Source: Devosia sp. ZB163
GTDB taxonomy: Bacteria; Pseudomonadota; Alphaproteobacteria; Rhizobiales; Devosiaceae
DNA: 64,000 nt
Direction: 5' to 3'
NCBI RefSeq assembly: GCF_028613635.1
Contig: NZ_JAQRMY010000001.1
Location: forward strand, 663,778 to 727,777
Positions 1 to 64,000 of the stretch are shown here, piece after piece. The notes beneath the pieces are model-generated. The model searched no databases. It was not told the DNA's origin and worked only from the letters and a program-made list of their open reading frames with translations. How positions within the stretch are numbered: the first letter of the stretch is position 1; each line of letters opens with the position of its first letter. The translations under genes were made by a program, and so were the position numbers.

Positions 1-62
1 GCTGTTGAAGCAACTGGCTACGCTTGTGCGGGGAGCGGCACACACTGATGAGGCCGCGATCC

Positions 63-365
63 TCACTTCTCTAATGGAATGGTCGACTGGTTCAGGCGTT
101 CGGACTCGGTTCTGAAACTGGCGAGCGCTACGGTCGCAACCTGGCGACGACGTGCGTCGCGAACTTCCAGCCATACATCTTCCCAGTCATCAAAGGTCGC
201 CTGATCGACCAGTAACTGGGCATCGCGAAGGGCCCAACTCCATGCTTGCGCCAGCCCGGCAAGTTCCACGCCGACGTGGTCCTCGTAGACTATGTTCGCC
301 CAGCGCACATCAAAGTAAAACTCGCCCATAGCCCATGCATAGGACAATGGGCCCAGGCCAGACAA
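63..365 (-). CDS. DUF6894-like small protein
   Basis: A 100-residue protein of unknown function. The order of a short 'YFDVR' strand near residue 17, an acidic turn, an alanine/leucine-rich helix, and a C-terminal 'VWLEVRDARRRQ' strand resembles the small DUF6894 proteins common in Hyphomicrobiales, which usually start 'RYFFDV' and end with an 'EVRDE.GR' strand. Here the first motif is preceded by about 13 extra residues, so the true start may be the second Met (residue 13). It stands alone, with no operon partner visible. The family assignment rests on pattern memory only. Confidence 0.5.
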   Translation of the reverse strand: MSGLGPLSYAWAMGEFYFDVRWANIVYEDHVGVELAGLAQAWSWALRDAQLLVDQATFDDWEDVWLEVRDARRRQVATVALASFRTESERLNQSTIPLEK

Positions 366-468
366 AGCTTATCCGAGTGAGTAAACTGAGGGACTGACTA
401 CTTCGCCCCCACCAGCTATCGATCCTGGCTCTCACCGAGCTGGCAGTAGACCGGGCCAGGCCGTCCGT

Positions 469-729
469 TCAGTGCGCCCGCCGCATTGCGATCAGATCAG
501 TCGGTTGGATCAGCCGAGCATGTGCCACCGTAACCGAGTGGATAGGACCCTCGATCTTCTCCTCCCAGAACGCCAGAAAGCCAGCAAGCAACGGAAACTC
601 CGGGTAGGTGTCGTAACGCTGCCAAACAAACTCCTGAAAAAGAGAGCGATGGTCGGGCATCCGATAAACGATCTGCGCCGTGGTGAGCCCGTAGCCGACA
701 GTGGTTTGCGTATCGCGGAACCTGGACAT
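469..729 (-). CDS. usg: Usg family protein
   Basis: An 86-residue protein matching the alphaproteobacterial Usg family (COG5425-type), whose function is unknown. Recognisable segments are 'GYGLTTAQIVYRMPDH' near residues 13-28, 'FVWQRYDTYPEFP' in the middle and 'GPIHSVTVAHARLI' near residues 61-74. Its length is normal for the family. The start is well supported: on the minus strand an AGGAGG Shine-Dalgarno sequence lies about 8 bases before the ATG. It stands alone, divergent from groES. Confidence 0.85.
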   Translation of the reverse strand: MSRFRDTQTTVGYGLTTAQIVYRMPDHRSLFQEFVWQRYDTYPEFPLLAGFLAFWEEKIEGPIHSVTVAHARLIQPTDLIAMRRAH

Positions 730-826
730 TCAAAGAACCTCCTAGAGCTGCCAGCGCTCAGATTGATGTCAATCGGCTGAGATTTCAAGGCCGTAGCGAG
801 GCCTCGGAAAAATCTGATCAGCCCCT

Positions 827-854
827 CTTGAACGAGAAAATCTCCGCTCCTAGC
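827..854 (+). promoter_or_regulatory. Possible RpoH-type promoter of groES
   Basis: CTCTTGAAC (CTTGAA at 827-832) resembles the -35 of alphaproteobacterial heat-shock sigma-32 promoters (CTTGAA). After a 16-base gap a weak CCTAGC (849-854) could be the -10. No CIRCE inverted repeat (TTAGCACTC-N9-GAGTGCTAA) is visible between 730 and 921, so HrcA control is not supported. The -10 match is poor and the call is tentative. Confidence 0.35.
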
Positions 855-921
855 TGTTTTTTGCCTGGGCGCGGGCGCGTCCGGGCGACACTCACATCGT
901 TGCAACTCAATGGAGGAAGCT

Positions 922-1239
922 TTGACGAAGTTCCGTCCTTTGCATGACCGTGTCGTGGTCAAGCGCATCGACGCGGAGCAGAAGACCGCCGGGGGAATTA
1001 TCATCCCCGACACTGCCAAGGAAAAGCCGCAGGAAGGCGAAGTCGTGGCAGTCGGGCCAGGCGCCCGCAACGAGCGCGGCGAGCTCGTGGCCACAGAACT
1101 GAAACCGGGTGACCGGGTCCTGTTCGGCAAGTGGAGCGGCACCGAGGTCAAGCTCGATGGCCAGGAGCTCCTGATCATGAAGGAAAGCGACATCATGGGC
1201 GTGATCGAGCCCGTCGCTGAAGTCAAGAAGGCCGCCTGA
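922..1239 (+). CDS. groES: Co-chaperonin GroES
   Basis: The 10-kDa co-chaperonin that caps the GroEL ring during ATP-driven folding in the cytoplasm. Family landmarks are '[12 protein letters not shown]' at the start, the mobile loop '[21 protein letters not shown]', 'GDRVLFGKW' and the terminal 'ESDIMGVIE'. I place the start at TTG 922 (105 aa) rather than ATG 910. GGAGGA at 912-917 sits just before the TTG, the upstream ATG has no ribosome binding site and overlaps this one, and GroES proteins normally begin M(T)KFRPLHD. It is followed 53 bases later by groEL on the same strand. Confidence 0.95.
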
Positions 1240-1286
1240 GGCCTTCGCCAACCCAGAGTCAAATCTCGTTACGTCTCAAGGAGTGA

Positions 1287-2918
<1,632 letters not shown>

Positions 2919-2923
2919 GTTGC

Positions 2924-2957
2924 GAAGGGCCGGTTCCAACCGGCCCTTCCTTTATTG
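2924..2957 (+). terminator. Rho-independent terminator after groEL
   Basis: A perfect 12-bp stem (GAAGGGCCGGTT at 2924-2935 with AACCGGCCCTTC at 2938-2949) is separated by two bases and followed by CTTTATT. It lies just past the groEL stop and before the convergent chrA, so it can serve both directions. Confidence 0.85.
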
Positions 2958-3029
2958 TGAAGCTCGTTCTCGCTTGCTCCCAGGAGTACCTGCTCTCAAC
3001 GTTCGTCGTACTCTACGACCGCTTCGGAC

Positions 3030-4403
3030 CTACGCCGGTAGCGGCACCAGCATAACCGCAAGTCCCATGCCGCCGCAGACGGCCAGCGTCCACGTGATGC
3101 CCACCTTGAGGCGGAACAGGCAGACGCCTGCGACAATGCTGAGCGCCACGGCCGCCAGGTTCACTGTCATCAGGTTCGGGGTGGCGACCGATACCGGCCC
3201 CGCCGTGAACGTGCCGACCTCCCGGAACAAGACATGCAGACCGAACCAGATGGCAAGGTTGAGGATGACTCCCACGACCGCCGCCGTGATGGCGCTGAGT
3301 GCGCCGGACAGTTCGCGGTTGGACCTGAGCTTCTCGATGTAGGGACCGCCGAGGAAGATCCACAGGAAGCAGGGCACGAAGGTGACCCATGTCGTTAGGG
3401 CGCTGCCCAGCAGCCCCGCCAGCAGTGGGTCGAGCCCCCCGGGATCACGATAGGCCGCGAGGAATCCGACGAAGCTCAGCACCATCACGAGCGGGCCGGG
3501 TGTCGTCTCGGCCAGAGCCAGACCGTCGACCATTTCGCCCGGCCGCAGCCAGCCGAAGTTCTGCACCGCCTCCTGGGCGACGTAGGCCAGCACGGCGTAA
3601 GCTCCCCCGAAGGTCACCGTTGCCATCTGCGAGAAGAATACCCACAGAGTACCGAACGTGCTGGACCAGCCGAGCGCAGGCACGATCACCAGCAGCGGAG
3701 CGATCCACAGCGCAACCCAAACAGCGGCCGTTCGGAGCGTCGATGCGAGGGATGGGTGGGGCTTGGTGAAGTTCTCTCCGATGACAGAGGGCAGGTCGGG
3801 CGCCGCCGCCTTGTGCTTCGGTGGCGAGAAAAGTGCAGGGTTGATCCCGGTACCAATGAGGCCGATGAGCGCGGCAAGCAGGACAACCACCGGGAACGGC
3901 ACGCTGAACGCGAAGAGGGCAACGAAAGCCAAGATCGCTATGCCCACCATCACACCGTTCTTCAGTGCCCGGCGGCCTACCCTGACGACCGCTTCGATGA
4001 CGATCGCGAGTACGGCCGCTTTGAGCCCGAAGAAAAGGCTCGCCAGCCATCCCGCTTCGTGGAAAAGCGCATAGAGCGCCGACAGTACGGAAATGACCAC
4101 GAAGCCGGGGATGACGAAGAGGGTTCCGGCGATGATTCCGCCTCTGGTGCCGTGCAGCAGCCAGCCGACATAGGTCGCCAGTTGCTGGGCCTCGGGACCG
4201 GGCAGCAGCATGCAGAAGTTAAGGGCGTGAAGAAAGCGGCTCTCTGCAATCCAGCGCCTCTCCTCGACTAGTTCCTTGTGCATCAGGGCGATCTGGCCCG
4301 CTGGCCCGCCGAAGCTCAGCAGGCCGATCTTGGCCCAGACCCTGGTGGCCTCGGCGAGCGTCGGAGCTCGGGGCGCGAGGTCGGGAGGCGTCGCCACGTT
4401 CAT
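3030..4403 (-). CDS. chrA: Chromate transporter ChrA
   Basis: An inner-membrane CHR-family carrier of 457 residues that expels chromate. It has the two homologous halves of the long-chain ChrA type: 'KIGLLSFGGPAGQIALMHKE' in the first half and 'MATVTFGGAYAVLAYVAQ' in the second, each followed by several hydrophobic segments, with 'LLPGPEAQQLATYVGW' marking the first half. The start at 4403 is chosen because ATGA overlaps the expected chrB stop (4400-4402) and the N-terminus then matches the family. A longer open frame to 4475 has no support. It is translationally coupled to chrB. Confidence 0.93.
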   Translation of the reverse strand: MNVATPPDLAPRAPTLAEATRVWAKIGLLSFGGPAGQIALMHKELVEERRWIAESRFLHALNFCMLLPGPEAQQLATYVGWLLHGTRGGIIAGTLFVIPGFVVISVLSALYALFHEAGWLASLFFGLKAAVLAIVIEAVVRVGRRALKNGVMVGIAILAFVALFAFSVPFPVVVLLAALIGLIGTGINPALFSPPKHKAAAPDLPSVIGENFTKPHPSLASTLRTAAVWVALWIAPLLVIVPALGWSSTFGTLWVFFSQMATVTFGGAYAVLAYVAQEAVQNFGWLRPGEMVDGLALAETTPGPLVMVLSFVGFLAAYRDPGGLDPLLAGLLGSALTTWVTFVPCFLWIFLGGPYIEKLRSNRELSGALSAITAAVVGVILNLAIWFGLHVLFREVGTFTAGPVSVATPNLMTVNLAAVALSIVAGVCLFRLKVGITWTLAVCGGMGLAVMLVPLPA

Positions 4404-5220
4404 CGGGCTGCCTTTCCGCCCGGCCACGAGTGGGTCTCGTCGGTGGCGTCCCGCGCCCAGAGCGGTAAAGGGCATCGTAGATGCTCAGCCCCGCTTCGAG
4501 CTGCTCGAGGTCGTCGGCGTGGAGCCGGGAGAGACCCAGCGACACCGCAAGGAGTCCCGCCGCCTCGGGCGCGAGGTCTAGCCGGTCGGTGTCCGCCCCC
4601 CGGACGATCTTGGCGATGGTCGTTAGCGGCTCCGTCACCAGACCGAACTCCTCGACCATCACGTCGAACGTGCAGAGCTCTCCCCGGTGGCTCCAGAAAG
4701 CTCCTTCGACATCGAATGGCGTCGCCCCGAAGCGGTCCGCGACCGCGCTGACCTCGGACGGAGCGACGAACAGGAACACCGCAGACGGGTCGACGAAGCG
4801 TCGGATCAGCCAGGGGCAGGCGATGCGGTCGATCTTGGGCCGCGATCGGGTGACCCAGACGGTCGCACCGCTCGCGCTGCGCTTCGGCATGGTGCCAAGC
4901 GGGATCAAGGGAAGACCGGCATCGCGCCACCCCTCGAAGCCGCCTTCGACGACCTCAGCATCGGCCCCGTAGTGGCGCAGCCAGGCGGCGACTCCCTCGG
5001 CCAGCGCCTTGCCGTGCTGGCAGGTAACGGCAACGGTGCGCCCGGCATAGTCCAGAGCCCAGCTGTCGGCGGTCTCGTAGGGCAGGCATAGCGAGGTTGG
5101 GATCAGCCGCTGGTCGGCGGCGATGGCATCTTGCTCGCGCACGTCGATGATGACGGGGGCTTTGGGAGTGCCGAGGAGGCGGGCGAGTTTTCCCGGCGAA
5201 ATAGAAGCATATGAGGGCAT
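4400..5220 (-). pseudogene. chrB: Rhodanese-ChrB fusion, frameshifted near the C-terminus
   Basis: A chromate-resistance regulator/sensor with an N-terminal rhodanese domain (residues 1-110, loop Cys67 in 'TCQHGKAL') and a ChrB domain ('DRIACPWLIRRFVDP' around residue 130). The frame is open to 4219, but the last stretch reads out of register over chrA. At 4459-4462 the plus strand has AGAG. Removing two bases restores the family ending 'YRWARDATDETH' and a TGA that overlaps the chrA ATG, and makes 4400-5220 exactly 273 codons. This is either a CT duplication that replaces the last ~20 residues, or an assembly error. Confidence 0.85.
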
Positions 5221-5426
5221 GGTGCGTCCTTTGAGGTGTCGTTGGACGCGAACTTCGGCGTGACGCCTCGTGGGGAGGTCGCAGTCCCCATGGCAATAGT
5301 GATGCCGTGCCGTGGCCGACTATGTCAATCGAGAGTGTCTGCTAGTGATGCGGTGGACGGCTCCTCCGCCGGCATCGCGATGTGCCACGTGGCGGTGTGT
5401 CGAGGACCGCACGAGAGGAGGCGCCC

Positions 5427-5523
5427 ATGGAGGAGATTGGCATAATCGGATTGGACATCGCGAAGTCGCTGTTCCAGGTCCATGCCATCAGCGCTGCCGG
5501 CGAAGTGATGGTTCGCAAGAACG
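5427..5523 (+). mobile_element. IS110-family transposase, 5' remnant
   Basis: An ATG at 5427 preceded by GAGAGGAGG starts a reading frame that matches the DEDD-type IS110 transposase N-terminus for about 32 residues: 'IGIIGLDIAKSLFQVHA', including the first catalytic Asp in 'GLDIAK'. After about position 5523 the match ends and the frame continues as unrelated sequence to 5711. No DEDD remainder or C-terminal serine domain follows. It lies in the 5221-5639 gap between chrB and the histidine kinase, and I see no other gene there. Confidence 0.7.
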
Positions 5524-5639
5524 ATCGAGCCCTTGTCGGCCGAAGCGGCGGCGATGCCGATCAGCAGTCGCAGCCCGCAACCACCCGACCGGCCGACAAA
5601 GGGCACTTCGGGATGTGTCTTGAGCCTCGACATGACGCG

Positions 5640-6983
5640 TTAGCCCCCTTGTTCGCGTTGGGGAAATGCGACGCGTGCGGTAAATCCGCTATCCCTGCCT
5701 ATGGCCGGTGAGCGCAGCTCAAGCGTTCCCCCGACCTGCTGCAGGATGGTGTCGACGATGGCCAATCCGAGGCCTGAGCCGTCCGACGTCGCGTCGCCGC
5801 GCTCGAAGCGCCTGACCAGCATGCCAAGCCGTTCCGGACTGACGATCGGACCCTCGCTCGATATGTCCAGCACGTTCTCACCGATCGTCACGGTGATCGG
5901 GCCGCCGGTCGAACCGTGTTTGACGGCATTCTCGATCAGGTTACGCATGACGATACCCAAGGCATCCAGATCGAGCGCCCCGGCCAGATGAGCTTTCGGC
6001 CGCCGGACGACGATCAAACGGGCGCCCAGAGTGCGCGCCGCGTCGCCCAGGGTTAGATCGACCGCAGGTATCAGGTCGATCGGCGAAGGAAGTCGCGCGA
6101 CGCCGGACTCGGCCCGCGACAGGGCGAGGAGCTTGGAGGCAAGAGCCGAAAGGCGATGGAGAGTGCCTTCGACATTGCGGGCGCGAGCTTGGGCAGGATG
6201 CCCATCCAGCTCCTCGACCAGGCGCTGGGTTTGCGCGAGACTACCGGCAATCGGCGTGCGCAGCTCATGGGCACTGTTCGCCGCCAGGGCACGTTCGGCT
6301 TCGAAGGCCGCACGCAGGCGCAGCAGCAGCCCGTCAATGGCCCGGATCATCGGCTTGAGTTCGGTCGGTGCGTCCGGCATGCCGACGAGTTCGAGGTTGG
6401 CGACGTCCCGCCGCCCGACCTCCTCGCCAAGCAGGCGGAGGGGTGCGAGGCCGCGGTCGACGGCATACCGGATGCCGAATATGGACGCCGGAATGAGCAG
6501 CAGAAGCGGTATCAGCAGGGCGGCAACGCTGCCCCAAAGGGCCGTGTTGCGACGATCCTCGGACTCGGCCACCTGAATGAAGAGGCCGGAGCGGGCATCG
6601 CCGGTGGTGTAGATACGCCAGGGCGGTGCAGTCACAAATCCTTCCGCGAGGGGCGCCGCAAAGGGCTGCGTGGGCGCGTCGTGTGAGCGCATCAGGACGT
6701 GTGTCGGCGAACGAACCTGATAGACGACATACTCGCCGCGTCCGGACTCCAGCATTGGCTCGTGATAGCCCTCGGCATCGCGGTCACCATCGCCGTCATC
6801 CGTGAGTCCATCGACCGCGAGAGGTAGGAGGCGTTCCGCGGTTTCGCGGAGCCCACCGTCGAGTGTGCGCTGCAGCGCATCCTGCACGAGCAGGATCGTG
6901 ACCAGACTCCCGATGAGCCACAGAGCGGTGGCGCCTATGGTCAGGGTCACCACAAGTCGGCGCGTGATGCTGGTAGTGCTCAC
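5640..6983 (-). CDS. Two-component sensor histidine kinase
   Basis: A 447-residue inner-membrane sensor kinase of the EnvZ/QseC/TctE class. Visible are a transmembrane helix at residues ~10-34, a periplasmic segment rich in Asp/Gly (60-145), a second helix (~150-172), a HAMP-like linker, the phospho-acceptor His239 in 'SAHELRTPIAG', the N-box 'NLIENAVKHG' near 341-350, and the G-box 'SDGSGLGLAIV'. It overlaps the upstream response regulator by ATGA (6980-6983). The pair is divergent from a PepSY/cytochrome b561 pair, a common arrangement for sensors of envelope redox or cationic stress. The signal is unknown. Confidence 0.92.
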   Translation of the reverse strand: MSTTSITRRLVVTLTIGATALWLIGSLVTILLVQDALQRTLDGGLRETAERLLPLAVDGLTDDGDGDRDAEGYHEPMLESGRGEYVVYQVRSPTHVLMRSHDAPTQPFAAPLAEGFVTAPPWRIYTTGDARSGLFIQVAESEDRRNTALWGSVAALLIPLLLLIPASIFGIRYAVDRGLAPLRLLGEEVGRRDVANLELVGMPDAPTELKPMIRAIDGLLLRLRAAFEAERALAANSAHELRTPIAGSLAQTQRLVEELDGHPAQARARNVEGTLHRLSALASKLLALSRAESGVARLPSPIDLIPAVDLTLGDAARTLGARLIVVRRPKAHLAGALDLDALGIVMRNLIENAVKHGSTGGPITVTIGENVLDISSEGPIVSPERLGMLVRRFERGDATSDGSGLGLAIVDTILQQVGGTLELRSPAIGRDSGFTARVAFPQREQGG

Positions 6984-7642
6984 TGCGGCGCCAGCCGGTA
7001 GCCGAGGCCACGCACGGTGTGGATTACGCCGGCATCCAGCTTCTTGCGCAGGCGGCTGACGTAGACCTCGACGGCGTTGCTTTCGATCTCATCACCGAAC
7101 CCGAACAGCGCCTCCTCGAGTTGCATGCGGGACACCAGTGTTCCGGGGTGTTGCGCCAGGCGCTCCAGAACCGCCCATTCCCGGGCGCTCAGGTCCAGCT
7201 TCCGGCCATTGACGGTCGCCAGCTTGTGCGGCGGATCGAGTTCCAGCGGCCCCACCACGATCAGCGGGTTGGGATTGCCGGCATAGCGACGGCCGACAGC
7301 GCCGACCCGGGCGAGCAACTCCCCGAGATCGAAAGGCTTCACCAGATAGTCGTCGGCGCCCGCGTTCAGGCCTTCGATCCGCATGGTGAGCTGGTCCATC
7401 GCGGTGACGATGATAACCGGCGTGGTGTCGCCCCGGCGCCGCAACCGCTTGAGGAACTCCATGCCCCTGCCGTCGGGCAAGTTCAGGTCGAGGAGCATCG
7501 CGTCATAGGCGACGGCGAGCTGGGCGGCGTCGGCATCGTCCAGTCTACGGGTCCAATCGGCGGCGTGGCCGTGCGCGACCAGGTGATCCCGTATCGCCTG
7601 ACCCAGCATTTCGTCGTCCTCGACCAGCAGCAGGCGCACCAA
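6980..7642 (-). CDS. OmpR-family response regulator
   Basis: A 220-residue DNA-binding regulator. The receiver domain (1-~115) has the acidic pair 'VEDDE', phospho-acceptor Asp52 in 'LLDLNLPDG' and Lys102 in 'LVKPF'. The C-terminal winged helix (~125-220) has the typical 'VEVYVSRLRKKL' recognition region and the ending 'TVRGLGYRL'. It is closest in style to QseB/PmrA/FeuP types. It forms an operon with the kinase downstream (ATGA overlap) and probably acts on the divergent PepSY/cytochrome gene pair through the direct repeats at 7677-7692. Confidence 0.94.
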   Translation of the reverse strand: MVRLLLVEDDEMLGQAIRDHLVAHGHAADWTRRLDDADAAQLAVAYDAMLLDLNLPDGRGMEFLKRLRRRGDTTPVIIVTAMDQLTMRIEGLNAGADDYLVKPFDLGELLARVGAVGRRYAGNPNPLIVVGPLELDPPHKLATVNGRKLDLSAREWAVLERLAQHPGTLVSRMQLEEALFGFGDEIESNAVEVYVSRLRKKLDAGVIHTVRGLGYRLAPQ

Positions 7643-7676
7643 TTGCTCCCAAAAACTTGCTCAGTGCCAGCTTCGC

Positions 7677-7692
7677 CTTACACGGACCTTAC
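7677..7692. promoter_or_regulatory. Direct-repeat response-regulator box
   Basis: CTTAC-N6-CTTAC (7677-7681 and 7688-7692) has the 11-bp period expected for tandem binding by an OmpR-family dimer, and resembles the PmrA/QseB (C)TTAA-N6-(C)TTAA layout. It sits 35 bases upstream of the response-regulator start and about 95 bases upstream of the PepSY gene, so it can serve both promoters. A further GTAAG (the inverse of CTTAC) lies near 7722. Confidence 0.5.
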
Positions 7693-7787
7693 GACGGCCG
7701 AGCCTGATCGTCAGCGGGCTGTAAGCGGGGGAGGCCAGTTTCGCCCTGCCGGCATCGAGCTGGCTCCCATGCAAAGGACGAACCACG

Positions 7788-8054
7788 ATGAACTCGAAAC
7801 TGATCGCTACACTGGCCCTTGCACTCGTGATCGCCAGCCCGGCGCTCGCCGCCGATACCTGCAACGTGCCAGCCGACAAGGCTCAGCCCAAGGACACCCT
7901 CAAGGCCCAGCTCGAAAAGGACGGCTGGACCGTCAAGCAGATCAAGGACGACCAAGGCTGCTACGAGGTCTACGCCAGCAAGCCGGACGGCACCCGGATG
8001 GAGAAGCTGTTCGACCCCGCTACGCTCGAGATGCTCGATGTCGAAGCTGACTGA
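7788..8054 (+). CDS. Periplasmic PepSY-domain protein
   Basis: An 88-residue exported protein with a clear Sec signal peptide (residues 1-21, cleavage after 'SPALA|AD') followed by a single PepSY-like domain: 'LKAQLEKDGWTVKQIKDDQGCYEVYASKPDG' and a final 'EKLFDPATLEMLDVEAD'. Such proteins usually accompany PepSY-responsive two-component systems and cytochrome b561 genes. Two cysteines (in 'DTCNVP' and 'QGCYEV') may form a disulfide. Its last 17 bases overlap the next gene, implying coupling. Confidence 0.88.
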   Translation: MNSKLIATLALALVIASPALAADTCNVPADKAQPKDTLKAQLEKDGWTVKQIKDDQGCYEVYASKPDGTRMEKLFDPATLEMLDVEAD

Positions 8055-8586
8055 CAAGGTCACCGTGTGGGACCCGCTGGTGCGGGTCTTGCACTGGGCG
8101 CTGGCTGGCAGCATCGCGGTGGCGTGGTTCACTTCGGGCCATCCAAAGGGCCTGCATCAGTGGGCCGGCTACACCGCCGGCGCACTGATCGCCATCCGGC
8201 TGGTCTGGGGCTTCCTCGGCCCCGGCCACGCCCGCTTCACCAGCTTCGTGCGGCATCCGCGCACCGTGCTCAACTACCTTGGCGATATCTGGCGAGGCCG
8301 GGAGCGCCGGCACCTGGGACACAACCCGGCTGGTGGCGCGATGATCATCGCCCTCATGACTGCAGTCTCTGCGCAGGTGACGATAGGCTGGCTCCAGACC
8401 ACTGACATGTTCTGGGGTGTCGAGTGGATCGAGGAACTGCATAGCGCTCTCGCCAAGGCGATCCTTCTGTTGATCGGCCTGCACCTGATCGGCGTACTGG
8501 TGGCGAGCATCCGCCATCGCGAGAACCTGCCGGCGGCGATGATCACCGGGTTGAAGCGCAGCGCTGAGGGTGACGACTTGAGCTAG
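8038..8586 (+). CDS. Cytochrome b561-type membrane protein
   Basis: A 182-residue di-haem cytochrome b of the Ni/Fe-hydrogenase b-type/b561 superfamily, moving electrons across the inner membrane. Four hydrophobic helices are visible, with candidate haem His in 'RVLHWALAG' (His19), 'GLHQWAGY', 'EELHSALAK' and 'LIGLHLIGV'. It overlaps the PepSY gene and probably shares its regulation by the divergent two-component system. The stop TAG at 8584-8586 coincides with the outer end of the neighbouring inverted-repeat element, so a few C-terminal residues may have been replaced, although the length is normal. Confidence 0.9.
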   Translation: MSKLTDKVTVWDPLVRVLHWALAGSIAVAWFTSGHPKGLHQWAGYTAGALIAIRLVWGFLGPGHARFTSFVRHPRTVLNYLGDIWRGRERRHLGHNPAGGAMIIALMTAVSAQVTIGWLQTTDMFWGVEWIEELHSALAKAILLLIGLHLIGVLVASIRHRENLPAAMITGLKRSAEGDDLS

Positions 8587-9090
8587 TGTCGAAGCTATGA
8601 AGGTTGTTCATTCGAGGAGGTGCTGAGACGCTGGAGTTGCGAAGCCAACCAACCTTCAACGGAGCCCCTCGAAATCGACCCGGACAGGTTAGAGCTCGAC
8701 GGTGAGGAGGACCAAGAGGAGGAGAGCGTTCAACTCCAACAGCTGTTCTTCAGCCTGGACGGGATGTCGGGGCGGATGGGGACGGCTTCGTAGTCTGGGT
8801 CGTCGACGTCGATGGGGAGACAGTGTTCATTCGAGCAAGCGAGCGGGTAGCCGGCGGCCGTCCTAGGCAACGGCCGCGATCCAATCCCGGCGCCGCCAGC
8901 CGCAGCGCCTGCGGCTCGAGGAGGGCACGAATATAGTATAGTGCTCGGCGGGCCGAACGCCCACCTCCGAAAGGAACCTCGAGGACATGAAGTGCGGTGA
9001 GCTTCGATGGAGCTCCGTTGAAGGTTGGTTGGTGTCGCAACCCCAGCTTCTCAGTCCCTCTCCGAATGAACAACCTAGCAACGACACCTA
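8584..9090. mobile_element. 507-bp element with long imperfect terminal inverted repeats
   Basis: The left arm (8584-~8672, beginning TAGTGTCG) and the reverse complement of the right arm (~9002-9090, beginning TAGGTGTCG) align over about 85 bases. They share identical blocks GGTTGTTCATTCG, GTTGCGA and CCAACCAACCTTCAACGGAG. The ~330-bp interior has no recognisable gene. The outer TAG trinucleotides supply the stop codons of both flanking frames: cytochrome b on the left and the IS30 fragment on the right. I see no target-site duplication. It could be a MITE-like derivative or a solo deletion form of an IS. The family is not identified. Confidence 0.6.
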
Positions 9091-9390
9091 GATCAGCATC
9101 ACGTAGCGTGAGTGACGCTCGACCAGCGTCGCCACATAGCTGGTCCGGGAGCCGCCGATGAGATCGCCTTCCCAGTGGCCGGGAACGGCTCGATCTTCGA
9201 CGCTGGCGGGTCGTTCGCTGATCGAGACGGCGTCCTTGATCTGACCTTGGCCGCTTGCTTCATGCTGGCATGCCGGGAACGGGAGGATCGTCCGCCTCGC
9301 CCTAAAATGCTCCAGCAGTTCCTTTTTGAGCACTTCGCGGCCCTGACATGCCTGAGTGTTTCGGTAGCGGAGGTCCGCTACCGCCAATCC
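9088..9390 (-). mobile_element. IS30-family transposase fragment
   Basis: A piece of an IS30 transposase reading 'EVLKKELLEHFRARRT', then 'GQIKDAVSISERPASVEDRAVPGHWEGDLIGGS', then 'ATLVERHSRYVMLI'. This includes the first catalytic Asp of the DDE core in 'GHWEGDLI'. The N-terminal helix-turn-helix and the rest of the core are missing. The 3' side is cut exactly at the end of the inverted-repeat element (stop TAG at 9088-9090). The 5' side fades near 9390. Confidence 0.8.
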
Positions 9391-9606
9391 CCCCGACGAA
9401 CAATTCCTATGCGCGTTCGGGTGTAGGAGAGGCAAACGGTCAGCTGGCTCAGCGCTCGCCTGCAGCAGAACTCGCTACCGCCACAGGACCGCGTTCGGGC
9501 CCTGTACAGGCCTCGTCAAGAGGCGGCTTCTCCTATGCGTTCGTTTATCCACGCCGTACGAATGGTCAGTACATGCGAGCATGCCCTCTGGTGCGACCGG
9601 AGGGTC
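9391..9606. other. Gene-free tail of the IS debris
   Basis: This stretch lies between the IS30 fragment and the stop of the D-amino-acid dehydrogenase gene. I found no convincing reading frame, tRNA or terminator in it. It probably belongs to decayed insertion sequences. Confidence 0.4.
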
Positions 9607-10830
9607 TTAGTAGCGAGCGAACGCCGCGAGTGCTGCGACGGGGGACGCACCGACCATTGCATCGGCGAGCATTTGCGCCGTTGTCGGTCCGAGGGTGAAC
9701 CCCTGGTGGCCGTGGCCGAAATTGAACCAGAGACCCTGGTGCCTGGACGCGGGACCGATCACTGGGAGCATTTCAGGCATGCAGGGGCGGGCGCCGCGCC
9801 AAGGTTGAGACTCAACCGCTTCGCCAAGCGGGAACAGCGTCTTGGCGACCATGGTCGCGTGCCGAATCTGCCGGAGATTGGAATTTGCGTCGAGGCGGTT
9901 GAGTTCCGCGCCGGTGAGCACCCTCACGCCGCGGTTCATCGGTGAGATCACCGTGGCATTCGCCACATCCATGAATGGCTGCAACGGCTCGGCTTCGCCC
10001 GCAAGATGCAAGTGATACCCTCGCTTCAGTACCATGGGAATTCGGTATCCGAGCGGCGCCAGGAACTGCGGCGTCCACGGGCCGAGCGCGACGACGACGT
10101 CGGGCGCATCGTGGGTTCCCGCCGAGGTCTGGACAGTCCAGCCGCCCCCTGATCGTGCGAGCGACTGGGCGTTTGCCGTTTCGATGCAGCCGCCTCGTTC
10201 AATGAACAGGCGGGCATACCGCGACACCAGTTCGCCCGGGTCGCGACAGCTCCAGGGGCTGGTAAAATGAATGGCGCCCGTCATCGGCACGCGCAGCGTC
10301 GGCTCGGCCTTCGCCAGCCCGGCGGCATCGAGTGCGATGGACGGCACTCCGAATGCACGGTTCTCCGCATCGGCCTCAGCCACCGCCGCTTCGAGGGAAG
10401 CGGCATCGCGATAGGCCTGGATGAAGCCGCGCCGCGCGATCAAGTCATCGGCGCTGGCCGCGGTGATCAGGCGGGCGTGGTCGTCGGTGGCGCGGAGGAT
10501 CATTCGGGCGTATTCGGGAACGATCCGCCGGTAGTTGGGCGGCAGGCTGTGCCAGAAGTAGCCGAGGACGGGGGCGAGCCAGGAGGGCATGCCTCTGAGG
10601 TTCCAGGCGACGTCATGCGCGCGTCCGGCGGCGATCCTCAGCAGCCGGTCGAACGCCAGCGGGATGGCGTAGGGCGCAACGGCCTCGGCCTGGATGATCC
10701 CGGCATTGCCGTAGCTCGTTTCCTGACCGGGTCGCCGGCGATCGAGCAGGAGCACGTTGCGGCCGCGCTCCTGCAAGGCGAGGGCGGTTGCGACGCCCAC
10801 CATGCCGCCGCCAATGACGATGCTATCCAT
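9607..10830 (-). CDS. FAD-dependent D-amino-acid dehydrogenase (DadA-like)
   Basis: A 407-residue DAO-superfamily flavoenzyme that would oxidise a D-amino acid to its 2-oxo acid, passing electrons to the respiratory chain. The N-terminal FAD-binding Rossmann motif is 'VIGGGMVGVATALALQERG' (residues ~4-22), 'TSYGNAGII' follows, and the C-terminal 'RPCMPEMLPVIGP' with 'FGHGHQGFTLGP' closes the FAD site as in DadA. The start is at ATG 10830 because the fold begins there. The longer frame to 10893 overlaps the CobW gene. Its ATG overlaps the CobW stop. It is the last gene of the D-amino-acid cluster. Exact substrate unknown. Confidence 0.88.
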   Translation of the reverse strand: MDSIVIGGGMVGVATALALQERGRNVLLLDRRRPGQETSYGNAGIIQAEAVAPYAIPLAFDRLLRIAAGRAHDVAWNLRGMPSWLAPVLGYFWHSLPPNYRRIVPEYARMILRATDDHARLITAASADDLIARRGFIQAYRDAASLEAAVAEADAENRAFGVPSIALDAAGLAKAEPTLRVPMTGAIHFTSPWSCRDPGELVSRYARLFIERGGCIETANAQSLARSGGGWTVQTSAGTHDAPDVVVALGPWTPQFLAPLGYRIPMVLKRGYHLHLAGEAEPLQPFMDVANATVISPMNRGVRVLTGAELNRLDANSNLRQIRHATMVAKTLFPLGEAVESQPWRGARPCMPEMLPVIGPASRHQGLWFNFGHGHQGFTLGPTTAQMLADAMVGASPVAALAAFARY

Positions 10831-11743
10831 TTTGGACCAGGATGCGCATGTCCGCGAATGTCTCCAGCAGTACGTCGCGTGCGTCCTCGACATCGAGGCG
10901 TCCGCGCTCTCCGATCAACACGAGGCGGCAGGCCTTATGAAGGCGGGCCAGCGGTTCCATCGTGGCGCGCCGGCCGACGAGATTGAAGCTGAAGCTGCCG
11001 TCGCGATCCAAAAGGTTGACGATGCCCTTGGCGCGAACGAGCTGCGGCGCCAGCCTGCCGATACAGGCCTGGAAGCGCTCGGCGCCGACTGCGCCCATCC
11101 ACTCCCATTCGAGCGAGACGAACCGGTCGGCGGTCACTTTGGGTCGGTCGGCAGGCGCCGGGTGCGCGCTCGCCTGGGCCACCAGCAGGTCGAAGGCCCC
11201 CGGCTCGGAGGCGTCGAAGATCAGCGCCTTGTTGTAGGACGCGAGGCGTGCCCGCAGCGCGAGGGTATCGCTCGCACCGGATTTGGCGAGGCCGATGAAA
11301 TCGGCGGCCTGCACCTGCGCGGTCCAGAGGGGGTCGTCGAGTCGCCCGGGCGCGTCGGTGATATCGGGCACATCGACGATGGTGACGACGGCGTCGAGCC
11401 GGACGGCTTCCCGCAGCACCGGATCCATCAGTGTTTCGATGATCCCTCGCGGGTCGGCCACGCCGCTCGCCTCGATAAGGATATGGCCGATGTCGCCCCG
11501 CTTGACGACCTGGCGGAGCGTGCGCAGGAGGTCGCCCTGCAGTGAGCAGCAGATGCAGCCGTTCTTCAGTCCTACGACGGTGTCGGCAGTATCGGCGATC
11601 AGGTCGGCGTCGATGTTGATCGAGCCGAAATCGTTCACGATCGCCGCGAGCTTCACACCCGCCGCGTCGCGGAGGGCGCGATTGATGAACGTGGTCTTGC
11701 CGGCCCCCAGGAAGCCGGTGACCAGCGTAACCGGGATGCTCAC
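10823..11743 (-). CDS. CobW/COG0523-family GTPase (metal chaperone)
   Basis: A 306-residue G3E P-loop GTPase. The Walker A is 'GFLGAGKTTFI' (residues ~10-20), the metal-binding CxCC is in 'NGCICCSL', and a C-terminal CobW domain follows. Family members insert zinc, cobalt or iron into partner enzymes. The usual NKxD base-recognition motif reads 'GLAKSGASD', so nucleotide specificity may be altered. It starts with GTG overlapping the deacylase stop (GTGA, 11740-11743) and overlaps the next gene. The context suggests it metallates the adjacent amidohydrolase. That is inference. Confidence 0.88.
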   Translation of the reverse strand: MSIPVTLVTGFLGAGKTTFINRALRDAAGVKLAAIVNDFGSINIDADLIADTADTVVGLKNGCICCSLQGDLLRTLRQVVKRGDIGHILIEASGVADPRGIIETLMDPVLREAVRLDAVVTIVDVPDITDAPGRLDDPLWTAQVQAADFIGLAKSGASDTLALRARLASYNKALIFDASEPGAFDLLVAQASAHPAPADRPKVTADRFVSLEWEWMGAVGAERFQACIGRLAPQLVRAKGIVNLLDRDGSFSFNLVGRRATMEPLARLHKACRLVLIGERGRLDVEDARDVLLETFADMRILVQNG

Positions 11744-13233
11744 GCGTCGCCCCGGCGGATTGGGCGCCCCGGCGCGGCGGCTTCGATGAGTTGGCGGTCG
11801 GCGATGACCGGCGTGCCGTTGACCAGCACGTGGACCATGCCGTCGGACGGCCGGTTCATCTCTGAGAAGGTGGCCCGGTCGACGAGCGTACCCAGGTCGA
11901 ACACCACGATGTCGGCATCGCTACCCACCTGCAGCCGGCCCTTGCGCCTGAAGGCGGGGGCAGCCGACTCAATGATCTGGGCCGGGATCAGCGTGCACTT
12001 GGCGATGGCGTCGATGAGCGGCAGGGCCTGGCGATCCAGCGCCCAGCGCTTCAGGAAGCGTACGAAGGTGCCGGACGAGCGCGGGTGGGCCGTCTTGTCG
12101 GCGGCCAGAGGCCATTCCGTGCCATGGTAGAGCGAGCCGTCGGCATTGCTCCACGGCATCGCGTCGGAGGCGATCGCGGAGTTGGGGAACAGCACCGAGA
12201 CATCGAGCAGGTCACGGTGGCGGTCATTGTGCTCAGTGTCGAGAAAGTGCCACAGCACGAGAGCGGTCGGCTGCTTCTCGCGCTCGGTGACATATTCGGC
12301 CCTGTCGCTCATGCGGTGATGGGTCGCGACCAGTTCGATGTCCGAATAGGAGCCGCCGGTACGGTTCGGGAAGGCCGGGTCGGCGAAGAAGGCGGCGCCG
12401 AGGAAGGTGGAGCCAGTGCCGTAGGGATAGGCCTCGGTGGTGACCTTCAGCCCCGCCGCCTGTGCCTTGGCAATGAGCTGGGCGGATCGCTCGATATCCT
12501 GCAGGCTGGTCGAGTTGAGGTGGCAGATATGCATGTGTGCCCCGGTAGCGGCGGCCAGGCCGATCAGGTTCACATAGGCCTCGACCGAGCTCCTGGGGTC
12601 GATGTTCGACATTTGCGCCACATGGGTATAGGTCGGCACGTCGCTCGCTGCGGCAAGGTCGCAGATGAGACTCATCTCCTTGGTGCCGGCGCCGGGGGCG
12701 TAGGCGTAGGGAATGCCGATGCCGAGGCCGCCTTCCTCGATGCCCTGCTTGGTCATGGCGACGATGCGTTCAGCCTGTTCGGGGGTGGCGGCGTCCTGGG
12801 ACCATCGGGAATCTTCGCTGTTGCGGCTCATGGCGCTGACGGCCGGATCACCGCCCACGAGTTCGACGCCGGCTATGACGTTCTTGCGGGCCATCACCCA
12901 GGCGGCGGCGGTGCCGTAGTTGAGGACGCGAGGCACCCGGGCCTGTGCCTCATACCAGGGCGCCACCGGCAGCACGCCGACTTCGAGTTCGAGCGCGGTG
13001 GTGACGCCGTCGAAGGCCTGCATGCGGTCGGCGGGCACGGACTGGCCATGGGCGTGGAGATCGAGGAAGCCCGGCGCAACGACGAGGCCGACGGCATCGA
13101 TCGTCCGACGCGCCTCCCCCAGACTCTGGCCGATCGCGGCAATGCGCCCGTTCTTGATCGCCACGTCGGCAATGCCGTCATGGCCGGTTTCGGGGTCGAT
13201 GACGCGGCCGCCTGTGATGAGGACGTCGAACAT
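11740..13233 (-). CDS. N-acyl-D-amino-acid deacylase (amidohydrolase superfamily)
   Basis: A 497-residue metal-dependent amidohydrolase of the D-aminoacylase type, expected to cleave N-acyl-D-amino acids (or dihydropyrimidine- or hydantoin-like amides) in the cytoplasm. The N-terminal beta-sandwich 'DVLITGGRVIDPETG' leads into the metal site 'LDLHAHGQ', then 'ELEVG', 'YTHVAQMSN', 'HICHLNS' and the catalytic Asp in 'IASDAMPW'. The C-terminal strand 'GSDADIVVFDL' is typical. The length fits the family. It is followed, with overlap, by the CobW GTPase and the D-amino-acid dehydrogenase, which together imply deacylation then oxidation of a D-amino acid. Confidence 0.85.
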   Translation of the reverse strand: MFDVLITGGRVIDPETGHDGIADVAIKNGRIAAIGQSLGEARRTIDAVGLVVAPGFLDLHAHGQSVPADRMQAFDGVTTALELEVGVLPVAPWYEAQARVPRVLNYGTAAAWVMARKNVIAGVELVGGDPAVSAMSRNSEDSRWSQDAATPEQAERIVAMTKQGIEEGGLGIGIPYAYAPGAGTKEMSLICDLAAASDVPTYTHVAQMSNIDPRSSVEAYVNLIGLAAATGAHMHICHLNSTSLQDIERSAQLIAKAQAAGLKVTTEAYPYGTGSTFLGAAFFADPAFPNRTGGSYSDIELVATHHRMSDRAEYVTEREKQPTALVLWHFLDTEHNDRHRDLLDVSVLFPNSAIASDAMPWSNADGSLYHGTEWPLAADKTAHPRSSGTFVRFLKRWALDRQALPLIDAIAKCTLIPAQIIESAAPAFRRKGRLQVGSDADIVVFDLGTLVDRATFSEMNRPSDGMVHVLVNGTPVIADRQLIEAAAPGRPIRRGDA

Positions 13234-13316
13234 GAAACTTAGTCCCGAAAATGTTGTCGGACGTCCTGGCGCGCGAGGCGCCAGGTCTTGGGTGGAATGA
13301 GGACAGGCGGTGCCGG

Positions 13317-14132
13317 TCAGTTGGTCAGTTCATGGAACAGCGCCTGGCCGAGGCCGCCCATGAAGGTGGCGATGGCGTTGTCGGCGAGGAAGGACTGGTC
13401 GTCGCCGTACACGAACGCGGCCATCACCAGCGTCTGGCCGTTGGCGTCGACGATGATGGTGTCGGCGCGGAAACCAGGGAAGAAACCGGTCTTGCCGGCG
13501 ACGGCCAGGTCGGTCTCCGTGCCGAGGTCTCGGGCATAGGGGTTGGCGGGCAGGTATCGCGGCAGCAGGTCGAGGTAGTGCTGGCGGGACATGATATCCT
13601 TTATCGCCGCCGACGCCTTCGGGCTGATCAGCCTGCCCTTGGCGATGCCTTCGAGCAGGATGGCGAAATCGGCGACGGTGCTCTCGGCGAGGTTGCGCAC
13701 CTCGTTGCCGATGGCGCCGAAGTCGATCCTCGTTTTCAGCGTGGTGCTGGAAAGGCCCAGCTCGGCCATCGTTGCATTGATGAAGTCAATGCCTACACGG
13801 TCGGCGATGATGTTGGTGGCGGTGTTGTCGGAGAGGACGATCATGAGCGTCGCGACGTCCCGCAGCGACAAGGTGAGCCCTCCGGTGAGATGCTTCAGCA
13901 CACCCGAACCACCAATCTGGTCGATGGGCTGCATCGTGATCATTTCGTTCAGGTCGATCTCGCCGCGCTCGGCCTTGTCGTAGAGCGCCACCAGCATCGG
14001 CAGCTTTATGCAACTGGCGGTGGGCATCAGCTTGCGGGGCGCGAACGCAATGGTCTTGCCGGTGCCGAGGTTCTTTCCGATGAACGACAGCGGGTGAGGG
14101 TAGCGCTCGGCGATGGCGGTGGACTGGGACAT
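13317..14132 (-). CDS. Cytoplasmic serine hydrolase of the beta-lactamase2 family
   Basis: A 271-residue penicillin-recognising-enzyme fold with nucleophile Ser40 and Lys43 ('TASCIK'), SDN at residues 101-103 and KTG at 214-216. The class A general base (Glu166 in ExxLN) is not visible: the corresponding stretch reads 'TRIDFGAIGNEVRN'. There is no signal peptide, so it is probably cytoplasmic and unlikely to be a resistance enzyme. The start at 14132 gives a fold-length protein; a longer frame to 14552 covers the transporter gene's end. It sits between the binding protein and the deacylase, and may open or hydrolyse the imported compound. Confidence 0.82.
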   Translation of the reverse strand: MSQSTAIAERYPHPLSFIGKNLGTGKTIAFAPRKLMPTASCIKLPMLVALYDKAERGEIDLNEMITMQPIDQIGGSGVLKHLTGGLTLSLRDVATLMIVLSDNTATNIIADRVGIDFINATMAELGLSSTTLKTRIDFGAIGNEVRNLAESTVADFAILLEGIAKGRLISPKASAAIKDIMSRQHYLDLLPRYLPANPYARDLGTETDLAVAGKTGFFPGFRADTIIVDANGQTLVMAAFVYGDDQSFLADNAIATFMGGLGQALFHELTN

Positions 14133-14200
14133 GAACTCGGCTCTTGGGGGAGGGGAGGTGGGAGGCGGTCGGGTCCAGCCGCCTCCCGGGAGATCAAAGG

Positions 14201-15331
14201 TCAGAGACCTTCGATCTTGGCGTATTTCTGCAGGATGCCCGTATCGGCGAGGTAGCGGTTCTCTTCGACCAGGGGTGGGAGCAGGATGGCAGTGCCTGCA
14301 GCGTCGTAGAACTTGTCGACGTCGGCCTTGGTGATGACAGCCTGCGGCGACTTGGTCAGCGCGGGCGGAGTGACGCTTTGGGTGATGGCGATGCCCATCG
14401 CAACGAGATAGACGCCCCAGTTGGCAATGAAGATGGAACCTTCTGCCACCCACTGTGGATTCTCGCGTAGTTCCTTGAGCGCTGCGATCGAGCCGCCGAG
14501 GCCACCGATCAAGGTCTTTTCGCCACGGCCGGATTCCTGCACGGCGCGCCACGCGCCCACTGCGCTATCGTCGTTGACGGTGAACAGCAGCAGGTTGCGG
14601 TCGGCCGGGATGGTCTGCAGCACGTTCTTGACGCTGGTGTAGCTGTCCTCCAGCGTGGCCTTGCCGTCCACCTGCACGCCGGCCGGCGAGATCACGGTGG
14701 TGGTGGCGCTGATCGCCTCGGGGTCAACCTGCGGGAAGCCCATCAGCTCCGCGGCGCGGACATAGAAATAGCGCACGCAGTCGTTCACTTCGACGCCCGA
14801 GGCCGACGCTTGGACGATCAGCACGGTAGTGTCGTCGGCGGTCCAGCCCTTCTCCTTGGCGAAACCGACGACCGTGTCGGCCGCTTCGATGCCGAGGTCC
14901 TTGTTGACGAGGTTGAACCAATGGCCACCCGGCACCGGCACGTTGATTGCCACGAACGGGATGTTGGCCTGCTCGAAGGTTCGACGCAACGCCGGCCCGA
15001 TGCCTTCCACCGCGTTGTACTCGAAGATGACGTCCGGCTGCTCCTGCACCATCAGGCGCGCGTTGTTGGTAGCGGTGACGCCATCGAACTTGTTGTCGTA
15101 GCGCGAAACCGTGATGCCGGCCTTCTGGGCCACATCGACGAAACCGTCCCCCAACTGCTTGAACAGTTCACCCGCCTCGGTGACGTTGGCGAAGGCGAAT
15201 TTCAACGGTTTGTCCTGCGCGAACGCGGCAAGGATGGGCGCCGTGAGTGCGGTGCCGCCGAGCGCGGCGGCCGCGGCAAGGATGTGGCGCCGCGTCGCCA
15301 TCACTGTGTTGCGGTCGTAGGTCTTGGTCAT
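14201..15331 (-). CDS. Sugar-type ABC importer, periplasmic binding protein
   Basis: A 376-residue type I periplasmic binding protein (Peripla_BP_4, ribose/rhizopine family). The N-terminus has a twin-arginine-like export signal ('TRRHILAAAAALGG', cleavage near 'AFA|QD'), then 'KFAFANVTEAGELFKQLGDGF', 'PDVIFEYNAVEGIGPAL' and 'FTVNDDSAVGAW', as expected for this fold. ATG 15331 is the start used. It is the first substrate contact of the importer encoded immediately upstream. The ligand cannot be told from sequence. The neighbours suggest an N-acyl-D-amino-acid-like or glycosidic compound rather than ribose. Confidence 0.9.
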   Translation of the reverse strand: MTKTYDRNTVMATRRHILAAAAALGGTALTAPILAAFAQDKPLKFAFANVTEAGELFKQLGDGFVDVAQKAGITVSRYDNKFDGVTATNNARLMVQEQPDVIFEYNAVEGIGPALRRTFEQANIPFVAINVPVPGGHWFNLVNKDLGIEAADTVVGFAKEKGWTADDTTVLIVQASASGVEVNDCVRYFYVRAAELMGFPQVDPEAISATTTVISPAGVQVDGKATLEDSYTSVKNVLQTIPADRNLLLFTVNDDSAVGAWRAVQESGRGEKTLIGGLGGSIAALKELRENPQWVAEGSIFIANWGVYLVAMGIAITQSVTPPALTKSPQAVITKADVDKFYDAAGTAILLPPLVEENRYLADTGILQKYAKIEGL

Positions 15332-15366
15332 TCGGTGTATCCCCTTGGAGTCGAAGCCGTTCTTGG

Positions 15367-16383
15367 TCAGGTAGTCTCGCGGCCCAGTACTTCCCGCAGC
15401 CGGGCAAAGCCGACGCCCATGAGCAGGATGAGTCCGGTGGCGATCTGCTGGTAGAAGGCCGGCACCTGCAGCAGGGCCATGCCATTGGCGACGGTGCCGA
15501 GGATGAGGACGCCGATCAGCGTGCCGGCAATGCCGCCGACGCCGCCCGAGAGCGAAGCGCCGCCGAGCACGACGGCCGCGATCGAGGAGAGTGCCGCGTC
15601 GGAGCCAACAGTGGCCGAACCGGCCAGCAACTGGCTCGCGACGACGATGCCGGCCACCGCGGCGAGCGCACCACAAAACAGGTAGACACCGATGGTCACG
15701 AGGTCCACGCGGATGCCGGCGAGGCGACTCGCCTCGGCATTGCCGCCGACCGCGTAGATCATGCGGCCGAAGATCGAGAAGCGCAGCAATGCTGCGGTGG
15801 CAATGGCGATGCCTACGAAAAGCAGCACGTACCACGCGACGCCCGGCATGAAGTGCTCGGCGAGGATGCCGGCGTCGTAGTTAGCGAACGGCAGGGTGAC
15901 GCCATTCGACACGGTGTAGGCAACCCCACCCGCGATTGACATTGTGCCCAGGGTCACGATCAGCGGGTTGATCTTGATCTTGGTGATGATCAGTCCATTG
16001 ATCAGCCCGACCGCAGAGCCAGCCAGCACCACGACGAGCATCGCCACCGGGATAGGCACACCGGCGTTGATCAGCACCGCGTAGACCACGGCGCCGAGCG
16101 GCAGCGTTCCGGCCACCGACAAGTCGAACCCGCCCGAGATCACGGCAAGAGACTGGCCCATCGCTACAATGCCGATCACCGCCACGTTGGTCAGGATGTT
16201 GGTGGCGTTGCTGTAGGTGAAGAAATACGGGCTCGCGAAAGCGAAAAAGACCAGTACCACCAGGTAGAAAGTGCCGATCCCGAACACCTGTAGCAGAATG
16301 CGTGTGAGCTGCTGGCGACGGATCGCGGCGTCGATCTCCGGCTTGCCGGCCGGGGCGGTCGCGCTGGTGGGCGTGTCAGTCAA
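15367..16383 (-). CDS. Sugar-type ABC importer, permease (RbsC-like)
   Basis: A 338-residue inner-membrane permease of the ribose/xylose class. It has about eight to ten hydrophobic helices and family segments 'TNILTNVAVIGIVAMGQSLAVISGGFDLSV' (given in part), 'NGLIITKIKINPLIVTLGTMS' and 'AVGGNAEASRLAGI', the last being the typical cytoplasmic loop that contacts the ATPase. The start overlaps the ATPase stop (ATGA, 16380-16383). The gap to the binding-protein gene downstream is 35 bases. Confidence 0.93.
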   Translation of the reverse strand: MTDTPTSATAPAGKPEIDAAIRRQQLTRILLQVFGIGTFYLVVLVFFAFASPYFFTYSNATNILTNVAVIGIVAMGQSLAVISGGFDLSVAGTLPLGAVVYAVLINAGVPIPVAMLVVVLAGSAVGLINGLIITKIKINPLIVTLGTMSIAGGVAYTVSNGVTLPFANYDAGILAEHFMPGVAWYVLLFVGIAIATAALLRFSIFGRMIYAVGGNAEASRLAGIRVDLVTIGVYLFCGALAAVAGIVVASQLLAGSATVGSDAALSSIAAVVLGGASLSGGVGGIAGTLIGVLILGTVANGMALLQVPAFYQQIATGLILLMGVGFARLREVLGRETT

Positions 16384-17906
16384 TGCTTGTCTCCTGCAGC
16401 CAGGGTGGCAGCCGATTGCTGGGTCTTGTCCGTGCCGGTGAGCTCGCCCACGATGCGGCCTTCGCGCACCACGATCAGCCGATCGCAGAGGTCCACGGCC
16501 TCCTCGATGTCGGAGGTGACGACGAGGGTCGGACAGCCGCCGCGGGCGATGCCCCGAAGGAAGGTGTGTATCTGGCCGCGCGCGCCGACATCGACGCCAC
16601 GCGTCGGCTCGTGCAGCACGAGGAAGCGCGGCTTGGTGGCGACGCGGGAGGCAAGCAAAATCTTCTGCTGGTTGCCTCCCGACAGTTGCCCGACCGCTTG
16701 GTCAAGGGCGCTGAAGCGCACATCGAAGCGTTTCGCCAGGTCCGCGGCAAGGTTGCGCTCGCGGCGAGAGTAGAGGATGCCGAAGCGGCTCAGTGACTTC
16801 ATCACCTGCATCACCAGGTTTTCCTGGATCGAGCGCTTCAAGACGAGGCCCTCGCGTTTGCGCTCGGCCGGCACGTGGGCGATGCCGAGCCGACGGGCGG
16901 CGATCGGATTGCGCGGGATATCGGTGCGTGCGCCGAACAGCGTCATTGCGCCGCTGATGTCGGGACGCACCCCACCAAAACCCTCGGCGACTAGGTCCGC
17001 ACCCGAGCCCCGCAGGCCGTAAATTCCAAGGACCTCGTCGGGTGCCAACGAGAAGCTGACCCCGGCGAGGCTGGGCAGGCCGCTGCGGTTCCAGTTGTCG
17101 ACTTGAACGGCAATGGGAGCGTCGGCAGCCGTGCTTGGGGGCGCGGCGCCGACGCGAGGCGCGCGATCGTGACCCAGCATGTGGACGATCAGCTGCGCGT
17201 GGGTCGTTTCCTGGGTAACGAGATCGGCGACTTTGCGGCCGTTCCGCAGTACTACCACGCGATGGCTGAAGTCGTAGACCTCGTCCATGCGATGCGAGAC
17301 ATAGATGATGCCCACGCCATCGCGGTTCAGTCGCTCGACGATTGCGAAGAGCCGCCGGCTCTCGTCTTGGCTTAGCGCCGCAGTGGGCTCGTCGAGCACG
17401 ATGATCCGGGCATCGCGGGTGATCGCCTTGACGATCTCGACCAATTGCCGCTCAGCGAGTCGCAGCCGCGTCATCGGGCGCGAGAGATCGCCCAGATCGA
17501 TGCCGACTTTCTGCGCTGCCTCCAGCGCGGCGGCTTTGACCCGGCCGGCGGTAAGGAATCCGGCAGTACTCTGCCAGCGGTTGAGCATGATATTGTCGGC
17601 GACCGACATCGCCGGCACATAGGCCAGTTCCTGCGGGATCAGCGCGATGCCCTTGGCCAGCGCGTCGCGCGGCGCATGGAACGCCACGGCCACGCCGGCA
17701 ATTTGCATCTCGCCATCGTGATCAGGCTGCACGACGCCGGTGATGATCTTGGAGAGGGTGGACTTGCCAGCGCCGTTTTCGCCAAGCAGCGCGATGGTCT
17801 CGCCAACGGCGAGGTCGAGATCGATACCGGTCAGGACGGTGGTGAAGCCGTAGGTTTTGCCGATATTGCGCAGCCGCAGCAGCGGTGTCGTCATCCCGTC
17901 CGTCAT
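16380..17906 (-). CDS. Sugar-type ABC importer, double ATPase (RbsA-like)
   Basis: A 508-residue protein with two fused ATP-binding cassettes. In cassette 1 the Walker A is 'LLGENGAGKSTLSK' (~residue 39), the signature-like 'RLAERQLVEIVKA' follows, and the Walker B is 'RIIVLDEPTAALS'. Cassette 2 has a degenerate P-loop ('IYGLRGSGADLV') but keeps 'QLSGGNQQKILLASR' and 'LVLHEPTRGVDVGA', the usual asymmetry of this family. The start is at ATG 17906, with a second ATG at 17894 equally possible; a longer frame to 17996 would run into the divergent regulator's promoter. It is the first gene of the cluster. Confidence 0.93.
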   Translation of the reverse strand: MTDGMTTPLLRLRNIGKTYGFTTVLTGIDLDLAVGETIALLGENGAGKSTLSKIITGVVQPDHDGEMQIAGVAVAFHAPRDALAKGIALIPQELAYVPAMSVADNIMLNRWQSTAGFLTAGRVKAAALEAAQKVGIDLGDLSRPMTRLRLAERQLVEIVKAITRDARIIVLDEPTAALSQDESRRLFAIVERLNRDGVGIIYVSHRMDEVYDFSHRVVVLRNGRKVADLVTQETTHAQLIVHMLGHDRAPRVGAAPPSTAADAPIAVQVDNWNRSGLPSLAGVSFSLAPDEVLGIYGLRGSGADLVAEGFGGVRPDISGAMTLFGARTDIPRNPIAARRLGIAHVPAERKREGLVLKRSIQENLVMQVMKSLSRFGILYSRRERNLAADLAKRFDVRFSALDQAVGQLSGGNQQKILLASRVATKPRFLVLHEPTRGVDVGARGQIHTFLRGIARGGCPTLVVTSDIEEAVDLCDRLIVVREGRIVGELTGTDKTQQSAATLAAGDKH

Positions 17907-17980
17907 CGTCTCATGGCTCGAATTTAAGCAATGTATGCACATGCGAATTGTTTGATCGATGGCAACCAAAAGCGTATGTT

Positions 17981-17997
17981 GTTGACTCAGAGTCAAC
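17981..17997. promoter_or_regulatory. 17-bp palindromic operator
   Basis: GTTGACTC-A-GAGTCAAC is a perfect palindrome with 8-bp arms, lying between the divergent ABC cluster and the LysR gene and 14 bases before the regulator's start. It is the best candidate for the LysR protein's own site, or it is a repressor site overlapping the promoter. Confidence 0.55.
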
Positions 17998-18010
17998 GAT
18001 CGAGGCCGCT

Positions 18011-18925
18011 GTGCAACTTGACGAACGACAGCTGAAATACGTCTATAGCGTGGTCGCGGGGCATGGCGTACGGGATGCCGCCGAGCAGCTAGGGGTAGAT
18101 CCTTCCGCTGTCAGCCGGACCATCGCCGGAGCCGAGCGAATCCTCGGAATGACATTGTTCCAGCGGCACGGGCGCTCCATGGAGCCGACCGAGGCAGCCC
18201 GAATGCTGCACGACTACTACCGTGAGACGCTGCTGCAGCATGCCGACCTCCAATCCAAGCTCGATGACCTGCGCGGCATCCGATCGGGTTCGATCGGGTT
18301 GGCAGTGAGCGAGGGTTTTATTGAGGATCTCTTCGATGGGCCGCTCGACGAATTCCGCCAGCGCTACCCGGCGGTGCGAATTGAGCTGATGCACGCGTCG
18401 GTCGATGAGATTTCGCGACAAGTGGCGGAGAGCGCTGTCGATCTGGGAGTGACCTACAACGCCGCGCCACACGAAGGCGTGGTCGTCGTCGCAAGCCGAC
18501 CGATGCCGATCGACCTCATTGTCCCCGCGGGCCATCCGCTGGCCAAGCTCCGGCGACCCGTGACGATTGACGAGCTGCTCAGCCTGCCGTTGGCGTTGGC
18601 GTTGGTGTCGAGTGGCTATGGTCTACGTCGCGCAGTGGAAGTTTTCGAGTTCACGCACCGCGCTCATCTCAAACCGGTGTTCACGACCAACGGCCTCGCC
18701 GCACTTAGGGGTTTCGTGGCCCACGGCCATGGAGCAACGCTGCTTTCCCACGAGACCATGCGGCGGGAGATCGAGGCTGGCCTCGTGGCGGCACTCGAGA
18801 TCGACGACGTGGTGTTCCGTCGGGCCCAGGCGCAGTTGCTGGCGCGCAAAGGCCGACGCCTGTCACCTGCGAGCGCGGAAATGGTAAAGCTGGTGGCAAC
18901 CGGTCTTTCGATGACGCTCGGATGA
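18011..18925 (+). CDS. LysR-family regulator of the D-amino-acid cluster
   Basis: A 304-residue LysR-type activator/repressor. The N-terminal helix-turn-helix is 'AAEQLGVDPSAVSRTIAGAERILG' (given in part), followed by an effector-binding domain with 'VSEGFIEDLFDGPLDEFRQRYP' (given in part) and 'LLSHETMRREIEAGL'. I choose GTG 18011, which has GAGG about 5 bases upstream. This gives the standard LysR length and N-terminus ('QLDERQLKYVYSV'); the frame is open to 17885 but those residues are unlike the family. It is divergent from the seven-gene cluster that starts with the ABC ATPase and presumably controls it. Confidence 0.9.
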   Translation: MQLDERQLKYVYSVVAGHGVRDAAEQLGVDPSAVSRTIAGAERILGMTLFQRHGRSMEPTEAARMLHDYYRETLLQHADLQSKLDDLRGIRSGSIGLAVSEGFIEDLFDGPLDEFRQRYPAVRIELMHASVDEISRQVAESAVDLGVTYNAAPHEGVVVVASRPMPIDLIVPAGHPLAKLRRPVTIDELLSLPLALALVSSGYGLRRAVEVFEFTHRAHLKPVFTTNGLAALRGFVAHGHGATLLSHETMRREIEAGLVAALEIDDVVFRRAQAQLLARKGRRLSPASAEMVKLVATGLSMTLG

Positions 18926-19370
18926 CCGTACGGCTGCTTCCAGCGAACCGTCCTGATGAGAGGGGCTGCGCTCAGGATGAGTGCCTTGTTCTGCCTCGCC
19001 TTTCAAGCAACTCGCTGACTACCTGCGACGCGGCTTCAGCTTGCGCATGTCGCCGATCGAGGGTGGTGCCCCCGGGCTTGTCGTCCCGGCCGCAATCCAC
19101 GGTTGGAGGTAAGAGGTTGCGGTCGCGGCGAGACGGGCCCTGCAGTCCGATCTCCCGCCCCACATTGTACCAGTCAAAGTACCAGCAGATTCGCAACTGG
19201 CGTCCCTGCCGGCCCGAAAGGCCCGGAAACTGGGGGTTTTGACGGTAATTGGCGGAAAGTCCCTCCGTTCCGCCATTCGTCCGTTCCTTTCGCGATCCGC
19301 AATGCACTGCTGCCGGACACGCCTCGAAGCTGGCAGCACCCTTGAGGTCTTGTGGCTAGCCTCCAAAATG
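18926..19370. other. Gene-free stretch at the edge of the decayed integrase region
   Basis: No supportable gene. A short tandem pair TACCAG-TCAAAG-TACCAG lies near 19169-19186, and there is a weak inverted repeat around 19260 (GGCGGAAAG...CCGCC). I looked for a copy of the tRNA-Ser 3' end that would mark an attachment site and did not find one. Confidence 0.4.
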
Positions 19371-20994
19371 CTAGTCGAAGATTAGCTTGTCGATCCAGGC
19401 CATCTGCTCAGCACTGGGGATGGGCGTCCCGTAGGTGTGGCGGACATGGCGGCCACGCGAGCCGGTCTTCTTGTCGCGACCTTTGGTGGCATCGTCTGGC
19501 TCGTGCCCCATGAACTTGTCGCGGATCTCGTAGGGCATGACGACCGCGTCACATGCCTCGGCGAACGAGTGGCGCGCCGAGTAGCCGACATAGTGCGGAT
19601 CCTCGATCACCTCATCCACCTGCCGGTTGATGCGTTTTGATGCGGCTCCAGGGCGCTTGCCATACTTGTTGGGCTGCTCATCCGGAAACAGCAGCGCCAG
19701 AGGACCATCCTCCGGCGTCGTTTCTCGACCAACTCCAAGATCCCTTCATCCAGAATGGATCCGTGGAGTGGAAGCACCCTGCGCCCGGCCTCGGTCTTGA
19801 TCTCCAGCTGCCTGCGGCGCGCCGCATTGTCTGGATCGCCGTCGTCGTGGTGCAGCAGATCGATGCACATGCGGCCATGATGCATTCGGAAGTCAGCTAC
19901 CGACAGAGATGTTGCCTCCTCGAGCCGCAAACCCACCTTGCGCCTTAACGGAAACCACCAGCGGTCGATCGACCCGTGCGGCTTGCCCAGCGTGATCGCC
20001 TTGAGGGTCAAGATGTGTTCCGGTTTGAACGGCATGCGCTTTTCGCTGTTCAGCAGAGCGTCACCATCGTCCCACTCCTGGAGCGACTTGATGTCCGCAG
20101 CCGGATTCACGGCGAGAACCTTCTCCTCCGACACGAGGTAATCAAAGAAGCCGCTGACAGCAGAAAGATACTTTGCATTGACCGTGGTCGCTGAGATCAC
20201 CTCGTACGGCTCTTTGCGCTTCTTGTTCATTTCGGCGGCCAGCCTCAAATCGTGGTGTTGAACCGGGTGACCGCATTGCAGGGCACATGTCGAGGGTGTT
20301 GCGATAGTCCCTGATTACCGATGCGTCGCATTCGTAAACCTGCTTGTCCGCGCAGAAGATCAAGAACGACTCGAGCTTGCTGACAATCTCGTCGAAGTGC
20401 TTGTTGCCCTTCAGTTCCTTGTGCTTTTTCGTCAGGTACGCCGGAAGGGCCTCACAGAGCACTCGGCGTGCGCCGGGGGGCGACTTGCGACTCACGGATA
20501 CCAACTTCAATTGCGTTGCGAATGACCTCCGCAAGGTCGGGCACCGCTGGTGCTACCGGACCAGATGTCACCGGGACTGCCAAGGGCGCGCGTAACGGGA
20601 GTTCGTCGTACAATAGGCTGCCAGCGGCATTGTCTGATGACAGGACCGTGTCCTGTTTCACGAGGCGATCGATCAGAAACTGATACTTCGCGCGATTTCC
20701 TGCCTGCCGACCGTCCCGATCGAAGTCGTCGATTACAGTGTCAAGGATGTGCGTGAGGGCGAGCCGGACGTCCGGGCCCAGCCCGGCGCATCGCAGCACC
20801 TCAAACGCATCCTCGACCACGCGAAACAACAACCACGCCCTTCGCCTTGCCAGCGCCGGTCGCCGGTACGCTGCGAACGACGGATGTCCGAACATCCAAG
20901 GCAGGCGGTCAGGTCGGAAGGAATCGCCTTCCTGAACCAGAAGACCGGTCCGCGCCTCGTCACGAAGGGTGTGGTGAAAGCTAGCAAGGCACAA
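19371..20994 (-). pseudogene. Decayed tyrosine recombinase (DUF6538-type integrase)
   Basis: Pieces of one phage-type integrase occur in several frames. The N-terminal 'FRKAIPSDLTACLG' is in one frame (about 20850-20990) and the following helical part in another. A core-binding segment is 'CADKQVYECDASVIRDYRNTL'. Then comes the catalytic domain with 'KVGLRLEEATSLSVADFRMHHGRM' (given in part), and after another shift near 19710 'YSARHSFAEACDAV', 'RDKFMGHE' and the probable nucleophile Tyr in 'HVRHTYG'. At least three frameshifts (near 20900, 20250 and 19710) make it inactive. It ends 70 bases from the 3' end of tRNA-Ser, a classic integration site. Confidence 0.82.
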
Positions 20995-21066
20995 ACGCTC
21001 CTGTTGCTGTGACGGAATCCGACATCAGATTCGGATTCTACCTTAGCAATATCTAGGAGTTAGAGG

Positions 21067-21156
21067 TGGCGGAGAGAAAGGGATTCGAACCCTTGAGACG
21101 GTTCCCCGCCTACACACTTTCCAGGCGTGCGCCTTCGACCACTCGGCCATCTCTCC
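21067..21156 (-). tRNA. tRNA-Ser (anticodon GGA)
   Basis: A 90-base tRNA with acceptor GGAGAGA pairing TCTCTCC, discriminator G and an encoded CCA (21067-21069). It has the class II long variable arm (about GTAGGCGGGGAACCGTCTC) and the T-loop GGTTCGAATCC. The anticodon loop CTGGAAA gives GGA, which reads UCC/UCU. The 3' end faces the decayed integrase. Confidence 0.96.
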
Positions 21157-21354
21157 GCTAGCAGCGGCCGGGCTTGGGCCCGGAGGTCTGCGCGTCCGGC
21201 GGAACCCCGCCAGAGCGGGCGCAATATACTCATCGAAGGCCGGACCGCAAGGCCGAACTGGGCGACTTGTCGAGCGCAGCGCGGACATGGCACAACGGGC
21301 GGCGAATGAGACTGCGGGCGCCTGGGACTCGCAGCGATGGAATGCGGGCTTCGG

Positions 21355-21678
21355 ATGCGGCTCTTTCTGCGGATTCTGGGCACCTGGCTACTCGGCGTGG
21401 CGCTGATCCTGCTGATCATGGACGGCACGCGCTCGCTCGGCGCCAACCGGCTGGTCTTCACTTCGCTCGAGGCGAACTGGAGCTGGCTGCATCCGGCGAG
21501 CCTCGAGGTGGTGCGCGAGTTCCTGTCGACGCGGTTCTTCGGGGTGGTACTCGAGCCGGTGACGGAAGCGATTCTCGCTTTCCCCGGCTGGGCGGTCCTC
21601 GCCGTGCCGGGTGCGCTGCTGGCGTGGATGGGGCGGTCGCGCAAGACGCGGCTCTTCGTCCGTCACGATCAGATCTAG
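21355..21678 (+). CDS. Small membrane protein, unknown function
   Basis: About 107 residues, with an N-terminal transmembrane helix ('[20 protein letters not shown]') and a second near the C-terminus ('[21 protein letters not shown]'), joined by a periplasmic loop containing '[17 protein letters not shown]'. The basic tail '[15 protein letters not shown]' is probably cytoplasmic. It looks like a conserved hypothetical of Hyphomicrobiales. The start at 21355 (second Met) puts the basic residues just before the helix; 21337 is also possible. It is followed 3 bases later by the yjbR remnant. Confidence 0.7.
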
Positions 21679-21681
21679 ACC

Positions 21682-22025
21682 ATGACCATACATGACCGCG
21701 ACAGCTTCAGCGCTTTCGTCACCGGCCTGCCCGGCGTGACGCTTCACGAACAGTGGGAGGCACTCGTCGCCAAGGTGGGCGGCAAGGTCTTCTGCCTGCT
21801 CGGCGATACGAACGGCGGCATCGTCTTCAAGGTCGGCGAGATCGCCTTCGACGGGCTGACCGAGATGGACGGCATCGGCCAGGCCGCCTATTTCGCCAAG
21901 CGCCAGTGGTGAGCGTTGAGCCCGGCGCCCTGCCGGTCGACCTGCTGCAAGGTTACATCGGCGAGTCGCATCGGCTGATTGCAAGCAAGCTGACGCGAAA
22001 AGTCAGGTTTGAACTCGGTCTCTGA
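21682..22025 (+). pseudogene. MmcQ/YjbR-family protein, single-base frameshift
   Basis: A small YjbR (PF04237-type) protein of unknown role, possibly nucleic-acid binding. The frame from ATG 21682 covers 'GLPGVTLHEQWEALVAKVGGKVFCLL' (given in part) and stops at 21912 after 'AAYFAKRQW'. The missing C-terminal third continues directly in another frame as 'VSVEPGALPVDLLQGYIGESH' (given in part), ending at 22025. Inserting one G in CAGTGGTGAGC at 21905-21910 (giving TGG GTG) joins them into 114 residues, the family's normal size. It is either a real mutation or a homopolymer error. Confidence 0.75.
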
Positions 22026-22087
22026 CAGCGTTGACTTGCGGCGCTACTGCTCCTTAACTCTCGATCACCATCGAGAAGGGGGCGAAT

Positions 22088-22354
22088 ATGGTTGCCGGGC
22101 TGCTTTATCTGGTCGGCTTGATTGCGACTTTGGTGACGATTGTCATGGTCGGGGCGAGCGCTCCGGCGATCGTGCAGAACGTCAGCGCTGTCCTTGCCGC
22201 GGCTGATCCCGACTATATCGGCCTCCTCGTCGACACGGCGCGCAGCCTCAACTGGGCGCTCGCGCCCTTTGTCGGCGGGCTGGTGCTGATGGCACTGGCG
22301 CGGATCGTGATGCTGCTGGGCTCGATCGATCGCGCCCTGCGCGGCAGCGCCTGA
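22088..22354 (+). CDS. Two-helix membrane protein, unknown function
   Basis: An 88-residue hydrophobic protein. Helix 1 covers residues ~3-24 ('AGLLYLVGLIATLVTIVMV'), a short polar loop has 'ADPDYIGLLVDTARSLN', helix 2 covers ~57-76 ('ALAPFVGGLVLMALARIVML'), and there is a basic tail. I do not recognise the family. GAGAAGGGGGCGAAT precedes the ATG. It is convergent with the peroxiredoxin gene across a shared terminator. Confidence 0.65.
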   Translation: MVAGLLYLVGLIATLVTIVMVGASAPAIVQNVSAVLAAADPDYIGLLVDTARSLNWALAPFVGGLVLMALARIVMLLGSIDRALRGSA

Positions 22355-22362
22355 AACGACAA

Positions 22363-22395
22363 CGGGCGGCCCCAGGGCCGCCCGCTGCTTCTTCT
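22363..22395. terminator. Bidirectional terminator
   Basis: CGGGCGGCC (22363-22371) pairs perfectly with GGCCGCCCG (22376-22384) over a 4-base loop and is followed by CTGCTTCTTCT. It lies between the convergent membrane-protein and peroxiredoxin genes. Confidence 0.7.
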
Positions 22396-22417
22396 AGGGG
22401 TATCCGCGGGCTGGCGA

Positions 22418-23053
22418 TCAGGCGCGCGGCTGCGGCACGATGCGCAGGTACGGCTTCAGCGTCTTCCAGCCCTCGGGGTACTTCTCGCGCGCCGCCTCGT
22501 CGGAGACGGCCGGAACGATGATCACGTCCTCGCCGCTCTTCCAGTTCACCGGGGTGGCGACCTGGTGCTTGGCAGTGAGCTGCAGGCTGTCGACGACGCG
22601 CAGGATCTCGTCGAAGTTGCGGCCGGTCGAGGCAGGATACTCGATCTTGAGCTTCACCTTCTTGTCCGGCCCGATGACGAACAGCGAGCGCACCGTGAGG
22701 CTGTCATTGGCGTTCGGGTGGATCATGTCGTACTTGGTCGCGACTTCGCGATCGGTGTCGGCGATCAGCGGGAAGTTGAGCGTCGCGCCCTGCGTCTCGG
22801 CGATGTCCGCGGCCCAGCCGGCATGGTTCTCGAGCTTGTCGACGCTGAGGCCGAGCACCTTGACGCCGCGCTTGTCGAACTCGGGCTTGAGCTTGGCGGT
22901 GTAGCCGAGCTCGGTGGTGCACACCGGCGTGAAGTTCTTGGGGTGCGAGAACAGCACCGCCCAGCTGCCATCGATATGGTCGTGGAAACGGATACGGCCT
23001 TCGGTGGTCTCGGCCTCGAAATCGGGGGCGGTATCGCCGATGAGAATTGCCAT
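22418..23053 (-). CDS. 1-Cys peroxiredoxin (Prx6 class)
   Basis: A 211-residue thiol peroxidase that reduces hydrogen peroxide and organic peroxides in the cytoplasm. The peroxidatic Cys45 lies in 'NFTPVCTTELG'. No resolving Cys is visible, and the long C-terminal dimerisation segment ('VVDSLQLTAKHQVATPVNWKSG', given in part, then 'DVIIVPAVSDEAA') is typical of Prx6. AAGGAG sits 7-8 bases before the ATG. It is a single-gene unit. Upstream (23054-23237) I see only its promoter region. Confidence 0.95.
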   Translation of the reverse strand: MAILIGDTAPDFEAETTEGRIRFHDHIDGSWAVLFSHPKNFTPVCTTELGYTAKLKPEFDKRGVKVLGLSVDKLENHAGWAADIAETQGATLNFPLIADTDREVATKYDMIHPNANDSLTVRSLFVIGPDKKVKLKIEYPASTGRNFDEILRVVDSLQLTAKHQVATPVNWKSGEDVIIVPAVSDEAAREKYPEGWKTLKPYLRIVPQPRA

Positions 23054-23237
23054 AGATGAACTCCTTGTTGCGGTCGTTGCCGCTTTTGCGCGTTCAGGCC
23101 GCGCCCAGCGCTGGAATATCGGACGGGCGTCCGACGATTGCGACGGTGAGTGGTGGAATGTTTTTATGTTTTGCCGTCAAGGCGAAACATTCGCTTCCCG
23201 CGGGACGGCTGCCGGCGGCAAATCCCGGACGAGGGGC

Positions 23238-23426
23238 CTAGAGGGCGCCGATGAGCAGGCCGCGCTCGAGCGCTACGACATAGGCTATCGGGCTCAGCGC
23301 TAGGGCCAGCGACAGGCCCTGGCTCAGCCGGGCGACGCGCGCGATGAGGAACACCACGACGATCAGCAGGACGCTGGCGAACAGCACGGCCACCTCATGC
23401 TGCAGCAACTGGTACGCATTGGTCAT
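23238..23426 (-). CDS. Single-helix small membrane protein
   Basis: 62 residues starting at ATG 23426 ('TNAYQLLQHEVAVLFAS'), with a hydrophobic helix at residues ~12-30 and a second hydrophobic stretch toward the C-terminus. The family is unrecognised. A longer frame to 23459 begins with a basic run that looks non-native. GGGAGG precedes the start (CCAGGGAGGCCTCGCC). Confidence 0.55.
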   Translation of the reverse strand: MTNAYQLLQHEVAVLFASVLLIVVVFLIARVARLSQGLSLALALSPIAYVVALERGLLIGAL

Positions 23427-23528
23427 GGCGAGGCCTCCCTGGCGCCTTGGCCGGCGCATCTCCCGAAGCCTGAGGGGCGCCGATTGCCGGGGGCTTGTCG
23501 CGATCGATCGGCTTTGATGCGAACTTTA

Positions 23529-24101
23529 CTAGATGCTGCCGCCTTCCGACCCTGAGGCGGGGGCCGGAGCGGGAGTGGCAGGAGCGACGGGCTGCTGGAC
23601 TCCCTTGGGCGCGCCGTTGGTCCAGGTGACGTCGACGCCGTTGAGCGGTACGACCGAGAGCGACATCTTGCCCGAGCCCTGCTGCAGTTCGCGCGCATGG
23701 GCGAGGTAGACCAGCGCATTGTTCTCGGCGTCGTAGACGCGCGAGACGCGCAGGCTCTTCCAGATCAGCGAGCGGGCCTGCTGGAAGATCTCCTCGCCGC
23801 CGCGGTTGGTGTTGATCTTGCCGATGGTGATCGGCCCCGACGCGGTGCAGTCGACCGCCGAATAGGACGGGTCCTCGAACCAGTTGCCCTGTTGCAGCCG
23901 GTCGAACAGCGAGCGGTTGAAATAGGCGACGTGGCAGATGACGCCCTTGACCTGCGGATCGGCGACCGCCTCGACCGAGATGTCGTTGCCGGTCCAGTCG
24001 ACACCGACGCTGCCGACATTGGTGCCGTTATTGTTGCCGCACGCCGCGAGCACACCGGTAAGGACGAGGGCAGTGCCGAGATAGGCGAGGCGCTTCAGCA
24101 T
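23529..24101 (-). CDS. creA: CreA-family lipoprotein
   Basis: A 190-residue CreA-like protein (PF05981) of unknown biochemical role. The N-terminus is a lipoprotein signal ('GTALVLTGVLAAC', acylated Cys20), followed by 'SVGVDWTGNDISVEAVADPQVKGVICHVAYFNR' (given in part), the family hallmark with a conserved CHV. 'SIPSYSAVDC'-type residues continue as 'SYSAVDCTASGPI'. The Pro/Ala-rich C-terminal tail (from about 168) is low-complexity. The start at 24101 is chosen for the signal peptide; the upstream part of the frame (to 24167) lacks one. It is 66 bases past the ABC permease stop on the same strand. Confidence 0.85.
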   Translation of the reverse strand: MLKRLAYLGTALVLTGVLAACGNNNGTNVGSVGVDWTGNDISVEAVADPQVKGVICHVAYFNRSLFDRLQQGNWFEDPSYSAVDCTASGPITIGKINTNRGGEEIFQQARSLIWKSLRVSRVYDAENNALVYLAHARELQQGSGKMSLSVVPLNGVDVTWTNGAPKGVQQPVAPATPAPAPASGSEGGSI

Positions 24102-24167
24102 CGTGGGCAGACCTGGGGTTCGGGTTGCGATTGGCGCTGATGTGGGAACGGCCGGACCGGCACGCAA

Positions 24168-24983
24168 CTACTGCCGATCGGATTGTTTCAGGCGCTGTTC
24201 AAGCCAGCGCACCAGCAGGGACAGCGAGATCGTCATGGTGAGGTAGAGGAACGCGACCACGTTGTAAGTCTCGAAGAACTTGAACGTTCCCGACGAGTAG
24301 ACCTTGCCGAGCTGGGTGATGTCCTGGACGCCCAGCGCCGAAACGAGCGCGGAGTCCTTGATCATCGAGACGAAGTCGTTGCCGAGCGGCGGCAGGATGG
24401 TGCGCAGCGCCTGCGGGGCGACGATGAAACGGAAGGTGTGCCACCGCGACAGGCCGAGCGCCCGGGCCGCTTCGATCTGGCCGCGATCCACCGCCTCGAT
24501 GCCGGCGCGGAAGATCTCGGCGATGAAGGCCGAGTAGCAGACGGTGAGCGCGACGATGGCGCGCCAGGTGAAATCGAAATCGCGCACCGTGACGGCTGCG
24601 AGCCAGCCGGCGTCGATGAACGGCGTCAGCAGCCAGTTGACCGCCGCGACCATGGCCGGCGCGCCGACGAAGGCGACGTAGAACAGCGCCACGAGGATCG
24701 GGATGCCGCGGATGATCTCGACATAGAAGGTGGCGATCTGGACGAGCCAGGGATTGCCCGAGGTCCTCGCGATGGCGACGACGAGGCCGAGGAGCCCGGC
24801 AAGCGCGAAGGCGACGAAGGTGACCCACAGCGTCATCGCGATGCCGCGCTGCAGGGTGATGAAGATCTCGTTGTAGCCCTCGTCGGCGACGATGGCCCAG
24901 AGCGTGAACACGCCGATGAGCGCGATGGCGAGCAGCCACCACGGGAAGCGGGCGAAGGCGTTGGTGCGGGACGAGGGCGGCAT
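24168..24983 (-). CDS. Polar amino-acid ABC importer, permease
   Basis: A 271-residue His/Glu/Gln/Arg-type permease (HisM/GlnP family). Five or so transmembrane helices are present, and the cytoplasmic EAA loop is 'AARALGLSRWHTFRFIVAPQALRTILPPLGNDF' (given in part). The substrate family cannot be refined. It lies 46 bases downstream of the binding-protein gene, with a stable hairpin between them. No second permease or ATPase is encoded nearby, so partner subunits must be elsewhere or be shared. Confidence 0.93.
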   Translation of the reverse strand: MPPSSRTNAFARFPWWLLAIALIGVFTLWAIVADEGYNEIFITLQRGIAMTLWVTFVAFALAGLLGLVVAIARTSGNPWLVQIATFYVEIIRGIPILVALFYVAFVGAPAMVAAVNWLLTPFIDAGWLAAVTVRDFDFTWRAIVALTVCYSAFIAEIFRAGIEAVDRGQIEAARALGLSRWHTFRFIVAPQALRTILPPLGNDFVSMIKDSALVSALGVQDITQLGKVYSSGTFKFFETYNVVAFLYLTMTISLSLLVRWLEQRLKQSDRQ

Positions 24984-24992
24984 CAGGCTAGG

Positions 24993-25019
24993 GGGACGCG
25001 CAGGCTGCCCGCGCGTCCC
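24993..25019 (-). terminator. Intercistronic hairpin between binding protein and permease
   Basis: GGGACGCGC (24993-25001) pairs perfectly with GCGCGTCCC (25011-25019). It has no U-tract, so it more likely protects the binding-protein mRNA and lowers permease expression than ends transcription. Confidence 0.5.
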
Positions 25020-25029
25020 GATCAGATGA

Positions 25030-25830
25030 CTACGAGTTCTGCTGGCCGTACTCGAAGAACCACTTCTTGATCAGGGCATCCAGCGTCCCGTCCGTCCGCA
25101 TCTGGTCGAGCGCGGCATTGAACGGCGCGACGAGGTCGGAACCAGGCGTCAGGATGAAGCCGAGCGGCTCGGACTTGATCGGTTCGCCCACCTGCTTGAA
25201 GGCACCCGGATCTGCGCCGATATAGCCCGCCGCCGCCGACTGGTCGGCGATCACGGCATCGACGTCACCCGACTTGAGCGCTGCGACCGAGGCGCCGAAG
25301 GTGTCGAACAGCTTCACCCGCGGATTGGCCTCGTCGCCGTCGAGCACATCGTAGATGGCGGTGTAGAAGGCCGAGGTGCCGGGCTGGGCGCCGAACAGGA
25401 GGCTCGTGTCGTCCTTGAAGCTTTCGACCCCGGTGATGCGGGCTTCGTCGGCGCGCACGAGGAAATACTGCTCGACGGTGATGAAGGGCTGCGTGAAGTC
25501 GATCTGCTGCTCGCGCTCTTCGTTGATGGTGATGCCGTCGGCGCCGATGTCGTACTGGCCGGTGCGGACCGCCTCGATCATCACGTCCCAGGCGCTGAGG
25601 CCCCACTCGACCTTGGCGTTGAGGCGCTTTGCCGCCTCGTTGATCACGTCGTACTCGAGCCCGATGCCTTCACCCGACTTGGGGTCGGCGAAGTTGAGCG
25701 GATAATAGGCATTCTCCGTCACCGCCCTGATGGTGCGGCCGCCGAGGTCCGGCAGCGCCTGGGCGTGGGCGGGAAGTGCAAGGCCGAGCGCCAGTACCGG
25801 CGCGGCGAGAAGGGTCAGCATGGATTTCAT
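25030..25830 (-). CDS. Polar amino-acid ABC importer, periplasmic binding protein
   Basis: A 266-residue type II binding protein (SBP_bac_3). The signal peptide is at residues 1-24 (cleavage near 'PAHA|QA'), then '[29 protein letters not shown]' (given in part), '[21 protein letters not shown]' (given in part) and '[17 protein letters not shown]', which follow the glutamine/arginine-binding pattern. It is first in a two-gene unit with the permease. Confidence 0.93.
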
Positions 25831-25957
25831 GAGGCGGCAATCTCCCGGAGTGCATCCGCCGGTCCAAATCCCCTGCCGGCGCGGCGGGACCTTATCCGCT
25901 AACCTCTCGCGCCCTCAACCGGATTGTTGGAAACGTCCTTGCCCGGCGGTGGCCTGG

Positions 25958-26269
25958 TCAGGAATGGCCGTGCCGCGCCGCCGGTCCGCGCGGATGGTCG
26001 ATGTGCCCGAGGTCGCGGTCCGGATCGATGCGGTCGCGCACCAGTTGCTTGATCTGCTTGGCGTCGGGGAAGCCGCCATCGCGCCTGCGCTCCCAGACGA
26101 GCGCACTATCGAGGTGGATCTCGAAGATGCCGCCGGTGCCCGGAATGAGGCTGACCTCGCCCATCTCGAGGCTGAAGGTCGAGAGCACTTCCTGGGCCAG
26201 CCACGCCGAACGGAGGAGCCAGTTGCACTGCGTGCAGTAGGTGATGGTGAGACGGGGCTTGTCGGTCAT
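25958..26269 (-). CDS. SelT/SelW/SelH-family (Rdx) thioredoxin-like protein
   Basis: A 103-residue Rdx-family protein with a redox CxxC (Cys12 and Cys15 in 'TYCTQCNWLLR'). Here Cys replaces the selenocysteine of animal SelW. 'PGTGGIFEIHLDSALVWERRRDGGFPDAKQIKQLVRD' (given in part) is the usual C-terminal half, with 'GGFPDAK' conserved. The His-rich tail 'RDLGHIDHPRGPAARHGHS' is unusual. ATG 26269 overlaps the stop of the upstream cyclic-nucleotide-binding gene (26266-26268), so the two are probably made together. Partner and substrate unknown. Confidence 0.88.
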   Translation of the reverse strand: MTDKPRLTITYCTQCNWLLRSAWLAQEVLSTFSLEMGEVSLIPGTGGIFEIHLDSALVWERRRDGGFPDAKQIKQLVRDRIDPDRDLGHIDHPRGPAARHGHS

Positions 26270-26697
26270 ATCTGCGGGTCGGACCAGGAAGAAAAGACGT
26301 TGCTGGGAAGCACGAGCACATCTTCCTCCGCTTCGGAGCCCCGCTGCTTGAGCTCGACGAGCTGCGCCGTGGTGGCGTTGACGCGCTGGGCGAGCAGCCG
26401 GGCGATCTGCAGCAGCCAGGCCGGATGTGCCGCGAGCACCTTGAGTGCATCGTCGATGACGTAGAGTTGCACGTCCGAGACGGCACGAACCGTGGCGGAG
26501 TGCCCGCGCTCGAGCAGCACGCTCATCTCGCCGAATATGGCGCCGGACTGCTTGATCGAGGCGACGAACTTGCCGTCCCTCAGTACCTCCACCTCGCCCT
26601 CCTTCAGCACCATGATGCTGCCATTGGCCTGGTTGCCCTGCGTGATGAGCTCGGCACCTGCCGGAAAGTAGTCGAACCTCAGCCAGTCCTGATCCAC
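26266..26697 (-). CDS. Small cyclic-nucleotide-binding domain protein (paralogue 1)
   Basis: About 143 residues, consisting almost only of a CNB/CAP-like beta-barrel: 'GSIMVLKEGEVEVLRDGKF' and the phosphate-binding cassette 'GAIFGEMSVLLERGHSATVRAVSD' (given in part), followed by a helix and a tail 'VELKQRGSEAEED'. There is no helix-turn-helix or channel domain. The ATP/AMP-binding Arg of CAP-type cassettes is replaced ('RGHSATV'), so true cyclic-nucleotide binding is uncertain. I prefer GTG 26697, with GAGG 7 bases upstream; the frame is open to 26778. A paralogue lies at 31372-31842. Confidence 0.8.
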   Translation of the reverse strand: MDQDWLRFDYFPAGAELITQGNQANGSIMVLKEGEVEVLRDGKFVASIKQSGAIFGEMSVLLERGHSATVRAVSDVQLYVIDDALKVLAAHPAWLLQIARLLAQRVNATTAQLVELKQRGSEAEEDVLVLPSNVFSSWSDPQI

Positions 26698-26918
26698 GAT
26701 GACACCTCGCCCCCGATTGCGGGGCTGATGGTAGCGGAGGATGTGGCGGATGCGAAGCGGGTCGCAAGGGGGCCGCAAAGGGGCCGCCCGGACGGGGGAG
26801 GGTCCGGGCGGCTGGACCGGCGGTCGAGGGCGCTTCCGCCGACTGGGGACGCACCACGAACGCTTGAGGCTGCCTGCCGTTCCACTAATGTCGTTCGCGA
26901 CTCGCGTGGGGGGATGAT

Positions 26919-27914
26919 TTGACTATCGATGTGGCCGGCGCCGGTCAGCGGCCGCGGTATCAGTTGCTCGACATCCTGCGCGGGGTCGCGATCCTCGCCA
27001 TGATCGTCTTCCACGTGGCCTGGGACCTCTACTATTTCGGCTATTCGTCGGTCGACCCGACGAGCGACCTGGGCTGGGTGATCTTCCAGAAGTCGATCCT
27101 TTCGAGCTTCCTGCTGCTGGTGGGGGCGGGGCTCTACCTCGCCCATGGGCGAGGCATCCGCTGGCGGAAGTTCTGGCGCCGCTTCGCCCTGATCGTCGCC
27201 GGTGCCGTGCTGGTGACGGCCGGCACCTACTGGATGTTCCCCGACTTCTTCGTGTTCTTCGGCGTGCTGCACGCGATCGCGCTGTTCTCGCTGATGGGCC
27301 TCGCCTTCCTGCGCCTGCCTCCGCTGCTTGTCGCCGCGATCGGCGCGGCGGTGATCGCGGCGAACTTCCTGTGGAGCGATCCGGCCTTCTCGAGCCGCGA
27401 GCTCGGCTGGATCGGCTTCTGGACCAGCTCGCCGCCGACCAGCGACGTGGTCCCGATCTTTCCGTGGTTCGGCGTCGTGCTGCTCGGCATCGCCGGCATG
27501 AGGTTGCTCCTCGCCTCGCCGCTGGAGCCGAGACTGGCGGCGTTCTCGAGCAATGAGCCGCTCGCCCGGGGGCTCGCCTTCGCGGGGCGCTGGAGCCTGC
27601 TCATCTATCTCGTCCATCAGCCGGTGATCATTGCCGTGCTGTGGGGGGTGAGCCAGGTCCAGCCGGCGGTGGTAAGCCCGCCGGTTGCCTCCGTGTCGGA
27701 GAGCTTCCTGCAGAGCTGCAACCAGAGCTGCGAGGCGACCGGCTCGGCGCCGGGCCGCTGCGAGCGCTACTGCCAGTGCGCCATCGAACAGGTCGAGAAG
27801 GACGGCATGTGGGACATCGTCATCGCGACCGACCCGACTGCCGAGCAGCTCGCCCGGATGAACCAGGTCGCGAACCTCTGCACCGCCATGGTGGATACGC
27901 CGCCGGGTCCCTGA
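26919..27914 (+). CDS. DUF1624/HGSNAT-like membrane protein with Cys-rich tail
   Basis: A 331-residue membrane protein of the heparan-alpha-glucosaminide N-acetyltransferase-like family: 'LDILRGVAILAMIVFHVAWDLYYFGY' (given in part) with the conserved FHxxxDL, about seven helices, and 'LIYLVHQPVIIAVLW'. The start is TTG 26919, since GGGGGGAT precedes it and no in-frame ATG fits. After residue ~245 an unusual soluble tail carries at least seven Cys ('SCNQSCEATGS', 'RCERYCQCAIEQ', 'NLCTAM'), probably a disulfide-stabilised periplasmic or metal-binding module. Donor and acceptor unknown. Confidence 0.82.
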   Translation: MTIDVAGAGQRPRYQLLDILRGVAILAMIVFHVAWDLYYFGYSSVDPTSDLGWVIFQKSILSSFLLLVGAGLYLAHGRGIRWRKFWRRFALIVAGAVLVTAGTYWMFPDFFVFFGVLHAIALFSLMGLAFLRLPPLLVAAIGAAVIAANFLWSDPAFSSRELGWIGFWTSSPPTSDVVPIFPWFGVVLLGIAGMRLLLASPLEPRLAAFSSNEPLARGLAFAGRWSLLIYLVHQPVIIAVLWGVSQVQPAVVSPPVASVSESFLQSCNQSCEATGSAPGRCERYCQCAIEQVEKDGMWDIVIATDPTAEQLARMNQVANLCTAMVDTPPGP

Positions 27915-27937
27915 CGGCGCACCCCCTGGTCGATGAC

Positions 27938-28999
27938 CTAGGCGGTCTTGTCGCCTTCATCGCGGACCAGCGTCGGTCCCTTGGCCCGCCGCTGCGCGAT
28001 GATCTCGCCCAGTTGCTGTGGCGCTTCGGCCTCCCGGTGCCCTCCGAACCCGAGCCGCATCGCCGAGAGCATCTTCTCGGCGAAGTTGTGATCCTGCCGC
28101 GAGCGGAAGCGGGTGAAGAGGGCGGCGGTCAGCACTTCGGCCGGCACGGCTTCCTCGACTGCGGCTTCGACCGTCCAGCGACCTTCGCCGGAATCGGCGA
28201 CATAGCCGGTGAAGTGCGCGAGCTCGGGATCCTTGGCGAGGGCCGCCGCGCTGAGGTCGAGCAGCCACGACGTCACCACCGAGCCGCGCCGCCAGACTTC
28301 GGCGATGTCGGCGATGTTGAGGTCGAACCGCTGGTCGATGGGCAGGCTGTCGCTGTTCTTGCTCGCGAGGATATCGAAGCCCTCGGCATAGGCCTGCATC
28401 AGGCCGTACTCGATGCCGTTGTGGATCATCTTGACGAAATGGCCGGCGCCCGCCGGACCGGCATGGATGTAGCCCTGCTCGACGCGCCGGTCGTGGCTTG
28501 TGCGGCCGGGGGTCACGGGAATGTTGCCCCGGCCCGGTGCGAGGGCGGCAAAGATCGGGTCGAGATGGTCGACCGCATCCTTGTCGCCGCCGATCATCAG
28601 GCAATAGCCGCGCTCGAGCCCCCAGACGCCGCCCGACGTGCCGACATCGACATAGCGGATGCCGGACTTGGCGAACTCTGCGGCGCGGCGGATGTCGTCC
28701 TTGTAGTAGGAGTTGCCGCCGTCGATCAGGATGTCCCCTGCCGCGAGGCACGAGGCGAGATGCGCCAGCATGCCCTCGGTGATCTTGCCGGCCGGCAGCA
28801 TCACCCAGATGGCGCGGGGGTGTTCGGTCAGGGCGTCGGCGAGGGATTCGAGTGTCTCGGCGGGATGGGCGCCCTGCTGGCCCAAGGCGTTCCGCACGTT
28901 GGTGTCGATGTCGTAGACGAAAACATCGTGTTTGGCCTGCATCAGCCGTTTGGCGATATTGCCGCCCATGCGGCCTAACCCGACAATGCCGATCTGCAT
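27938..28999 (-). CDS. gnd: 6-phosphogluconate dehydrogenase, decarboxylating
   Basis: A 353-residue short-form (GntZ/YqeC-type) enzyme converting 6-phosphogluconate to ribulose-5-phosphate and CO2 with NAD(P)+. The Rossmann motif is '[17 protein letters not shown]', substrate-site segments are '[10 protein letters not shown]' and '[19 protein letters not shown]' (given in part), and the catalytic '[17 protein letters not shown]' is conserved. The start is at ATG 28999. It is divergent from the epimerase/uronate-dehydrogenase-like gene across 90 bases, suggesting shared control of sugar-acid metabolism. Confidence 0.94.
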
Positions 29000-29089
29000 T
29001 ACGCTCTCCACACTTGTATCGACTGCCGCGGAGAGTGTTATACGCCACCCAACCAGGAGGGGTAATCCCCCGTCGCTAGAGGAGAAAAT

Positions 29090-29962
29090 ATGCGCGTTGT
29101 GATCACCGGCGGCGCCGGCAATCTGGGCACCAAGCTGAGGCAGCACCTCGAAGCCGCCGACTGGGTCGATTCGATCGTCGCCATCGACGTGAAGCCGTTC
29201 GAGGTCGGTGCGAAGTCGAGGGTCGTGATCGCCGACCTCGCCGATCCCAACGACGAGCGCTGGCGCCAGGAAGCGCAGGCCGCCGACGGGATCGTGCACT
29301 ATGCCTCGGCCAATCCTGCGCCGAACTCGAGCTGGGCCGAGTCGGCCGCTTCGTTCGACATGACCGCCAACCTGCTCGAGCAGGCCGGCGGCGGCACGAA
29401 GCCCTGCCGCTTCATCTTCGCCTCGTCCAACCACGCCATGGGCGGCTACAAGGATGCGCCGCTGCCGGCCGACGGCAGGCTGCGCATGTCGACCCCGCAC
29501 ATCAGCGGCACCCGCTACTACGACGTCGATGGCTACAAGTGGGGCGCGGCCTACGGCGCCACCAAGGCACTCGGCGAGCGTGTATGCGCCGCTCGCGCGG
29601 CGGCCACCAACGGCCGCATTACTGCCGTCTCCACCCGCATCGGCTGGTGCCAGCGCGGCGAGAACCTCGCCCACACCATCGCCGGCAGCGGTGGCGGCGA
29701 TCGCGGCGAGACCGACCCGGCCGTGATCGAGCGCAACGCGCTGTGGTACCGCAACATGTGGCTCTCCAACGGCGACCACAACCGGCTGATGGAAGCGGCG
29801 CTCCGCGCCGACGCCAGCAAGTGGCCGGCGCCGGCCATCGTCGTCTCCGGCATGTCGAACAATACCGGCATGGCCTGGGACCTCAGCGAGGCCAAGGCCT
29901 GGATCGGCTACGAGCCCAAGGACGATATCTGGGCGGATCTCAAGAAGGCCGGCCTCGCCTGA
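29090..29962 (+). CDS. Extended SDR, uronate-dehydrogenase-like
   Basis: A 290-residue NAD-dependent epimerase/dehydratase-family protein. The nucleotide motif is '[16 protein letters not shown]', the catalytic Ser/Tyr/Lys are in '[14 protein letters not shown]' and '[10 protein letters not shown]', and 'STRIGWC' is as in uronate dehydrogenases, which oxidise glucuronate/galacturonate to aldarolactones. AGAGGAGAAAAT precedes the ATG. The divergent partner is gnd. A small hairpin (GTTGCC-TTC-GGCAAC, 29974-29988) follows the stop. Substrate assignment is inferred from motif resemblance only. Confidence 0.8.
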
Positions 29963-30064
29963 TCGTTGTAGGTGTTGCCTTCGGCAACCCCGACCAGTAT
30001 TGCGCATAGACTTGGACCGGCGCGCCAACGGGTGCGCCGGCGACATTCTTGGGGGAGACTGATC

Positions 30065-31363
30065 ATGACCTTTGCCGACCTCTACGCGCGCCTGGTGGCC
30101 TGGATCGGAGCGGGCGCCATCCTGGCCCGCCAGTTCAACGAGCCCAAGCGTTCGCCGATCTATGGCGGGACCCCGGACATTCCCGAGGCGCGCCCTCAGT
30201 CCATCCCGACCCTGAAGATGCCGACGGCACGCGGCTGGTCCGGCGACAACACGCCGGTGGCCGCAGCGGGCCTCAAGGTCAACGCTTTCGCCAAGGGCCT
30301 CAACCACCCGCGCTGGATGCATGTGCTGCCCAATGGCGACGTGCTCGTCGCCGAGGCGCTGAGCGTGCCGGGCGGCATCAAGAACGCCTTCGACTATGCC
30401 ATGTACACCACCATGCGGCGCGCTGCGGCGGTGGGCGAGAGCCCCAACCGCATCATCCTTCTGCGCGACGCCGATGGTGACGGCGTCGCCGAAACCCGGC
30501 ACATCCTGCTCGAAGGGCTGAACCAGCCCTTCGGCATGCAGCTGATCGGCGAGACGCTCTATGTCGGCAATACCGACGGCGTCTACGCCTATCCGTTCAA
30601 GCCGGGCGAGACGCGGATCACCGCGCCGGGCAAGAAGCTGATGGACACCAAGCCGGGCGGCCACTGGACGCGCAGCCTCCTCGCCAGCGCCGACAAGACC
30701 AAGCTCTATGTCGGTGTCGGCTCGCTCTCCAACATCGCCGAGCATGGCTTCGAGGCCGAGGAGGGCCGCGCCTGCATTTACGAGCTCGACCTGACGACGG
30801 GCAAACACCGCATCTTCGCCGGCGGCCTGCGCAACCCCGTCGGCCTCGCCTTCGAGCCCACGACGAACGTGCTCTACACCGTGGTCAACGAACGCGACGG
30901 GATCGGCGACGAGACCCCGCCCGACTACCTGACCTCGGTCAAGGACGGCGGTTTCTACGGCTGGCCCTATTCCTACTGGGGCAAGATCGTCGACGATCGC
31001 GTGCCGCAGGACCCGGCCAAGGTTGCCTCGGCGACCGCGCCGGACTTCGCGTTGGGCGGCCACACCGCCTCGCTCGGCCTCTGCTGGCTGCCCGAAGGCA
31101 CGCTGCCCGGCTTCCCCGACGGCATGGCCATCGGCCAGCACGGCTCGTGGAACCGCTCGACGCTCTCCGGCTACAAGCTGGCCTTCGTGCCCTTCTCGGG
31201 CGGCAAGCCGACGGGGACGCCGCGCGAAATCCTCACCGGGTTCCTGTCGCCCGACGAGAAGGACTCCTACGGCCGCCCCGTCGGCGTGGTGATCGGGCCG
31301 GATGGCTCGGTGCTGCTCGCCGACGACGTGGGCGATGTGATCTGGCGCGTCACGGGCGCCTGA
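30065..31363 (+). CDS. Sorbosone-dehydrogenase-like PQQ beta-propeller protein
   Basis: A 432-residue soluble aldose/sorbosone dehydrogenase-type six-bladed propeller (GSDH family): '[25 protein letters not shown]' (given in part), '[15 protein letters not shown]', '[11 protein letters not shown]', '[17 protein letters not shown]' and the final '[16 protein letters not shown]'. These include the catalytic-type His and PQQ-contact Arg positions. There is an uncleaved N-terminal hydrophobic stretch ('[12 protein letters not shown]'). The start ATG 30065 is preceded by GGGGGAGA. It stands alone on its strand. PQQ synthesis genes are not in the window. Confidence 0.85.
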
Positions 31364-31371
31364 GGCGTCCG

Positions 31372-31842
31372 CTACTCGTGATCGACCCAGTTGCCGCGGG
31401 ATCCCCGCGGCAACGCCGTCAGCGCCCCGAGGATACGGCGCACCAGTGCCTGCTCGCGCGGCTGGTCCGTCGCCTGATGCTGCAGCTCGACCAGAAGAGC
31501 CGAGGTGGTGTCGAGACGGGCACAGGCAATCGTCGCGATGTGCAGCAGCAGTTCCGGATACTGGGTCAGCGCGTCGACGGCATCGGCGAGGACTCGCACC
31601 TGGCATTCGCTCTCGGCCTCGACGGTTGCGCTGTGCGGCTTGCCGAGCAGGACCGCCATTTCCCCGATGATCGCGCCCGGCTGGTCGATCGTCGCCAGCG
31701 TCACTCCGCCCCGCGTCACGATGAGCCGGCCACTCTCGAGAATGTAGAGGTGCCCGATCCGGGTGCCCTCCGTGGTCAGGTGCGTACCTGGCGCGATGCT
31801 CTCGAGCGGCAGCGAAACGGTGAGCGCGGCGATCCCGGTCAT
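31372..31842 (-). CDS. Small cyclic-nucleotide-binding domain protein (paralogue 2)
   Basis: 156 residues, again only a CNB barrel: '[21 protein letters not shown]', cassette '[29 protein letters not shown]' (given in part), then helix '[18 protein letters not shown]'. It shares the order and wording of the barrel and following helix with the protein at 26266-26697 ('[13 protein letters not shown]' and 'FGEMSVLL..HSATV', both followed by an 'LLVEL'-type helix), so the two are paralogues. The Arg of the cassette is also replaced. It has no effector domain. Confidence 0.8.
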
Positions 31843-32027
31843 GGCAGGGGCTCCATGGCAATGCCGCCCGAGTTTGCACGGGGCGGGCAGGCAACGGAAG
31901 TGTCCGCTAACGCACCGTTAAGCCTACCACCATGCGACCGCTTCACGTTCACCAAAAGTAACCATCCCACTGCGTAGCGTTACGGCATGTCGGCGGAGAA
32001 TACCGCAGGCAACGAATGGGGGCATAG

Positions 32028-32555
32028 ATGGTTCTGGGCCGCTTTGGCAGGTCGGTGCGGGTTGGGCTCGTGGCGGTGACGCTTGTCGCCGGAGTATCGG
32101 TGCTTTCGGCCTGCAGCACGGCCGGCATCGGCGCCTTCGGCCAGAACAAGCTCGAGGTCGCCGAGCTCTCCAACATCGGCGATTACACCGCAGATCGGGC
32201 GCTGGGCGAGGCCAAGGCCCATTTCCGCAATGGCAATTACGGGCACTCGGCAGCGCTCTATAAGCGCGCCGTGGAGCTGTCGCCCAACGATGCCCAGGCC
32301 TATGTAGGGCTCGGTGCATCCTACGACCGGATCGGCCGCTTCGAGCTCGCCGACCGCGTCTATGCCTCGCTCTACAAGATGACCGGCGGCACCACGCAGT
32401 ACTACAACAACGTGGGCTACTCGCAGATGCTGCGCGGCAACCTCAGCCAGGCCCTGACGAATTTCCAGAAGGCCCAGGCGCTCGACCCCGACAACCTGGT
32501 GGTCGCCAACAATATCCAGATCCTGAAGGACGCGGCGGCCTCGTCGCGGGCCTGA
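32028..32555 (+). CDS. tadD: TadD-like TPR lipoprotein
   Basis: A 175-residue lipoprotein: signal peptide with lipobox 'GVSVLSAC' (Cys near residue 27), then about three tetratricopeptide repeats ('GNYGHSAALYKRAVELSPNDAQAYVGLGASYDRIGR', given in part, to 'NLSQALTNFQKAQALDPDN'). TadD acts as an outer-membrane pilotin/assembly factor for Flp/Tad pili. It is convergent with a small lipoprotein and the cpaC-cpaB genes, which supports a pilus role. Confidence 0.85.
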   Translation: MVLGRFGRSVRVGLVAVTLVAGVSVLSACSTAGIGAFGQNKLEVAELSNIGDYTADRALGEAKAHFRNGNYGHSAALYKRAVELSPNDAQAYVGLGASYDRIGRFELADRVYASLYKMTGGTTQYYNNVGYSQMLRGNLSQALTNFQKAQALDPDNLVVANNIQILKDAAASSRA

Positions 32556-32579
32556 CCAGCCGAGTAGCTAGTCGCTCCG

Positions 32580-32603
32580 GGCCGGGCGCTGACTGCGCCG
32601 GCC
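32580..32603. terminator. Hairpin between convergent Tad genes
   Basis: GGCCGGGCGC (32580-32589) pairs with GCGCCGGCC (32595-32603) with one bulged base. There is no clear U-tract. It lies between tadD and the convergent small lipoprotein gene. Confidence 0.35.
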
Positions 32604-32609
32604 GAGGCG

Positions 32610-32873
32610 TCAGTTCGCGGGCGTCGCCGCGGCTCCGCCGATCACCACGTCGGACTCGCTGGCAATGACGCCGTTCTTTCCCAGGCCAGTGGTCGAGTAC
32701 ATCGTCTTCTTGGACGGATCGACGGTCTGCTTGGCCATGTTCGCCTTGACGGCATCGCCGGCGCTGTATCCGACGCGGTCGGTGCGCTGCAGGTAGTCGT
32801 AGGCGCAGCCGCCCACGAGGGTGAGGGCGCCAAGGGCCGCGATCGCCGCAGCCGCTCTGATCGGGCTCGCCAT
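32610..32873 (-). CDS. Small Tad-locus lipoprotein
   Basis: An 87-residue lipoprotein: signal 'AAAIAALGALTLVGGC' with Cys near residue 23, then 'DYLQRTDRVGYSAGDAVKANM' (given in part) and 'TTGLGKNGVIASE'. Similar short lipoproteins sit next to cpaC in Hyphomicrobiales Tad loci, in the position of CpaD. Whether it does CpaD's job is unknown. Its start touches the cpaC stop at 32873, so it is co-transcribed. Confidence 0.7.
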   Translation of the reverse strand: MASPIRAAAAIAALGALTLVGGCAYDYLQRTDRVGYSAGDAVKANMAKQTVDPSKKTMYSTTGLGKNGVIASESDVVIGGAAATPAN

Positions 32874-34273
32874 CAGCTGCCGCTCCCCAGATCGATGATG
32901 TAGCCATAGGGTCCGACGATGCCGGCGCCGTTCTGGAAGCTCTTGATCATCTTGGGCGTCACTTCCATCTGGCCGAGCGCGAAGAACTCGAGGTCGTTGG
33001 CCGGCACGGTCTGGTCCATGGGTGTCGAGGCCACCTGGCCCGGGGTCAGCGGCTGGACCAGTCGCGGCGTGACGATGACGACGAGCTCGGTGTCATGCTT
33101 CTGGTAGCTCGACGACTTGAACAGCGAGCCGAGCACCGGCACGTCGCCCAGCCACGGCAGCTGGTTCTGGCTGAGCTGGGTGTCGTTCTGCAGCAGGCCA
33201 GCGACGGCGAAGCTCTGCCCATCACGCAGCTCCACCGTGGCATCGAGGTTGCGGGCATTGAAGATCGGGTCGCCCGCGGCGGTGAAGCCGTTGATGCCGC
33301 TCACCTCGGGGGTGAGATGGATCTGGATGCGGTCGCCATCGAGGACGACCGGGGTGAACACCAGTCGCACGCCGAAATCACGGTAGGTCAGGGCCGAGTT
33401 GCCCTCGTTGTCGACGACGCGGATCGGCACCTGGCCGCCGGCGAGGAAGCTGGCGTTGACGCCCGACAGCGTCGTCAGGTTGGGCTCGGCGAGCGTGCGC
33501 ACCAGCGCCTTGCCCTCGAGCGCGTTGATGGTCGCCGACAGGTTGATCCCCGAACCCGAGATCACCTGGGTGATGAAACTGGAGAAGGAAGCCGCTTCGC
33601 CCGCCGGGTTGGACGGACCGCCGTTCACCCTGGCCTGGACGCCGCCGATGCTGCCACCCCACTGGATGCCGAGCTGCCGGCCGGCATCGCGTTGCGCCTC
33701 GAGAATGCGCACCTCGAGGTTGACCTGGCGTCCGCCGGTGATGGTCATGGTGTTGATCACGGCCGGGCTGCCATATTGCTCGACGATGCTGAGCACCTTT
33801 GCCATGGCCACTTCATCGGGCACCGTTCCGCCGATACGGACCCGGCCGTTGACGGTTGAGACCTTGACGTCGGCATTGGGCACCGCGGCGCGGACCGAGC
33901 GGTTCATGTCGGCGACGTCAGCGCCGACCTCGACCGCCAGAAGGCCGACCGGGGCGCCCGTCTCGGAGAACAGGTTGACCGTGGTCGTGCCAAACGACTT
34001 GCCGACGAGATAGATCGAGCGATCCGTGATCGGCTGGGCATCGGCGATCGCCGTGTCCGCCGAAACGACCTTGCCGACGGCGTCGGAGACGACGACCGTC
34101 ACCGCTTGCGACACCGGCAGGTTGATACGCATGACCGAGGTGGTCTTGAGGTCGTAGTTGACAGTCTGTGCCGTGGCGGGAGTGGCGGCCAGCGCCGTCA
34201 GTCCCATCAGCATGGCGGCCATTGCCGCACACAACATCGCTCGGGCCATGGGCCCCCAAACTACCGACGTCAC
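32873..34273 (-). CDS. cpaC: Tad pilus secretin CpaC/RcpA
   Basis: A 466-residue outer-membrane secretin. Signal peptide 'MLMGLTALAATPATA|QT', an N-terminal pilus/BON-type domain ('VVSADTAIADAQPITDRSIYLVGKSFGTTTVNLF', given in part), then the secretin core 'LEVRILEAQRDAGRQLGIQW' (given in part), 'GKALVRTLAEPNLTTLSGVNASFLAGGQVPI' (given in part) and 'VPVLGSLFKS'. Secretins form the multimeric channel for the Flp pilus. It lies downstream of cpaB on the same strand, 82 bases away. Confidence 0.94.
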   Translation of the reverse strand: MTSVVWGPMARAMLCAAMAAMLMGLTALAATPATAQTVNYDLKTTSVMRINLPVSQAVTVVVSDAVGKVVSADTAIADAQPITDRSIYLVGKSFGTTTVNLFSETGAPVGLLAVEVGADVADMNRSVRAAVPNADVKVSTVNGRVRIGGTVPDEVAMAKVLSIVEQYGSPAVINTMTITGGRQVNLEVRILEAQRDAGRQLGIQWGGSIGGVQARVNGGPSNPAGEAASFSSFITQVISGSGINLSATINALEGKALVRTLAEPNLTTLSGVNASFLAGGQVPIRVVDNEGNSALTYRDFGVRLVFTPVVLDGDRIQIHLTPEVSGINGFTAAGDPIFNARNLDATVELRDGQSFAVAGLLQNDTQLSQNQLPWLGDVPVLGSLFKSSSYQKHDTELVVIVTPRLVQPLTPGQVASTPMDQTVPANDLEFFALGQMEVTPKMIKSFQNGAGIVGPYGYIIDLGSGS

Positions 34274-34355
34274 TTCCGATTGCCCGCCCGAGAAACCAAG
34301 CCCTGTTCCAAATGGTACCGCCCTTCGGTCAACGCGCGCTTAATGGCGCCGCCGT

Positions 34356-35558
34356 TCAGTTCGCCCAGAACGGGCTCGAGATACGAATGGCCTCGTTGGT
34401 TGCGGCCTGCCGGTTCTCCGTGTCCGCCGCGGCGACATCGGCAGTGGGGCGCAGCACCAGCGTCAGCCGGCCGGTGAGGGTTGCGGCGATCACCACTTCG
34501 GCCTCGCGCGGATCGAGTGCCAGCGTCGCCAGCGCGGTCGCGAAGGTCGTCGGCGCTGCGGCCTCTTCGGCCTCCTCGTCGGGCCTGTCGCTCTTGCCGC
34601 TGTCCTTGGCGGGCTCGCGCGTGCCAGCGGTCTCGCCCATGCGGCTGTTGATGGCGAGGACGCGGACGTTCTTCAGGATGGTGTCCGACACCTGCCGGTT
34701 GGCCACTGTGGTTGTCAGCACGACATCCACGCGGTCGTTGGGCAGGATGAAGCCGCCCGATGCCGATTCCGCGCCCACCTGCACGGCGACGGCGCGGGTC
34801 CCCGGATCGAGCACGGCGGAGAGGAACCCGTGGTCGGCGCGGGCGAGCTTCGCCTCGCGGATTGGCTCCCCGGGGAAGAATTCATAGCGCGCCACGGCGC
34901 CACTCATTTCGGTGACAGCCTCGGGCATCGCGGGCTGGGTGAAGAACTCGGCGCGCGCCGCGTCCTCGGGCCACTCGCTCCATTCGAGCACACCCGGCGT
35001 CAGGCGCTGGCCGACGGTGAGCGCAGTCTTGGCGACGAGCACCTGGACCGTCGGCTCCTCGATGACCTGCGTCACGACTTCCGGAGCGGCGGCGACGACC
35101 GTCGCAGGGCCCGGCGTTGAAGGCGCCTGGTTGAGGGAGAGGAACGCGGCGGTGCCGCCGGCGACCAGCGCAACGGCGAGCAACGCGATATTGGCGGGCT
35201 TCAGCAGTTGAGCCCAGCGGCCCCTGACCGCGCCCTCATCCTCGGCCGCCGCAACCGACTGCAGAACTTCGGCTCGCCAGCGCTCGATATTGCGTCGATG
35301 CTCCGGCGACATGGGGGGTGGCTCCTGCTCGGCCTGGCTGCGCCACCGCTCGGTGTTCACTTCTTCGACGACGGGCTCCGGCTGGGGTTCCGCAGCAGCA
35401 CTCTCGGGCCGCAACGCGCCAAGGCCGCGACGCTGCGCGACGGATCGTGCAGCGTCCTGAAGCGTGCTGTCGCTGTCTTCCTTGAGGACGATGGATTCTG
35501 AGCGCCGAAGCAAGTGTCCCTCCTGGGAGCCGTCGAAACCGGGGGCGCCATCGGCCAC
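34356..35558 (-). CDS. cpaB: Tad pilus protein CpaB/RcpC with long cytoplasmic extension
   Basis: A 400-residue protein. Residues ~170-400 carry the usual CpaB content: SAF domain ('VQVLVAKTALTVGQRLTPGVLEWSEWP', given in part), 'GPGEPI'-type loop 'YEFFPGEPIREAKLA', and the RcpC part 'RAVAVQVGAESASGGFILPNDRVDV' (given in part). Normal CpaB starts with its membrane helix; here the helix ('NIALLAVALVAGGTAAFL') begins only at about residue 122, after a polar, Glu-rich extension ('QPEPVVEEVNTERW', 'MSPEHRRNIERW'). The extension could be real or partly reflect a later true start (Met82 is in frame). An inverted repeat precedes the gene. Confidence 0.85.
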   Translation of the reverse strand: MADGAPGFDGSQEGHLLRRSESIVLKEDSDSTLQDAARSVAQRRGLGALRPESAAAEPQPEPVVEEVNTERWRSQAEQEPPPMSPEHRRNIERWRAEVLQSVAAAEDEGAVRGRWAQLLKPANIALLAVALVAGGTAAFLSLNQAPSTPGPATVVAAAPEVVTQVIEEPTVQVLVAKTALTVGQRLTPGVLEWSEWPEDAARAEFFTQPAMPEAVTEMSGAVARYEFFPGEPIREAKLARADHGFLSAVLDPGTRAVAVQVGAESASGGFILPNDRVDVVLTTTVANRQVSDTILKNVRVLAINSRMGETAGTREPAKDSGKSDRPDEEAEEAAAPTTFATALATLALDPREAEVVIAATLTGRLTLVLRPTADVAAADTENRQAATNEAIRISSPFWAN

Positions 35559-35572
35559 GGACCTCAGTGAAC

Positions 35573-35592
35573 CCCCTTATCCATCTAAGGGG
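35573..35592. promoter_or_regulatory. Inverted repeat upstream of cpaB
   Basis: CCCCTTA-N6-TAAGGGG is a perfect 7-bp inverted repeat 15 bases upstream of the cpaB start, in the gap shared with the divergent RNA-methyltransferase gene. It is a possible operator. No known factor can be assigned. Confidence 0.4.
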
Positions 35593-35717
35593 AAAAGCTT
35601 CACTGCTTCGTCCCATACCGCACATGCGAGTTTAGCGATCGTCGCAAGCAGTCATTAAGGATGAGCACGGCAACGAAGGGCTCGCTGAACGCCATGTTTT
35701 CCGGCTATGGAGCCGCC

Positions 35718-36830
35718 ATGGACAAAACCTCGCCATTCGAAATCTTCCTCGTCGCCACCCCGGGACTCGAGGCGCCATTGTATGCCGAGGTCGTGGAACG
35801 GGGATTTCCCGAGCCCAGACTGGTCGAGGGTGGCGTCACCATTGTCGGCGACTGGCACGATGTCTGGCGCGCGAACCTCGAGCTGCGCGGCGCCAGCCGG
35901 GTGCTGGCGCGCATCGCCAGCTTCCGCGCCATGCACCTCGCCCAGCTCGACAAGCGGGCGCGTCGCGTGGCGTGGGGCGACTATCTCAAGCCGGACGTGC
36001 CGGTTTCGGTGGAGGCGGTGTGTCGGCGCTCGCGCATCTACCACTCGGGTGCAGCGGCGCAACGCATCGCCAAGGCCATCAGCGAGGAACTGGGCGCGCC
36101 GATCTCGGACGGAGCCGAACTCGCGATCAAGGCCCGCATCGAGGACGATCTCGTGACGATCAGCATCGATACCTCCGGGGAGATGCTGCACCGGCGCGGC
36201 CATAAGGAGGCCGTGAACAAGGCCCCGATGCGCGAGACGCTGGCGTCGCTGTTTCTCCGCCAGGCCGGCTATCGCGGCGGCGAGCCGGTGCTCGATCCCA
36301 TGTGCGGCTCGGGCACCTTCGTCATCGAGGCCGCCGAGATCGCGGCCGGGCTGAAACCGGGCCGGACCCGGAGCTTTGCCTTCGAGACGCTCAGGAGCTT
36401 CGACGCCGAGGCCTGGCGCGCGCTGCGCGAACATGTGCCCGCTGCGGCTCCTTCGCTCACCTTCTTCGGCAGCGACCGCGATGCCGGTGCCATCGAGATG
36501 AGCCGCGCCAACGCCGAACGTGCCGGGGTCGCGGGCCTGACCCGCTTCCAGCAACTGCCGGTCGAGGAGGTGGCGGTGCCGGAAGGGCCGCCCGGGCTCG
36601 TCATCGTCAATCCGCCCTATGGCGCCCGCATCGGCGAGCGCGGTGGGGTGACGCCGCTCTATCGCACGCTGGGACAGACGCTGCGCCGCTTCAGCGGCTG
36701 GCGCGTCGCGCTCATCACCACCGACAAGGCGCTGGCCAACGCCACCGGCCTGCCGTTCTCGACGCCGTTCCCGCCCGTGTCGCATGGCGGCATCCGGGTG
36801 AACCTCTTTGTTACCGAGCCGCTGAAATAG
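35718..36830 (+). CDS. THUMP-domain class I RNA methyltransferase (RlmL-N/Trm14-like)
   Basis: About 370 residues. An N-terminal THUMP/ferredoxin-like RNA-binding part ('FEIFLVATPGLEAPLYAEVVERGF', given in part) leads to the methyltransferase. The SAM motif is 'VLDPMCGSGTFVIEAAEIA' (given in part) and the catalytic motif is 'VIVNPPYGARIGE', typical of N2-guanine RNA methyltransferases such as RlmL/RlmK's N-half. Two starts are possible, 35661 and 35718; I use 35718, where the family N-terminus begins and GGAG lies a few bases ahead. It is divergent from cpaB, convergent with the diguanylate cyclase. Confidence 0.88.
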   Translation: MDKTSPFEIFLVATPGLEAPLYAEVVERGFPEPRLVEGGVTIVGDWHDVWRANLELRGASRVLARIASFRAMHLAQLDKRARRVAWGDYLKPDVPVSVEAVCRRSRIYHSGAAAQRIAKAISEELGAPISDGAELAIKARIEDDLVTISIDTSGEMLHRRGHKEAVNKAPMRETLASLFLRQAGYRGGEPVLDPMCGSGTFVIEAAEIAAGLKPGRTRSFAFETLRSFDAEAWRALREHVPAAAPSLTFFGSDRDAGAIEMSRANAERAGVAGLTRFQQLPVEEVAVPEGPPGLVIVNPPYGARIGERGGVTPLYRTLGQTLRRFSGWRVALITTDKALANATGLPFSTPFPPVSHGGIRVNLFVTEPLK

Positions 36831-36833
36831 GCC

Positions 36834-37994
36834 TCAGGCCGCGGCGAGCGGCTGATCCTCGACCTCGTCCGGCTGGGCCAGTGTCCCGAGCGCCACGACG
36901 CGGTTGCGGCCGGCTTCCTTGGCGCCGTAAAGCGCGCCGTCGGCCATGACGAAGGCGCTGACCGGCGGTGCGCCGGCAGGATAGGTGGCAACGCCGAAAC
37001 TGGCAGTGGGGCGATCCTCCGGCGCGATCCCGGGGTGGGCGATGAGTTGGAAGCGCTGGCGGATCATCTCCGCAACCTCGGCCGCTTCAACCGCTGACTT
37101 GCCCGAGAGCAGCAGCACGAATTCCTCGCCGCCGATGCGGGCCGCGCGGTAGCCCGTATGCTCGATGAGCGTCGCGAACGCGCGGATCACCTGGTCGCCG
37201 ACCTGGTGGCCGAAGCGGTCGTTGACCCGCTTGAAGTGGTCGATATCGCAGAATATCACGGCGCCGCCCGCCAGGTCGGGGACACCGGCCATTTCGTCGA
37301 GCGCGCGGCGATTGTAGAGCCCGGTGAGCCCGTCGCGCTCGGCCCGGCTGCGATAGGTGGAGATGACGCTGCCGATGATGCGACCGAGCAGCAGGAACAC
37401 CGCCGGCGGGGTGAGCAGCCCGGAGGTGGTGAGCAGGGTCTTCTCGAAGCCGCTCTCGCGGATGGTGACGAAGCTCGCGTCGAACCCGAAGATCACCGGA
37501 TAGAGCGGGATGCGGATGAGGAACACTGTCGCGATGCCGCCGAGCACCGCCATGAGCAGCATGTCCCACAGGCCACGGTCCGATCGCGACAGCCGGTAGA
37601 TGCTCTCGGCCAGCGCCAGTGCACAGGCGAGCTGGAACGGCACGGTCTGGATGGGGAAGGGCACGCCGAGCGCGAGCAGGGCGAGCGACAGTGCCGACAG
37701 GCTCGCGACGGCCCCGATCAGCACCCGATGCTGCGCGGTCTGGCCAAGCAGGACACGGACCGCCTGCGCAATGCTCAGATAGGCCGCCGGTACCAGCAGG
37801 GCAGCTGCGGCGAGCTCGAACGCCGTGCCGTCCGAGGCGCTGATGATGATCATCTCGATGCTGCCCAGCAGCATCGCGAGGGCCAGCCAGGCGAGCGAGG
37901 ACTGGCGCCGGAGGCCGACGAATACGGCTCCGCACAATACCGACAGGAACGCGAACATCACCACATGGACAAGGGTGAGGCTGACCATGATCAT
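36834..37994 (-). CDS. Membrane diguanylate cyclase
   Basis: About 386 residues. The first ~210 residues contain six to seven hydrophobic helices forming a membrane sensor. The last ~165 are a GGDEF domain with 'DGLTGLYNRRALDEM', 'FCDIDHFKRVNDRFGHQVGDQV' (given in part) and the active 'RIGGEEF' (A-site intact). No obvious RxxD inhibitory site lies five residues upstream. It should make c-di-GMP, which often governs attachment and pili, in keeping with the nearby Tad genes, though that link is inference. The start could be at 38012, 37994 or 37988. Confidence 0.92.
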   Translation of the reverse strand: MIMVSLTLVHVVMFAFLSVLCGAVFVGLRRQSSLAWLALAMLLGSIEMIIISASDGTAFELAAAALLVPAAYLSIAQAVRVLLGQTAQHRVLIGAVASLSALSLALLALGVPFPIQTVPFQLACALALAESIYRLSRSDRGLWDMLLMAVLGGIATVFLIRIPLYPVIFGFDASFVTIRESGFEKTLLTTSGLLTPPAVFLLLGRIIGSVISTYRSRAERDGLTGLYNRRALDEMAGVPDLAGGAVIFCDIDHFKRVNDRFGHQVGDQVIRAFATLIEHTGYRAARIGGEEFVLLLSGKSAVEAAEVAEMIRQRFQLIAHPGIAPEDRPTASFGVATYPAGAPPVSAFVMADGALYGAKEAGRNRVVALGTLAQPDEVEDQPLAAA

Positions 37995-38075
37995 CCGGAA
38001 CGGCCCCCGCAAACGCCGCTGTCTATCGCACCAGTCTTAGGCGACGGCGGTTAACGGGGGCTTCCGAAACGGCAG

Positions 38076-39209
38076 CTAGAGGCCGAACCAGCGGGCGCGC
38101 CGGCTCGAGCCGAAATGCTCCTTGTCGCCGCGCAGCGCCGTCGAGGGCTCGTAATAGCTGCCGGTCGGCTGCGGGCCTGAAAAGAAATCGACCTCGACCT
38201 TGCCAATGCGGCCGGCGCCGAACTCGATGTAGCAGGTGCCGAAGCCGTTGTACTGGACGGCCTCGCCGCTCTGGCGGAGCCTCGCAACGAGCGCGCTCGC
38301 CACGGCCTTGGCCGCGCCCTCGGCGAACACGCCGGCCTTGGGCGTGCCGGTCGCGGCGCCATCGCCCACGGCATAGACGTTCTCGTATTTGGTCTCGAGC
38401 GTGCGCGGATTGACCGGGATCCAGCCGTTCTCGGACATGCCGCTCTCGAGCACCACGGGCGGGACGCGATGCTTGGGCACGCCGAGGAACAGGTCGAACG
38501 CCATCTCGCGGCCATCGTCGAGCACGGCGACGTTGCGGGCATTGTCGACCGAGGCGACGCGGCGGCTCGGGATGAACTCGATCCCGCGCTCGGCGAAGGC
38601 CTCGAGGAGGGCCCGCGACGTCTCGGGCGAGGGCGGCACGGGGCTCGACAGCGGCAGGACCAGCGAGATCTGGCAGTTGTCGCGCACGCCGCGCTGGACG
38701 AGATAGTCGTGCAGCATCAGGGCGCATTCGCTGGGCGCTGGCGGGCACTTGTAGGGGGCGCCACAGACGCCGATGAGGGCATGGCCCGAAGTGAAATTCG
38801 GCAGCACGTCGCGCAGCGCGATCGCGCCGGGGATCGAATAGAATTCGTTGGTGCCGGCGAGCCCGGGCGTGGCGTCGAAATCGTACTCGGCGCCGAGCGC
38901 GACGACGAGGTAATCGGCATCGAACACGCCGTCATCGGTGGTGACGCGGCGGGCCACGGGGTCGATGGCCGTGATGGTGCGCTTCAAAAGCTGCACGCCC
39001 GGCTTGGCGTAGTTGGAATAGGGCATGCGCACCGCGTCGGCCTCGGCATGGCCGAACATCACGTCGAGCTTGGAGAAGCCGAACATGAACGAGTCCGACT
39101 TGTCGATCAGCGTCACGTCGATGCTGTCGCCCATCTGCTCGGACAGCAGTGTCGTCAGCTCCAGCCCGCCGAAGCCGGCCCCCAGTACCACGATGCGCGG
39201 CTTGCCCAT
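38076..39209 (-). CDS. FAD-dependent NAD(P)/sulfide-quinone-type oxidoreductase
   Basis: A 377-residue Pyr_redox_2 flavoprotein. The N-terminal FAD motif is 'RIVVLGAGFGGLELTTLL' (residues ~5-22). 'DADYLVVALGAEYD', 'CGAPYKCPPAPSECALML' and 'NVYAVGDGAATGTPKAGVFAEG' (given in part) are as in sulfide:quinone reductase/FCSD-like proteins. Cys in 'GVCGAPYKCPP' corresponds to the conserved SQR cysteine region, but a full sulfide-oxidising Cys triad is not evident. The start at 39209 is chosen because the FAD motif follows at once; the frame is open to 39437. Confidence 0.85.
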   Translation of the reverse strand: MGKPRIVVLGAGFGGLELTTLLSEQMGDSIDVTLIDKSDSFMFGFSKLDVMFGHAEADAVRMPYSNYAKPGVQLLKRTITAIDPVARRVTTDDGVFDADYLVVALGAEYDFDATPGLAGTNEFYSIPGAIALRDVLPNFTSGHALIGVCGAPYKCPPAPSECALMLHDYLVQRGVRDNCQISLVLPLSSPVPPSPETSRALLEAFAERGIEFIPSRRVASVDNARNVAVLDDGREMAFDLFLGVPKHRVPPVVLESGMSENGWIPVNPRTLETKYENVYAVGDGAATGTPKAGVFAEGAAKAVASALVARLRQSGEAVQYNGFGTCYIEFGAGRIGKVEVDFFSGPQPTGSYYEPSTALRGDKEHFGSSRRARWFGL

Positions 39210-39530
39210 GCTCAATCGTCCCCCAATATGCGCGGCTCGATTGATTAGCGGATAAGTGCCGCGAGCAACACGGTTATTTCCATCGCAGCCGCCGTTCGGC
39301 GCACGAGGGGCAAGCCACAGTACGGAAGTGCACGGGAAAGGTTGCTCTGCGACTAGGTAGAAACCGGCATCAATACAGGCAAGAAGTGCTGAAATAGTGC
39401 CCTGGGCGGGACGTGTTACAATAGAGTAAACGACCAATACGGTAGTACATCCAATTGTGGGCGGCTCTGGTTCGCTTTACAAAGGTGATGCTGATCGCTG
39501 CCCCCAAAACCTGCGATCGGCCACGTCAGG

Positions 39531-39571
39531 GGGCCTCCGGGGTCCGCCGCGCCGGAGGCCCTTCTGCCTTT
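39531..39571 (+). terminator. Hairpin with partial U-tract in the gene-free stretch
   Basis: GGGCCTCCGG (39531-39540) pairs perfectly with CCGGAGGCCC (39552-39561) over an 11-base loop, followed by TTCTGCCTTT. It is terminator-like on the plus strand, although no gene precedes it on that strand. Confidence 0.5.
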
Positions 39572-39654
39572 CAGCGGCACCAGTCAGACATCGTGAGCCA
39601 CGCCGAAGCGCCCGGCCGCCATCAGGGCGCCGGGATAGCGGCAGGCAAGGACGT

Positions 39655-39721
39655 CGCGCCGGTGGAGTTTTGCCCCTGGCGGTAGTCCGCAGAAGTGGTG
39701 GAGCAGCACTCCACCGGCGCG
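39655..39721. other. 14-bp perfect inverted repeat, possible structured RNA
   Basis: CGCGCCGGTGGAGT (39655-39668) pairs without mismatch with ACTCCACCGGCGCG (39708-39721). The 39-base loop contains a second small stem (CTGgCGG/CCGCAG at about 39676-39692). Long perfect stems of this kind are rare outside transcribed RNA or mobile-element ends. Confidence 0.45.
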
Positions 39722-40055
39722 GCCGGGGTTTTGGGCTTATGGCACGATGGCCCGGGCGCATCCCGTGCCGCATCGCGAGGAACCTGCCGGCTGCGAACGG
39801 CCGGAATCCACCGGAACCGCCCCGCCTCTGCGGCCGCCTCATGCGTGGCGGCCTCGTCCCCTCGTGCCACCCTGCATGGAGCGACACATCGCGTTGCCAG
39901 CGGCGTCCCCGGCGAACCGGTTCATGCCGTCGTGCTTTCGGCCTGGTGCAGGGCGACCCCCACACCACCCGGTCGCCTCCCCGCAGCCGTTCGTCTCGAC
40001 TCCGTCCCGTGCGTGAAGGCCGGGGCAGTATGCGGCCGGCGGAGGTGAGGGGGGA

Positions 40056-40655
40056 CTAGTCTATCTCGGTGCTCTCGTTGACCGGCCCGATCCGGGTGAG
40101 CGGCTTGCGCGGCGGCTTGCCGGCGCGGCCATCGCGATAGCCTTCGAGATAGACGGCATTCTCGCGCTGCAGGATGCGCTTCAGCACGGTTGACCGCATT
40201 TCCGCGTCGGTGACCTCGAGCGGATCGCGCCACTGGGTGGAAGGCTTGGGGGCAGCAGTCGCAAAGCCGGGCCGCGCCATGCGCAGGCGCGTAATCGGCA
40301 CCGTTTCGCCGCCCGGCAGCTGCCAGACGGCATTGCCGCTGAAATCGCGCCCCGAATGCGCCGCCTCGAACTGCTCGAGCCCGGCCAGCGCCTGGCCGAG
40401 ATGGATGGCGAGCCCGCCCTGGTCGAGCGGCGCACCGCCGGCCGGCTTCGGCGCCCCGATCCCCCGCCCCTCGCGCCCCAGCAGTCTTGCCGCCTCCCGG
40501 CAAAGCTCCCGCGCCAGCTTGAGGCTCGCCTCCGGCACCGCCATCGTCGGCCGCCGCGAAGCGGTGCGCTCCACCTGCTTCAGCAGCGAGGCGAGGCGGG
40601 GGTGGAGCCGCTCATGGGCGGCGATGAGGTCAGGGGTGAGGGCAGGGGTCGGCAT
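40056..40655 (-). CDS. Conserved hypothetical protein
   Basis: 199 residues, unrecognised. It is helical and Arg/Ala-rich, with 'RLHPRLASLLKQVERTASRRP', a Gly/Pro loop ('GIGAPKPAGGAPLDQGG'), a middle beta part ('VWQLPGGETVPITRLRM') and a C-terminal 'AVYLEGYRDGRAGKPP'. The start at ATG 40655 has GGAGATAC upstream. The frame is open to 40823 but that part overlaps the promoter of the divergent modification genes. It probably marks the chromosomal side of the inserted island. Confidence 0.6.
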   Translation of the reverse strand: MPTPALTPDLIAAHERLHPRLASLLKQVERTASRRPTMAVPEASLKLARELCREAARLLGREGRGIGAPKPAGGAPLDQGGLAIHLGQALAGLEQFEAAHSGRDFSGNAVWQLPGGETVPITRLRMARPGFATAAPKPSTQWRDPLEVTDAEMRSTVLKRILQRENAVYLEGYRDGRAGKPPRKPLTRIGPVNESTEID

Positions 40656-40775
40656 GGGCGTATCTCCGCGAAGTGGGTTTGGGCGGAGGATACGGTGGGT
40701 GCGGGGGGCGGGGATAACGGCGGTCCGTCGCCAAGGAATGCTCTGGGATTGGACTTGCAATGCGAACCAAATCAA

Positions 40776-41879
40776 ATGCAATTTTCGATCGCATTTCATT
40801 CGAGCCTTTACGTGTTTCACCAATCCGCCAGCAATGTCGACGACCTGATGCGCAAGGTGCTGACGCGGCTCTTGTCCGGCAACAAAGCCAACTATCGGGT
40901 CAATGCGACTAGGAAGCCCGGCAGCACAGAGGTGTTCGGGGCTCTTCTGGAGTTGACCGACCCGTTGGCGCGGCTGGGGCGGTCAACGACGCGCGCGCGT
41001 GTGTTCAGTCCACTCGGCGAACTGCTTTGGTACCTGTCGGGCAGTAACGCACTCGATCATATTGCCTACTACCTGGACGAGTACGGCAAGTACTCCGATG
41101 ACAACAAGACCCTGAATGGAGCATATGGCCATCGCATTTTTGGCGAAGCGCGGCTGAGAGGGGACCCCGATCCCGGCGACCAATGGCAGCGAGTAATCGA
41201 CACCTTGCGCGAGCGCGAAGGATCGCGGAACGCCGTCCTTCAGATCTACGCGAACGAAGACGGCGCCAAAAAAAGCAAAGACATCCCCTGTACGTGCACG
41301 CTGCATTTTGTGATCCGCAGGGGGCAACTACACCTTCACGTTCACATGCGGTCGAACGACGCGTACTGGGGCATGCCCCATGATGTGTTCGCGTTTTCGA
41401 TGCTACAGGAGATAGCGGCCCGGGAGCTAGGAAAGGAACTGGGCACATACCAGCATTCGGTCGCGAGCCTGCACCTTTACGACGACACCGAGGACTTCGA
41501 CGCTCGAAGTCGGGCGCAGAAGTATCTCGATGAAGGTCTGCACGACACCGTTCCAATGCCGCAGATGCCCCCTGGCGATCCGTGGCCGTCGATCAGGAGG
41601 GTGCTGGAAGCAGAGCGCGAAATACGGAACGGCAACGTAGAGTTCCAAACGCCAGTCGACCTGGACCCATACTGGCGCGACCTGGTCACGCTACTCCGCG
41701 CCTACGGTGCTAGCAAACACCACGCCGGTCCCTCGGAGGAGGAACTGGTACGGCAGTTGGTTCATGACGGCTACCGGCTATACGTGCTCGACAAGATCGC
41801 CAGACGCCGACCCAAGACCCCACCTGCGATGGGGGATATTTTCACCACGGAAGAGATCGATGCGCCACGGAATCCATAG
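40776..41879 (+). CDS. Thymidylate-synthase homologue with (d)CMP-type active site
   Basis: A 367-residue thymidylate-synthase-fold enzyme. Aligned landmarks are 'RVNATRKPGSTEVFGALLEL' (41-60), 'NGAYGHRI' (114-121), the nucleophile Cys172 in 'IPCTCTLHF', the phosphate/Asp motif 'RSNDAYWGMPHD' (192-203) and 'SLHLYDD' (231-237). In dUMP-specific synthases the residue after 'LPF' is Asn (N177 in E. coli). Here it is Asp203 ('GMPHD'), as in T4 dCMP hydroxymethylase and the CMP hydroxymethylase MilA. It therefore probably hydroxymethylates (or methylates) a cytidylate. It overlaps the next gene by 20 bases. AT-richer start region, weak ribosome binding site. Confidence 0.85.
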   Translation: MQFSIAFHSSLYVFHQSASNVDDLMRKVLTRLLSGNKANYRVNATRKPGSTEVFGALLELTDPLARLGRSTTRARVFSPLGELLWYLSGSNALDHIAYYLDEYGKYSDDNKTLNGAYGHRIFGEARLRGDPDPGDQWQRVIDTLREREGSRNAVLQIYANEDGAKKSKDIPCTCTLHFVIRRGQLHLHVHMRSNDAYWGMPHDVFAFSMLQEIAARELGKELGTYQHSVASLHLYDDTEDFDARSRAQKYLDEGLHDTVPMPQMPPGDPWPSIRRVLEAEREIRNGNVEFQTPVDLDPYWRDLVTLLRAYGASKHHAGPSEEELVRQLVHDGYRLYVLDKIARRRPKTPPAMGDIFTTEEIDAPRNP

Positions 41880-42798
41880 GAAGCGTCATGCCGCACTGAT
41901 GGCGGGTCTTGCAACCTACGAGGCGGCCAACGGCGCCCTACTCGGTATCGTCAACCCAGCGGCGAGAAGCACGCTAGTCGAGCAGATGGTGTCGAGCCTG
42001 CGGCGCATCGAGTATGTGCGGGCCTTCCGTCAGCGTCCCGTCATGTCACCATCGCGCGTTGACCCGCATTCCGATCTGTTCGATCCGCTCAAGGGCGCCT
42101 ACTACCTCGACAGTAGGGGTGAGCGGGACGAGGCGGTGTGGATAGCCTTCATCGGTACCCACTTCGGAAAACACTCGGAGGATGGATGGAAGCTGGCGGC
42201 CAACGTGATGGGCTCCTTCGGCCGAGGGCCAGTATGGACGCTGGCGGAGTACAGCGCCAGGACCGCCGCTTTCGAGGCGATGCTTGCCTCGCATCAAGCC
42301 GACCTGGACGCCAAAGCCATATCCGGTCGCTTCTCCAATCACCGACAATATCAAAGCAAGGGTGCCGGCGTGATTTCGAACGTGTTTGCGACGTTCCACG
42401 AATGGCTAACCGGCCCTGGCGGCATAAATGCAAGAGTGCGGAGGGTTCACAACGCGGTAGGCCAACAGCCCACTGCCGTATTCGCGCAGCTCTACCGGTC
42501 AATGAAGGACGTCTACGGTTTCGGTCGCCTGGGGAAGTTCGACTTCCTGACCATGATAGGCAAACTGGACTTGGCGCCAATCGAGGCGGACAGCGTGCAT
42601 TTCGTCGGTGCGACTGGACCACTGTCCGGCGCGAAGCTGCTACTTTTCGGTGCAACCAACGCGCAAGGCACCCCTAAGCAGATCGAAAGGATCGTTGACG
42701 ACCTGGACAACTATCTCCAGGTCGGCAAGCAAGTGCTCGAGGACAGCCTTTGCAACTGGCAGAAAAGCCCTACCAACTTCGTCTATTTTAGGGGCTAG
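41860..42798 (+). CDS. Alpha-glutamyl/putrescinyl-thymine pyrophosphorylase clade 3-like protein
   Basis: A 312-residue protein resembling the aGPT-Pplase clade 3 family, predicted by comparative genomics to attach amino acids or polyamines to pyrophosphorylated hydroxymethyl bases. Motifs that prompted the call are 'AFIGTHFGKHSEDGW' (97-110), 'FHEWLTGPGGI' (179-189), 'YGFGRLGKFDFLTMIGKL' (219-236), 'GATGPLSGAKLLLFG' (250-264) and the C-terminal 'VLEDSLCNWQKSP' (292-304). The helical, glycosylase-like core fits. ATG 41860 has GGAAGAG ahead and lies inside the preceding gene, so the two are coupled. The call is from memory of the family; no biochemical function is proven for this clade. Confidence 0.65.
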   Translation: MRHGIHRKRHAALMAGLATYEAANGALLGIVNPAARSTLVEQMVSSLRRIEYVRAFRQRPVMSPSRVDPHSDLFDPLKGAYYLDSRGERDEAVWIAFIGTHFGKHSEDGWKLAANVMGSFGRGPVWTLAEYSARTAAFEAMLASHQADLDAKAISGRFSNHRQYQSKGAGVISNVFATFHEWLTGPGGINARVRRVHNAVGQQPTAVFAQLYRSMKDVYGFGRLGKFDFLTMIGKLDLAPIEADSVHFVGATGPLSGAKLLLFGATNAQGTPKQIERIVDDLDNYLQVGKQVLEDSLCNWQKSPTNFVYFRG

Positions 42799-43904
42799 TC
42801 GATAAGGTCAGGTACGTGGGCGTCCTCATTCCAACGATAGCGCCGCTTGAGGAAATTTAGCTTGCTGTGATCCACGGCGCGGGCGCGTTGTAGCTGACCC
42901 ACAATGATACCCGGTGTGACGTCAGCCTCCCGGGCAATCGCGATAATTGCCTTAGGCCGGATTGCCAGATCATTCAGCTCCTCCCGCAGGTCCGCCGGGA
43001 AAAGAATATCCTGAGCGAACTCGTTGGCTTCGCGCTCCTGCTTCTCGACATCGGTGCCCATTACCTGCCCGCCGTCACCATCGATGTGGTTCTTGCCGTG
43101 CAACACGACATGGCCCGCCTCGTGGAAGAACGTGAACCAGAAATGATCCTCCGCCATGTGGCGGAAGCTGAGCAGAATCACCGGATTCCCGCCTCGGTCG
43201 AACCATGATGCGCCACTAGCGCGACATCCGTCAGGCGTGCGTGCTGTTGCCACGGCCACGCCAACTGCACGACAGGCTTCGATGAGACGCGGCAGAAACA
43301 CCGACGGGCGTTTGAAGGCCGAGAGCTTCTTCAAGCCCGGAAGCATCTTCTCGAAGGCGGTGCGGTCAAATTTAGGAAGGTCGCGGTCAGCAATAGCCAA
43401 CTCGCCGGCGCGCAGCCAGACTAGCGTCGCCATACCATCGGATTCCAGCGTCACGGACGTACGGAAAGCAACTGCGCCGACACCCGACGAATAACGCTGA
43501 CCCCATTCCTGCAGTGTCGTGCATCCGAAGAAACCAAGGATTTCGTGCTTGAGCCTATCCGGAGCTCGGATGCCCTTGGGCAGCCAGCCATACTTGCGCA
43601 TTGACGACGTCGGCATGGATTCGAGCCAAGAGGCCTCTGAATCCTGTGAGTTCTCATCAAGACGAGCTCTGTCCACAACATAGGCTGCGTCGCGGGCCAG
43701 CCAGAACCGGGCGGTCGAACCCAGATTGGCGGCGAGTACTGCGGCATCGCCTTCTGTCACGCGACGCTGTCCCGTGATCAGGCTGTCGAAGTCGCCCTCG
43801 GACAGGCCCATAGCGTCCGCTAGCTCGACAGCGTCAATTTCCTTGCTGCTCATGAGGCGAACGATGGTTTCACCCGGCGGTGACGACCAGTTGGGTTCAG
43901 TCAT
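42795..43904 (-). CDS. XRE-type HTH/ImmA-IrrE metallopeptidase fusion (HigA-like antitoxin)
   Basis: 369 residues. An N-terminal helix-turn-helix of the HigA type ('ELADAMGLSEGDFDSLITGQRRVTE', given in part, residues ~27-51) is joined to an ImmA/IrrE zinc peptidase: His261-Glu262-Ala-Gly-His265 in 'TFFHEAGHVVLHG', and a third-ligand Glu in 'KQEREANEFAQDILFP'. Such fusions act as antitoxins or phage/stress-sensing regulators that cleave a partner. It is encoded right after a HigB-like toxin gene (ATGA overlap 43901-43904) and runs head-on into the modification genes, its TAG sharing the palindrome CTAG (42795-42798) with theirs. Confidence 0.88.
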   Translation of the reverse strand: MTEPNWSSPPGETIVRLMSSKEIDAVELADAMGLSEGDFDSLITGQRRVTEGDAAVLAANLGSTARFWLARDAAYVVDRARLDENSQDSEASWLESMPTSSMRKYGWLPKGIRAPDRLKHEILGFFGCTTLQEWGQRYSSGVGAVAFRTSVTLESDGMATLVWLRAGELAIADRDLPKFDRTAFEKMLPGLKKLSAFKRPSVFLPRLIEACRAVGVAVATARTPDGCRASGASWFDRGGNPVILLSFRHMAEDHFWFTFFHEAGHVVLHGKNHIDGDGGQVMGTDVEKQEREANEFAQDILFPADLREELNDLAIRPKAIIAIAREADVTPGIIVGQLQRARAVDHSKLNFLKRRYRWNEDAHVPDLID

Positions 43905-44224
43905 GCCAGCACCTTCTCTTTGTCGAGAATTCGCAAAAGCTTGACGCGGTGAACATCGCCCCAATTGCTCCTGTCGATCACGCCGGTACCGATCGGCTCC
44001 GCGACCAATACTGCCGAATCTCCCAACGGATAGTTTAATACGAGCTTGCCGTCCGCCTGTCCAAGCACGGGCACCTCCGGCACTTCACCAAGAAGAATGG
44101 CGTTCCGCATATCGGCGACCAGACTCCGAAAGGAGCGCGCCAGGCTATCTCCGAGCATCTTCTGAGCCGCCTTTGCGTCATTGGTTGCCGATCGAATTTC
44201 CGGCGTCGCGTAGGTTAGTTCCAA
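43901..44224 (-). CDS. HigB/RelE-like toxin
   Basis: A 107-residue protein that fits a RelE/HigB-fold ribosome-dependent mRNase. An N-terminal helix pair ('IRSATNDAKAAQKMLGDSLARSF', given in part) is followed by strands 'GKLVLNYPLGDSAVLVAEPIG' (given in part) and a C-terminal 'VHRVKLLRILDKEKVLA', which parallels the 'V..V.I..IEDYH' end of HigB-type toxins linked to ImmA-bearing antitoxins. Catalytic residues are not clear-cut. It is first in a two-gene operon with the XRE-ImmA protein. Confidence 0.65.
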   Translation of the reverse strand: MELTYATPEIRSATNDAKAAQKMLGDSLARSFRSLVADMRNAILLGEVPEVPVLGQADGKLVLNYPLGDSAVLVAEPIGTGVIDRSNWGDVHRVKLLRILDKEKVLA

Positions 44225-44397
44225 AGCAAATCGCCCGCCGGTTCACCAGATGACGATGGTACGAATATCCGCCCAACTTGCATGGAACAATGCGTCTCGC
44301 CGGATACGAGGGTCAACTGAGTATCCTAGGCTCATGGCCAAGTCCAACACATCAACGAATGTCTACCATGGCGCCGCTGGTGGGCGTGGATTTACCC

Positions 44398-46203
44398 TCA
44401 CTCATCCCCCATCTTCAGCGCCTGGATGAACGCCTCCTGCGGGATCTCCACGGACCCGAACTGCCTCATGCGCTTCTTGCCGCGCTTCTGCGCTTCCAGG
44501 AGCTTCCGCTTGCGGGTGGCGTCGCCGCCGTAGCACTTGGCCGTCACGTCCTTGCGGAGGGCGCGGATTGTCTCGCGCGCGATGATCTTGCCGCCGATGG
44601 CGGCCTGGATCGGGATGACGAAGAGGTGCGGGGGGATCAGCTCCTTGAGCTTCTCGCACATCTGGCGGCCGCGGCTTTCCGCGGCGTTGCGGTGCACCAG
44701 CATCGAGAGCGCGTCGACCGGCTCGGCGTTGACGAGGATCGAGAGCTTCACGAGGTCGCCGGGCCGGTAATCGGAGAGCGTGTAGTCGAAGCTGGCATAG
44801 CCGGCCGAGATCGACTTCAGCCGATCGTAGAAATCGAACACCACCTCGTTGAGCGGCAGGTCGTATTCGATCATGGCGCGGTTGCCGACATAGGTCATGT
44901 TGCGCTGGATGCCGCGCCGGTCCTGGCAGAGCTTGAGGATCGAGCCGAGATACTCGTCGGGCGTGAGGATCGTCGCCTTGATCCAGGGCTCGCGGATTTC
45001 CTCGATCTTGACCACATCCGGCATGTCGGCCGGGTTGTGCAGGTGCATCGTCTCGCCGCTGGTGAGCTCGATCTCGTAGACGACGCTCGGCGCGGTGGCG
45101 ATGAGATCGAGGTCGAACTCGCGGCTCAGCCGCTCCTGGATGATCTCGAGGTGGAGGAGGCCGAGGAACCCGCAGCGGAAGCCGAAACCGAGCGCCGCCG
45201 AGGTCTCCATTTCGTACGAGAAGCTCGCGTCGTTCAGCCGGAGCTTGCCCATGGCCTCGCGCAGTTCCTCGAAGTCGGAGGCATCGACCGGGAAGAGGCC
45301 GCAGAACACCACCGGCTGGGCCGGGCGGAAGCCGGGCAGCGCGTGCTCGGTGGGCTTGCGATCGTCGGTGATGGTGTCGCCGACATTGGTATCGGCCACC
45401 TGCTTGATCGAGGCGGTGAACATGCCGATCTCGCCGGGGCCGAGATTATCGACGGTGACGAGCTTGGGCGTGAACACGCCGACGCGGTCGAGCTCGTAGG
45501 TGGCGCCCGACGCCATCATCCGGACCTTCTGGCCCTTGCGGATGGTGCCGTCGACGACGCGGATGAGGACGACGACGCCCAGATACGTGTCGTACCAGCT
45601 GTCGACGAGCAGGGCCTTCAGCGGGGCGTTGATGTCGCCCTTGGGCGCCGGCAGGCGGTGGACGATCGCTTCGAGCACGGTGTCGATGCCGATGCCGGTT
45701 TTCGCCGAGATTTCGAGCGCATCGGAGGCATCGAGCCCGATCACGTCCTCGATCTGCTGCTTGACGCGCGGGATGTCGGCGGCGGGCAGGTCGACCTTGT
45801 TGAGGACGGGCACGATCTCGTGGTTGGCATCGAGCGCGTGGTAGACGTTGGCGAGCGTCTGCGCCTCGACGCCCTGGGAGGCATCGACGACGAGGAGCGA
45901 GCCCTCGACGGCCGACATCGAGCGGCTGACTTCATAGGCGAAGTCGACGTGGCCGGGCGTGTCGATGAGGTTGAGGATATAGGTCTCGCCGTTCTGCGCC
46001 TTGTAGGTGAGGCGCACGGTCTGGGCCTTGATGGTGATGCCGCGCTCGCGCTCGATATCCATCGAGTCGAGCACCTGCTCCTTCATCTCGCGCAGGTCGA
46101 GCCCGCCGGTCGTCTGGATCAGCCGGTCGGCAAGGGTCGATTTCCCATGGTCGATATGCGCGACGATGGAGAAATTGCGGATGTGGTCGAGGGGCACGCT
46201 CAT
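44398..46203 (-). CDS. lepA: Elongation factor 4 (LepA)
   Basis: A 601-residue translational GTPase that back-translocates or remodels stalled ribosomes. G1 is '[14 protein letters not shown]' (residues ~13-26), G3 'DTPGHVDF', G4 'NKVDLP', and the LepA-specific C-terminal domain ends '[28 protein letters not shown]' (given in part). ATG 46203 is chosen because the G domain follows immediately; the open frame to 46320 is non-native. This is a core gene flanking the modification island. Confidence 0.98.
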
Positions 46204-46399
46204 ACTATCTTCCCGGTGCGCGCTACGCGCCGCTGGCTGGGCTGATAGCAGAGCCGTGTGGCGGGGCAAAGATGGTTTATCGGGCGTGAACAGCGCGTGA
46301 AGTGCGGGTCTCGCGGCCATATCGTGGCATGGGCGCCGGTCGTGCTATGCTGACGGCGCCCAAATGCGGCGGCTTCCACGGCGATCGAGGACAAGGACG

Positions 46400-47032
46400 A
46401 TGGCAGACGAAGGCGGTTACGCAGCGCGGTTCGACGTCGACTATCCCGGCCCGATGAACCGGCTGACCACGTTCTTCCGGATCATCTGGGCGATCCCGAT
46501 CCTGATCCTGCTGGGCCTCATCACCAATGCCGGGGTGACCCAGTACACCGACGCGGCCGGCAACATGGTGCAGACCGGCGGCGGCATCTCCGTGGGCCTG
46601 TTCATCGCCACGGTGCTGATGCTGGTGGTCCGGCGGAAATATCCGCGCTGGTGGTTCGACTTCGCGCTCGAGCTGGGCCGCTTCAGCGCGCGGGTCAGCG
46701 CCTACCTGTTCCTGCTGACGGACAAGTATCCCTCGACCGACGAGACGCAGTCGGTGCACCTCGATGTCGACTATCCCGACGCGATGGCGCTCAACCGCTG
46801 GCTGCCGCTGGTGAAATGGCTGCTGGCCATCCCGCACTACATCATCCTCGTGGTGCTGGCCGTCCTCGCTTTCTTCGCCACGATCATCGCCTGGTTCGCG
46901 ATCCTGTTCACCGGCAACTACCCGCGCGGGCTGTTCGATTTCGTCGTCGGCGTGGGCCGGTGGGCGGCGCGCGTCTGGGCCTACGCATATCTGCTGGTGA
47001 CGGATGTGTATCCGCCGTTCAGCCTGAAATAG
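46400..47032 (+). CDS. DUF4389 membrane protein
   Basis: 210 residues. Two internal repeats each begin with 'DVDYP' ('RFDVDYPGPMNRLTTFFRI', 'HLDVDYPDAMALNRWLPL'), each followed by a membrane hairpin and an 'FALELGRFSARVSAYLFLLTDKYP'-type segment (given in part; second copy 'FVVGVGRWAARVWAYAYLL'). This duplicated DUF4389 layout is known only as an integral membrane family of unknown function. GGACAAGGACG precedes ATG 46400. Confidence 0.88.
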   Translation: MADEGGYAARFDVDYPGPMNRLTTFFRIIWAIPILILLGLITNAGVTQYTDAAGNMVQTGGGISVGLFIATVLMLVVRRKYPRWWFDFALELGRFSARVSAYLFLLTDKYPSTDETQSVHLDVDYPDAMALNRWLPLVKWLLAIPHYIILVVLAVLAFFATIIAWFAILFTGNYPRGLFDFVVGVGRWAARVWAYAYLLVTDVYPPFSLK

Positions 47033-47193
47033 CCGGGCCGTTCTCGTCGCGTCGCCGGCGGGCCAGTCTGGCCCTCGCCGGCAGGTTTCGTATCCACTCC
47101 CTTAAACCCTGACATGGTTTGGCAGCCTTAGTGTCGTATCACCGGGGCACGCCATAGCCGCGGAGGGCCGCCGGGTGGTGCGAGGAGGTCGAG

Positions 47194-47661
47194 ATGAGCA
47201 CTGAGACGCAGCGCGGGTTCGCGTTCAATCACGGCGACTGGGTGATCACCAACCGCCGGCTCAGGGAGCGCGGCGTCGGCTCGACCGAGTGGGACGAGTT
47301 CATCGGCAATGCGAGCGCGCAACTGCTGCTGGGCGGCACGGTGTCGGTCGACGAGACCGACTTCCCCGCCAAGGGTTTCAAGGGGATGACGATGCGCGTC
47401 TACAACCCCGAGCGCGACGAGTGGGCGATATACTGGATCAACTCGAGCAAGGGCGTGCTGGAGCCGCCGGTGTTCGGCCGCTTCGAGAACGGCCGCGGCA
47501 GCTTTGCCGGCGATGACATCGACGCCGGCCGGCCGGTGAAGGTGCTGTTCGACTGGCGCGACACCGATACGGCGACCCCGCGCTGGAGCCAGGCCTTCTC
47601 CTATGATGGCGGTGCGACCTGGGAGACCAACTGGATCATGGAGTTCCGGCGGCCGGGCTAG
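47194..47661 (+). CDS. Conserved hypothetical, lipocalin-like (DUF1579-style)
   Basis: A 155-residue soluble protein. Beta-strand-rich segments 'FNHGDWVITNRRLRERG', 'MTMRVYNPERDEWAIYWINSS' (given in part) and 'FEWR'-type 'LFDWRDTDTATPRWSQAFS' (given in part) fit small single-domain proteins predicted to bind lipids or reactive compounds. GAGGAGGTCGAG precedes the ATG. No operon partner is clear. The 160-bp stretch before it (47033-47193) has nothing I can name. Confidence 0.65.
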   Translation: MSTETQRGFAFNHGDWVITNRRLRERGVGSTEWDEFIGNASAQLLLGGTVSVDETDFPAKGFKGMTMRVYNPERDEWAIYWINSSKGVLEPPVFGRFENGRGSFAGDDIDAGRPVKVLFDWRDTDTATPRWSQAFSYDGGATWETNWIMEFRRPG

Positions 47662-47691
47662 CCGGTTGCCTGCGGCATTCTAGGGCAGCCG

Positions 47692-47964
47692 CTCGGCTGG
47701 CATGACGGGGCCGACGGCAAGCAGCAGTTCGCCATCGACCACTACATGACCGAGCGCGCCGACTGGGTGCAGTGGCGCGGCATCCGCATCCATAACTGGC
47801 ACCGGCCGCTGAGCCGCTACATGTCGCTGTTTCTCGCCGAGGGGCTGCAACTGCGCGCCTTCCTCGAGCCGATGCCCACGCCTGACGCCGCCGCGGCGGC
47901 GATCGAACGGCACCATCGCGTGCCGTATTTCGTGCTGATGGAATGGACGAAACCGGTCGCCTGA
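47692..47964 (+). pseudogene. C-terminal fragment of a class I methyltransferase
   Basis: The frame reads 'LGWHDGADGKQQFAIDHYM', then 'RGIRIHNWHRPLSRYMSLFL' and 'RVPYFVLMEWTKP', the C-terminus of ubiquinone/menaquinone-type SAM methyltransferases that end '..RRVPYFVLMEW'. No SAM-binding N-terminus precedes it: the frame enters from a gene boundary at about 47665 and stop codons lie before. It is a truncated remnant, possibly left by a deletion. Confidence 0.7.
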
Positions 47965-48035
47965 GGCCGGTCAAATCCGGGTCGCCGCCGGTACCGCGGC
48001 CATGGTTCTTCTCCGTCGTCGAACAGGAGATCGCC

Positions 48036-48512
48036 ATGACGCTGCTCTACTCAGGAATGCCGTCCGAGCTTGCTGCGGCCTACCGGGCCGGGGCGCCCGA
48101 TGCCAACGGGCAGGTGCCGGAGCGGCGGGTATCGGATGGCGACGGGGTGCCGTGCCGGCATTGCCTCGGCAATGTCGAGGCGGGAGAGCCCTATCTCGTC
48201 CTTGCCTATCGCCCGTTCCCGGCGCCGCAGCCCTATGCCGAGGTGGGGCCGGTGTTCATCCATGCCGAGGCGTGCCCGGCGCATGTGCCGGAGGCAGGCC
48301 TGCCCGAGCGGGAACGGCGGGCGCGAAGCGGGCGCATCCTGCGCGGCTATGGCCGGGACGACAGGATCGTCTACGGCACCGGGATCGTGGTGGCGAACGA
48401 GCGCATCGAGGCGGAAGCGGAAGCCATCCTTGCGCGGCCGGATGTTGCCTATGTTCACATGCGCTCGGCCACCAACAACTGCTTCACGCTCAGGATCGAC
48501 CGCGCGAGCTGA
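48036..48512 (+). CDS. DUF1203 family protein
   Basis: A 158-residue small cytoplasmic protein with the DUF1203 pattern: an N-terminal 'GDGVPCRHCLGNVEAGEPYLVLAYRPFP' (given in part, two Cys), 'GPVFIHAEACPAH', then 'YVHMRSATNNCFTLRI' near the C-terminus. The cysteines might bind metal. Function unknown. The start at 48036 has an AGGAGA ribosome binding site 5 bases ahead. It is followed 68 bases later by a methyltransferase on the same strand. Confidence 0.85.
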   Translation: MTLLYSGMPSELAAAYRAGAPDANGQVPERRVSDGDGVPCRHCLGNVEAGEPYLVLAYRPFPAPQPYAEVGPVFIHAEACPAHVPEAGLPERERRARSGRILRGYGRDDRIVYGTGIVVANERIEAEAEAILARPDVAYVHMRSATNNCFTLRIDRAS

Positions 48513-48580
48513 AGCGTCGCTCTCCTTCGGGTTGCCCCGGTCGCGGGCCCATGGCACCAACGGCGGCGAGGGAGACGGGG

Positions 48581-49315
48581 ATGCTGGACAAGCACTATGT
48601 GCTGCCGCGCATGGCGGCCTTCTATGACATCGAATGCGGCTGGTCCGCCGACCGCGATTTCTACCTCGCGCTTGCGGGCCAGGCGCCCAGTCGCGTGCTC
48701 GACCTCGGCTGCGGCACGGGCCTCCTGTGCGAGGCCTATGCCGCTGCGGGCCATGCGGTGACGGGTGTCGATCCGGCCGGGGCGATGCTGGCGGTAGGGC
48801 GGCGGAAGCCGCATGGCGGCGCGATCGACTGGCTCGAGGCAGCGGCCGGCGAGTTCCGCTCGGACAAGCGCTTCGACCTGATCATCATGACCGGCCACGC
48901 CTTCCAGGTGCTGCTGACCGACGCGGATATCGCTGCCGTGCTGAAGGTAATGCACGACCACCTCGCGCCGGACGGCCGCGCCGTGTTCGAGGTGCGCAAT
49001 CCCGCGCTCGACTGGGAGAGGCGCTGGACCTACGAGCGGACGACCATCGCCTTGCCTGAGGGCGGCGAGGTCGAGAAATGGGGCACGGTGCTGGCCCGCA
49101 ACGGCGAGCGCCTGCGCTTCGAGCAGCGCTACCGCTTTCCCGACGGCGAGGTCGTCGCCTCGGTCAGCGAGCTGCGCTTTGCGCCGCGCGAAACCATCCT
49201 GCGCCTCGCTGCGGAGGCCGGGCTGGAGCTTGTCGAGCTACTGGGCGACTGGGACGGATCGGATTACGATCCCGGGCGGAGCGAAGAGATGATCTTCGTG
49301 TTCGGGCGCGCCTGA
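48581..49315 (+). CDS. Class I SAM-dependent methyltransferase
   Basis: 244 residues. The SAM motif is 'VLDLGCGTGLLCEAYAAAG' (given in part, residues ~38-56) with post-motif 'VTGVDPAGAMLAV' and 'FDLIIMTGHAFQVLL', then 'APDGRAVFEVRNP'. It looks like a small-molecule methyltransferase (Methyltransf_25/11 type). Substrate unknown. GGAGACGGGG lies directly before ATG 48581. A longer frame to 48002 is a shadow of the DUF1203 gene. Confidence 0.9.
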   Translation: MLDKHYVLPRMAAFYDIECGWSADRDFYLALAGQAPSRVLDLGCGTGLLCEAYAAAGHAVTGVDPAGAMLAVGRRKPHGGAIDWLEAAAGEFRSDKRFDLIIMTGHAFQVLLTDADIAAVLKVMHDHLAPDGRAVFEVRNPALDWERRWTYERTTIALPEGGEVEKWGTVLARNGERLRFEQRYRFPDGEVVASVSELRFAPRETILRLAAEAGLELVELLGDWDGSDYDPGRSEEMIFVFGRA

Positions 49316-49355
49316 GACGGCAACCCGAGGCGGGGCGAGGGCGTTGGCAGGGACC

Positions 49356-50144
49356 ATGCGGATCGTTGCAGCCGTCGTCGCCATCCTCCTGAGCCTGCCG
49401 GCACTCGCTCAAGAGGCGAGCCCGCCGCTGCCGCGTCCAAAGCCACTGGTGGAGGAGAACGGCCCGGTCGTGCCGCTACCGCGCCTGCGGCCTGCAAAGG
49501 AGGCGCCGGCTGCCGCCGCTGAGACAGCCAAGGAAGTCTACGGCCCGCCGAAGCCCGAGCCGCAGAAGCCGCCGGCCCCGCCCCGCGTCTACCAGACCGC
49601 CTGCCCGGCGGTACTGCTCGGGCGCGTCGAGGCCAAGGCGCTGCCGCCGATCAGGGATGGCCAATGCGGAACCCAGTCGCCGCTTTCGGTGACGGGCGTG
49701 CTGGCCAATGGCCGCATGGTGCCGGTGTCCGGCGGGGTCGAGACCGATTGCGGCATGGCCTCGGCGCTGCCCGGCTGGATCGAGTCCGTCGACAGCTACA
49801 TCCTGTCGCGCGAGGACACGCGTATCGCCGAGGTGGTCGTCGGGACCTCCTACATGTGCCGCAGGGTGAATGGCGGGAGCGACGGGAACCTCAGCTTTCA
49901 CGCCTTTGCCGATGCGCTCGACGTGGTCGGCTTCAAGCTCGAGGATGGCCGCATGGTCAGCGTCGCGGGCGGCTGGTCGGATGCGCTGTCGCCCGAGGGG
50001 CGGCTGCTGCGCTTCGCGCACGGCTCCGCCTGCGCGCATTTCACCACGGTGCTGGGGCCCGAGGCCAATGCCGAGCACCAGGATCACCTGCATGTCGACC
50101 TCGGCTGCCACGGCAAGACCTGCACGGCCCGCCTCTGCGAGTGA
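49356..50144 (+). CDS. Extensin-like family protein
   Basis: A 262-residue exported protein. Signal peptide (cleavage near 'PALA|QE'), a Pro-rich linker (residues ~20-80: 'PLPRPKPL', 'PLPRLRPAK', 'PKPEPQKPPAPP'), then the extensin-like C domain: 'QTACPAVLLGRVEAKALPPI' (given in part), 'GGVETDCGMASALPGW', 'SYMCRRVNGG', 'LSFHAFADALDV' and 'NAEHQDHLHVDLGCHG' (given in part). The His/Cys pattern is like D,D-carboxypeptidase-related (VanY/peptidase M15-like) folds, so a peptidoglycan role is plausible. Confidence 0.9.
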   Translation: MRIVAAVVAILLSLPALAQEASPPLPRPKPLVEENGPVVPLPRLRPAKEAPAAAAETAKEVYGPPKPEPQKPPAPPRVYQTACPAVLLGRVEAKALPPIRDGQCGTQSPLSVTGVLANGRMVPVSGGVETDCGMASALPGWIESVDSYILSREDTRIAEVVVGTSYMCRRVNGGSDGNLSFHAFADALDVVGFKLEDGRMVSVAGGWSDALSPEGRLLRFAHGSACAHFTTVLGPEANAEHQDHLHVDLGCHGKTCTARLCE

Positions 50145-50151
50145 ACCGGGG

Positions 50152-50694
50152 CTAGTGGTGGCGGCGCCTCTGCTGCTCGCCGATCAGGCCGAGCGGCGAC
50201 AGGTCCTTTTCGAGATAGGTGACGACCATGCGCGTGCCGTCGTCGAACACGTGCTCGCCGCGCCCCGTCACCTGATAACCGAGCGCGGTGTAGAAGCTGC
50301 GCGCGTTGAGCGCGGCGCGCACCCGGATCACGTGGCGACCGGCGCCCGCCAGCGTCAGCTCCATGGCGGTGAGCAGGGTGTGGCCGACGCCGCGGCGCGC
50401 CTGCTCGGGCGCGACGTAGCAGGCCGAGATCTCGTCCCGCGTCGGGTGCACGATGCCGAAGCCCACGATCTGCCCATGCAGTTCGGCGACGAGCGTCATC
50501 GCGCCCTCCGCCTGCGCCTCGCGGTAGAGCCGCTCGGCCCGACCGAGGCTGGGCTGCGGCGACCAGCGCTCGAGCACCTCGCGCGGATAGAACCCGGCGG
50601 CGAGGCGGTGCACCGAGACGTGGTGGAGGGCGGCGATGTCGCGCGCGTCGGCCAACCGGGCCGGCCGGACGATCACCTGCGGCGCCAGCGTCAC
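50152..50694 (-). CDS. GNAT-family N-acetyltransferase
   Basis: 180 residues. The acetyl-CoA motif A is 'CYVAPEQARRGVGHTLLTAME' (given in part) with R-x-x-G-x-G variant 'RRGVG', preceded by 'GFGIVHPTRDEI'. The C-terminal 'ARSFYTALGYQVTGR' is typical. Acceptor unknown. The start is GTG 50694, overlapping the stop of the small protein gene upstream (GTGA, 50691-50694), so the two are coupled. Confidence 0.88.
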   Translation of the reverse strand: MTLAPQVIVRPARLADARDIAALHHVSVHRLAAGFYPREVLERWSPQPSLGRAERLYREAQAEGAMTLVAELHGQIVGFGIVHPTRDEISACYVAPEQARRGVGHTLLTAMELTLAGAGRHVIRVRAALNARSFYTALGYQVTGRGEHVFDDGTRMVVTYLEKDLSPLGLIGEQQRRRHH

Positions 50695-50834
50695 AGCGCG
50701 TCGTCTTCGCGGCGCGGATGGTGGGTGGGCAGGTCCGCCCAGTCGCGCGGCGTCCAGGTGGAGGTCCAGTCGCGGGACTGCGGCTTGGCGGCGGGGCGTG
50801 TCCTGAGCTTTCTGAACAGGTCTCTCATCATCAT
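50691..50834 (-). CDS. 47-residue small protein, paralogue A
   Basis: Starts at ATG 50834 with GAAGGAAA directly upstream, encodes 'MMMRDLFRKLRTRP' then 'DWTSTWTPRDWADLPTHHPRREDDAL', and ends in GTGA shared with the GNAT start. The C-terminal 'DWADLPTHHPRRED' matches 'ELADLPVYHPQSDRF' of the small gene at 50908-51060, so they are paralogues. It recalls DUF1127-like small basic proteins of alphaproteobacteria. Not previously obvious because of its size. Confidence 0.7.
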   Translation of the reverse strand: MMMRDLFRKLRTRPAAKPQSRDWTSTWTPRDWADLPTHHPRREDDAL

Positions 50835-50907
50835 TTTCCTTCTCCCCTCTTGGGGTGGACGGAAGCGATCTAGGGCCGCCTCGCTGAACCGCTCATGAAC
50901 CCCGGGC

Positions 50908-51060
50908 TCAGCACCGGGCGGGGAAGCGATCCGATTGAGGATGGTAGACCGGCAGGTCCGCGAGCTCGCGCGGGCTCATCCGGCCCAGCGGATCCTGCGG
51001 CACCTCGGTCGCCAGCATTTCGGCGAACCAGACGCGGATGGTCGTGAAGATTTTGTGCAT
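50908..51060 (-). CDS. 50-residue small protein, paralogue B
   Basis: ATG 51060 with GGAGATGTGGAT upstream. An amphipathic N-terminus 'HKIFTTIRVWFAEMLATE' is followed by 'PLGRMSPRELADLPVYHPQSDRF'. It shares the 'ADLP..HP' tail with its neighbour at 50691-50834, 73 bases downstream. It is divergent from a LysR regulator (start 51157), which may control it. Confidence 0.7.
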   Translation of the reverse strand: MHKIFTTIRVWFAEMLATEVPQDPLGRMSPRELADLPVYHPQSDRFPARC

Positions 51061-51156
51061 ATCCACATCTCCTCTCGCGGGGGACTCGACTGGATATGGC
51101 TGCACGGCGGCGTCCCAACAATCGACAAGACCTGGACGTGGGTATAGAAAAACTAT

Positions 51157-52074
51157 ATGGCCAGCCCCTTTCCCATACCGCTCAACGCGCTGCGCGCCAT
51201 CGAGATCGTGGCGCGGCGCGGGGCGCTGGCGCCCGCGGCCGAGGAACTGGGCGTGACCCCCGGCGCCGTCAGCCAGCACCTGCGGCGCGCCGAGGAGCGG
51301 CTCGGGGTCGAGCTGTTCGAGCGCACACCACAGGGGCTGCGGCCGACCGCGGCGCTGCGCCAGGTGTTGCCGCGGCTGACGGGCGGCTTCGATGCGCTGG
51401 CCGATGCCGTGTCCGGCCTCGCCGTGCGCGACGAGCACGTGCTGACGCTCACCGTGGGAAGCGTGTTCGCCTCGCGCTGGCTGATCTGGCGCATCGCCAA
51501 GTTCAACCGGCTGCATCCCGAGATCGAGGTGCGGCTGGTGGTGACGGGGACGATGATCGACCTCGCCCATTCCGACATCGATGCCGGCATCCGCTTCGGG
51601 CGTGGCAGCTGGCCGGGGCTCAGGTCCGAGCTCGTCGGCGGCGTGCGCTATCGGCCGGTGGCAGCGCCGCCGGTCGCGGCGCTGCTGAAGCAGCCGGCCG
51701 ATCTCGCCCGGGTGCCGCTGATCCGCGACACCTCCTCGATGCTGCCCTGGGAGCCGTGGTTCGAAAAGGCCGGCATCGCACCGATGGAGCTCACCGGGCC
51801 GCGCTACGACGACCCCACGCTCGCCTTCGATGCGGCCATCTCCGAGCAGGGCGTGCTGATGGCGGTGGGCATGATGTCGGCCGACGCGGTGAGCGATGGC
51901 CGGCTGGTGCGGCCCTTCGACATCCATGTCGACAGCGACGTGGGCTACTGGATGATCGTCGCCGAGGGGCGGCGGGAGCCGAAGAAAGTCCGGCTGTTCC
52001 GCGACTGGCTGCGCTCCGAGGTGCCGGATTCGGCGGAAGGCTATGTGGCGCAGGTGCGGCGGGCGAAGGGCTAG
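51157..52074 (+). CDS. LysR-family regulator, GcvA-like
   Basis: 305 residues. 'LNALRAIEIVARRGALAPAAEELGVTPGAVSQHLRRAEERLG' (given in part) is the GcvA/AmpR-type start and helix-turn-helix; the effector domain has 'LTVGSVFASRWLIWRIAKFNRLHPEIEVRL' (given in part) and 'DIDAGIRFGRGSWPGL'. Target unknown. The nearest divergent gene is the 50-residue small protein, 96 bases away. Confidence 0.92.
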   Translation: MASPFPIPLNALRAIEIVARRGALAPAAEELGVTPGAVSQHLRRAEERLGVELFERTPQGLRPTAALRQVLPRLTGGFDALADAVSGLAVRDEHVLTLTVGSVFASRWLIWRIAKFNRLHPEIEVRLVVTGTMIDLAHSDIDAGIRFGRGSWPGLRSELVGGVRYRPVAAPPVAALLKQPADLARVPLIRDTSSMLPWEPWFEKAGIAPMELTGPRYDDPTLAFDAAISEQGVLMAVGMMSADAVSDGRLVRPFDIHVDSDVGYWMIVAEGRREPKKVRLFRDWLRSEVPDSAEGYVAQVRRAKG

Positions 52075-52083
52075 CCGATCCGC

Positions 52084-52446
52084 CTACCCATCGTTGGCCG
52101 GTTTGGGCGCGAGGAGAACGCGGGCGCGCTCGTTGCGCTCGCTCGCCATCTGCAGGTCGAAGACCAGACCCCAGAGGAACGTGTGCAGCGGGCGGAGCGC
52201 GCTGACATCGTAGCCGAGATCGGTCAGGCGAACGATGAACCAGTCCGGCTTGGCGACCACTGACAGCTCGCCCGTCTTTTCGGCCAGGTCGAGGACCGGG
52301 AGCATCGCCGCATAGGTGTCGAAGCCGATGGCATAGGCCAGGGCTTCATCCACGTGGCTGGACTTGATCTGCGGGTAATGGTCACGAACCGCGTGCTTGA
52401 GAGCGGTAACGCCGGCGCGCGTGAAAGGCATGATGCCGAAGGGCAT
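52084..52446 (-). CDS. Conserved hypothetical protein
   Basis: 120 residues, family not recognised. Two helices are followed by a mixed part: 'GVTALKHAVRDHYPQIKSSHVDEALAYAIGFDTYAAML' (given in part), then 'GELSVVAKPDWFIVRLTDLGYD' (given in part) and 'HTFLWGLVFDLQ'. The first half has the look of the 'KHAV...HVDEALA.A.GF.TYAAL' N-terminal segments found in other proteobacterial hypotheticals. It is convergent with the LysR gene. Confidence 0.55.
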   Translation of the reverse strand: MPFGIMPFTRAGVTALKHAVRDHYPQIKSSHVDEALAYAIGFDTYAAMLPVLDLAEKTGELSVVAKPDWFIVRLTDLGYDVSALRPLHTFLWGLVFDLQMASERNERARVLLAPKPANDG

Positions 52447-52677
52447 GACGAACCTCGCCTGTGGCCGACGTCCGCCGATTACGCATCGACCGTTGCTCGA
52501 GGTCGTCGCAGAGGTCCCTGAAATACGATCCCTTCAACCCGGCGGCAGGTTTGGCTGGAACGGCCGACGGGGAGGCTATCCCCGGCGGTGCCGCAAGGCA
52601 ATCCGTGGGGGCGGCCCCTCCGCCGGCTTCGCCGGTCACCCTCCCCCGTTGGCACGGGGGAGGATCGGCAGGAGTGC
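52447..52677. repeat. Intergenic region with REP-like hairpins
   Basis: There is no gene. Near 52622-52634 is CCGGCTTCGCCGG, and at 52640-52663 a perfect stem CCTCCCCCGT/ACGGGGGAGG with loop TGGC. These adjacent G/C hairpins match the style of dispersed REP repeats of Hyphomicrobiales and may act as transcript ends for the downstream minus-strand gene. Confidence 0.6.
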
Positions 52678-53532
52678 TTACTCAAGGGTCAGCGCAATCA
52701 GTTCGCCCGTCTGGGTCATGGGCACGTAGACGACGTTGCCTTCGGCCCAGAGGTCGGCGGCGCCGGGGGCGAGGGTGGTGATGGCGGTGGCTGTGCCATC
52801 GGCCCAGGCGTAGAGCGTGCCGGCCGGGTTGTCGTCGAAGACGAGGCTGTCGCCGACCCTCGCGACGCCGTCGGTCAGGGCGACGCCCATGCCGCCATCG
52901 AGCGGCGCGATGGCCTTGCTGGCGAGGTCGACCGACTGGATGCCGCCCTTGGTCTCGAAGGTGAAGTCGGGCTTCATGCCGGTACCCATGGAGCCGACGA
53001 TCAGCGCATTGCCGTCGACGAAGAGGCCATTCGGCGTGGCGAGGCCGGGATCGACCAGCCACTGCCCGGCCTTGCCGTCGGCGAACCGGTAGATGGCCGA
53101 GCCCATGAGGTCGGAGACGTAGATGGCGCTGCCGTCGGTCGTGACGTCATTGGGGAACTGCGCGCCGTCGAGCGGATGCGTTGCCTTGATGGCACCATCG
53201 CCGAGCCCGATCTCGACGAGGCCGTTCGAGTCGGCGACGAACAGGCTGTCGCCCACGATAGCCATGCCCTTGGGGTCGGAGAGGCCCGTCGTCCACTGTT
53301 CGGTTACGAGCTCGCCGTCGGGCGAGACGATCGAGAGATAGCCGTCGGCGCCGCCATCGGGCCCGAACGTCGCCATGTTGCCGACGATCAGGCGGTTGTT
53401 GGCTTTGTCGAAGATCACCGACTCGGGCGACTTCAGCCCGCTCAGCTTCCAGGTTTCGGTGGCGCTCTGGGCGCTCGCCGGCAGGGTCGCGGCCGCAATC
53501 AGGCCAAGCGCCAGGCTCGCTCGCAAAAACAT
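52678..53532 (-). CDS. Exported beta-propeller (SMP-30/NHL-like) protein
   Basis: 284 residues. Signal peptide 'LALGLIAAATLPASA|QS', then repeated propeller strands such as 'LKSPESVIFDKANNRLIVGNM' (given in part), 'GLSDPKGMAIVGDSLFVADSNGL' (given in part), 'FPNDVTTDGSAIYVSDLMG' and 'LATPNGLFVDGNALIVGS'. Such proteins are lactonases, sugar binders or scaffolds; no catalytic metal residues can be asserted. The start at 53532 has GGAGGACGAC directly upstream; a longer frame to 53619 is non-native. Confidence 0.75.
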   Translation of the reverse strand: MFLRASLALGLIAAATLPASAQSATETWKLSGLKSPESVIFDKANNRLIVGNMATFGPDGGADGYLSIVSPDGELVTEQWTTGLSDPKGMAIVGDSLFVADSNGLVEIGLGDGAIKATHPLDGAQFPNDVTTDGSAIYVSDLMGSAIYRFADGKAGQWLVDPGLATPNGLFVDGNALIVGSMGTGMKPDFTFETKGGIQSVDLASKAIAPLDGGMGVALTDGVARVGDSLVFDDNPAGTLYAWADGTATAITTLAPGAADLWAEGNVVYVPMTQTGELIALTLE

Positions 53533-53670
53533 GTCGTCCTCCACTATCGATTTGGCCGGGCTCCGCCGCATGCGTTCCGGCGCATTGACGCTAGCCTGCC
53601 CCGGCAAAGGGAAGGCCATTGCTCCACATCACGGAAGGGAATGACGGAGGTTGCCTGAGGTCGCGCCAGT

Positions 53671-53689
53671 GTTTAGAATAATTCTAAAC
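53671..53689. promoter_or_regulatory. Irr-type iron-control palindrome (ICE) before mbfA
   Basis: GTTTAGAAT-A-ATTCTAAAC is a perfect 19-bp palindrome, 17 bases before the mbfA start. It matches the rhizobial Irr element TTTAGAA-N3-TTCTAAA. Irr represses mbfA in low iron, so iron sufficiency should induce this gene. Confidence 0.85.
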
Positions 53690-53706
53690 TGAAAGGCTAG
53701 ACGGTT

Positions 53707-54690
53707 ATGTTTGCTCGGCTTCTGTCCCCGCAAAGGCGGGATTTCTCCACGCTCGACGAACGCGAGATCCTGTCGCTGGCGGTGGCGGCGGAAGAGGAGG
53801 ACGGAGCGATCTATGCCGAGATCGCGGTGCGGCTCGCCGACCGGTATCCGGCAACCGCCAAGGTGTTCGAGGGCATGGCGGCCGAGGAGGAGAACCATCG
53901 CCGCCGCCTGCTCGATCTCTACATGGAAAAGTTCGGCAAGCGCCTCGTGCCGATCCGGCGCGAACATGTGAGCGGCTTTCTCGCCCGCAAGCCGGTGTGG
54001 CTGATGCAGACGATGAGTCTCGAGGCGGTGCGCCAGCTGGCCTGGGAGATGGAGACGGCGGCCGTAAGCTTCTACACCGAGGCGGCGCGGCGGACGACCG
54101 ATGCCGAAGTCCGAAAACTTCTCGGCGATCTCGCCGTGGAAGAACGCCAGCACGCCGACCTCGCGGAGCGGCTCGAGCAGCAGGCGCTGGGCCCCGAGGA
54201 GCGCGAGGCCGAAAAGAGCGAGGAACACCGCCAGTTCCTCCTGACCTATGTGCAGCCGGGCCTCGCCGGCCTGATGGACGGCTCGGTTTCGACGCTCGCG
54301 CCCGTCTTCGCGGCAGCTTTTGCCACCGGCAATACCTGGGCGACCTTCCTCGTCGGGCTCGCCGCGGCGGTGGGCGCCGGCATCTCCATGGGCTTTACCG
54401 AAGCGGCGGCCGACGACGGCAAGCTCACAGGTCGCGGCTCGCCGATAACGCGCGGCGTCGTGACCGGCGCAATGACCATGGTCGGTGGCCTCGGCCACGC
54501 GCTGCCCTACCTGATCCCGCACTTCTGGACCGCGACCACCGTGGCCGCGCTCGTCGTGGTGGTCGAGCTCTGGGCCATCGCCTTTATCCAGAACCGCTAC
54601 ATGCAGACCCCGTTCTGGCGGGCCGCGCTGCAGGTGGTGGCGGGCGGTGCACTGGTCTTTGCGGCAGGCATCCTTATCGGCAGCGCCTGA
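53707..54690 (+). CDS. mbfA: Membrane-bound ferritin / iron exporter MbfA
   Basis: 327 residues. An N-terminal ferritin-like (erythrin) domain (1-~165) carries the di-iron Glu/His motifs 'AAEEEDGAIYAEI', 'EEENHRRR', 'WEMETAAVSFY' and 'EERQHADL', fused to a C-terminal VIT1-type membrane domain (~175-327) with 'PGLAGLMDGSVSTLAPVFAAAFATG' (given in part) and 'AVGAGISMGFTEAA'. MbfA exports iron and protects against iron/peroxide stress in Bradyrhizobium and Agrobacterium. Control by Irr is supported by the palindrome directly upstream. It is a single-gene unit. Confidence 0.95.
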   Translation: MFARLLSPQRRDFSTLDEREILSLAVAAEEEDGAIYAEIAVRLADRYPATAKVFEGMAAEEENHRRRLLDLYMEKFGKRLVPIRREHVSGFLARKPVWLMQTMSLEAVRQLAWEMETAAVSFYTEAARRTTDAEVRKLLGDLAVEERQHADLAERLEQQALGPEEREAEKSEEHRQFLLTYVQPGLAGLMDGSVSTLAPVFAAAFATGNTWATFLVGLAAAVGAGISMGFTEAAADDGKLTGRGSPITRGVVTGAMTMVGGLGHALPYLIPHFWTATTVAALVVVVELWAIAFIQNRYMQTPFWRAALQVVAGGALVFAAGILIGSA

Positions 54691-54735
54691 CGGCGCTGCG
54701 CGCAAGCAACCCGACCGGCCTCCCGGGGCCGGCCG

Positions 54736-54873
54736 CTATCTCACCGCGACGACGAAGAACACCACCAGCGCGAGCACCACGAAGAGCGCGGCCAGGTACG
54801 GCCACGGCAACAGGTGCAACTCGTGCTGGGTTTCGAGCGGGTGGTCCAGGTTCTCATGGCGGATGACGGCCAT
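54736..54873 (-). CDS. 45-residue membrane microprotein A
   Basis: ATG 54873 with TGGAGGCTTCAG ahead. A polar start ('AVIRHENLDHPLETQHEL') and one helix 'PWPYLAALFVVLALVVFFVVAVR'. The 'PWP' before the helix recurs in the neighbour 54944-55075, and the gene spacing and strand are the same, so they look like a duplicated pair. Function unknown. Confidence 0.65.
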   Translation of the reverse strand: MAVIRHENLDHPLETQHELHLLPWPYLAALFVVLALVVFFVVAVR

Positions 54874-54943
54874 CTGAAGCCTCCAGTCCTCAGGACTCTG
54901 CCAAGCGGAGATTACCACTCCCGCCCAATTCGCGGAAGCATGC

Positions 54944-55075
54944 TCAGTCCGCGACGACCGCCACGCCCAGCGCCGCAAGCAGCGCGAGCAGCACGGCCTG
55001 GAACGGCCACGGCATGAAGTTGGCGGAGCGCCTGGGCTTGTCGTCAGGCTTGGGTGCATTGTCATGCGTGGGCAT
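54944..55075 (-). CDS. 43-residue membrane microprotein B
   Basis: ATG 55075 preceded by GGAGGCTCCCC. A polar N-terminus ('PTHDNAPKPDDKPRRSANF') leads into 'MPWPFQAVLLALLAALGVAVVAD', one transmembrane helix beginning with the same 'PWP' motif as microprotein A. It lies between A and the PaiB-like gene. Function unknown. Confidence 0.65.
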   Translation of the reverse strand: MPTHDNAPKPDDKPRRSANFMPWPFQAVLLALLAALGVAVVAD

Positions 55076-55123
55076 GGGGAGCCTCCAGTCCAATCGGCAT
55101 TACCGAGGTTGGAGACAATACAC

Positions 55124-55762
55124 CTAAACCCCGCCGCGTTGCTTCACGAGTTCGCGCATTGCCGTGGCCTCGGCGTCGGTTTCGGCTGCAAGTCCGTGGG
55201 CGACGCCGACCCGGTCGAGCTCGGGGCGGTTCTGGCTCGCCTTGAACTTGGCGTCGATCGCCGCGATCTCGATCTCGATACCGACAATGCCCTTGAGCTG
55301 GCTGGCAATGAAGGCGTCCGGTGCGTCGGAAACCGCCCACGGCTTCTGCCGGCTGCCCTCGTGCCGGTCGGTGAGGGCGGAGACGTTGGCGTGGAGCCAT
55401 GCGGCATCATCGATGATGCGGGCAGCGCCGCGGGCCTGGACGATGGCGTAGTTCCAGGTGGGCACGACCTTGCCGTCGACCGCTTTCTGTGGGTACCAGC
55501 TGGGCGTGATGTAGTGCTCGGTGCCCTGGAAGACCACAAGCGCATCAGGGCTTTGGCTCAACGCCTTCCATTGCGGATTGGCGCGCGACATGTGGCAGCG
55601 CAGCGTGCCGAACGCGCCTTCGTCCGGATAGAGCAGGAACGGGATCGGGTTCGCCAGCAGCCCCGGTTCGCCACCAGAAACCAGCAGCCCGAGCGGATGG
55701 GCGACGATGAACGCCTGCTGGGTGGCGATATCGGTCTCGCGGAAGGCGGGTGGCTGGTACAT
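55124..55762 (-). CDS. PaiB-like FMN-binding transcriptional regulator
   Basis: 212 residues of the FMN_bind_2/PaiB family: 'MYQPPAFRETDIATQQAFI' (given in part), the flavin-binding 'LRCHMSRANPQWKAL', 'PSWYPQKAVDGKVVPTWNYAIVQARG' (given in part) and 'SQLKGIVGIEIEI'. PaiB proteins are linked to control of sporulation/degradative enzymes in Bacillus; the proteobacterial role is unknown. It is a single-gene unit. Confidence 0.92.
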   Translation of the reverse strand: MYQPPAFRETDIATQQAFIVAHPLGLLVSGGEPGLLANPIPFLLYPDEGAFGTLRCHMSRANPQWKALSQSPDALVVFQGTEHYITPSWYPQKAVDGKVVPTWNYAIVQARGAARIIDDAAWLHANVSALTDRHEGSRQKPWAVSDAPDAFIASQLKGIVGIEIEIAAIDAKFKASQNRPELDRVGVAHGLAAETDAEATAMRELVKQRGGV

Positions 55763-55821
55763 GGGGGCATCTCCGGTGCTGCTCGCTATGGTCCGGGCGG
55801 GGTGAACCCGCCCTCAACGCG

Positions 55822-56265
55822 TCAGGCGAGCTTCAGCGGTTCGGGTTCGAGCGCGACATGCAGCTCGTGCCGGCCGTCGGGCAGGCCCGGCAGGTAGCCG
55901 AAATCGAGCTTGTAGTCGGTGGACTTGAGCCCGGCGACCGCAGCATGGGCGTAGAGCTTTTCGAAGCCTAGCGTGATCTCGGGCAGGGGCCCGTCATGGA
56001 TCAGCCGGAGATAGCGTTGGGCCGGAATGGTGAGCTTCGTCATCCCCGGCGGCACTTCCGTCTTCTTGGCGGCGAGGTAGCCGACCAGTTCGCGATAGAA
56101 GCCGTTCTCGCGCGAGATCGAGACCTCGAGGAAATTCTGCGCGCCGGTGTCGGTTTCGAACAGCCGCGTCCACGCGGCGGGAATGGCCCGCGGCAACTCG
56201 TTCCAGTGGGCCTCGACGAGGATGCCGATGGCCGTCATTTCGGGGAGGTCGACGATCTCGATCAT
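55822..56265 (-). CDS. GyrI-like effector-binding domain protein
   Basis: 147 residues consisting of a GyrI/AraC-effector-type domain: 'EIVDLPEMTAIGILVEAHWNELPRAIPAAW' (given in part), 'FLEVSISRENGFYRELVGYLA' (given in part) and 'AQRYLRLIHDGPLPEI'. There is no DNA-binding part, so it is likely a standalone small-molecule binder or hydrolase. ATG 56265 overlaps the stop of the upstream GMC oxidoreductase (56262-56264), implying co-expression. Confidence 0.85.
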   Translation of the reverse strand: MIEIVDLPEMTAIGILVEAHWNELPRAIPAAWTRLFETDTGAQNFLEVSISRENGFYRELVGYLAAKKTEVPPGMTKLTIPAQRYLRLIHDGPLPEITLGFEKLYAHAAVAGLKSTDYKLDFGYLPGLPDGRHELHVALEPEPLKLA

Positions 56266-57887
56266 TTTCCGTGGTCCGCTGCGATCAGGGTTGCCGCCTT
56301 GCTGCCGATGGCCATCGCGATGGCATTGGTGTTGGCGGAGGGAATGGCGGGGATAATGGAGCAGTCGATGACGCGGAGGTTGTCCACGCCGCGGACCTGG
56401 AGGCGCTGGTTGACCACCGCCATCGGGTCGTCGTCGCGGCCCATCTTCAGCGAGCCGGACGGGTGGTAGTTGGTCTTCACCGTCTCCTGGGCGAAGCGCG
56501 TCATGCCGGCAATGTCGGTGACATCGCGGCCCGGCAGGATCTCTTCCTTGATCCTGGAGAGGAACGGCTCGGTCTCGAGGATGCGTCGCGCATGGCGCAT
56601 CGAGGCGAGGGTGAGCCGCAAATCCTCGGGGTCGCCGAAGAAGTTGCAGTCGACCAGCGGCTGCGCCGCCGGATCGGCCGAGCGCAGGCGCACCGTGCCG
56701 CGCGCCTTGGGGCGGAGGAGGCACGAGGTCAGCGTCACGCCCCAGGTGGGCTTGGCCTTCGACACGTCCCGGTCCTGGTAGACGATGGGCGCGCAATAGA
56801 GCTGGATGGTCGGCCGGTCGCCGCCGTCGGGATCGTAGAACAGGCACGACTCGATGCCGGTGGTGGTCACCGGGCCCGAGTTGAACAGCATGTATTGCAG
56901 GCCATTGCGGATCATCGGCCAGCCGGTGTCCTGGCCGAAATAGCCGGACCTGCCCTTGGTGGTGGCGATAACCGGGACCTCGTGATGGTCCATGAGGTTC
57001 TCGCCCACGCCCTGGAGGTCGGCGACAACAGGGATCTGGAAATCGCCGAGATGGTCGGCGGGACCGATGCCCGAAAGCATGAGGAGCTTGGCCGAATTGT
57101 AGGTGCCGGCGCCGACCAGCACTTCGCGCTCGGCCCGCGCCTCGTGCGGATCGCCGCCGCGATCATAGGCGACGCCCACCGCCCGGCCGTTCTCGATGAT
57201 GATGCGGTCGACCCGGGCGCCGGTGACGATGGTGAGGCGCTTGTCGCGCAGCAGCGGATCGAGGAACGCCTTCTTGGCGTCGGACCGGCGCCGGTAGCGG
57301 CCCCACTGGCCATAGGTGTGCTGCATGATGCCCACACCGTTCTGCCGCTCGCCGTTGAAATCGGGGTTGTAGCGATGCCCGAGCCCCTGCGCGGCGAGGA
57401 GGAAATCCTCGGTCGTGTCGGAGATGTAGCCGGGCTCGGCGACCCTCAGCGCTCCGCCGATGCCGTGATAGCGGTTGTTGAAGCGGGCATTGTGCTCGAG
57501 GCTGGTCCAGTGCGGCAGCAGGTCCTCGTAGCTCCAGTCGGGTGCGTTGCCGAGTTCGGCCGCCCAGCCGTCGTAATCCTCCTTCTGGCCGCGCATGTAG
57601 ACCATGGCATTGACGGCGCTGCCGCCGCCCAGCGCCTTGGCCACCGGCACGATCGGCGCGCGCCCGCCGAGCTGGGGCTGCGGCACCGTCCTGTGCATCT
57701 CGAGGAAGGTGTCTTTCGCGAGATACTTCATGTAGCCCGCCGGCATGGCCATGATCCGGTTGGTGGAGCGCGGCCCGCGCTCGATCATCAGCACCGAAAA
57801 GCCGTAGTCGCGCACCAGCCGCATGGCCGCGACCGAAGCCGCCGATCCGCCGCCGCAGATGATGAAGTCGAAAGTGCGCTCGGCCAT
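56262..57887 (-). CDS. GMC-family oxidoreductase (choline-dehydrogenase-like)
   Basis: 541 residues. FAD motif 'DFIICGGGSAASVAAMRLV' (given in part), 'GGGSAVNAMVYMRGQKEDYDGW' (given in part), 'VLVGAGTYNSAKLLMLSGIG' (given in part), and the C-terminal catalytic 'YHPSGSLKMG' with a second conserved Asn/His segment 'NLRVIDCSIIPAIPSANTNA' (given in part). It oxidises an alcohol; the substrate is unknown. The start at 57887 is where the fold begins. It is coupled to the GyrI-like gene downstream. Confidence 0.93.
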   Translation of the reverse strand: MAERTFDFIICGGGSAASVAAMRLVRDYGFSVLMIERGPRSTNRIMAMPAGYMKYLAKDTFLEMHRTVPQPQLGGRAPIVPVAKALGGGSAVNAMVYMRGQKEDYDGWAAELGNAPDWSYEDLLPHWTSLEHNARFNNRYHGIGGALRVAEPGYISDTTEDFLLAAQGLGHRYNPDFNGERQNGVGIMQHTYGQWGRYRRRSDAKKAFLDPLLRDKRLTIVTGARVDRIIIENGRAVGVAYDRGGDPHEARAEREVLVGAGTYNSAKLLMLSGIGPADHLGDFQIPVVADLQGVGENLMDHHEVPVIATTKGRSGYFGQDTGWPMIRNGLQYMLFNSGPVTTTGIESCLFYDPDGGDRPTIQLYCAPIVYQDRDVSKAKPTWGVTLTSCLLRPKARGTVRLRSADPAAQPLVDCNFFGDPEDLRLTLASMRHARRILETEPFLSRIKEEILPGRDVTDIAGMTRFAQETVKTNYHPSGSLKMGRDDDPMAVVNQRLQVRGVDNLRVIDCSIIPAIPSANTNAIAMAIGSKAATLIAADHGK

Positions 57888-58110
57888 GTGGAGTCCTGGG
57901 AGGAATTGCCCCTCTATTAGCCGTGCGCGCTGCGGCTGGGTAGTCCGGTGCGAAACCGGCGAAACGAGCACGCCATCGTCATCCAACTGCATACTGCAGC
58001 TATTCGGCAACTTGATCGTGCAAAACACCTAGTAGAGTAAGTACTGATCTTGCCCGTTTACAGGCGCCGGTGGCACAGTCGCGCCATAGAGTGTTTGGGG
58101 CTCAATTCTT

Positions 58111-59031
58111 ATGTCGATCTTGCGCATGACCAAGGCCGCATTGCTGGCCAGTGTGTTTACCGTGTCGTTCGGCTCTGCCATCCGCGCCGCCGACCTCATC
58201 CTTTCGCCCGGCCTGATTGCCGACGAGGACGTCGCCCTCGTCGCCCCGGCCGTGTCGGGTCCGAACGGCAAGATCGAGCTGGCGCTCGGCGGCATCACCG
58301 ACCCCGACAGCGCGATCTTCCGCGCCGGCGGCTCGGTGTCCGTCCCGGTGGGCGACAGCTTCGGCATCCAGGGTGACCTGGGCTTCCAGAGCGTCGATGG
58401 CGAGTGGGCCGCCGGTGGCGCGCTGCACTTCTTCACCCGCGATCCGAGCTCCTACCTGCTGGGCGTCACGGCCGGCGTCGTCCTCGCCGATGGCGCGACC
58501 CTCGCGGCAGTCGGCCCCGAGGCGGAACTCTATCTCGACCGCATCAGCCTCGAAGGCTGGCTCGGCTGGGCCAGCATCGACTACGACGATGCGCTGCTCA
58601 CCGACGATGACGGCTTCTTCGCCATGGGCGATCTCGCCTTCTACCCCACCGACGACTGGCGCATCAGCATCGGCGCCGCGACGATCCTGGGCAGCGAGTC
58701 GCTGAAGCTCGGCACCGAGTACCAGTTCGCCGGGCTCGGCTTCCCGCTCTCGGGCACCGGCGAAGTCCGCGGCTACGACACCGGAGCCTGGAGCGCCAAG
58801 ATCGGCCTCAAGGGTTACTTCGGCGAGCCGGACAAGAGCCTCATCGACCGTCACCGCCAGGACGATCCGCCGAACCGCGTGCTCGACCTGTTCGGCGCGG
58901 CGGGGAACCTCATGGCCGATACCAGTGTCGAGCCGAGCGACTTCGACAACGAGACAGCGTGCGAGGACGCCGGCTTCTACTGGAACGGTCCGACCGAGAC
59001 CGAAGGCGTCTGCGAGGCCTACGTTCCCTGA
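58111..59031 (+). CDS. Exported beta-rich protein, unknown function
   Basis: 306 residues. Signal peptide (cleavage near 'AIRA|AD'), then alternating strands with Gly/aromatic ends ('FRAGGSVSVPVGDSFGIQGDLGFQSV', given in part; 'ISLEGWLGWASIDYDD'; 'WRISIGAATILGSESLKLGTEYQF', given in part) as in small outer-membrane barrels. A C-terminal Asp-rich end with two Cys ('CEDAGFYWNGP', 'GVCEAYVP') is like small Cys-paired tails. There is no terminal Phe/Trp. Family not recognised. Upstream 57888-58110 holds only promoter-like sequence. Confidence 0.6.
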   Translation: MSILRMTKAALLASVFTVSFGSAIRAADLILSPGLIADEDVALVAPAVSGPNGKIELALGGITDPDSAIFRAGGSVSVPVGDSFGIQGDLGFQSVDGEWAAGGALHFFTRDPSSYLLGVTAGVVLADGATLAAVGPEAELYLDRISLEGWLGWASIDYDDALLTDDDGFFAMGDLAFYPTDDWRISIGAATILGSESLKLGTEYQFAGLGFPLSGTGEVRGYDTGAWSAKIGLKGYFGEPDKSLIDRHRQDDPPNRVLDLFGAAGNLMADTSVEPSDFDNETACEDAGFYWNGPTETEGVCEAYVP

Positions 59032-59058
59032 TCCGCGCACGCGATCAGCGGCCGGTGC

Positions 59059-60372
59059 TCAGTTCACCGGCCGCCATTCATTGACATAGTCGGCGAGCTT
59101 GCCGCTCTGCGAGAGCCGGATGTCGTGCGTGCGGGTGAACTGCAGCTCGGCATCGGCAAAGAACGTGTCGGCAAAGAGCTGCCGCACTCGGTCCTCGTCG
59201 CCGAGAACGGCGTCGTCGGCCGGGATGTAGCGCATCTCGTAGGCATTGGGCCCCACCTGCGCCAGCTGCCAGAAACTGCTCCCGAGCAGTCCGGCAGTCT
59301 CGTCCGGCATCAGGTTGGCGACCGAGCGGCCATCCGGGTGCTGGAAGATGGCGATCGAACGCCCGCGGACGGCCTTGATGGCCGGGGAGTGGCGGCCGCA
59401 ACGGCAAGGCTCGCCCACCGTGGCCCAGTCGCCCTGTTCGTAGCGGATCAGCGGTTGCGCGGTCTGGAAGAACGGCGTGACGACGACCCGGCCGGTCTCG
59501 CCCGCGGCGCAGGGGCGGTCGGCTCCATCGAGGATCTCGACAAGGCAGCCCTCGGCGTTCACATGCAGGGTGCCCTCGGGGCAGGGATGGGCCATCTGCC
59601 CACCTTCCTTGGAGCTGTAATGCTCGATGAGCTTGGCTCCGAATACGTCGCGGACCGCGGCCCGGTCCGCCTCGCGCACGACATTGCCCTGCGCCAGCAC
59701 CGCATCGATGGCGACCGAGAGCCCGAGGCGACGGGCATCGATGGCGTTGATGTGCGCCATGTTGGGCCCGGCATTGAGGTAGCTGGCGCCGCTTTCGGTG
59801 AAGAACCGCAGCACGGCGGGGGTGTCGAACAGCCGGCTGATGCGGAACAGGTGGCCGTGGCGCGCCGAGTCGTCCCAGGGCGGGCCCCACACGCCGGCCG
59901 TCTCGCCTTCCGGCCAGCGCTGCATGTGGTCGCCATCGCCAAGCCGCGACATCAGGACCCTGGACCAGTCGAGACCTTGCCAGCCGTGGAGGCGCCAGCG
60001 GAACCCGTTATTGGCGATGCGGGTGAGCGAGTTGACCGTGATCTCGATCGGCAGGCCGGTGGAACCGGACGTGCCGATAACCGAGGTGGCGCCGTGGCCG
60101 GGCGGCAGTTCGCGGGCCAGCATTGCTTCGCGATGCGCCACCATGTCGGCGCGCCGCACGATCGGCAGCTCGTGCCAACGGTTCCAGTCGATGCTGCCGT
60201 CGGCGCGGAACACCGGATCGAGCCGGGTTTCGTAGAAGGGCGCATTTCGGCGGGCGTGCCGCAGCAGCTGCTCGATCTGGCTGCGCTGGTAGTCGGCGAG
60301 CTGCCCGGGCGACCAGAACTGGCTCTCGAGCAGCATTTCGTAGAACTGGCGCTGGAGTTCCTGTGGGGTCAT
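59059..60372 (-). CDS. Phenylacetate-CoA-ligase-like adenylating enzyme (PaaK/CapK type)
   Basis: 437 residues. The N-terminal 'LRHARRNAPFYETRLD', the phosphate loop 'TSVIGTSGSTGLPIEITVNS' (given in part), 'EHYSSKEGGQMAHPCPEG' and 'FFQTAQPLIRYEQGDWATVGEPCRCGRHSPAIKAVRGR' (given in part, with a conserved Cys pair) follow the PaaK pattern. It should activate a carboxylate with ATP. Substrate unknown. It lies 12 bases downstream of a LysR regulator on the same strand, so probably part of one unit. Confidence 0.9.
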   Translation of the reverse strand: MTPQELQRQFYEMLLESQFWSPGQLADYQRSQIEQLLRHARRNAPFYETRLDPVFRADGSIDWNRWHELPIVRRADMVAHREAMLARELPPGHGATSVIGTSGSTGLPIEITVNSLTRIANNGFRWRLHGWQGLDWSRVLMSRLGDGDHMQRWPEGETAGVWGPPWDDSARHGHLFRISRLFDTPAVLRFFTESGASYLNAGPNMAHINAIDARRLGLSVAIDAVLAQGNVVREADRAAVRDVFGAKLIEHYSSKEGGQMAHPCPEGTLHVNAEGCLVEILDGADRPCAAGETGRVVVTPFFQTAQPLIRYEQGDWATVGEPCRCGRHSPAIKAVRGRSIAIFQHPDGRSVANLMPDETAGLLGSSFWQLAQVGPNAYEMRYIPADDAVLGDEDRVRQLFADTFFADAELQFTRTHDIRLSQSGKLADYVNEWRPVN

Positions 60373-60384
60373 CTGGCGTTCCCC

Positions 60385-61317
60385 TCAAGCCGCGTTCACC
60401 GCTGGCGGCAGCAGGCTCGATTCGAGGATGGTGCCGTTCCTCACGCACTCCGCTGCGATCTCGGTGGCGAAGTCGCGCAGCATCTCGCGGTCGAGTACCG
60501 ACGCGTTGCGGACCACCATGGCGATGTCGCGGTGGACCGGATCGACGTCGGAGGGGCGGATCTCGGTGAGGCGGCCCGCGGCGATATCGTCGGCGACCGC
60601 GGAGTAGACGAAAAAGCCCACGCCTTCGCCGCGGATGGCGATGCGGCGGGCGGGCCCGGTGGGCAGCTCCACCGAGACCGGCGCGCGGCGGAACAGCGCC
60701 AGCGCGGCGTCCGGGTAGACCTGCCACCAGTTGATCGAGATGAGCCGCGGCACGCGCTTCAGCACCTCCTCCATCCTCGGCTCGAGCCCAAGTTCGGCGG
60801 CAATCTGCGGTGTCGTCACCATCGGCACGCGCTCGCGCATCACCAACAGGGGCACAAGGTCGGTGATCAGTGGATCGAGGTTGGGCCAGCAGAGGATGCC
60901 GAGCTCGATGTCACGCTCGCGCAGCATCGCGGCGATCTGGCTCTGGCGGCCTTCGTTGATGACCACATCGACCGCCGGATACTTCTCCTGGAAGCGCAGC
61001 AGCGATTCCGTGATGAGCGGCGACACGAGGCTGCGGAGCGAGCCGATCGAGACGCGCCCGCGCTCGACCCGGCGCAGCGCTTCCTTCGCCTCCTGCGCCG
61101 CCTGGAGGATGCGGCGCGCGTAGGGGAGGAAGGTCATCCCCTGGTCGGTGAGCTGGATGTTGCGGCCGCGATGGAAGAGCGGCACGCCGAGCAGGTCCTC
61201 GAGGGCCCGCATGCGCATCGACACGGTGGCCTGCGTGACGTTGAGCCTCGCGGCGGCCTTGGTGAAGCTCAGATCCTGCGCGATCCGGTCGAAAGTCCTG
61301 ATCTGATCGAGGTCCAT
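60385..61317 (-). CDS. LysR-family regulator
   Basis: 310 residues. 'DLDQIRTFDRIAQDLSFTKAAARLNVTQATVSMRMRALEDLLG' (given in part) is the standard N-terminal helix-turn-helix. The effector domain has 'VSIGSLRSLVSPLITESLLRF' (given in part) and 'DIELGILCWPNLDP'. ATG 61317 gives the usual LysR start. It is followed 12 bases later by the PaaK-like gene. Confidence 0.92.
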   Translation of the reverse strand: MDLDQIRTFDRIAQDLSFTKAAARLNVTQATVSMRMRALEDLLGVPLFHRGRNIQLTDQGMTFLPYARRILQAAQEAKEALRRVERGRVSIGSLRSLVSPLITESLLRFQEKYPAVDVVINEGRQSQIAAMLRERDIELGILCWPNLDPLITDLVPLLVMRERVPMVTTPQIAAELGLEPRMEEVLKRVPRLISINWWQVYPDAALALFRRAPVSVELPTGPARRIAIRGEGVGFFVYSAVADDIAAGRLTEIRPSDVDPVHRDIAMVVRNASVLDREMLRDFATEIAAECVRNGTILESSLLPPAVNAA

Positions 61318-61461
61318 GGATCGGTCCGGCTTATGGGAGAGGGCGGAACGGGCCCTGAGGCGGGTGTCACATTGGATATGCTGATGGAGTGGGGCGGGAG
61401 TCAACGCCCACCCAGGGATGACACTCAGTGGTTGTGGGTCGAACGCCTCCTGCCGCCCGAG

Positions 61462-62466
61462 TCAGCTTTGTGACTGCCGCGACGCTTCTTTCCGTGCCAG
61501 CTTCGCCGCCTTGTTGCGCGCCGCAACCTCGGCTGCGTCGTCACCGAGGTGCGCCTCGCCCCGCACTCGCGCCAGCTCCATCTGCCGTTCGCGCTCGGAG
61601 GCGCCGGCGGGGGCGGCTTCGGCGCAATCGGGGCAGAGCGAGCCGACGGCTTCGTGCGGCAGCATCGGGTTGCGGCAGGCGCGGCAGAGGACGGCTTCGC
61701 CCTCGTGGAGGCCGTGGGTGACCGAGACACGCTCGTCGAAGACGAAGCACTCGCCGTTGAAGCGGCTATCCTCTGCAGGGACGGCCTCGAGGTATTTGAG
61801 GATGCCGCCCTTGAGGTGGAAGACTTCCTTGAAGCCCTGCGACAGCATGTAGGCCGAGGCCTTCTCGCAGCGGATGCCGCCGGTGCAGAACATCGCCACC
61901 TTGGGGTGCCGCGCCGGATCGAGCGTGGCGACGTAGTCCTTGAACTCGGTGAAGCTTTGCGTCTGGGGATCGCGGGCATTGGCGAAGGTGCCGAGCGCCA
62001 CTTCGTAGTCGTTGCGCGTGTCGATGACGGTCACATCGTTGCGGCTGATGAGCCCGTTCCAGTCGCGCGCCTCGACATAGGTGCCGACGATCCGGTTCGG
62101 ATCGGCCTCGGGCGCGCGCAGCGTCACGATCTCGGGCTTCAGCCGCACCTTCATCCTGAGGAACGGCATCTCGCTGGCGCCGGAGAACTTGGCTTCGGCC
62201 CCGGCGAGCCGGCCGGCCCAGAGCGGAGCCGTTTCGAACCACGCCATCAGCTCGTCGATCGCCTCGGGCGTGCCGGCGACGGTGCCGTTGATGCCTTCGG
62301 GGGCGAGGATGAAGGTGCCGCGGATCTTGCGTGCGCAGCAGAACTCGGCGAGCTCGGGCTTCAGCCCGGCGCAATCTTTGAGATCCGCAAATTTGTACAG
62401 GGCCAGAACCTTGTATCGGTTCGGCTGATCGGGCAGGTTCGCGGCGATTTCTTCAAGCTCGGACAT
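61462..62466 (-). CDS. trhO: tRNA U34 hydroxylase (rhodanese family)
   Basis: 334 residues, TrhO/YceA: an N-terminal acylphosphatase-like part with '[17 protein letters not shown]' (given in part), a rhodanese domain with the active Cys in '[17 protein letters not shown]' and '[12 protein letters not shown]', then a C-terminal zinc-binding part with paired Cys ('CRACRNP', 'CPDCAEA'). TrhO makes 5-hydroxyuridine at tRNA position 34 using prephenate-independent oxygen chemistry. ATG 62466 is where the family begins; a longer frame to 62508 is non-native. Confidence 0.95.
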
Positions 62467-62527
62467 CGGCGGCGGTGTAGCATCCGCGCGCGCTCCCGGG
62501 CAAATCACCAGAACGGGGAGAACGAAA

Positions 62528-63553
62528 ATGACCTATCGGGCCAGCGATGCTCGCTATGGCAGCATGCAGTATCGGTACACCGGGCGCTCCGGGCTGAAGC
62601 TGCCGGTGATCAGCCTGGGGCTCTGGCAGAATTTCGGCGGCACGCGCGACTATCCCAGCGCCTTCGAGATCCTGAGCTACGCCTTCGACAAGGGCGTCAC
62701 CCATTTCGACCTCGCCAACAACTACGGCCCGCCGCCGGGCGCCGCCGAGGAGCTGTTCGGCGACGTGATGGCGCGCGACTTCCGCCCCTATCGCGACGAG
62801 ATGATCATCTCGTCCAAGGCCGGCTGGACCATGTGGGAGGGACCATACGGCGACCGCGGCTCGCGCAAGTACATCATCGCCTCGGCCGACCAGAGCCTGA
62901 AGCGCATGGGGCTCGAGTACTTCGATATCTTCTACTCGCACCGCTATGACCCCGAGACCCCGCTCGAGGAGACCATGGGCGCGCTGGCGCAGCTCTACCG
63001 GCAGGGCAAGACGCTCTATGTCGGCATCTCGATGTATCCCGAAAAGCAGACCCGCGAGGCGGTCGGCATCCTCAAGGACATGGGCGTGCCCTGCCTGATC
63101 CACCAGCCGAACTACTCGATCCTCAACCGCTGGATCGAGGAGGACGGCACCATGGCCGCCTGTGCCGAGCTGGGGGTCGGCATCATCGCCTTCTCGCCGC
63201 TGCAGCAGGGGATCCTGTCGGGCAAGTACAACAAGCTGAAGGGCGATCTCGAAGGCACCCGCGCCTCGGAGAACTACTCGCTCAACGCCGGCCGGCTCGA
63301 GCCGCGCATCCTCGAGGCGGTGGAAAAGCTCGGCGCCATCGCCGACGCGCGCAAGCAGACCATGGTGCAGCTGGCGCTCGCCTGGGTGCTCAGGAAGAAG
63401 GAAGTGACCTCGGCGCTGATCGGGGTGCGGACGCTTGAGCAGCTCAAGGACTGCCTCGGGGCGCTCGACAACCTCGAGCTCAGTGCCGAGGAGATCGAGG
63501 CGATCGATGCGGCCGCCAAGGGCGGCATGATCGATAGCCGGCCGAACAGGTAG
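62528..63553 (+). CDS. gpr: Aldo/keto reductase, L-glyceraldehyde-3-phosphate reductase type
   Basis: 341 residues, close in pattern to YghZ/Gpr: '[23 protein letters not shown]' (given in part), catalytic Asp/Tyr in '[19 protein letters not shown]' (given in part), Lys in '[19 protein letters not shown]' (given in part) and His in '[16 protein letters not shown]'. NADPH-binding '[18 protein letters not shown]' (given in part) is conserved. YghZ-type enzymes detoxify methylglyoxal or reduce L-glyceraldehyde-3-phosphate. GAACGAAAA precedes the ATG. Confidence 0.93.
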
Positions 63554-63572
63554 GGGCTCGACCCAACGGGGC

Positions 63573-63677
63573 CCCGCCTCCCTCCCCCTTGAGGGGAGGG
63601 ATCGAGGGAGGGGGTCGTACTGTGATCACCGATGGACCCCCACCCCCAGCCCCTCCCCTCAAGGGGGAGGGGAGCCC
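63573..63677. repeat. Paired REP-like inverted repeats
   Basis: CTCCCCCTTGAGGGGAGG occurs near 63580 and as its inverse near 63650 (CCTCCCCTCAAGGGGGAG), giving two hairpins in opposite orientation around a short spacer, as in bacterial BIME/REP pairs. The right copy overlaps the end of the O-antigen-ligase-like gene. Confidence 0.7.
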
Positions 63678-64000
63678 GGACGGCCCACGATCGCCGCCGA
63701 CAGCACCACGTAGATCGTGAGCGTCATCGGCGCGGCGAGGAAGGTGTCGGGGAGGCCCAGCACCAGCGCGCCGGTGACCAGCACCAGGAGGGCATGGAGG
63801 CGCTGCGGGGAGCGGTCCTCGCGCGGCAGCCGAAGATAGCCGACGATCGGCGCGGCAAGGATCAGTGCCCAGGCCGCGAGGCCGAGCACGCCGCCCGAGA
63901 CGGCGAACTGCAGCACATCGTTATGGAGATGGACGACCTGGCCCCAGCTCAGTTGCTCGGGGGTCAGGAGCGCGCGCACCGGCTCCATCATGGCGCTGGT
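63659..64000 (-). CDS. O-antigen-ligase-like membrane protein, 3' part
   Basis: The C-terminal ~113 residues of a gene that runs past the window edge. 'HLHNDVLQFAVSGGVLGLAAWALILAAPI' (given in part) is the conserved H-x-H-N-x-x-L segment of O-antigen ligase/Wzy_C family proteins, followed by two more helices ('LHALLVLVTGALVLGL', 'TLTIYVVLSAAIV'). The last codons (Ser-Pro-Pro-Pro-stop) lie inside the REP repeat, so the repeat supplies the stop. No start is in the window. Confidence 0.85.
   Translation of the reverse strand, partial: TSAMMEPVRALLTPEQLSWGQVVHLHNDVLQFAVSGGVLGLAAWALILAAPIVGYLRLPREDRSPQRLHALLVLVTGALVLGLPDTFLAAPMTLTIYVVLSAAIVGRPGSPPP

Follow-up and report, generated by a model that had tools for sequence, protein, structure and literature searches.

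A four-gene cassette next to lepA

The window analysed here is a 64,000-nucleotide stretch of the Devosia sp. ZB163 genome. A compact cassette of four genes (3.4 kb) adjoins lepA on this bacterial chromosome.

40776..41879, plus strand: P0001, a TS-fold enzyme, predicted dCMP 5-hydroxymethylase (PF00303, likeness to MilA, conserved residues)
41860..42798, plus strand: P0002, an aGPT-Pplase clade 3 / ADDT-like protein, predicted to carry out the second step on the modified pyrimidine (PF18746, PF18724, hhalign)
42795..43904, minus strand: P0003, an ImmA/IrrE (M78) metallopeptidase carrying a fused HigA-type HTH (PF06114, PD-Lambda-2_B, HigA structures)
43901..44224, minus strand: P0004, a small HigB/RelE-fold protein with a TTG start (Foldseek on the AlphaFold2 model)

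The ORFs of P0001 and P0002 (312 aa) are both present and overlap by 20 nt, as originally described. P0001 has 367 aa when translated from ATG 40776, and an alternative GTG start at 40812 agrees better with where related genes begin. P0002 and P0003 meet tail to tail with a 4-nt overlap, and P0003 and P0004 also overlap by 4 nt. The original prediction described a stand-alone module of two genes, which overlooked half of the cassette (42795-44224, minus strand). It had placed no nuclease beside the pair, and none is found among the four genes. No PADLOC model matched P0001 or P0002.

P0001 is a TS-fold enzyme with a cytosine-type active site

P0001 belongs to the TS fold, with a score of 82.9 bits against PF00303 (cut-off 24.3). 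Its best solved relative is MilA, a CMP 5-hydroxymethylase (E = 1.6e-50), and the best ordinary TS is found at E = 3.6e-15. In alignment A1, which contains P0001 and 60 of 75 TS-type ORFs (8 off the length range and 7 near relatives were left out), the nucleophile C172 and the catalytic E82 are conserved in 61/61 rows. The (d)CMP-type Asp, D203, aligns with Asp186 of MilA and is likewise invariant (61/61), so that the proposed (d)CMP-type TS homologue is borne out. R151 (60/61 rows) and S193 (61/61 rows) stand at the positions of Lys133 and Ala176 in MilA. The meaning of the substrate-determining residues was taken from a previous study, in which Lys133 and Ala176 account for the preference of MilA for ribose (CMP) (PMC5175136). 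The residues of P0001 predict that its substrate is dCMP and not CMP, and hydroxymethylation rather than methylation is suggested by MilA being its closest relative. A MilA/BcmA-type CMP enzyme was rejected as the identity of P0001 because Arg and Ser replace these two residues, and a housekeeping ThyA was rejected because a separate ThyA (423.5 bits) is encoded elsewhere in the genome.

P0002 belongs to the aGPT-Pplase / ADDT superfamily

P0002 scores 289.5 bits against PF18746 (aGPT-Pplase3, cut-off 25), which confirms its earlier assignment to aGPT-Pplase clade 3, and 237.6 bits against PF18724 (amino acid:DNA transferase). When the P0002 family was compared with 11 phage ADDTs, including PaMx11 gp46, hhalign gave a probability of 90.8 (E = 1.2e-6), compared with 0.4 and 0.7 for two unrelated control profiles. 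In the BFVD, the best match is to a protein annotated as an ADDT (E = 3.5e-4). Membership of the superfamily is thus supported both by Pfam and by remote homology to known members. The AlphaFold2 model of P0002 has a mean pLDDT of 95.5; Foldseek found no significant match to it in the PDB, where PaMx11 gp46 ranked fourth (E = 1.0). The HMUDK helical domain (7 phage sequences) was considered as the nearest kin and reached an hhalign probability of 11.4, below ADDT.

The invariant K150 of the phage ADDTs (PaMx11 gp46 numbering) aligns with D228 of the P0002 family, which is Asp in 69/69 rows of alignment A2 (P0002 and 68 of 81 ORFs, including the duplicate pair L004/L027). R93, R94 and R97, invariant in the 11 phage ADDTs, have no aligned counterpart in the family, so that the residue set of a PUGT-type amino acid:DNA transferase (R93, R94, R97 and K150) is not recovered in P0002. 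These differences suggest that the chemistry of P0002 may differ from that of phage ADDTs. P0002 is not an ordinary phage gene, as 0/50,697 phage records matched it (tblastn, E 1e-3), in agreement with the chromosomal, non-phage setting first proposed.

P0003 and P0004 resemble a HigA-ImmA protease and a HigB protein

P0003 matches PF06114 (39.5 bits) and the PADLOC model PD-Lambda-2_B (88.8 bits, 1.1e-25), and its family profile matches HigA structures (E = 1.1e-10) and the CapP structure (E = 5.3e-4). H261, E262 and H265 of the HExxH motif and E290 are invariant in 61/61 rows of alignment A3 (P0003 and 60 of 79 ORFs). P0003 thus combines a HigA HTH with the HExxH...E signature of an ImmA/IrrE regulator-protease.

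Searches of P0004 against Pfam, PADLOC, PHROG and NCBIfam gave nothing at E <= 1. The AlphaFold2 model of P0004 (pLDDT 96.7) shows a RelE-type fold: Foldseek ranks 1-15 are all RelE-type-fold toxins, with a best E of 0.025 and none at E <= 0.001. YoeB/ParE are matched with a probability of 0.99 (E = 0.025), and the target TM to Proteus vulgaris HigB is up to 0.72. Only G25, D38, W88 and R93 are near-invariant in alignment A4 (P0004 and 46 of 61 ORFs).

The four genes stay together across several phyla

All four genes occur together in 69/80 loci from several phyla (68/79 when the duplicate is counted once); the 80-locus set includes the window's own locus and the duplicate pair. TS-type and P0002-type genes co-occur in 74/80 loci, which indicates that their pairing is not due to chance. 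The minus-strand half is about as constant: the P0003-type gene adjoins the P0002-type gene in 77/79 loci, and a P0004 homologue is present in 75/80. P0003-type and P0002-type genes are convergent in 77/77 loci (duplicate pair included, window counted once), with a gap within 30 nt in 70/77. The pairwise distances of the four proteins are correlated (0.854-0.917; 64 loci, 63 distinct owing to the duplicate pair). Flanking genes vary between loci, and the four genes keep one order and orientation. On plasmids carrying P0002, P0003 abuts it in 8/8 cases. In a viral collection, 20/23 loci contain the whole cassette and contig or locus ends truncate the remaining three, a further reason for rejecting an ordinary phage gene; among these loci, L083, L084 and L086 are the same DNA as L024, L045 and L019, respectively, L104 and L105 are nearly identical, and L111 and L112 share a contig.

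A further gene, c4, is found in 13/80 loci. Its likeness to a uracil-DNA glycosylase, seen by eye, was dropped because hhalign to 25 UDG-like proteins gave a probability of 0.2. No kinase was found among the recurrent neighbour clusters c3-c10 (c11-c16, at four loci each, were not identified). The kinase domain HMUDK_hel (PF18723) had 0 matches in the genome; the search recovered that of phage M6, with the caveat that its 14 controls were silent, and a kinase of another family may be present. The 5hmdU DNA kinase, with which phage-type hypermodification is activated, thus appears to be missing. The original reasoning from phage modification systems stands for the pairing of a TS-like enzyme with an aGPT-Pplase, and the pathway is incomplete, with no HMUDK_hel domain found in the genome.

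No shared operator was found for the two promoters: the mean best match was 9.1 for own pairs and 8.7 for mismatched pairs (65 loci). Inverted repeats showed no general excess, with 4/65 and 1/65 loci at p <= 0.05 and 3.25 expected. We note that a TCAACC...GGTTGA repeat was seen by eye directly before the TS start in the Rhodobacteraceae loci L017-L025 (exact in 5/9). RptR was set aside, since it is a different kind of regulator to judge from passages of its report (PMC12255303).

Genomic setting

The GC content of the module is 59.1%. A set of 606 sliding windows averages 65.8% and includes a single one as low as the module. The cassette occurs in 5/151 relatives, 4/398 phylum genomes and 1/385 class genomes (own genome included in each), and among the 385 class genomes sampled the P0002 family is found in the own genome only. 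The interval between lepA and P0005 was compared in four syntenic relatives. One has DarT (216 bits) and DarG (408 bits) there, the second an AAA/OLD-like ATPase of 804 aa, the third an HNH protein and the fourth a TetR gene. The low GC content, the patchy occurrence and the lepA spot, which holds DarTG, OLD-like or HNH genes in 3/4 relatives examined, suggest that the cassette is mobile.

P0003-type genes also occur without P0001 and P0002. In 17/17 examined P0003-type loci that were not already known to carry P0002, P0001 and P0002 types are absent within five ORFs on either side. Pairs of the P0003/P0004 type are embedded in type I R-M genes at L237 and adjoin multiubiquitin/ThiF genes at L124 and L125. 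At L241, such a pair neighbours genes of the HsdM-like, OLD-TOPRIM ATPase and UvrD helicase kinds, and at L123 a gene of the P0003 type is next to genes for E2, TIR and a nucleotide cyclase.

A possible immune function and its alternatives

The protein families and the active site of P0001 support the original view that the pair makes a modified pyrimidine, as a prediction. We tentatively interpret the locus as a horizontally moving anti-phage (or anti-mobile-element) cassette of four genes, under protease/TA control and with an effector arm that hypermodifies deoxycytidine, and give this reading somewhat less than an even chance. The computation itself establishes which genes are present, how conserved they are, their homologies, the substrate-type residues, the mobile-looking hotspot setting and the presence of P0003/P0004-type pairs next to other defence genes; we infer the enzyme activities of P0001 and P0002, DNA as substrate, the control of both enzymes by P0003 and defence itself. 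P0001 would hydroxymethylate dCMP using methylene-tetrahydrofolate, and the resulting hydroxymethylated deoxycytidine, most probably within DNA, would then be the substrate of P0002, which would build a bulkier base or process it in another way. P0003 and P0004 would form a sensing/control pair that restrains the enzymes or the whole response until infection trips it. A more specific version, in which infection makes the HigB/HigA-ImmA switch free both enzymes, a dCMP hydroxymethylase and an aGPT-Pplase of clade 3 that needs no kinase, and phage cytosine in DNA or in the precursor pool is turned into an unusable hypermodified base, seems rather unlikely.

No toxin-like arm other than the HigB/HigA-ImmA pair can be recognised, and in 77/79 loci P0002 comes with a P0003-type gene. 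In PD-lambda-2, the HTH-peptidase protein is itself toxic and neutralised by its HigB-like partner, according to passages of the report on that system (PMC9519451). These points would fit a toxin kept harmless by the product of P0001 and P0002 (modified nucleotide or DNA), with cell death or arrest once a phage destroys or dilutes this product. However, pairs of this type also accompany unrelated defence genes, type I R-M and multiubiquitin/ThiF among them, so a general regulator or guard fits better, and we consider such a toxin improbable. We assign a similarly low likelihood to a self-marking or protective modification of host or element DNA, with the HigB/HigA-ImmA pair merely stabilising the island. 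TS-like and ADDT-like enzymes do modify phage DNA, the four genes include no nuclease, and copies occur on plasmids and in the viral collection, but no phage-type kinase was found, modification at the dCMP level would be global and without sequence marks, and the tail-to-tail pair, with distances tracking those of the enzymes, is more than a loose stabiliser requires.

With MilA as the closest solved relative of P0001, the modified cytosine nucleotide might also act outside DNA, as a signal or antimetabolite. This is less probable still: the CMP-preference residues of MilA are replaced by dCMP-type Arg (60/61) and Ser (61/61), and 5-PmdU is the substrate of the characterised protein closest to P0002. 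The lack of a shared operator and the 17/17 P0003-type loci without the enzymes would be consistent with two unrelated gene pairs joined only by moving together in islands, which we find the least probable account, as the four genes keep their order and orientation across several phyla while their flanks change.

Our observations suggest a conserved mobile immune system, unstudied so far, in which the building blocks of DNA are modified. If this is true, nucleotide hypermodification becomes an immune weapon, with the DNA-armour chemistry of phages turned against them, and aGPT-Pplase clade 3 gains a function (we found none reported in the literature searched). One type of HigB/HigA-ImmA control pair would also serve several kinds of defence: restriction, ubiquitin-like, OLD/UvrD and nucleotide-modifying. 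The cassette is compact enough for a clean test.

Comparison with known systems

We found no description of a TS/aGPT/HigA-ImmA cassette in our searches of open-licence PubMed Central papers. Phage base hypermodification serves as armour of phage DNA, and thymidine hypermodification in Pseudomonas phages M6 and PaMx11 involves a TS-like hydroxymethylase, the 5hmdU DNA kinase HMUDK and the ADDT glycinyltransferase PUGT (PDB 8z2m). The cassette shares with this pathway a TS-fold enzyme adjoining an ADDT-superfamily protein, and the P0002 family can be aligned with eleven phage ADDTs, PaMx11 gp46 among them. The cassette differs in its cytosine-type active site, the lack of an HMUDK_hel domain in the genome, the Lys-to-Asp replacement, the TA-like pair and its bacterial setting, with no P0002 match in the phage records. 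P0001 shares the TS fold, the Cys nucleophile and the cytosine-type Asp with MilA (mildiomycin) and T4 dCMP hydroxymethylase; Arg151 and Ser193 are the residues of dCMP/dUMP enzymes, whereas MilA has Lys and Ala.

In CapH/CapP, an HTH protein and an ImmA-type protease control CBASS. The cassette similarly places an HTH and an ImmA-type protease beside a putative defence effector, but the two are fused, the partner is HigB-like and the effector is another one. PD-lambda-2 is a validated system of a HigB-like A, an Xre-peptidase B and a P4-antitoxin-like C, as described in parts of its report (PMC9519451). As in PD-lambda-2, a HigB-like gene overlaps an HTH-ImmA/IrrE gene: component B is matched by P0003, A is resembled by fold only, and no C-like match is found among the four genes, which instead include two predicted nucleotide-modifying enzymes, encoded tail to tail with the HigB/HigA-ImmA pair. 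DefensePredictor (2026) reports a validated TS-containing system and lists aGPT-Pplase as a predicted defence domain only; in the portions of its text that describe these candidates, a HigA/ImmA partner is unmentioned, and the enzyme families of both P0001 and P0002 are proposed for defence (PMC13092281).

Four-gene cassette across bacterial genomes

The thymidylate synthase (TS) homologue and the aGPT-Pplase gene, originally predicted to form a two-gene stand-alone system, belong to a conserved unit of four genes. Both predicted ORFs are present, overlapping by 20 nt, and two further genes follow on the opposite strand:

40776-41879 (+), P0001, TS-fold enzyme
41860-42798 (+), P0002, aGPT-Pplase clade 3 protein resembling amino acid:DNA transferases (ADDTs)
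42795-43904 (-), P0003, HigA-type HTH and ImmA/IrrE protease
43901-44224 (-), P0004, HigB/RelE-fold protein

P0002 used as query against a species-genome collection retrieved 75 loci, and 5 loci from the own and related genomes brought the set to 80, in which L001 is the window itself and L004 (G011, same genus) and L027 are the same place. The predicted co-occurrence of TS and P0002 types was borne out: profile scans found homologues of all four genes together in 69/80 loci (68/79 distinct), and a further gene, c4, is present in 11 of these 69. The loci come from Alphaproteobacteria, other Proteobacteria, Acidobacteria, Bacteroidetes genera, Anaerolineales, Dehalococcoidia and Verrucomicrobiales, and the host genes flanking the unit vary between places.

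A P0003-type gene is found in 77 of the 79 loci having a P0002-type gene, the other two being L068, which stops at a contig end, and L080 from Candidatus Tokpelaia. The P0004 type is missing from L080 and from four loci cut by contig ends (L040, L042, L044, L068). Five P0002 loci have no TS: L070, L074 and L075, which start at a contig end, L063, where c4 is shortened, and L005 (the same place as L171, G065:C1). L171/L005 is a decaying copy, in which an IS21-like transposase gene (by eye) replaces the front or most of TS and the P0003-type gene is split.

The P0002 and P0003 types lie tail-to-tail in 77/77 loci and no more than 30 nt apart in 70/77, a count that leaves out L001 as the window's duplicate and includes both L004 and L027. 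Pairwise correlations of the four proteins' distances reach r 0.854-0.917 (64 loci, 63 distinct, all four proteins of normal length), for loci that were collected by likeness to P0002 and include several near relatives, and with physical linkage by itself lifting r. These counts and r values speak to joint inheritance and not to function.

When relatives and the phylum were searched by Pfam family, 8 genomes were hit, including G011 and G481, whose loci are already among the 80. Of the 8, 7 carry the P0003 type and 6 a TS that covers the full profile length. The remaining genome (G220, same phylum) carries at L087, 1387-2295, a divergent orphan aGPT-Pplase3 homologue without TS or HigA-ImmA, which adjoins a serine-hydrolase-like gene and has Glu at the position of P0002-family D228 (both by eye).

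On plasmids, P0002 occurs in 8/72,556 records, and P0003 abuts it in 8/8. The viral collection contains 23 loci, of which two repeat the DNA of bacterial loci among the 80 and two share a contig; 20 have all four types, and the other 3 are cut by contig or locus ends. No named phage record contains P0002 (0/50,697), consistent with the predicted chromosomal setting outside a visible phage.

Genomic setting

The module has a GC content of 59.1%, compared with a mean of 65.8% for 606 windows of the same size; a single one of these windows has a GC content as low. It lies between lepA and P0005:

40056-40655, P0005, 199 aa, unmatched in Pfam, PADLOC and NCBIfam, bordering the hotspot on the left in four genus members

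Among nine other genus members having a P0005 homologue, lepA and this homologue share a contig in four, where 2.3-3.8 kb separate them and the module is absent; in the other five they sit on different contigs. The interval holds DarT and DarG instead of the cassette in G001 (L164, G001:C13, 803-2586), an AAA/OLD-like ATPase in G017 (L165), an HNH protein in G018 (L167), and a TetR regulator, the sole ORF tested there, in G002. Because relatives carry different contents here, including DarTG, an OLD-like ATPase and an HNH protein, the cassette sits in what looks like a defence hotspot.

The two enzymes

P0001 matches PF00303 (82.9 bits), as expected for a TS homologue, and a separate ThyA is encoded elsewhere in the genome. 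Its nearest solved relatives are the MilA CMP 5-hydroxymethylases (E 1.6e-50); ordinary thymidylate synthases score far worse. The CMP preference of MilA is attributed to Lys133 and Ala176, whose places are taken by Arg and Ser in TS and T4 dCMP hydroxymethylase, and Asp186 marks cytosine substrates (PMC5175136). The corresponding residues of the P0001 family are R151 (60/61 rows), S193 (61/61) and D203 (61/61), and the nucleophile C172 is kept in 61/61 rows. Therefore, judged by alignment, the residues are of the dCMP-enzyme type although the nearest structure is MilA, in agreement with the predicted (d)CMP-type active site. As far as these residues tell, P0001 may methylate rather than hydroxymethylate.

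The assignment of P0002 to aGPT-Pplase clade 3 also held, with matches to PF18746 (289.5 bits) and PF18724 (amino acid:DNA transferase, 237.6 bits). The structure model is very confident (pLDDT 95.5). Its Foldseek matches in the PDB are weak: ranks 1-3 are membrane proteins (TM 0.12-0.17), and PaMx11 gp46, a 5-PmdU glycinyltransferase, is fourth (E 1.0, prob 0.72, TM 0.41/0.44). Viral models gave a single match at E <= 0.001, to a protein annotated as an amino acid:DNA transferase (E 3.5e-4). In profile-profile comparison, the P0002 family matches 11 phage ADDTs, PaMx11 gp46 first, with prob 90.8 and E 1.2e-6, compared with prob 0.4 and 0.7 for two unrelated family profiles, 11.4 for the helical domain of the phage 5hmdU DNA kinase (HMUDK_hel), and only 3.3 for the lone phage M6 sequence. 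Both families share E..LC.W close to the C terminus. K150, invariant in the 11 phage ADDTs, aligns with D228, invariant in 69/69 rows of the P0002 family, and no P0002-family residues align with the phage Arg cluster. The HMUDK_hel domain was not found in the genome by a profile search that detects it in phage M6. By these comparisons P0002 belongs to the ADDT superfamily, and the reaction of PUGT, the phage ADDT glycinyltransferase, should not be assumed for it.

The pair outside the cassette

The HTH of P0003 is HigA-like (family profile against HigA structures, E 1.1e-10), and its protease part matches CapP (E 5.3e-4), with HExxH and a second Glu invariant in 61/61 rows. P0004 has no family match by sequence; its model (pLDDT 96.7) is RelE/ParE/HigB-like by structure search, with ranks 1-15 all toxins of that fold, at a best E of 0.025 and none passing 0.001.

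This pair is not exclusive to the cassette. P0003-type genes (E <= 1e-15) occur in 26/299 phylum genomes, the own genome counted. Besides the own genome and G385, which has P0002, 25 places are listed, and 17 were opened: 12/17 also have a P0004-type gene, and 0/17 have P0001 or P0002 types within five ORFs on each side. Pfam runs on 9 proteins from four of these loci showed the pair of L237 to be surrounded by two HsdM, HsdS and HsdR, and also identified an OLD-TOPRIM ATPase and a UvrD helicase (L241, whose opposite side has two ORFs in the same BLAST cluster as HsdM of L237), a T5orf172/MUG113 protein (L230), and HipA (L232). Sixteen plasmid P0003 matches lack P0002; 6 were opened (L122-L127), with gene content taken from L122-L126. 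Multiubiquitin and ThiF genes lie beside the pair in L124 and L125. L122 has genes for a P-loop NTPase and an S subunit, and in L123 the P0003-type gene, with no P0004-type partner detected, has E2, TIR and nucleotide cyclase genes beside it; no defence gene was recognised among the neighbours in L126. These neighbourhoods suggest a pair that different defence systems reuse for control or as a guard.

Additional genes near the cassette

The c4 gene (about 270 aa) accompanies the TS and aGPT genes, sitting between them or to one side, in L035, L049, L053, L057, L059-L061, L063, L065, L067, L068, L072 and L073, and also occurs in L104, L105, L107, L108 and L128. It has strongly conserved LGLNPSN, LVLNG and GYNHNIQSS motifs, with no Pfam match above cut-off (two members); sequence comparison with the PDB gave no credible relative. 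A DUF4031 gene (c6; PF13223 on L050, the sole member tested) is near TS in 9 loci (L047, L050, L052, L053, L057, L058, L061, L065, L066). A Shedu-like gene (c9), identified from L018 only (SduA_C confirmed, SduA 6.7e-23), lies directly upstream of TS in four Rhodobacteraceae loci (L017, L018, L021, L022) and adjoins the cassette in L074.

Proposed working and comparison with known systems

Beyond the composition, residues, linkage and setting shown by our analysis, we propose that P0001 would make 5-hydroxymethyl-dCMP, that P0002 would then act on the hydroxymethylated cytosine, and that P0003 and P0004 would restrain this activity until infection. The proposal is weakest at the activation step, which is absent, and at binding of the TS promoter by P0003, of which there is no sign: no operator common to both promoters of one locus was found, and inverted repeats at promoters show no general excess. 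Control could run through proteolysis or the tail-to-tail transcripts instead of promoter binding. In the Rhodobacteraceae loci L017-L025, an inverted repeat, TCAACC...GGTTGA (exact in 5/9), directly precedes the TS start codon and could serve as an operator or form an RNA hairpin.

DefensePredictor reports the validation of a TS-containing defence system and also names an aGPT-Pplase system, as a prediction that it leaves untested (PMC13092281); the latter may or may not equal the present cassette. Among the papers listed by searches of an open-licence collection, none describes a unit of TS, aGPT-Pplase and HigA-ImmA. The best PADLOC match of P0003 is PD-Lambda-2_B (1.1e-25). Component B of PD-lambda-2, an Xre-peptidase, is toxic, and the HigB-like component A counters its toxicity (PMC9519451). 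P0003 with the HigB-like fold of P0004 resembles this arrangement. The enzyme families and the kind of control pair are known, and the conserved combination appears to be new.
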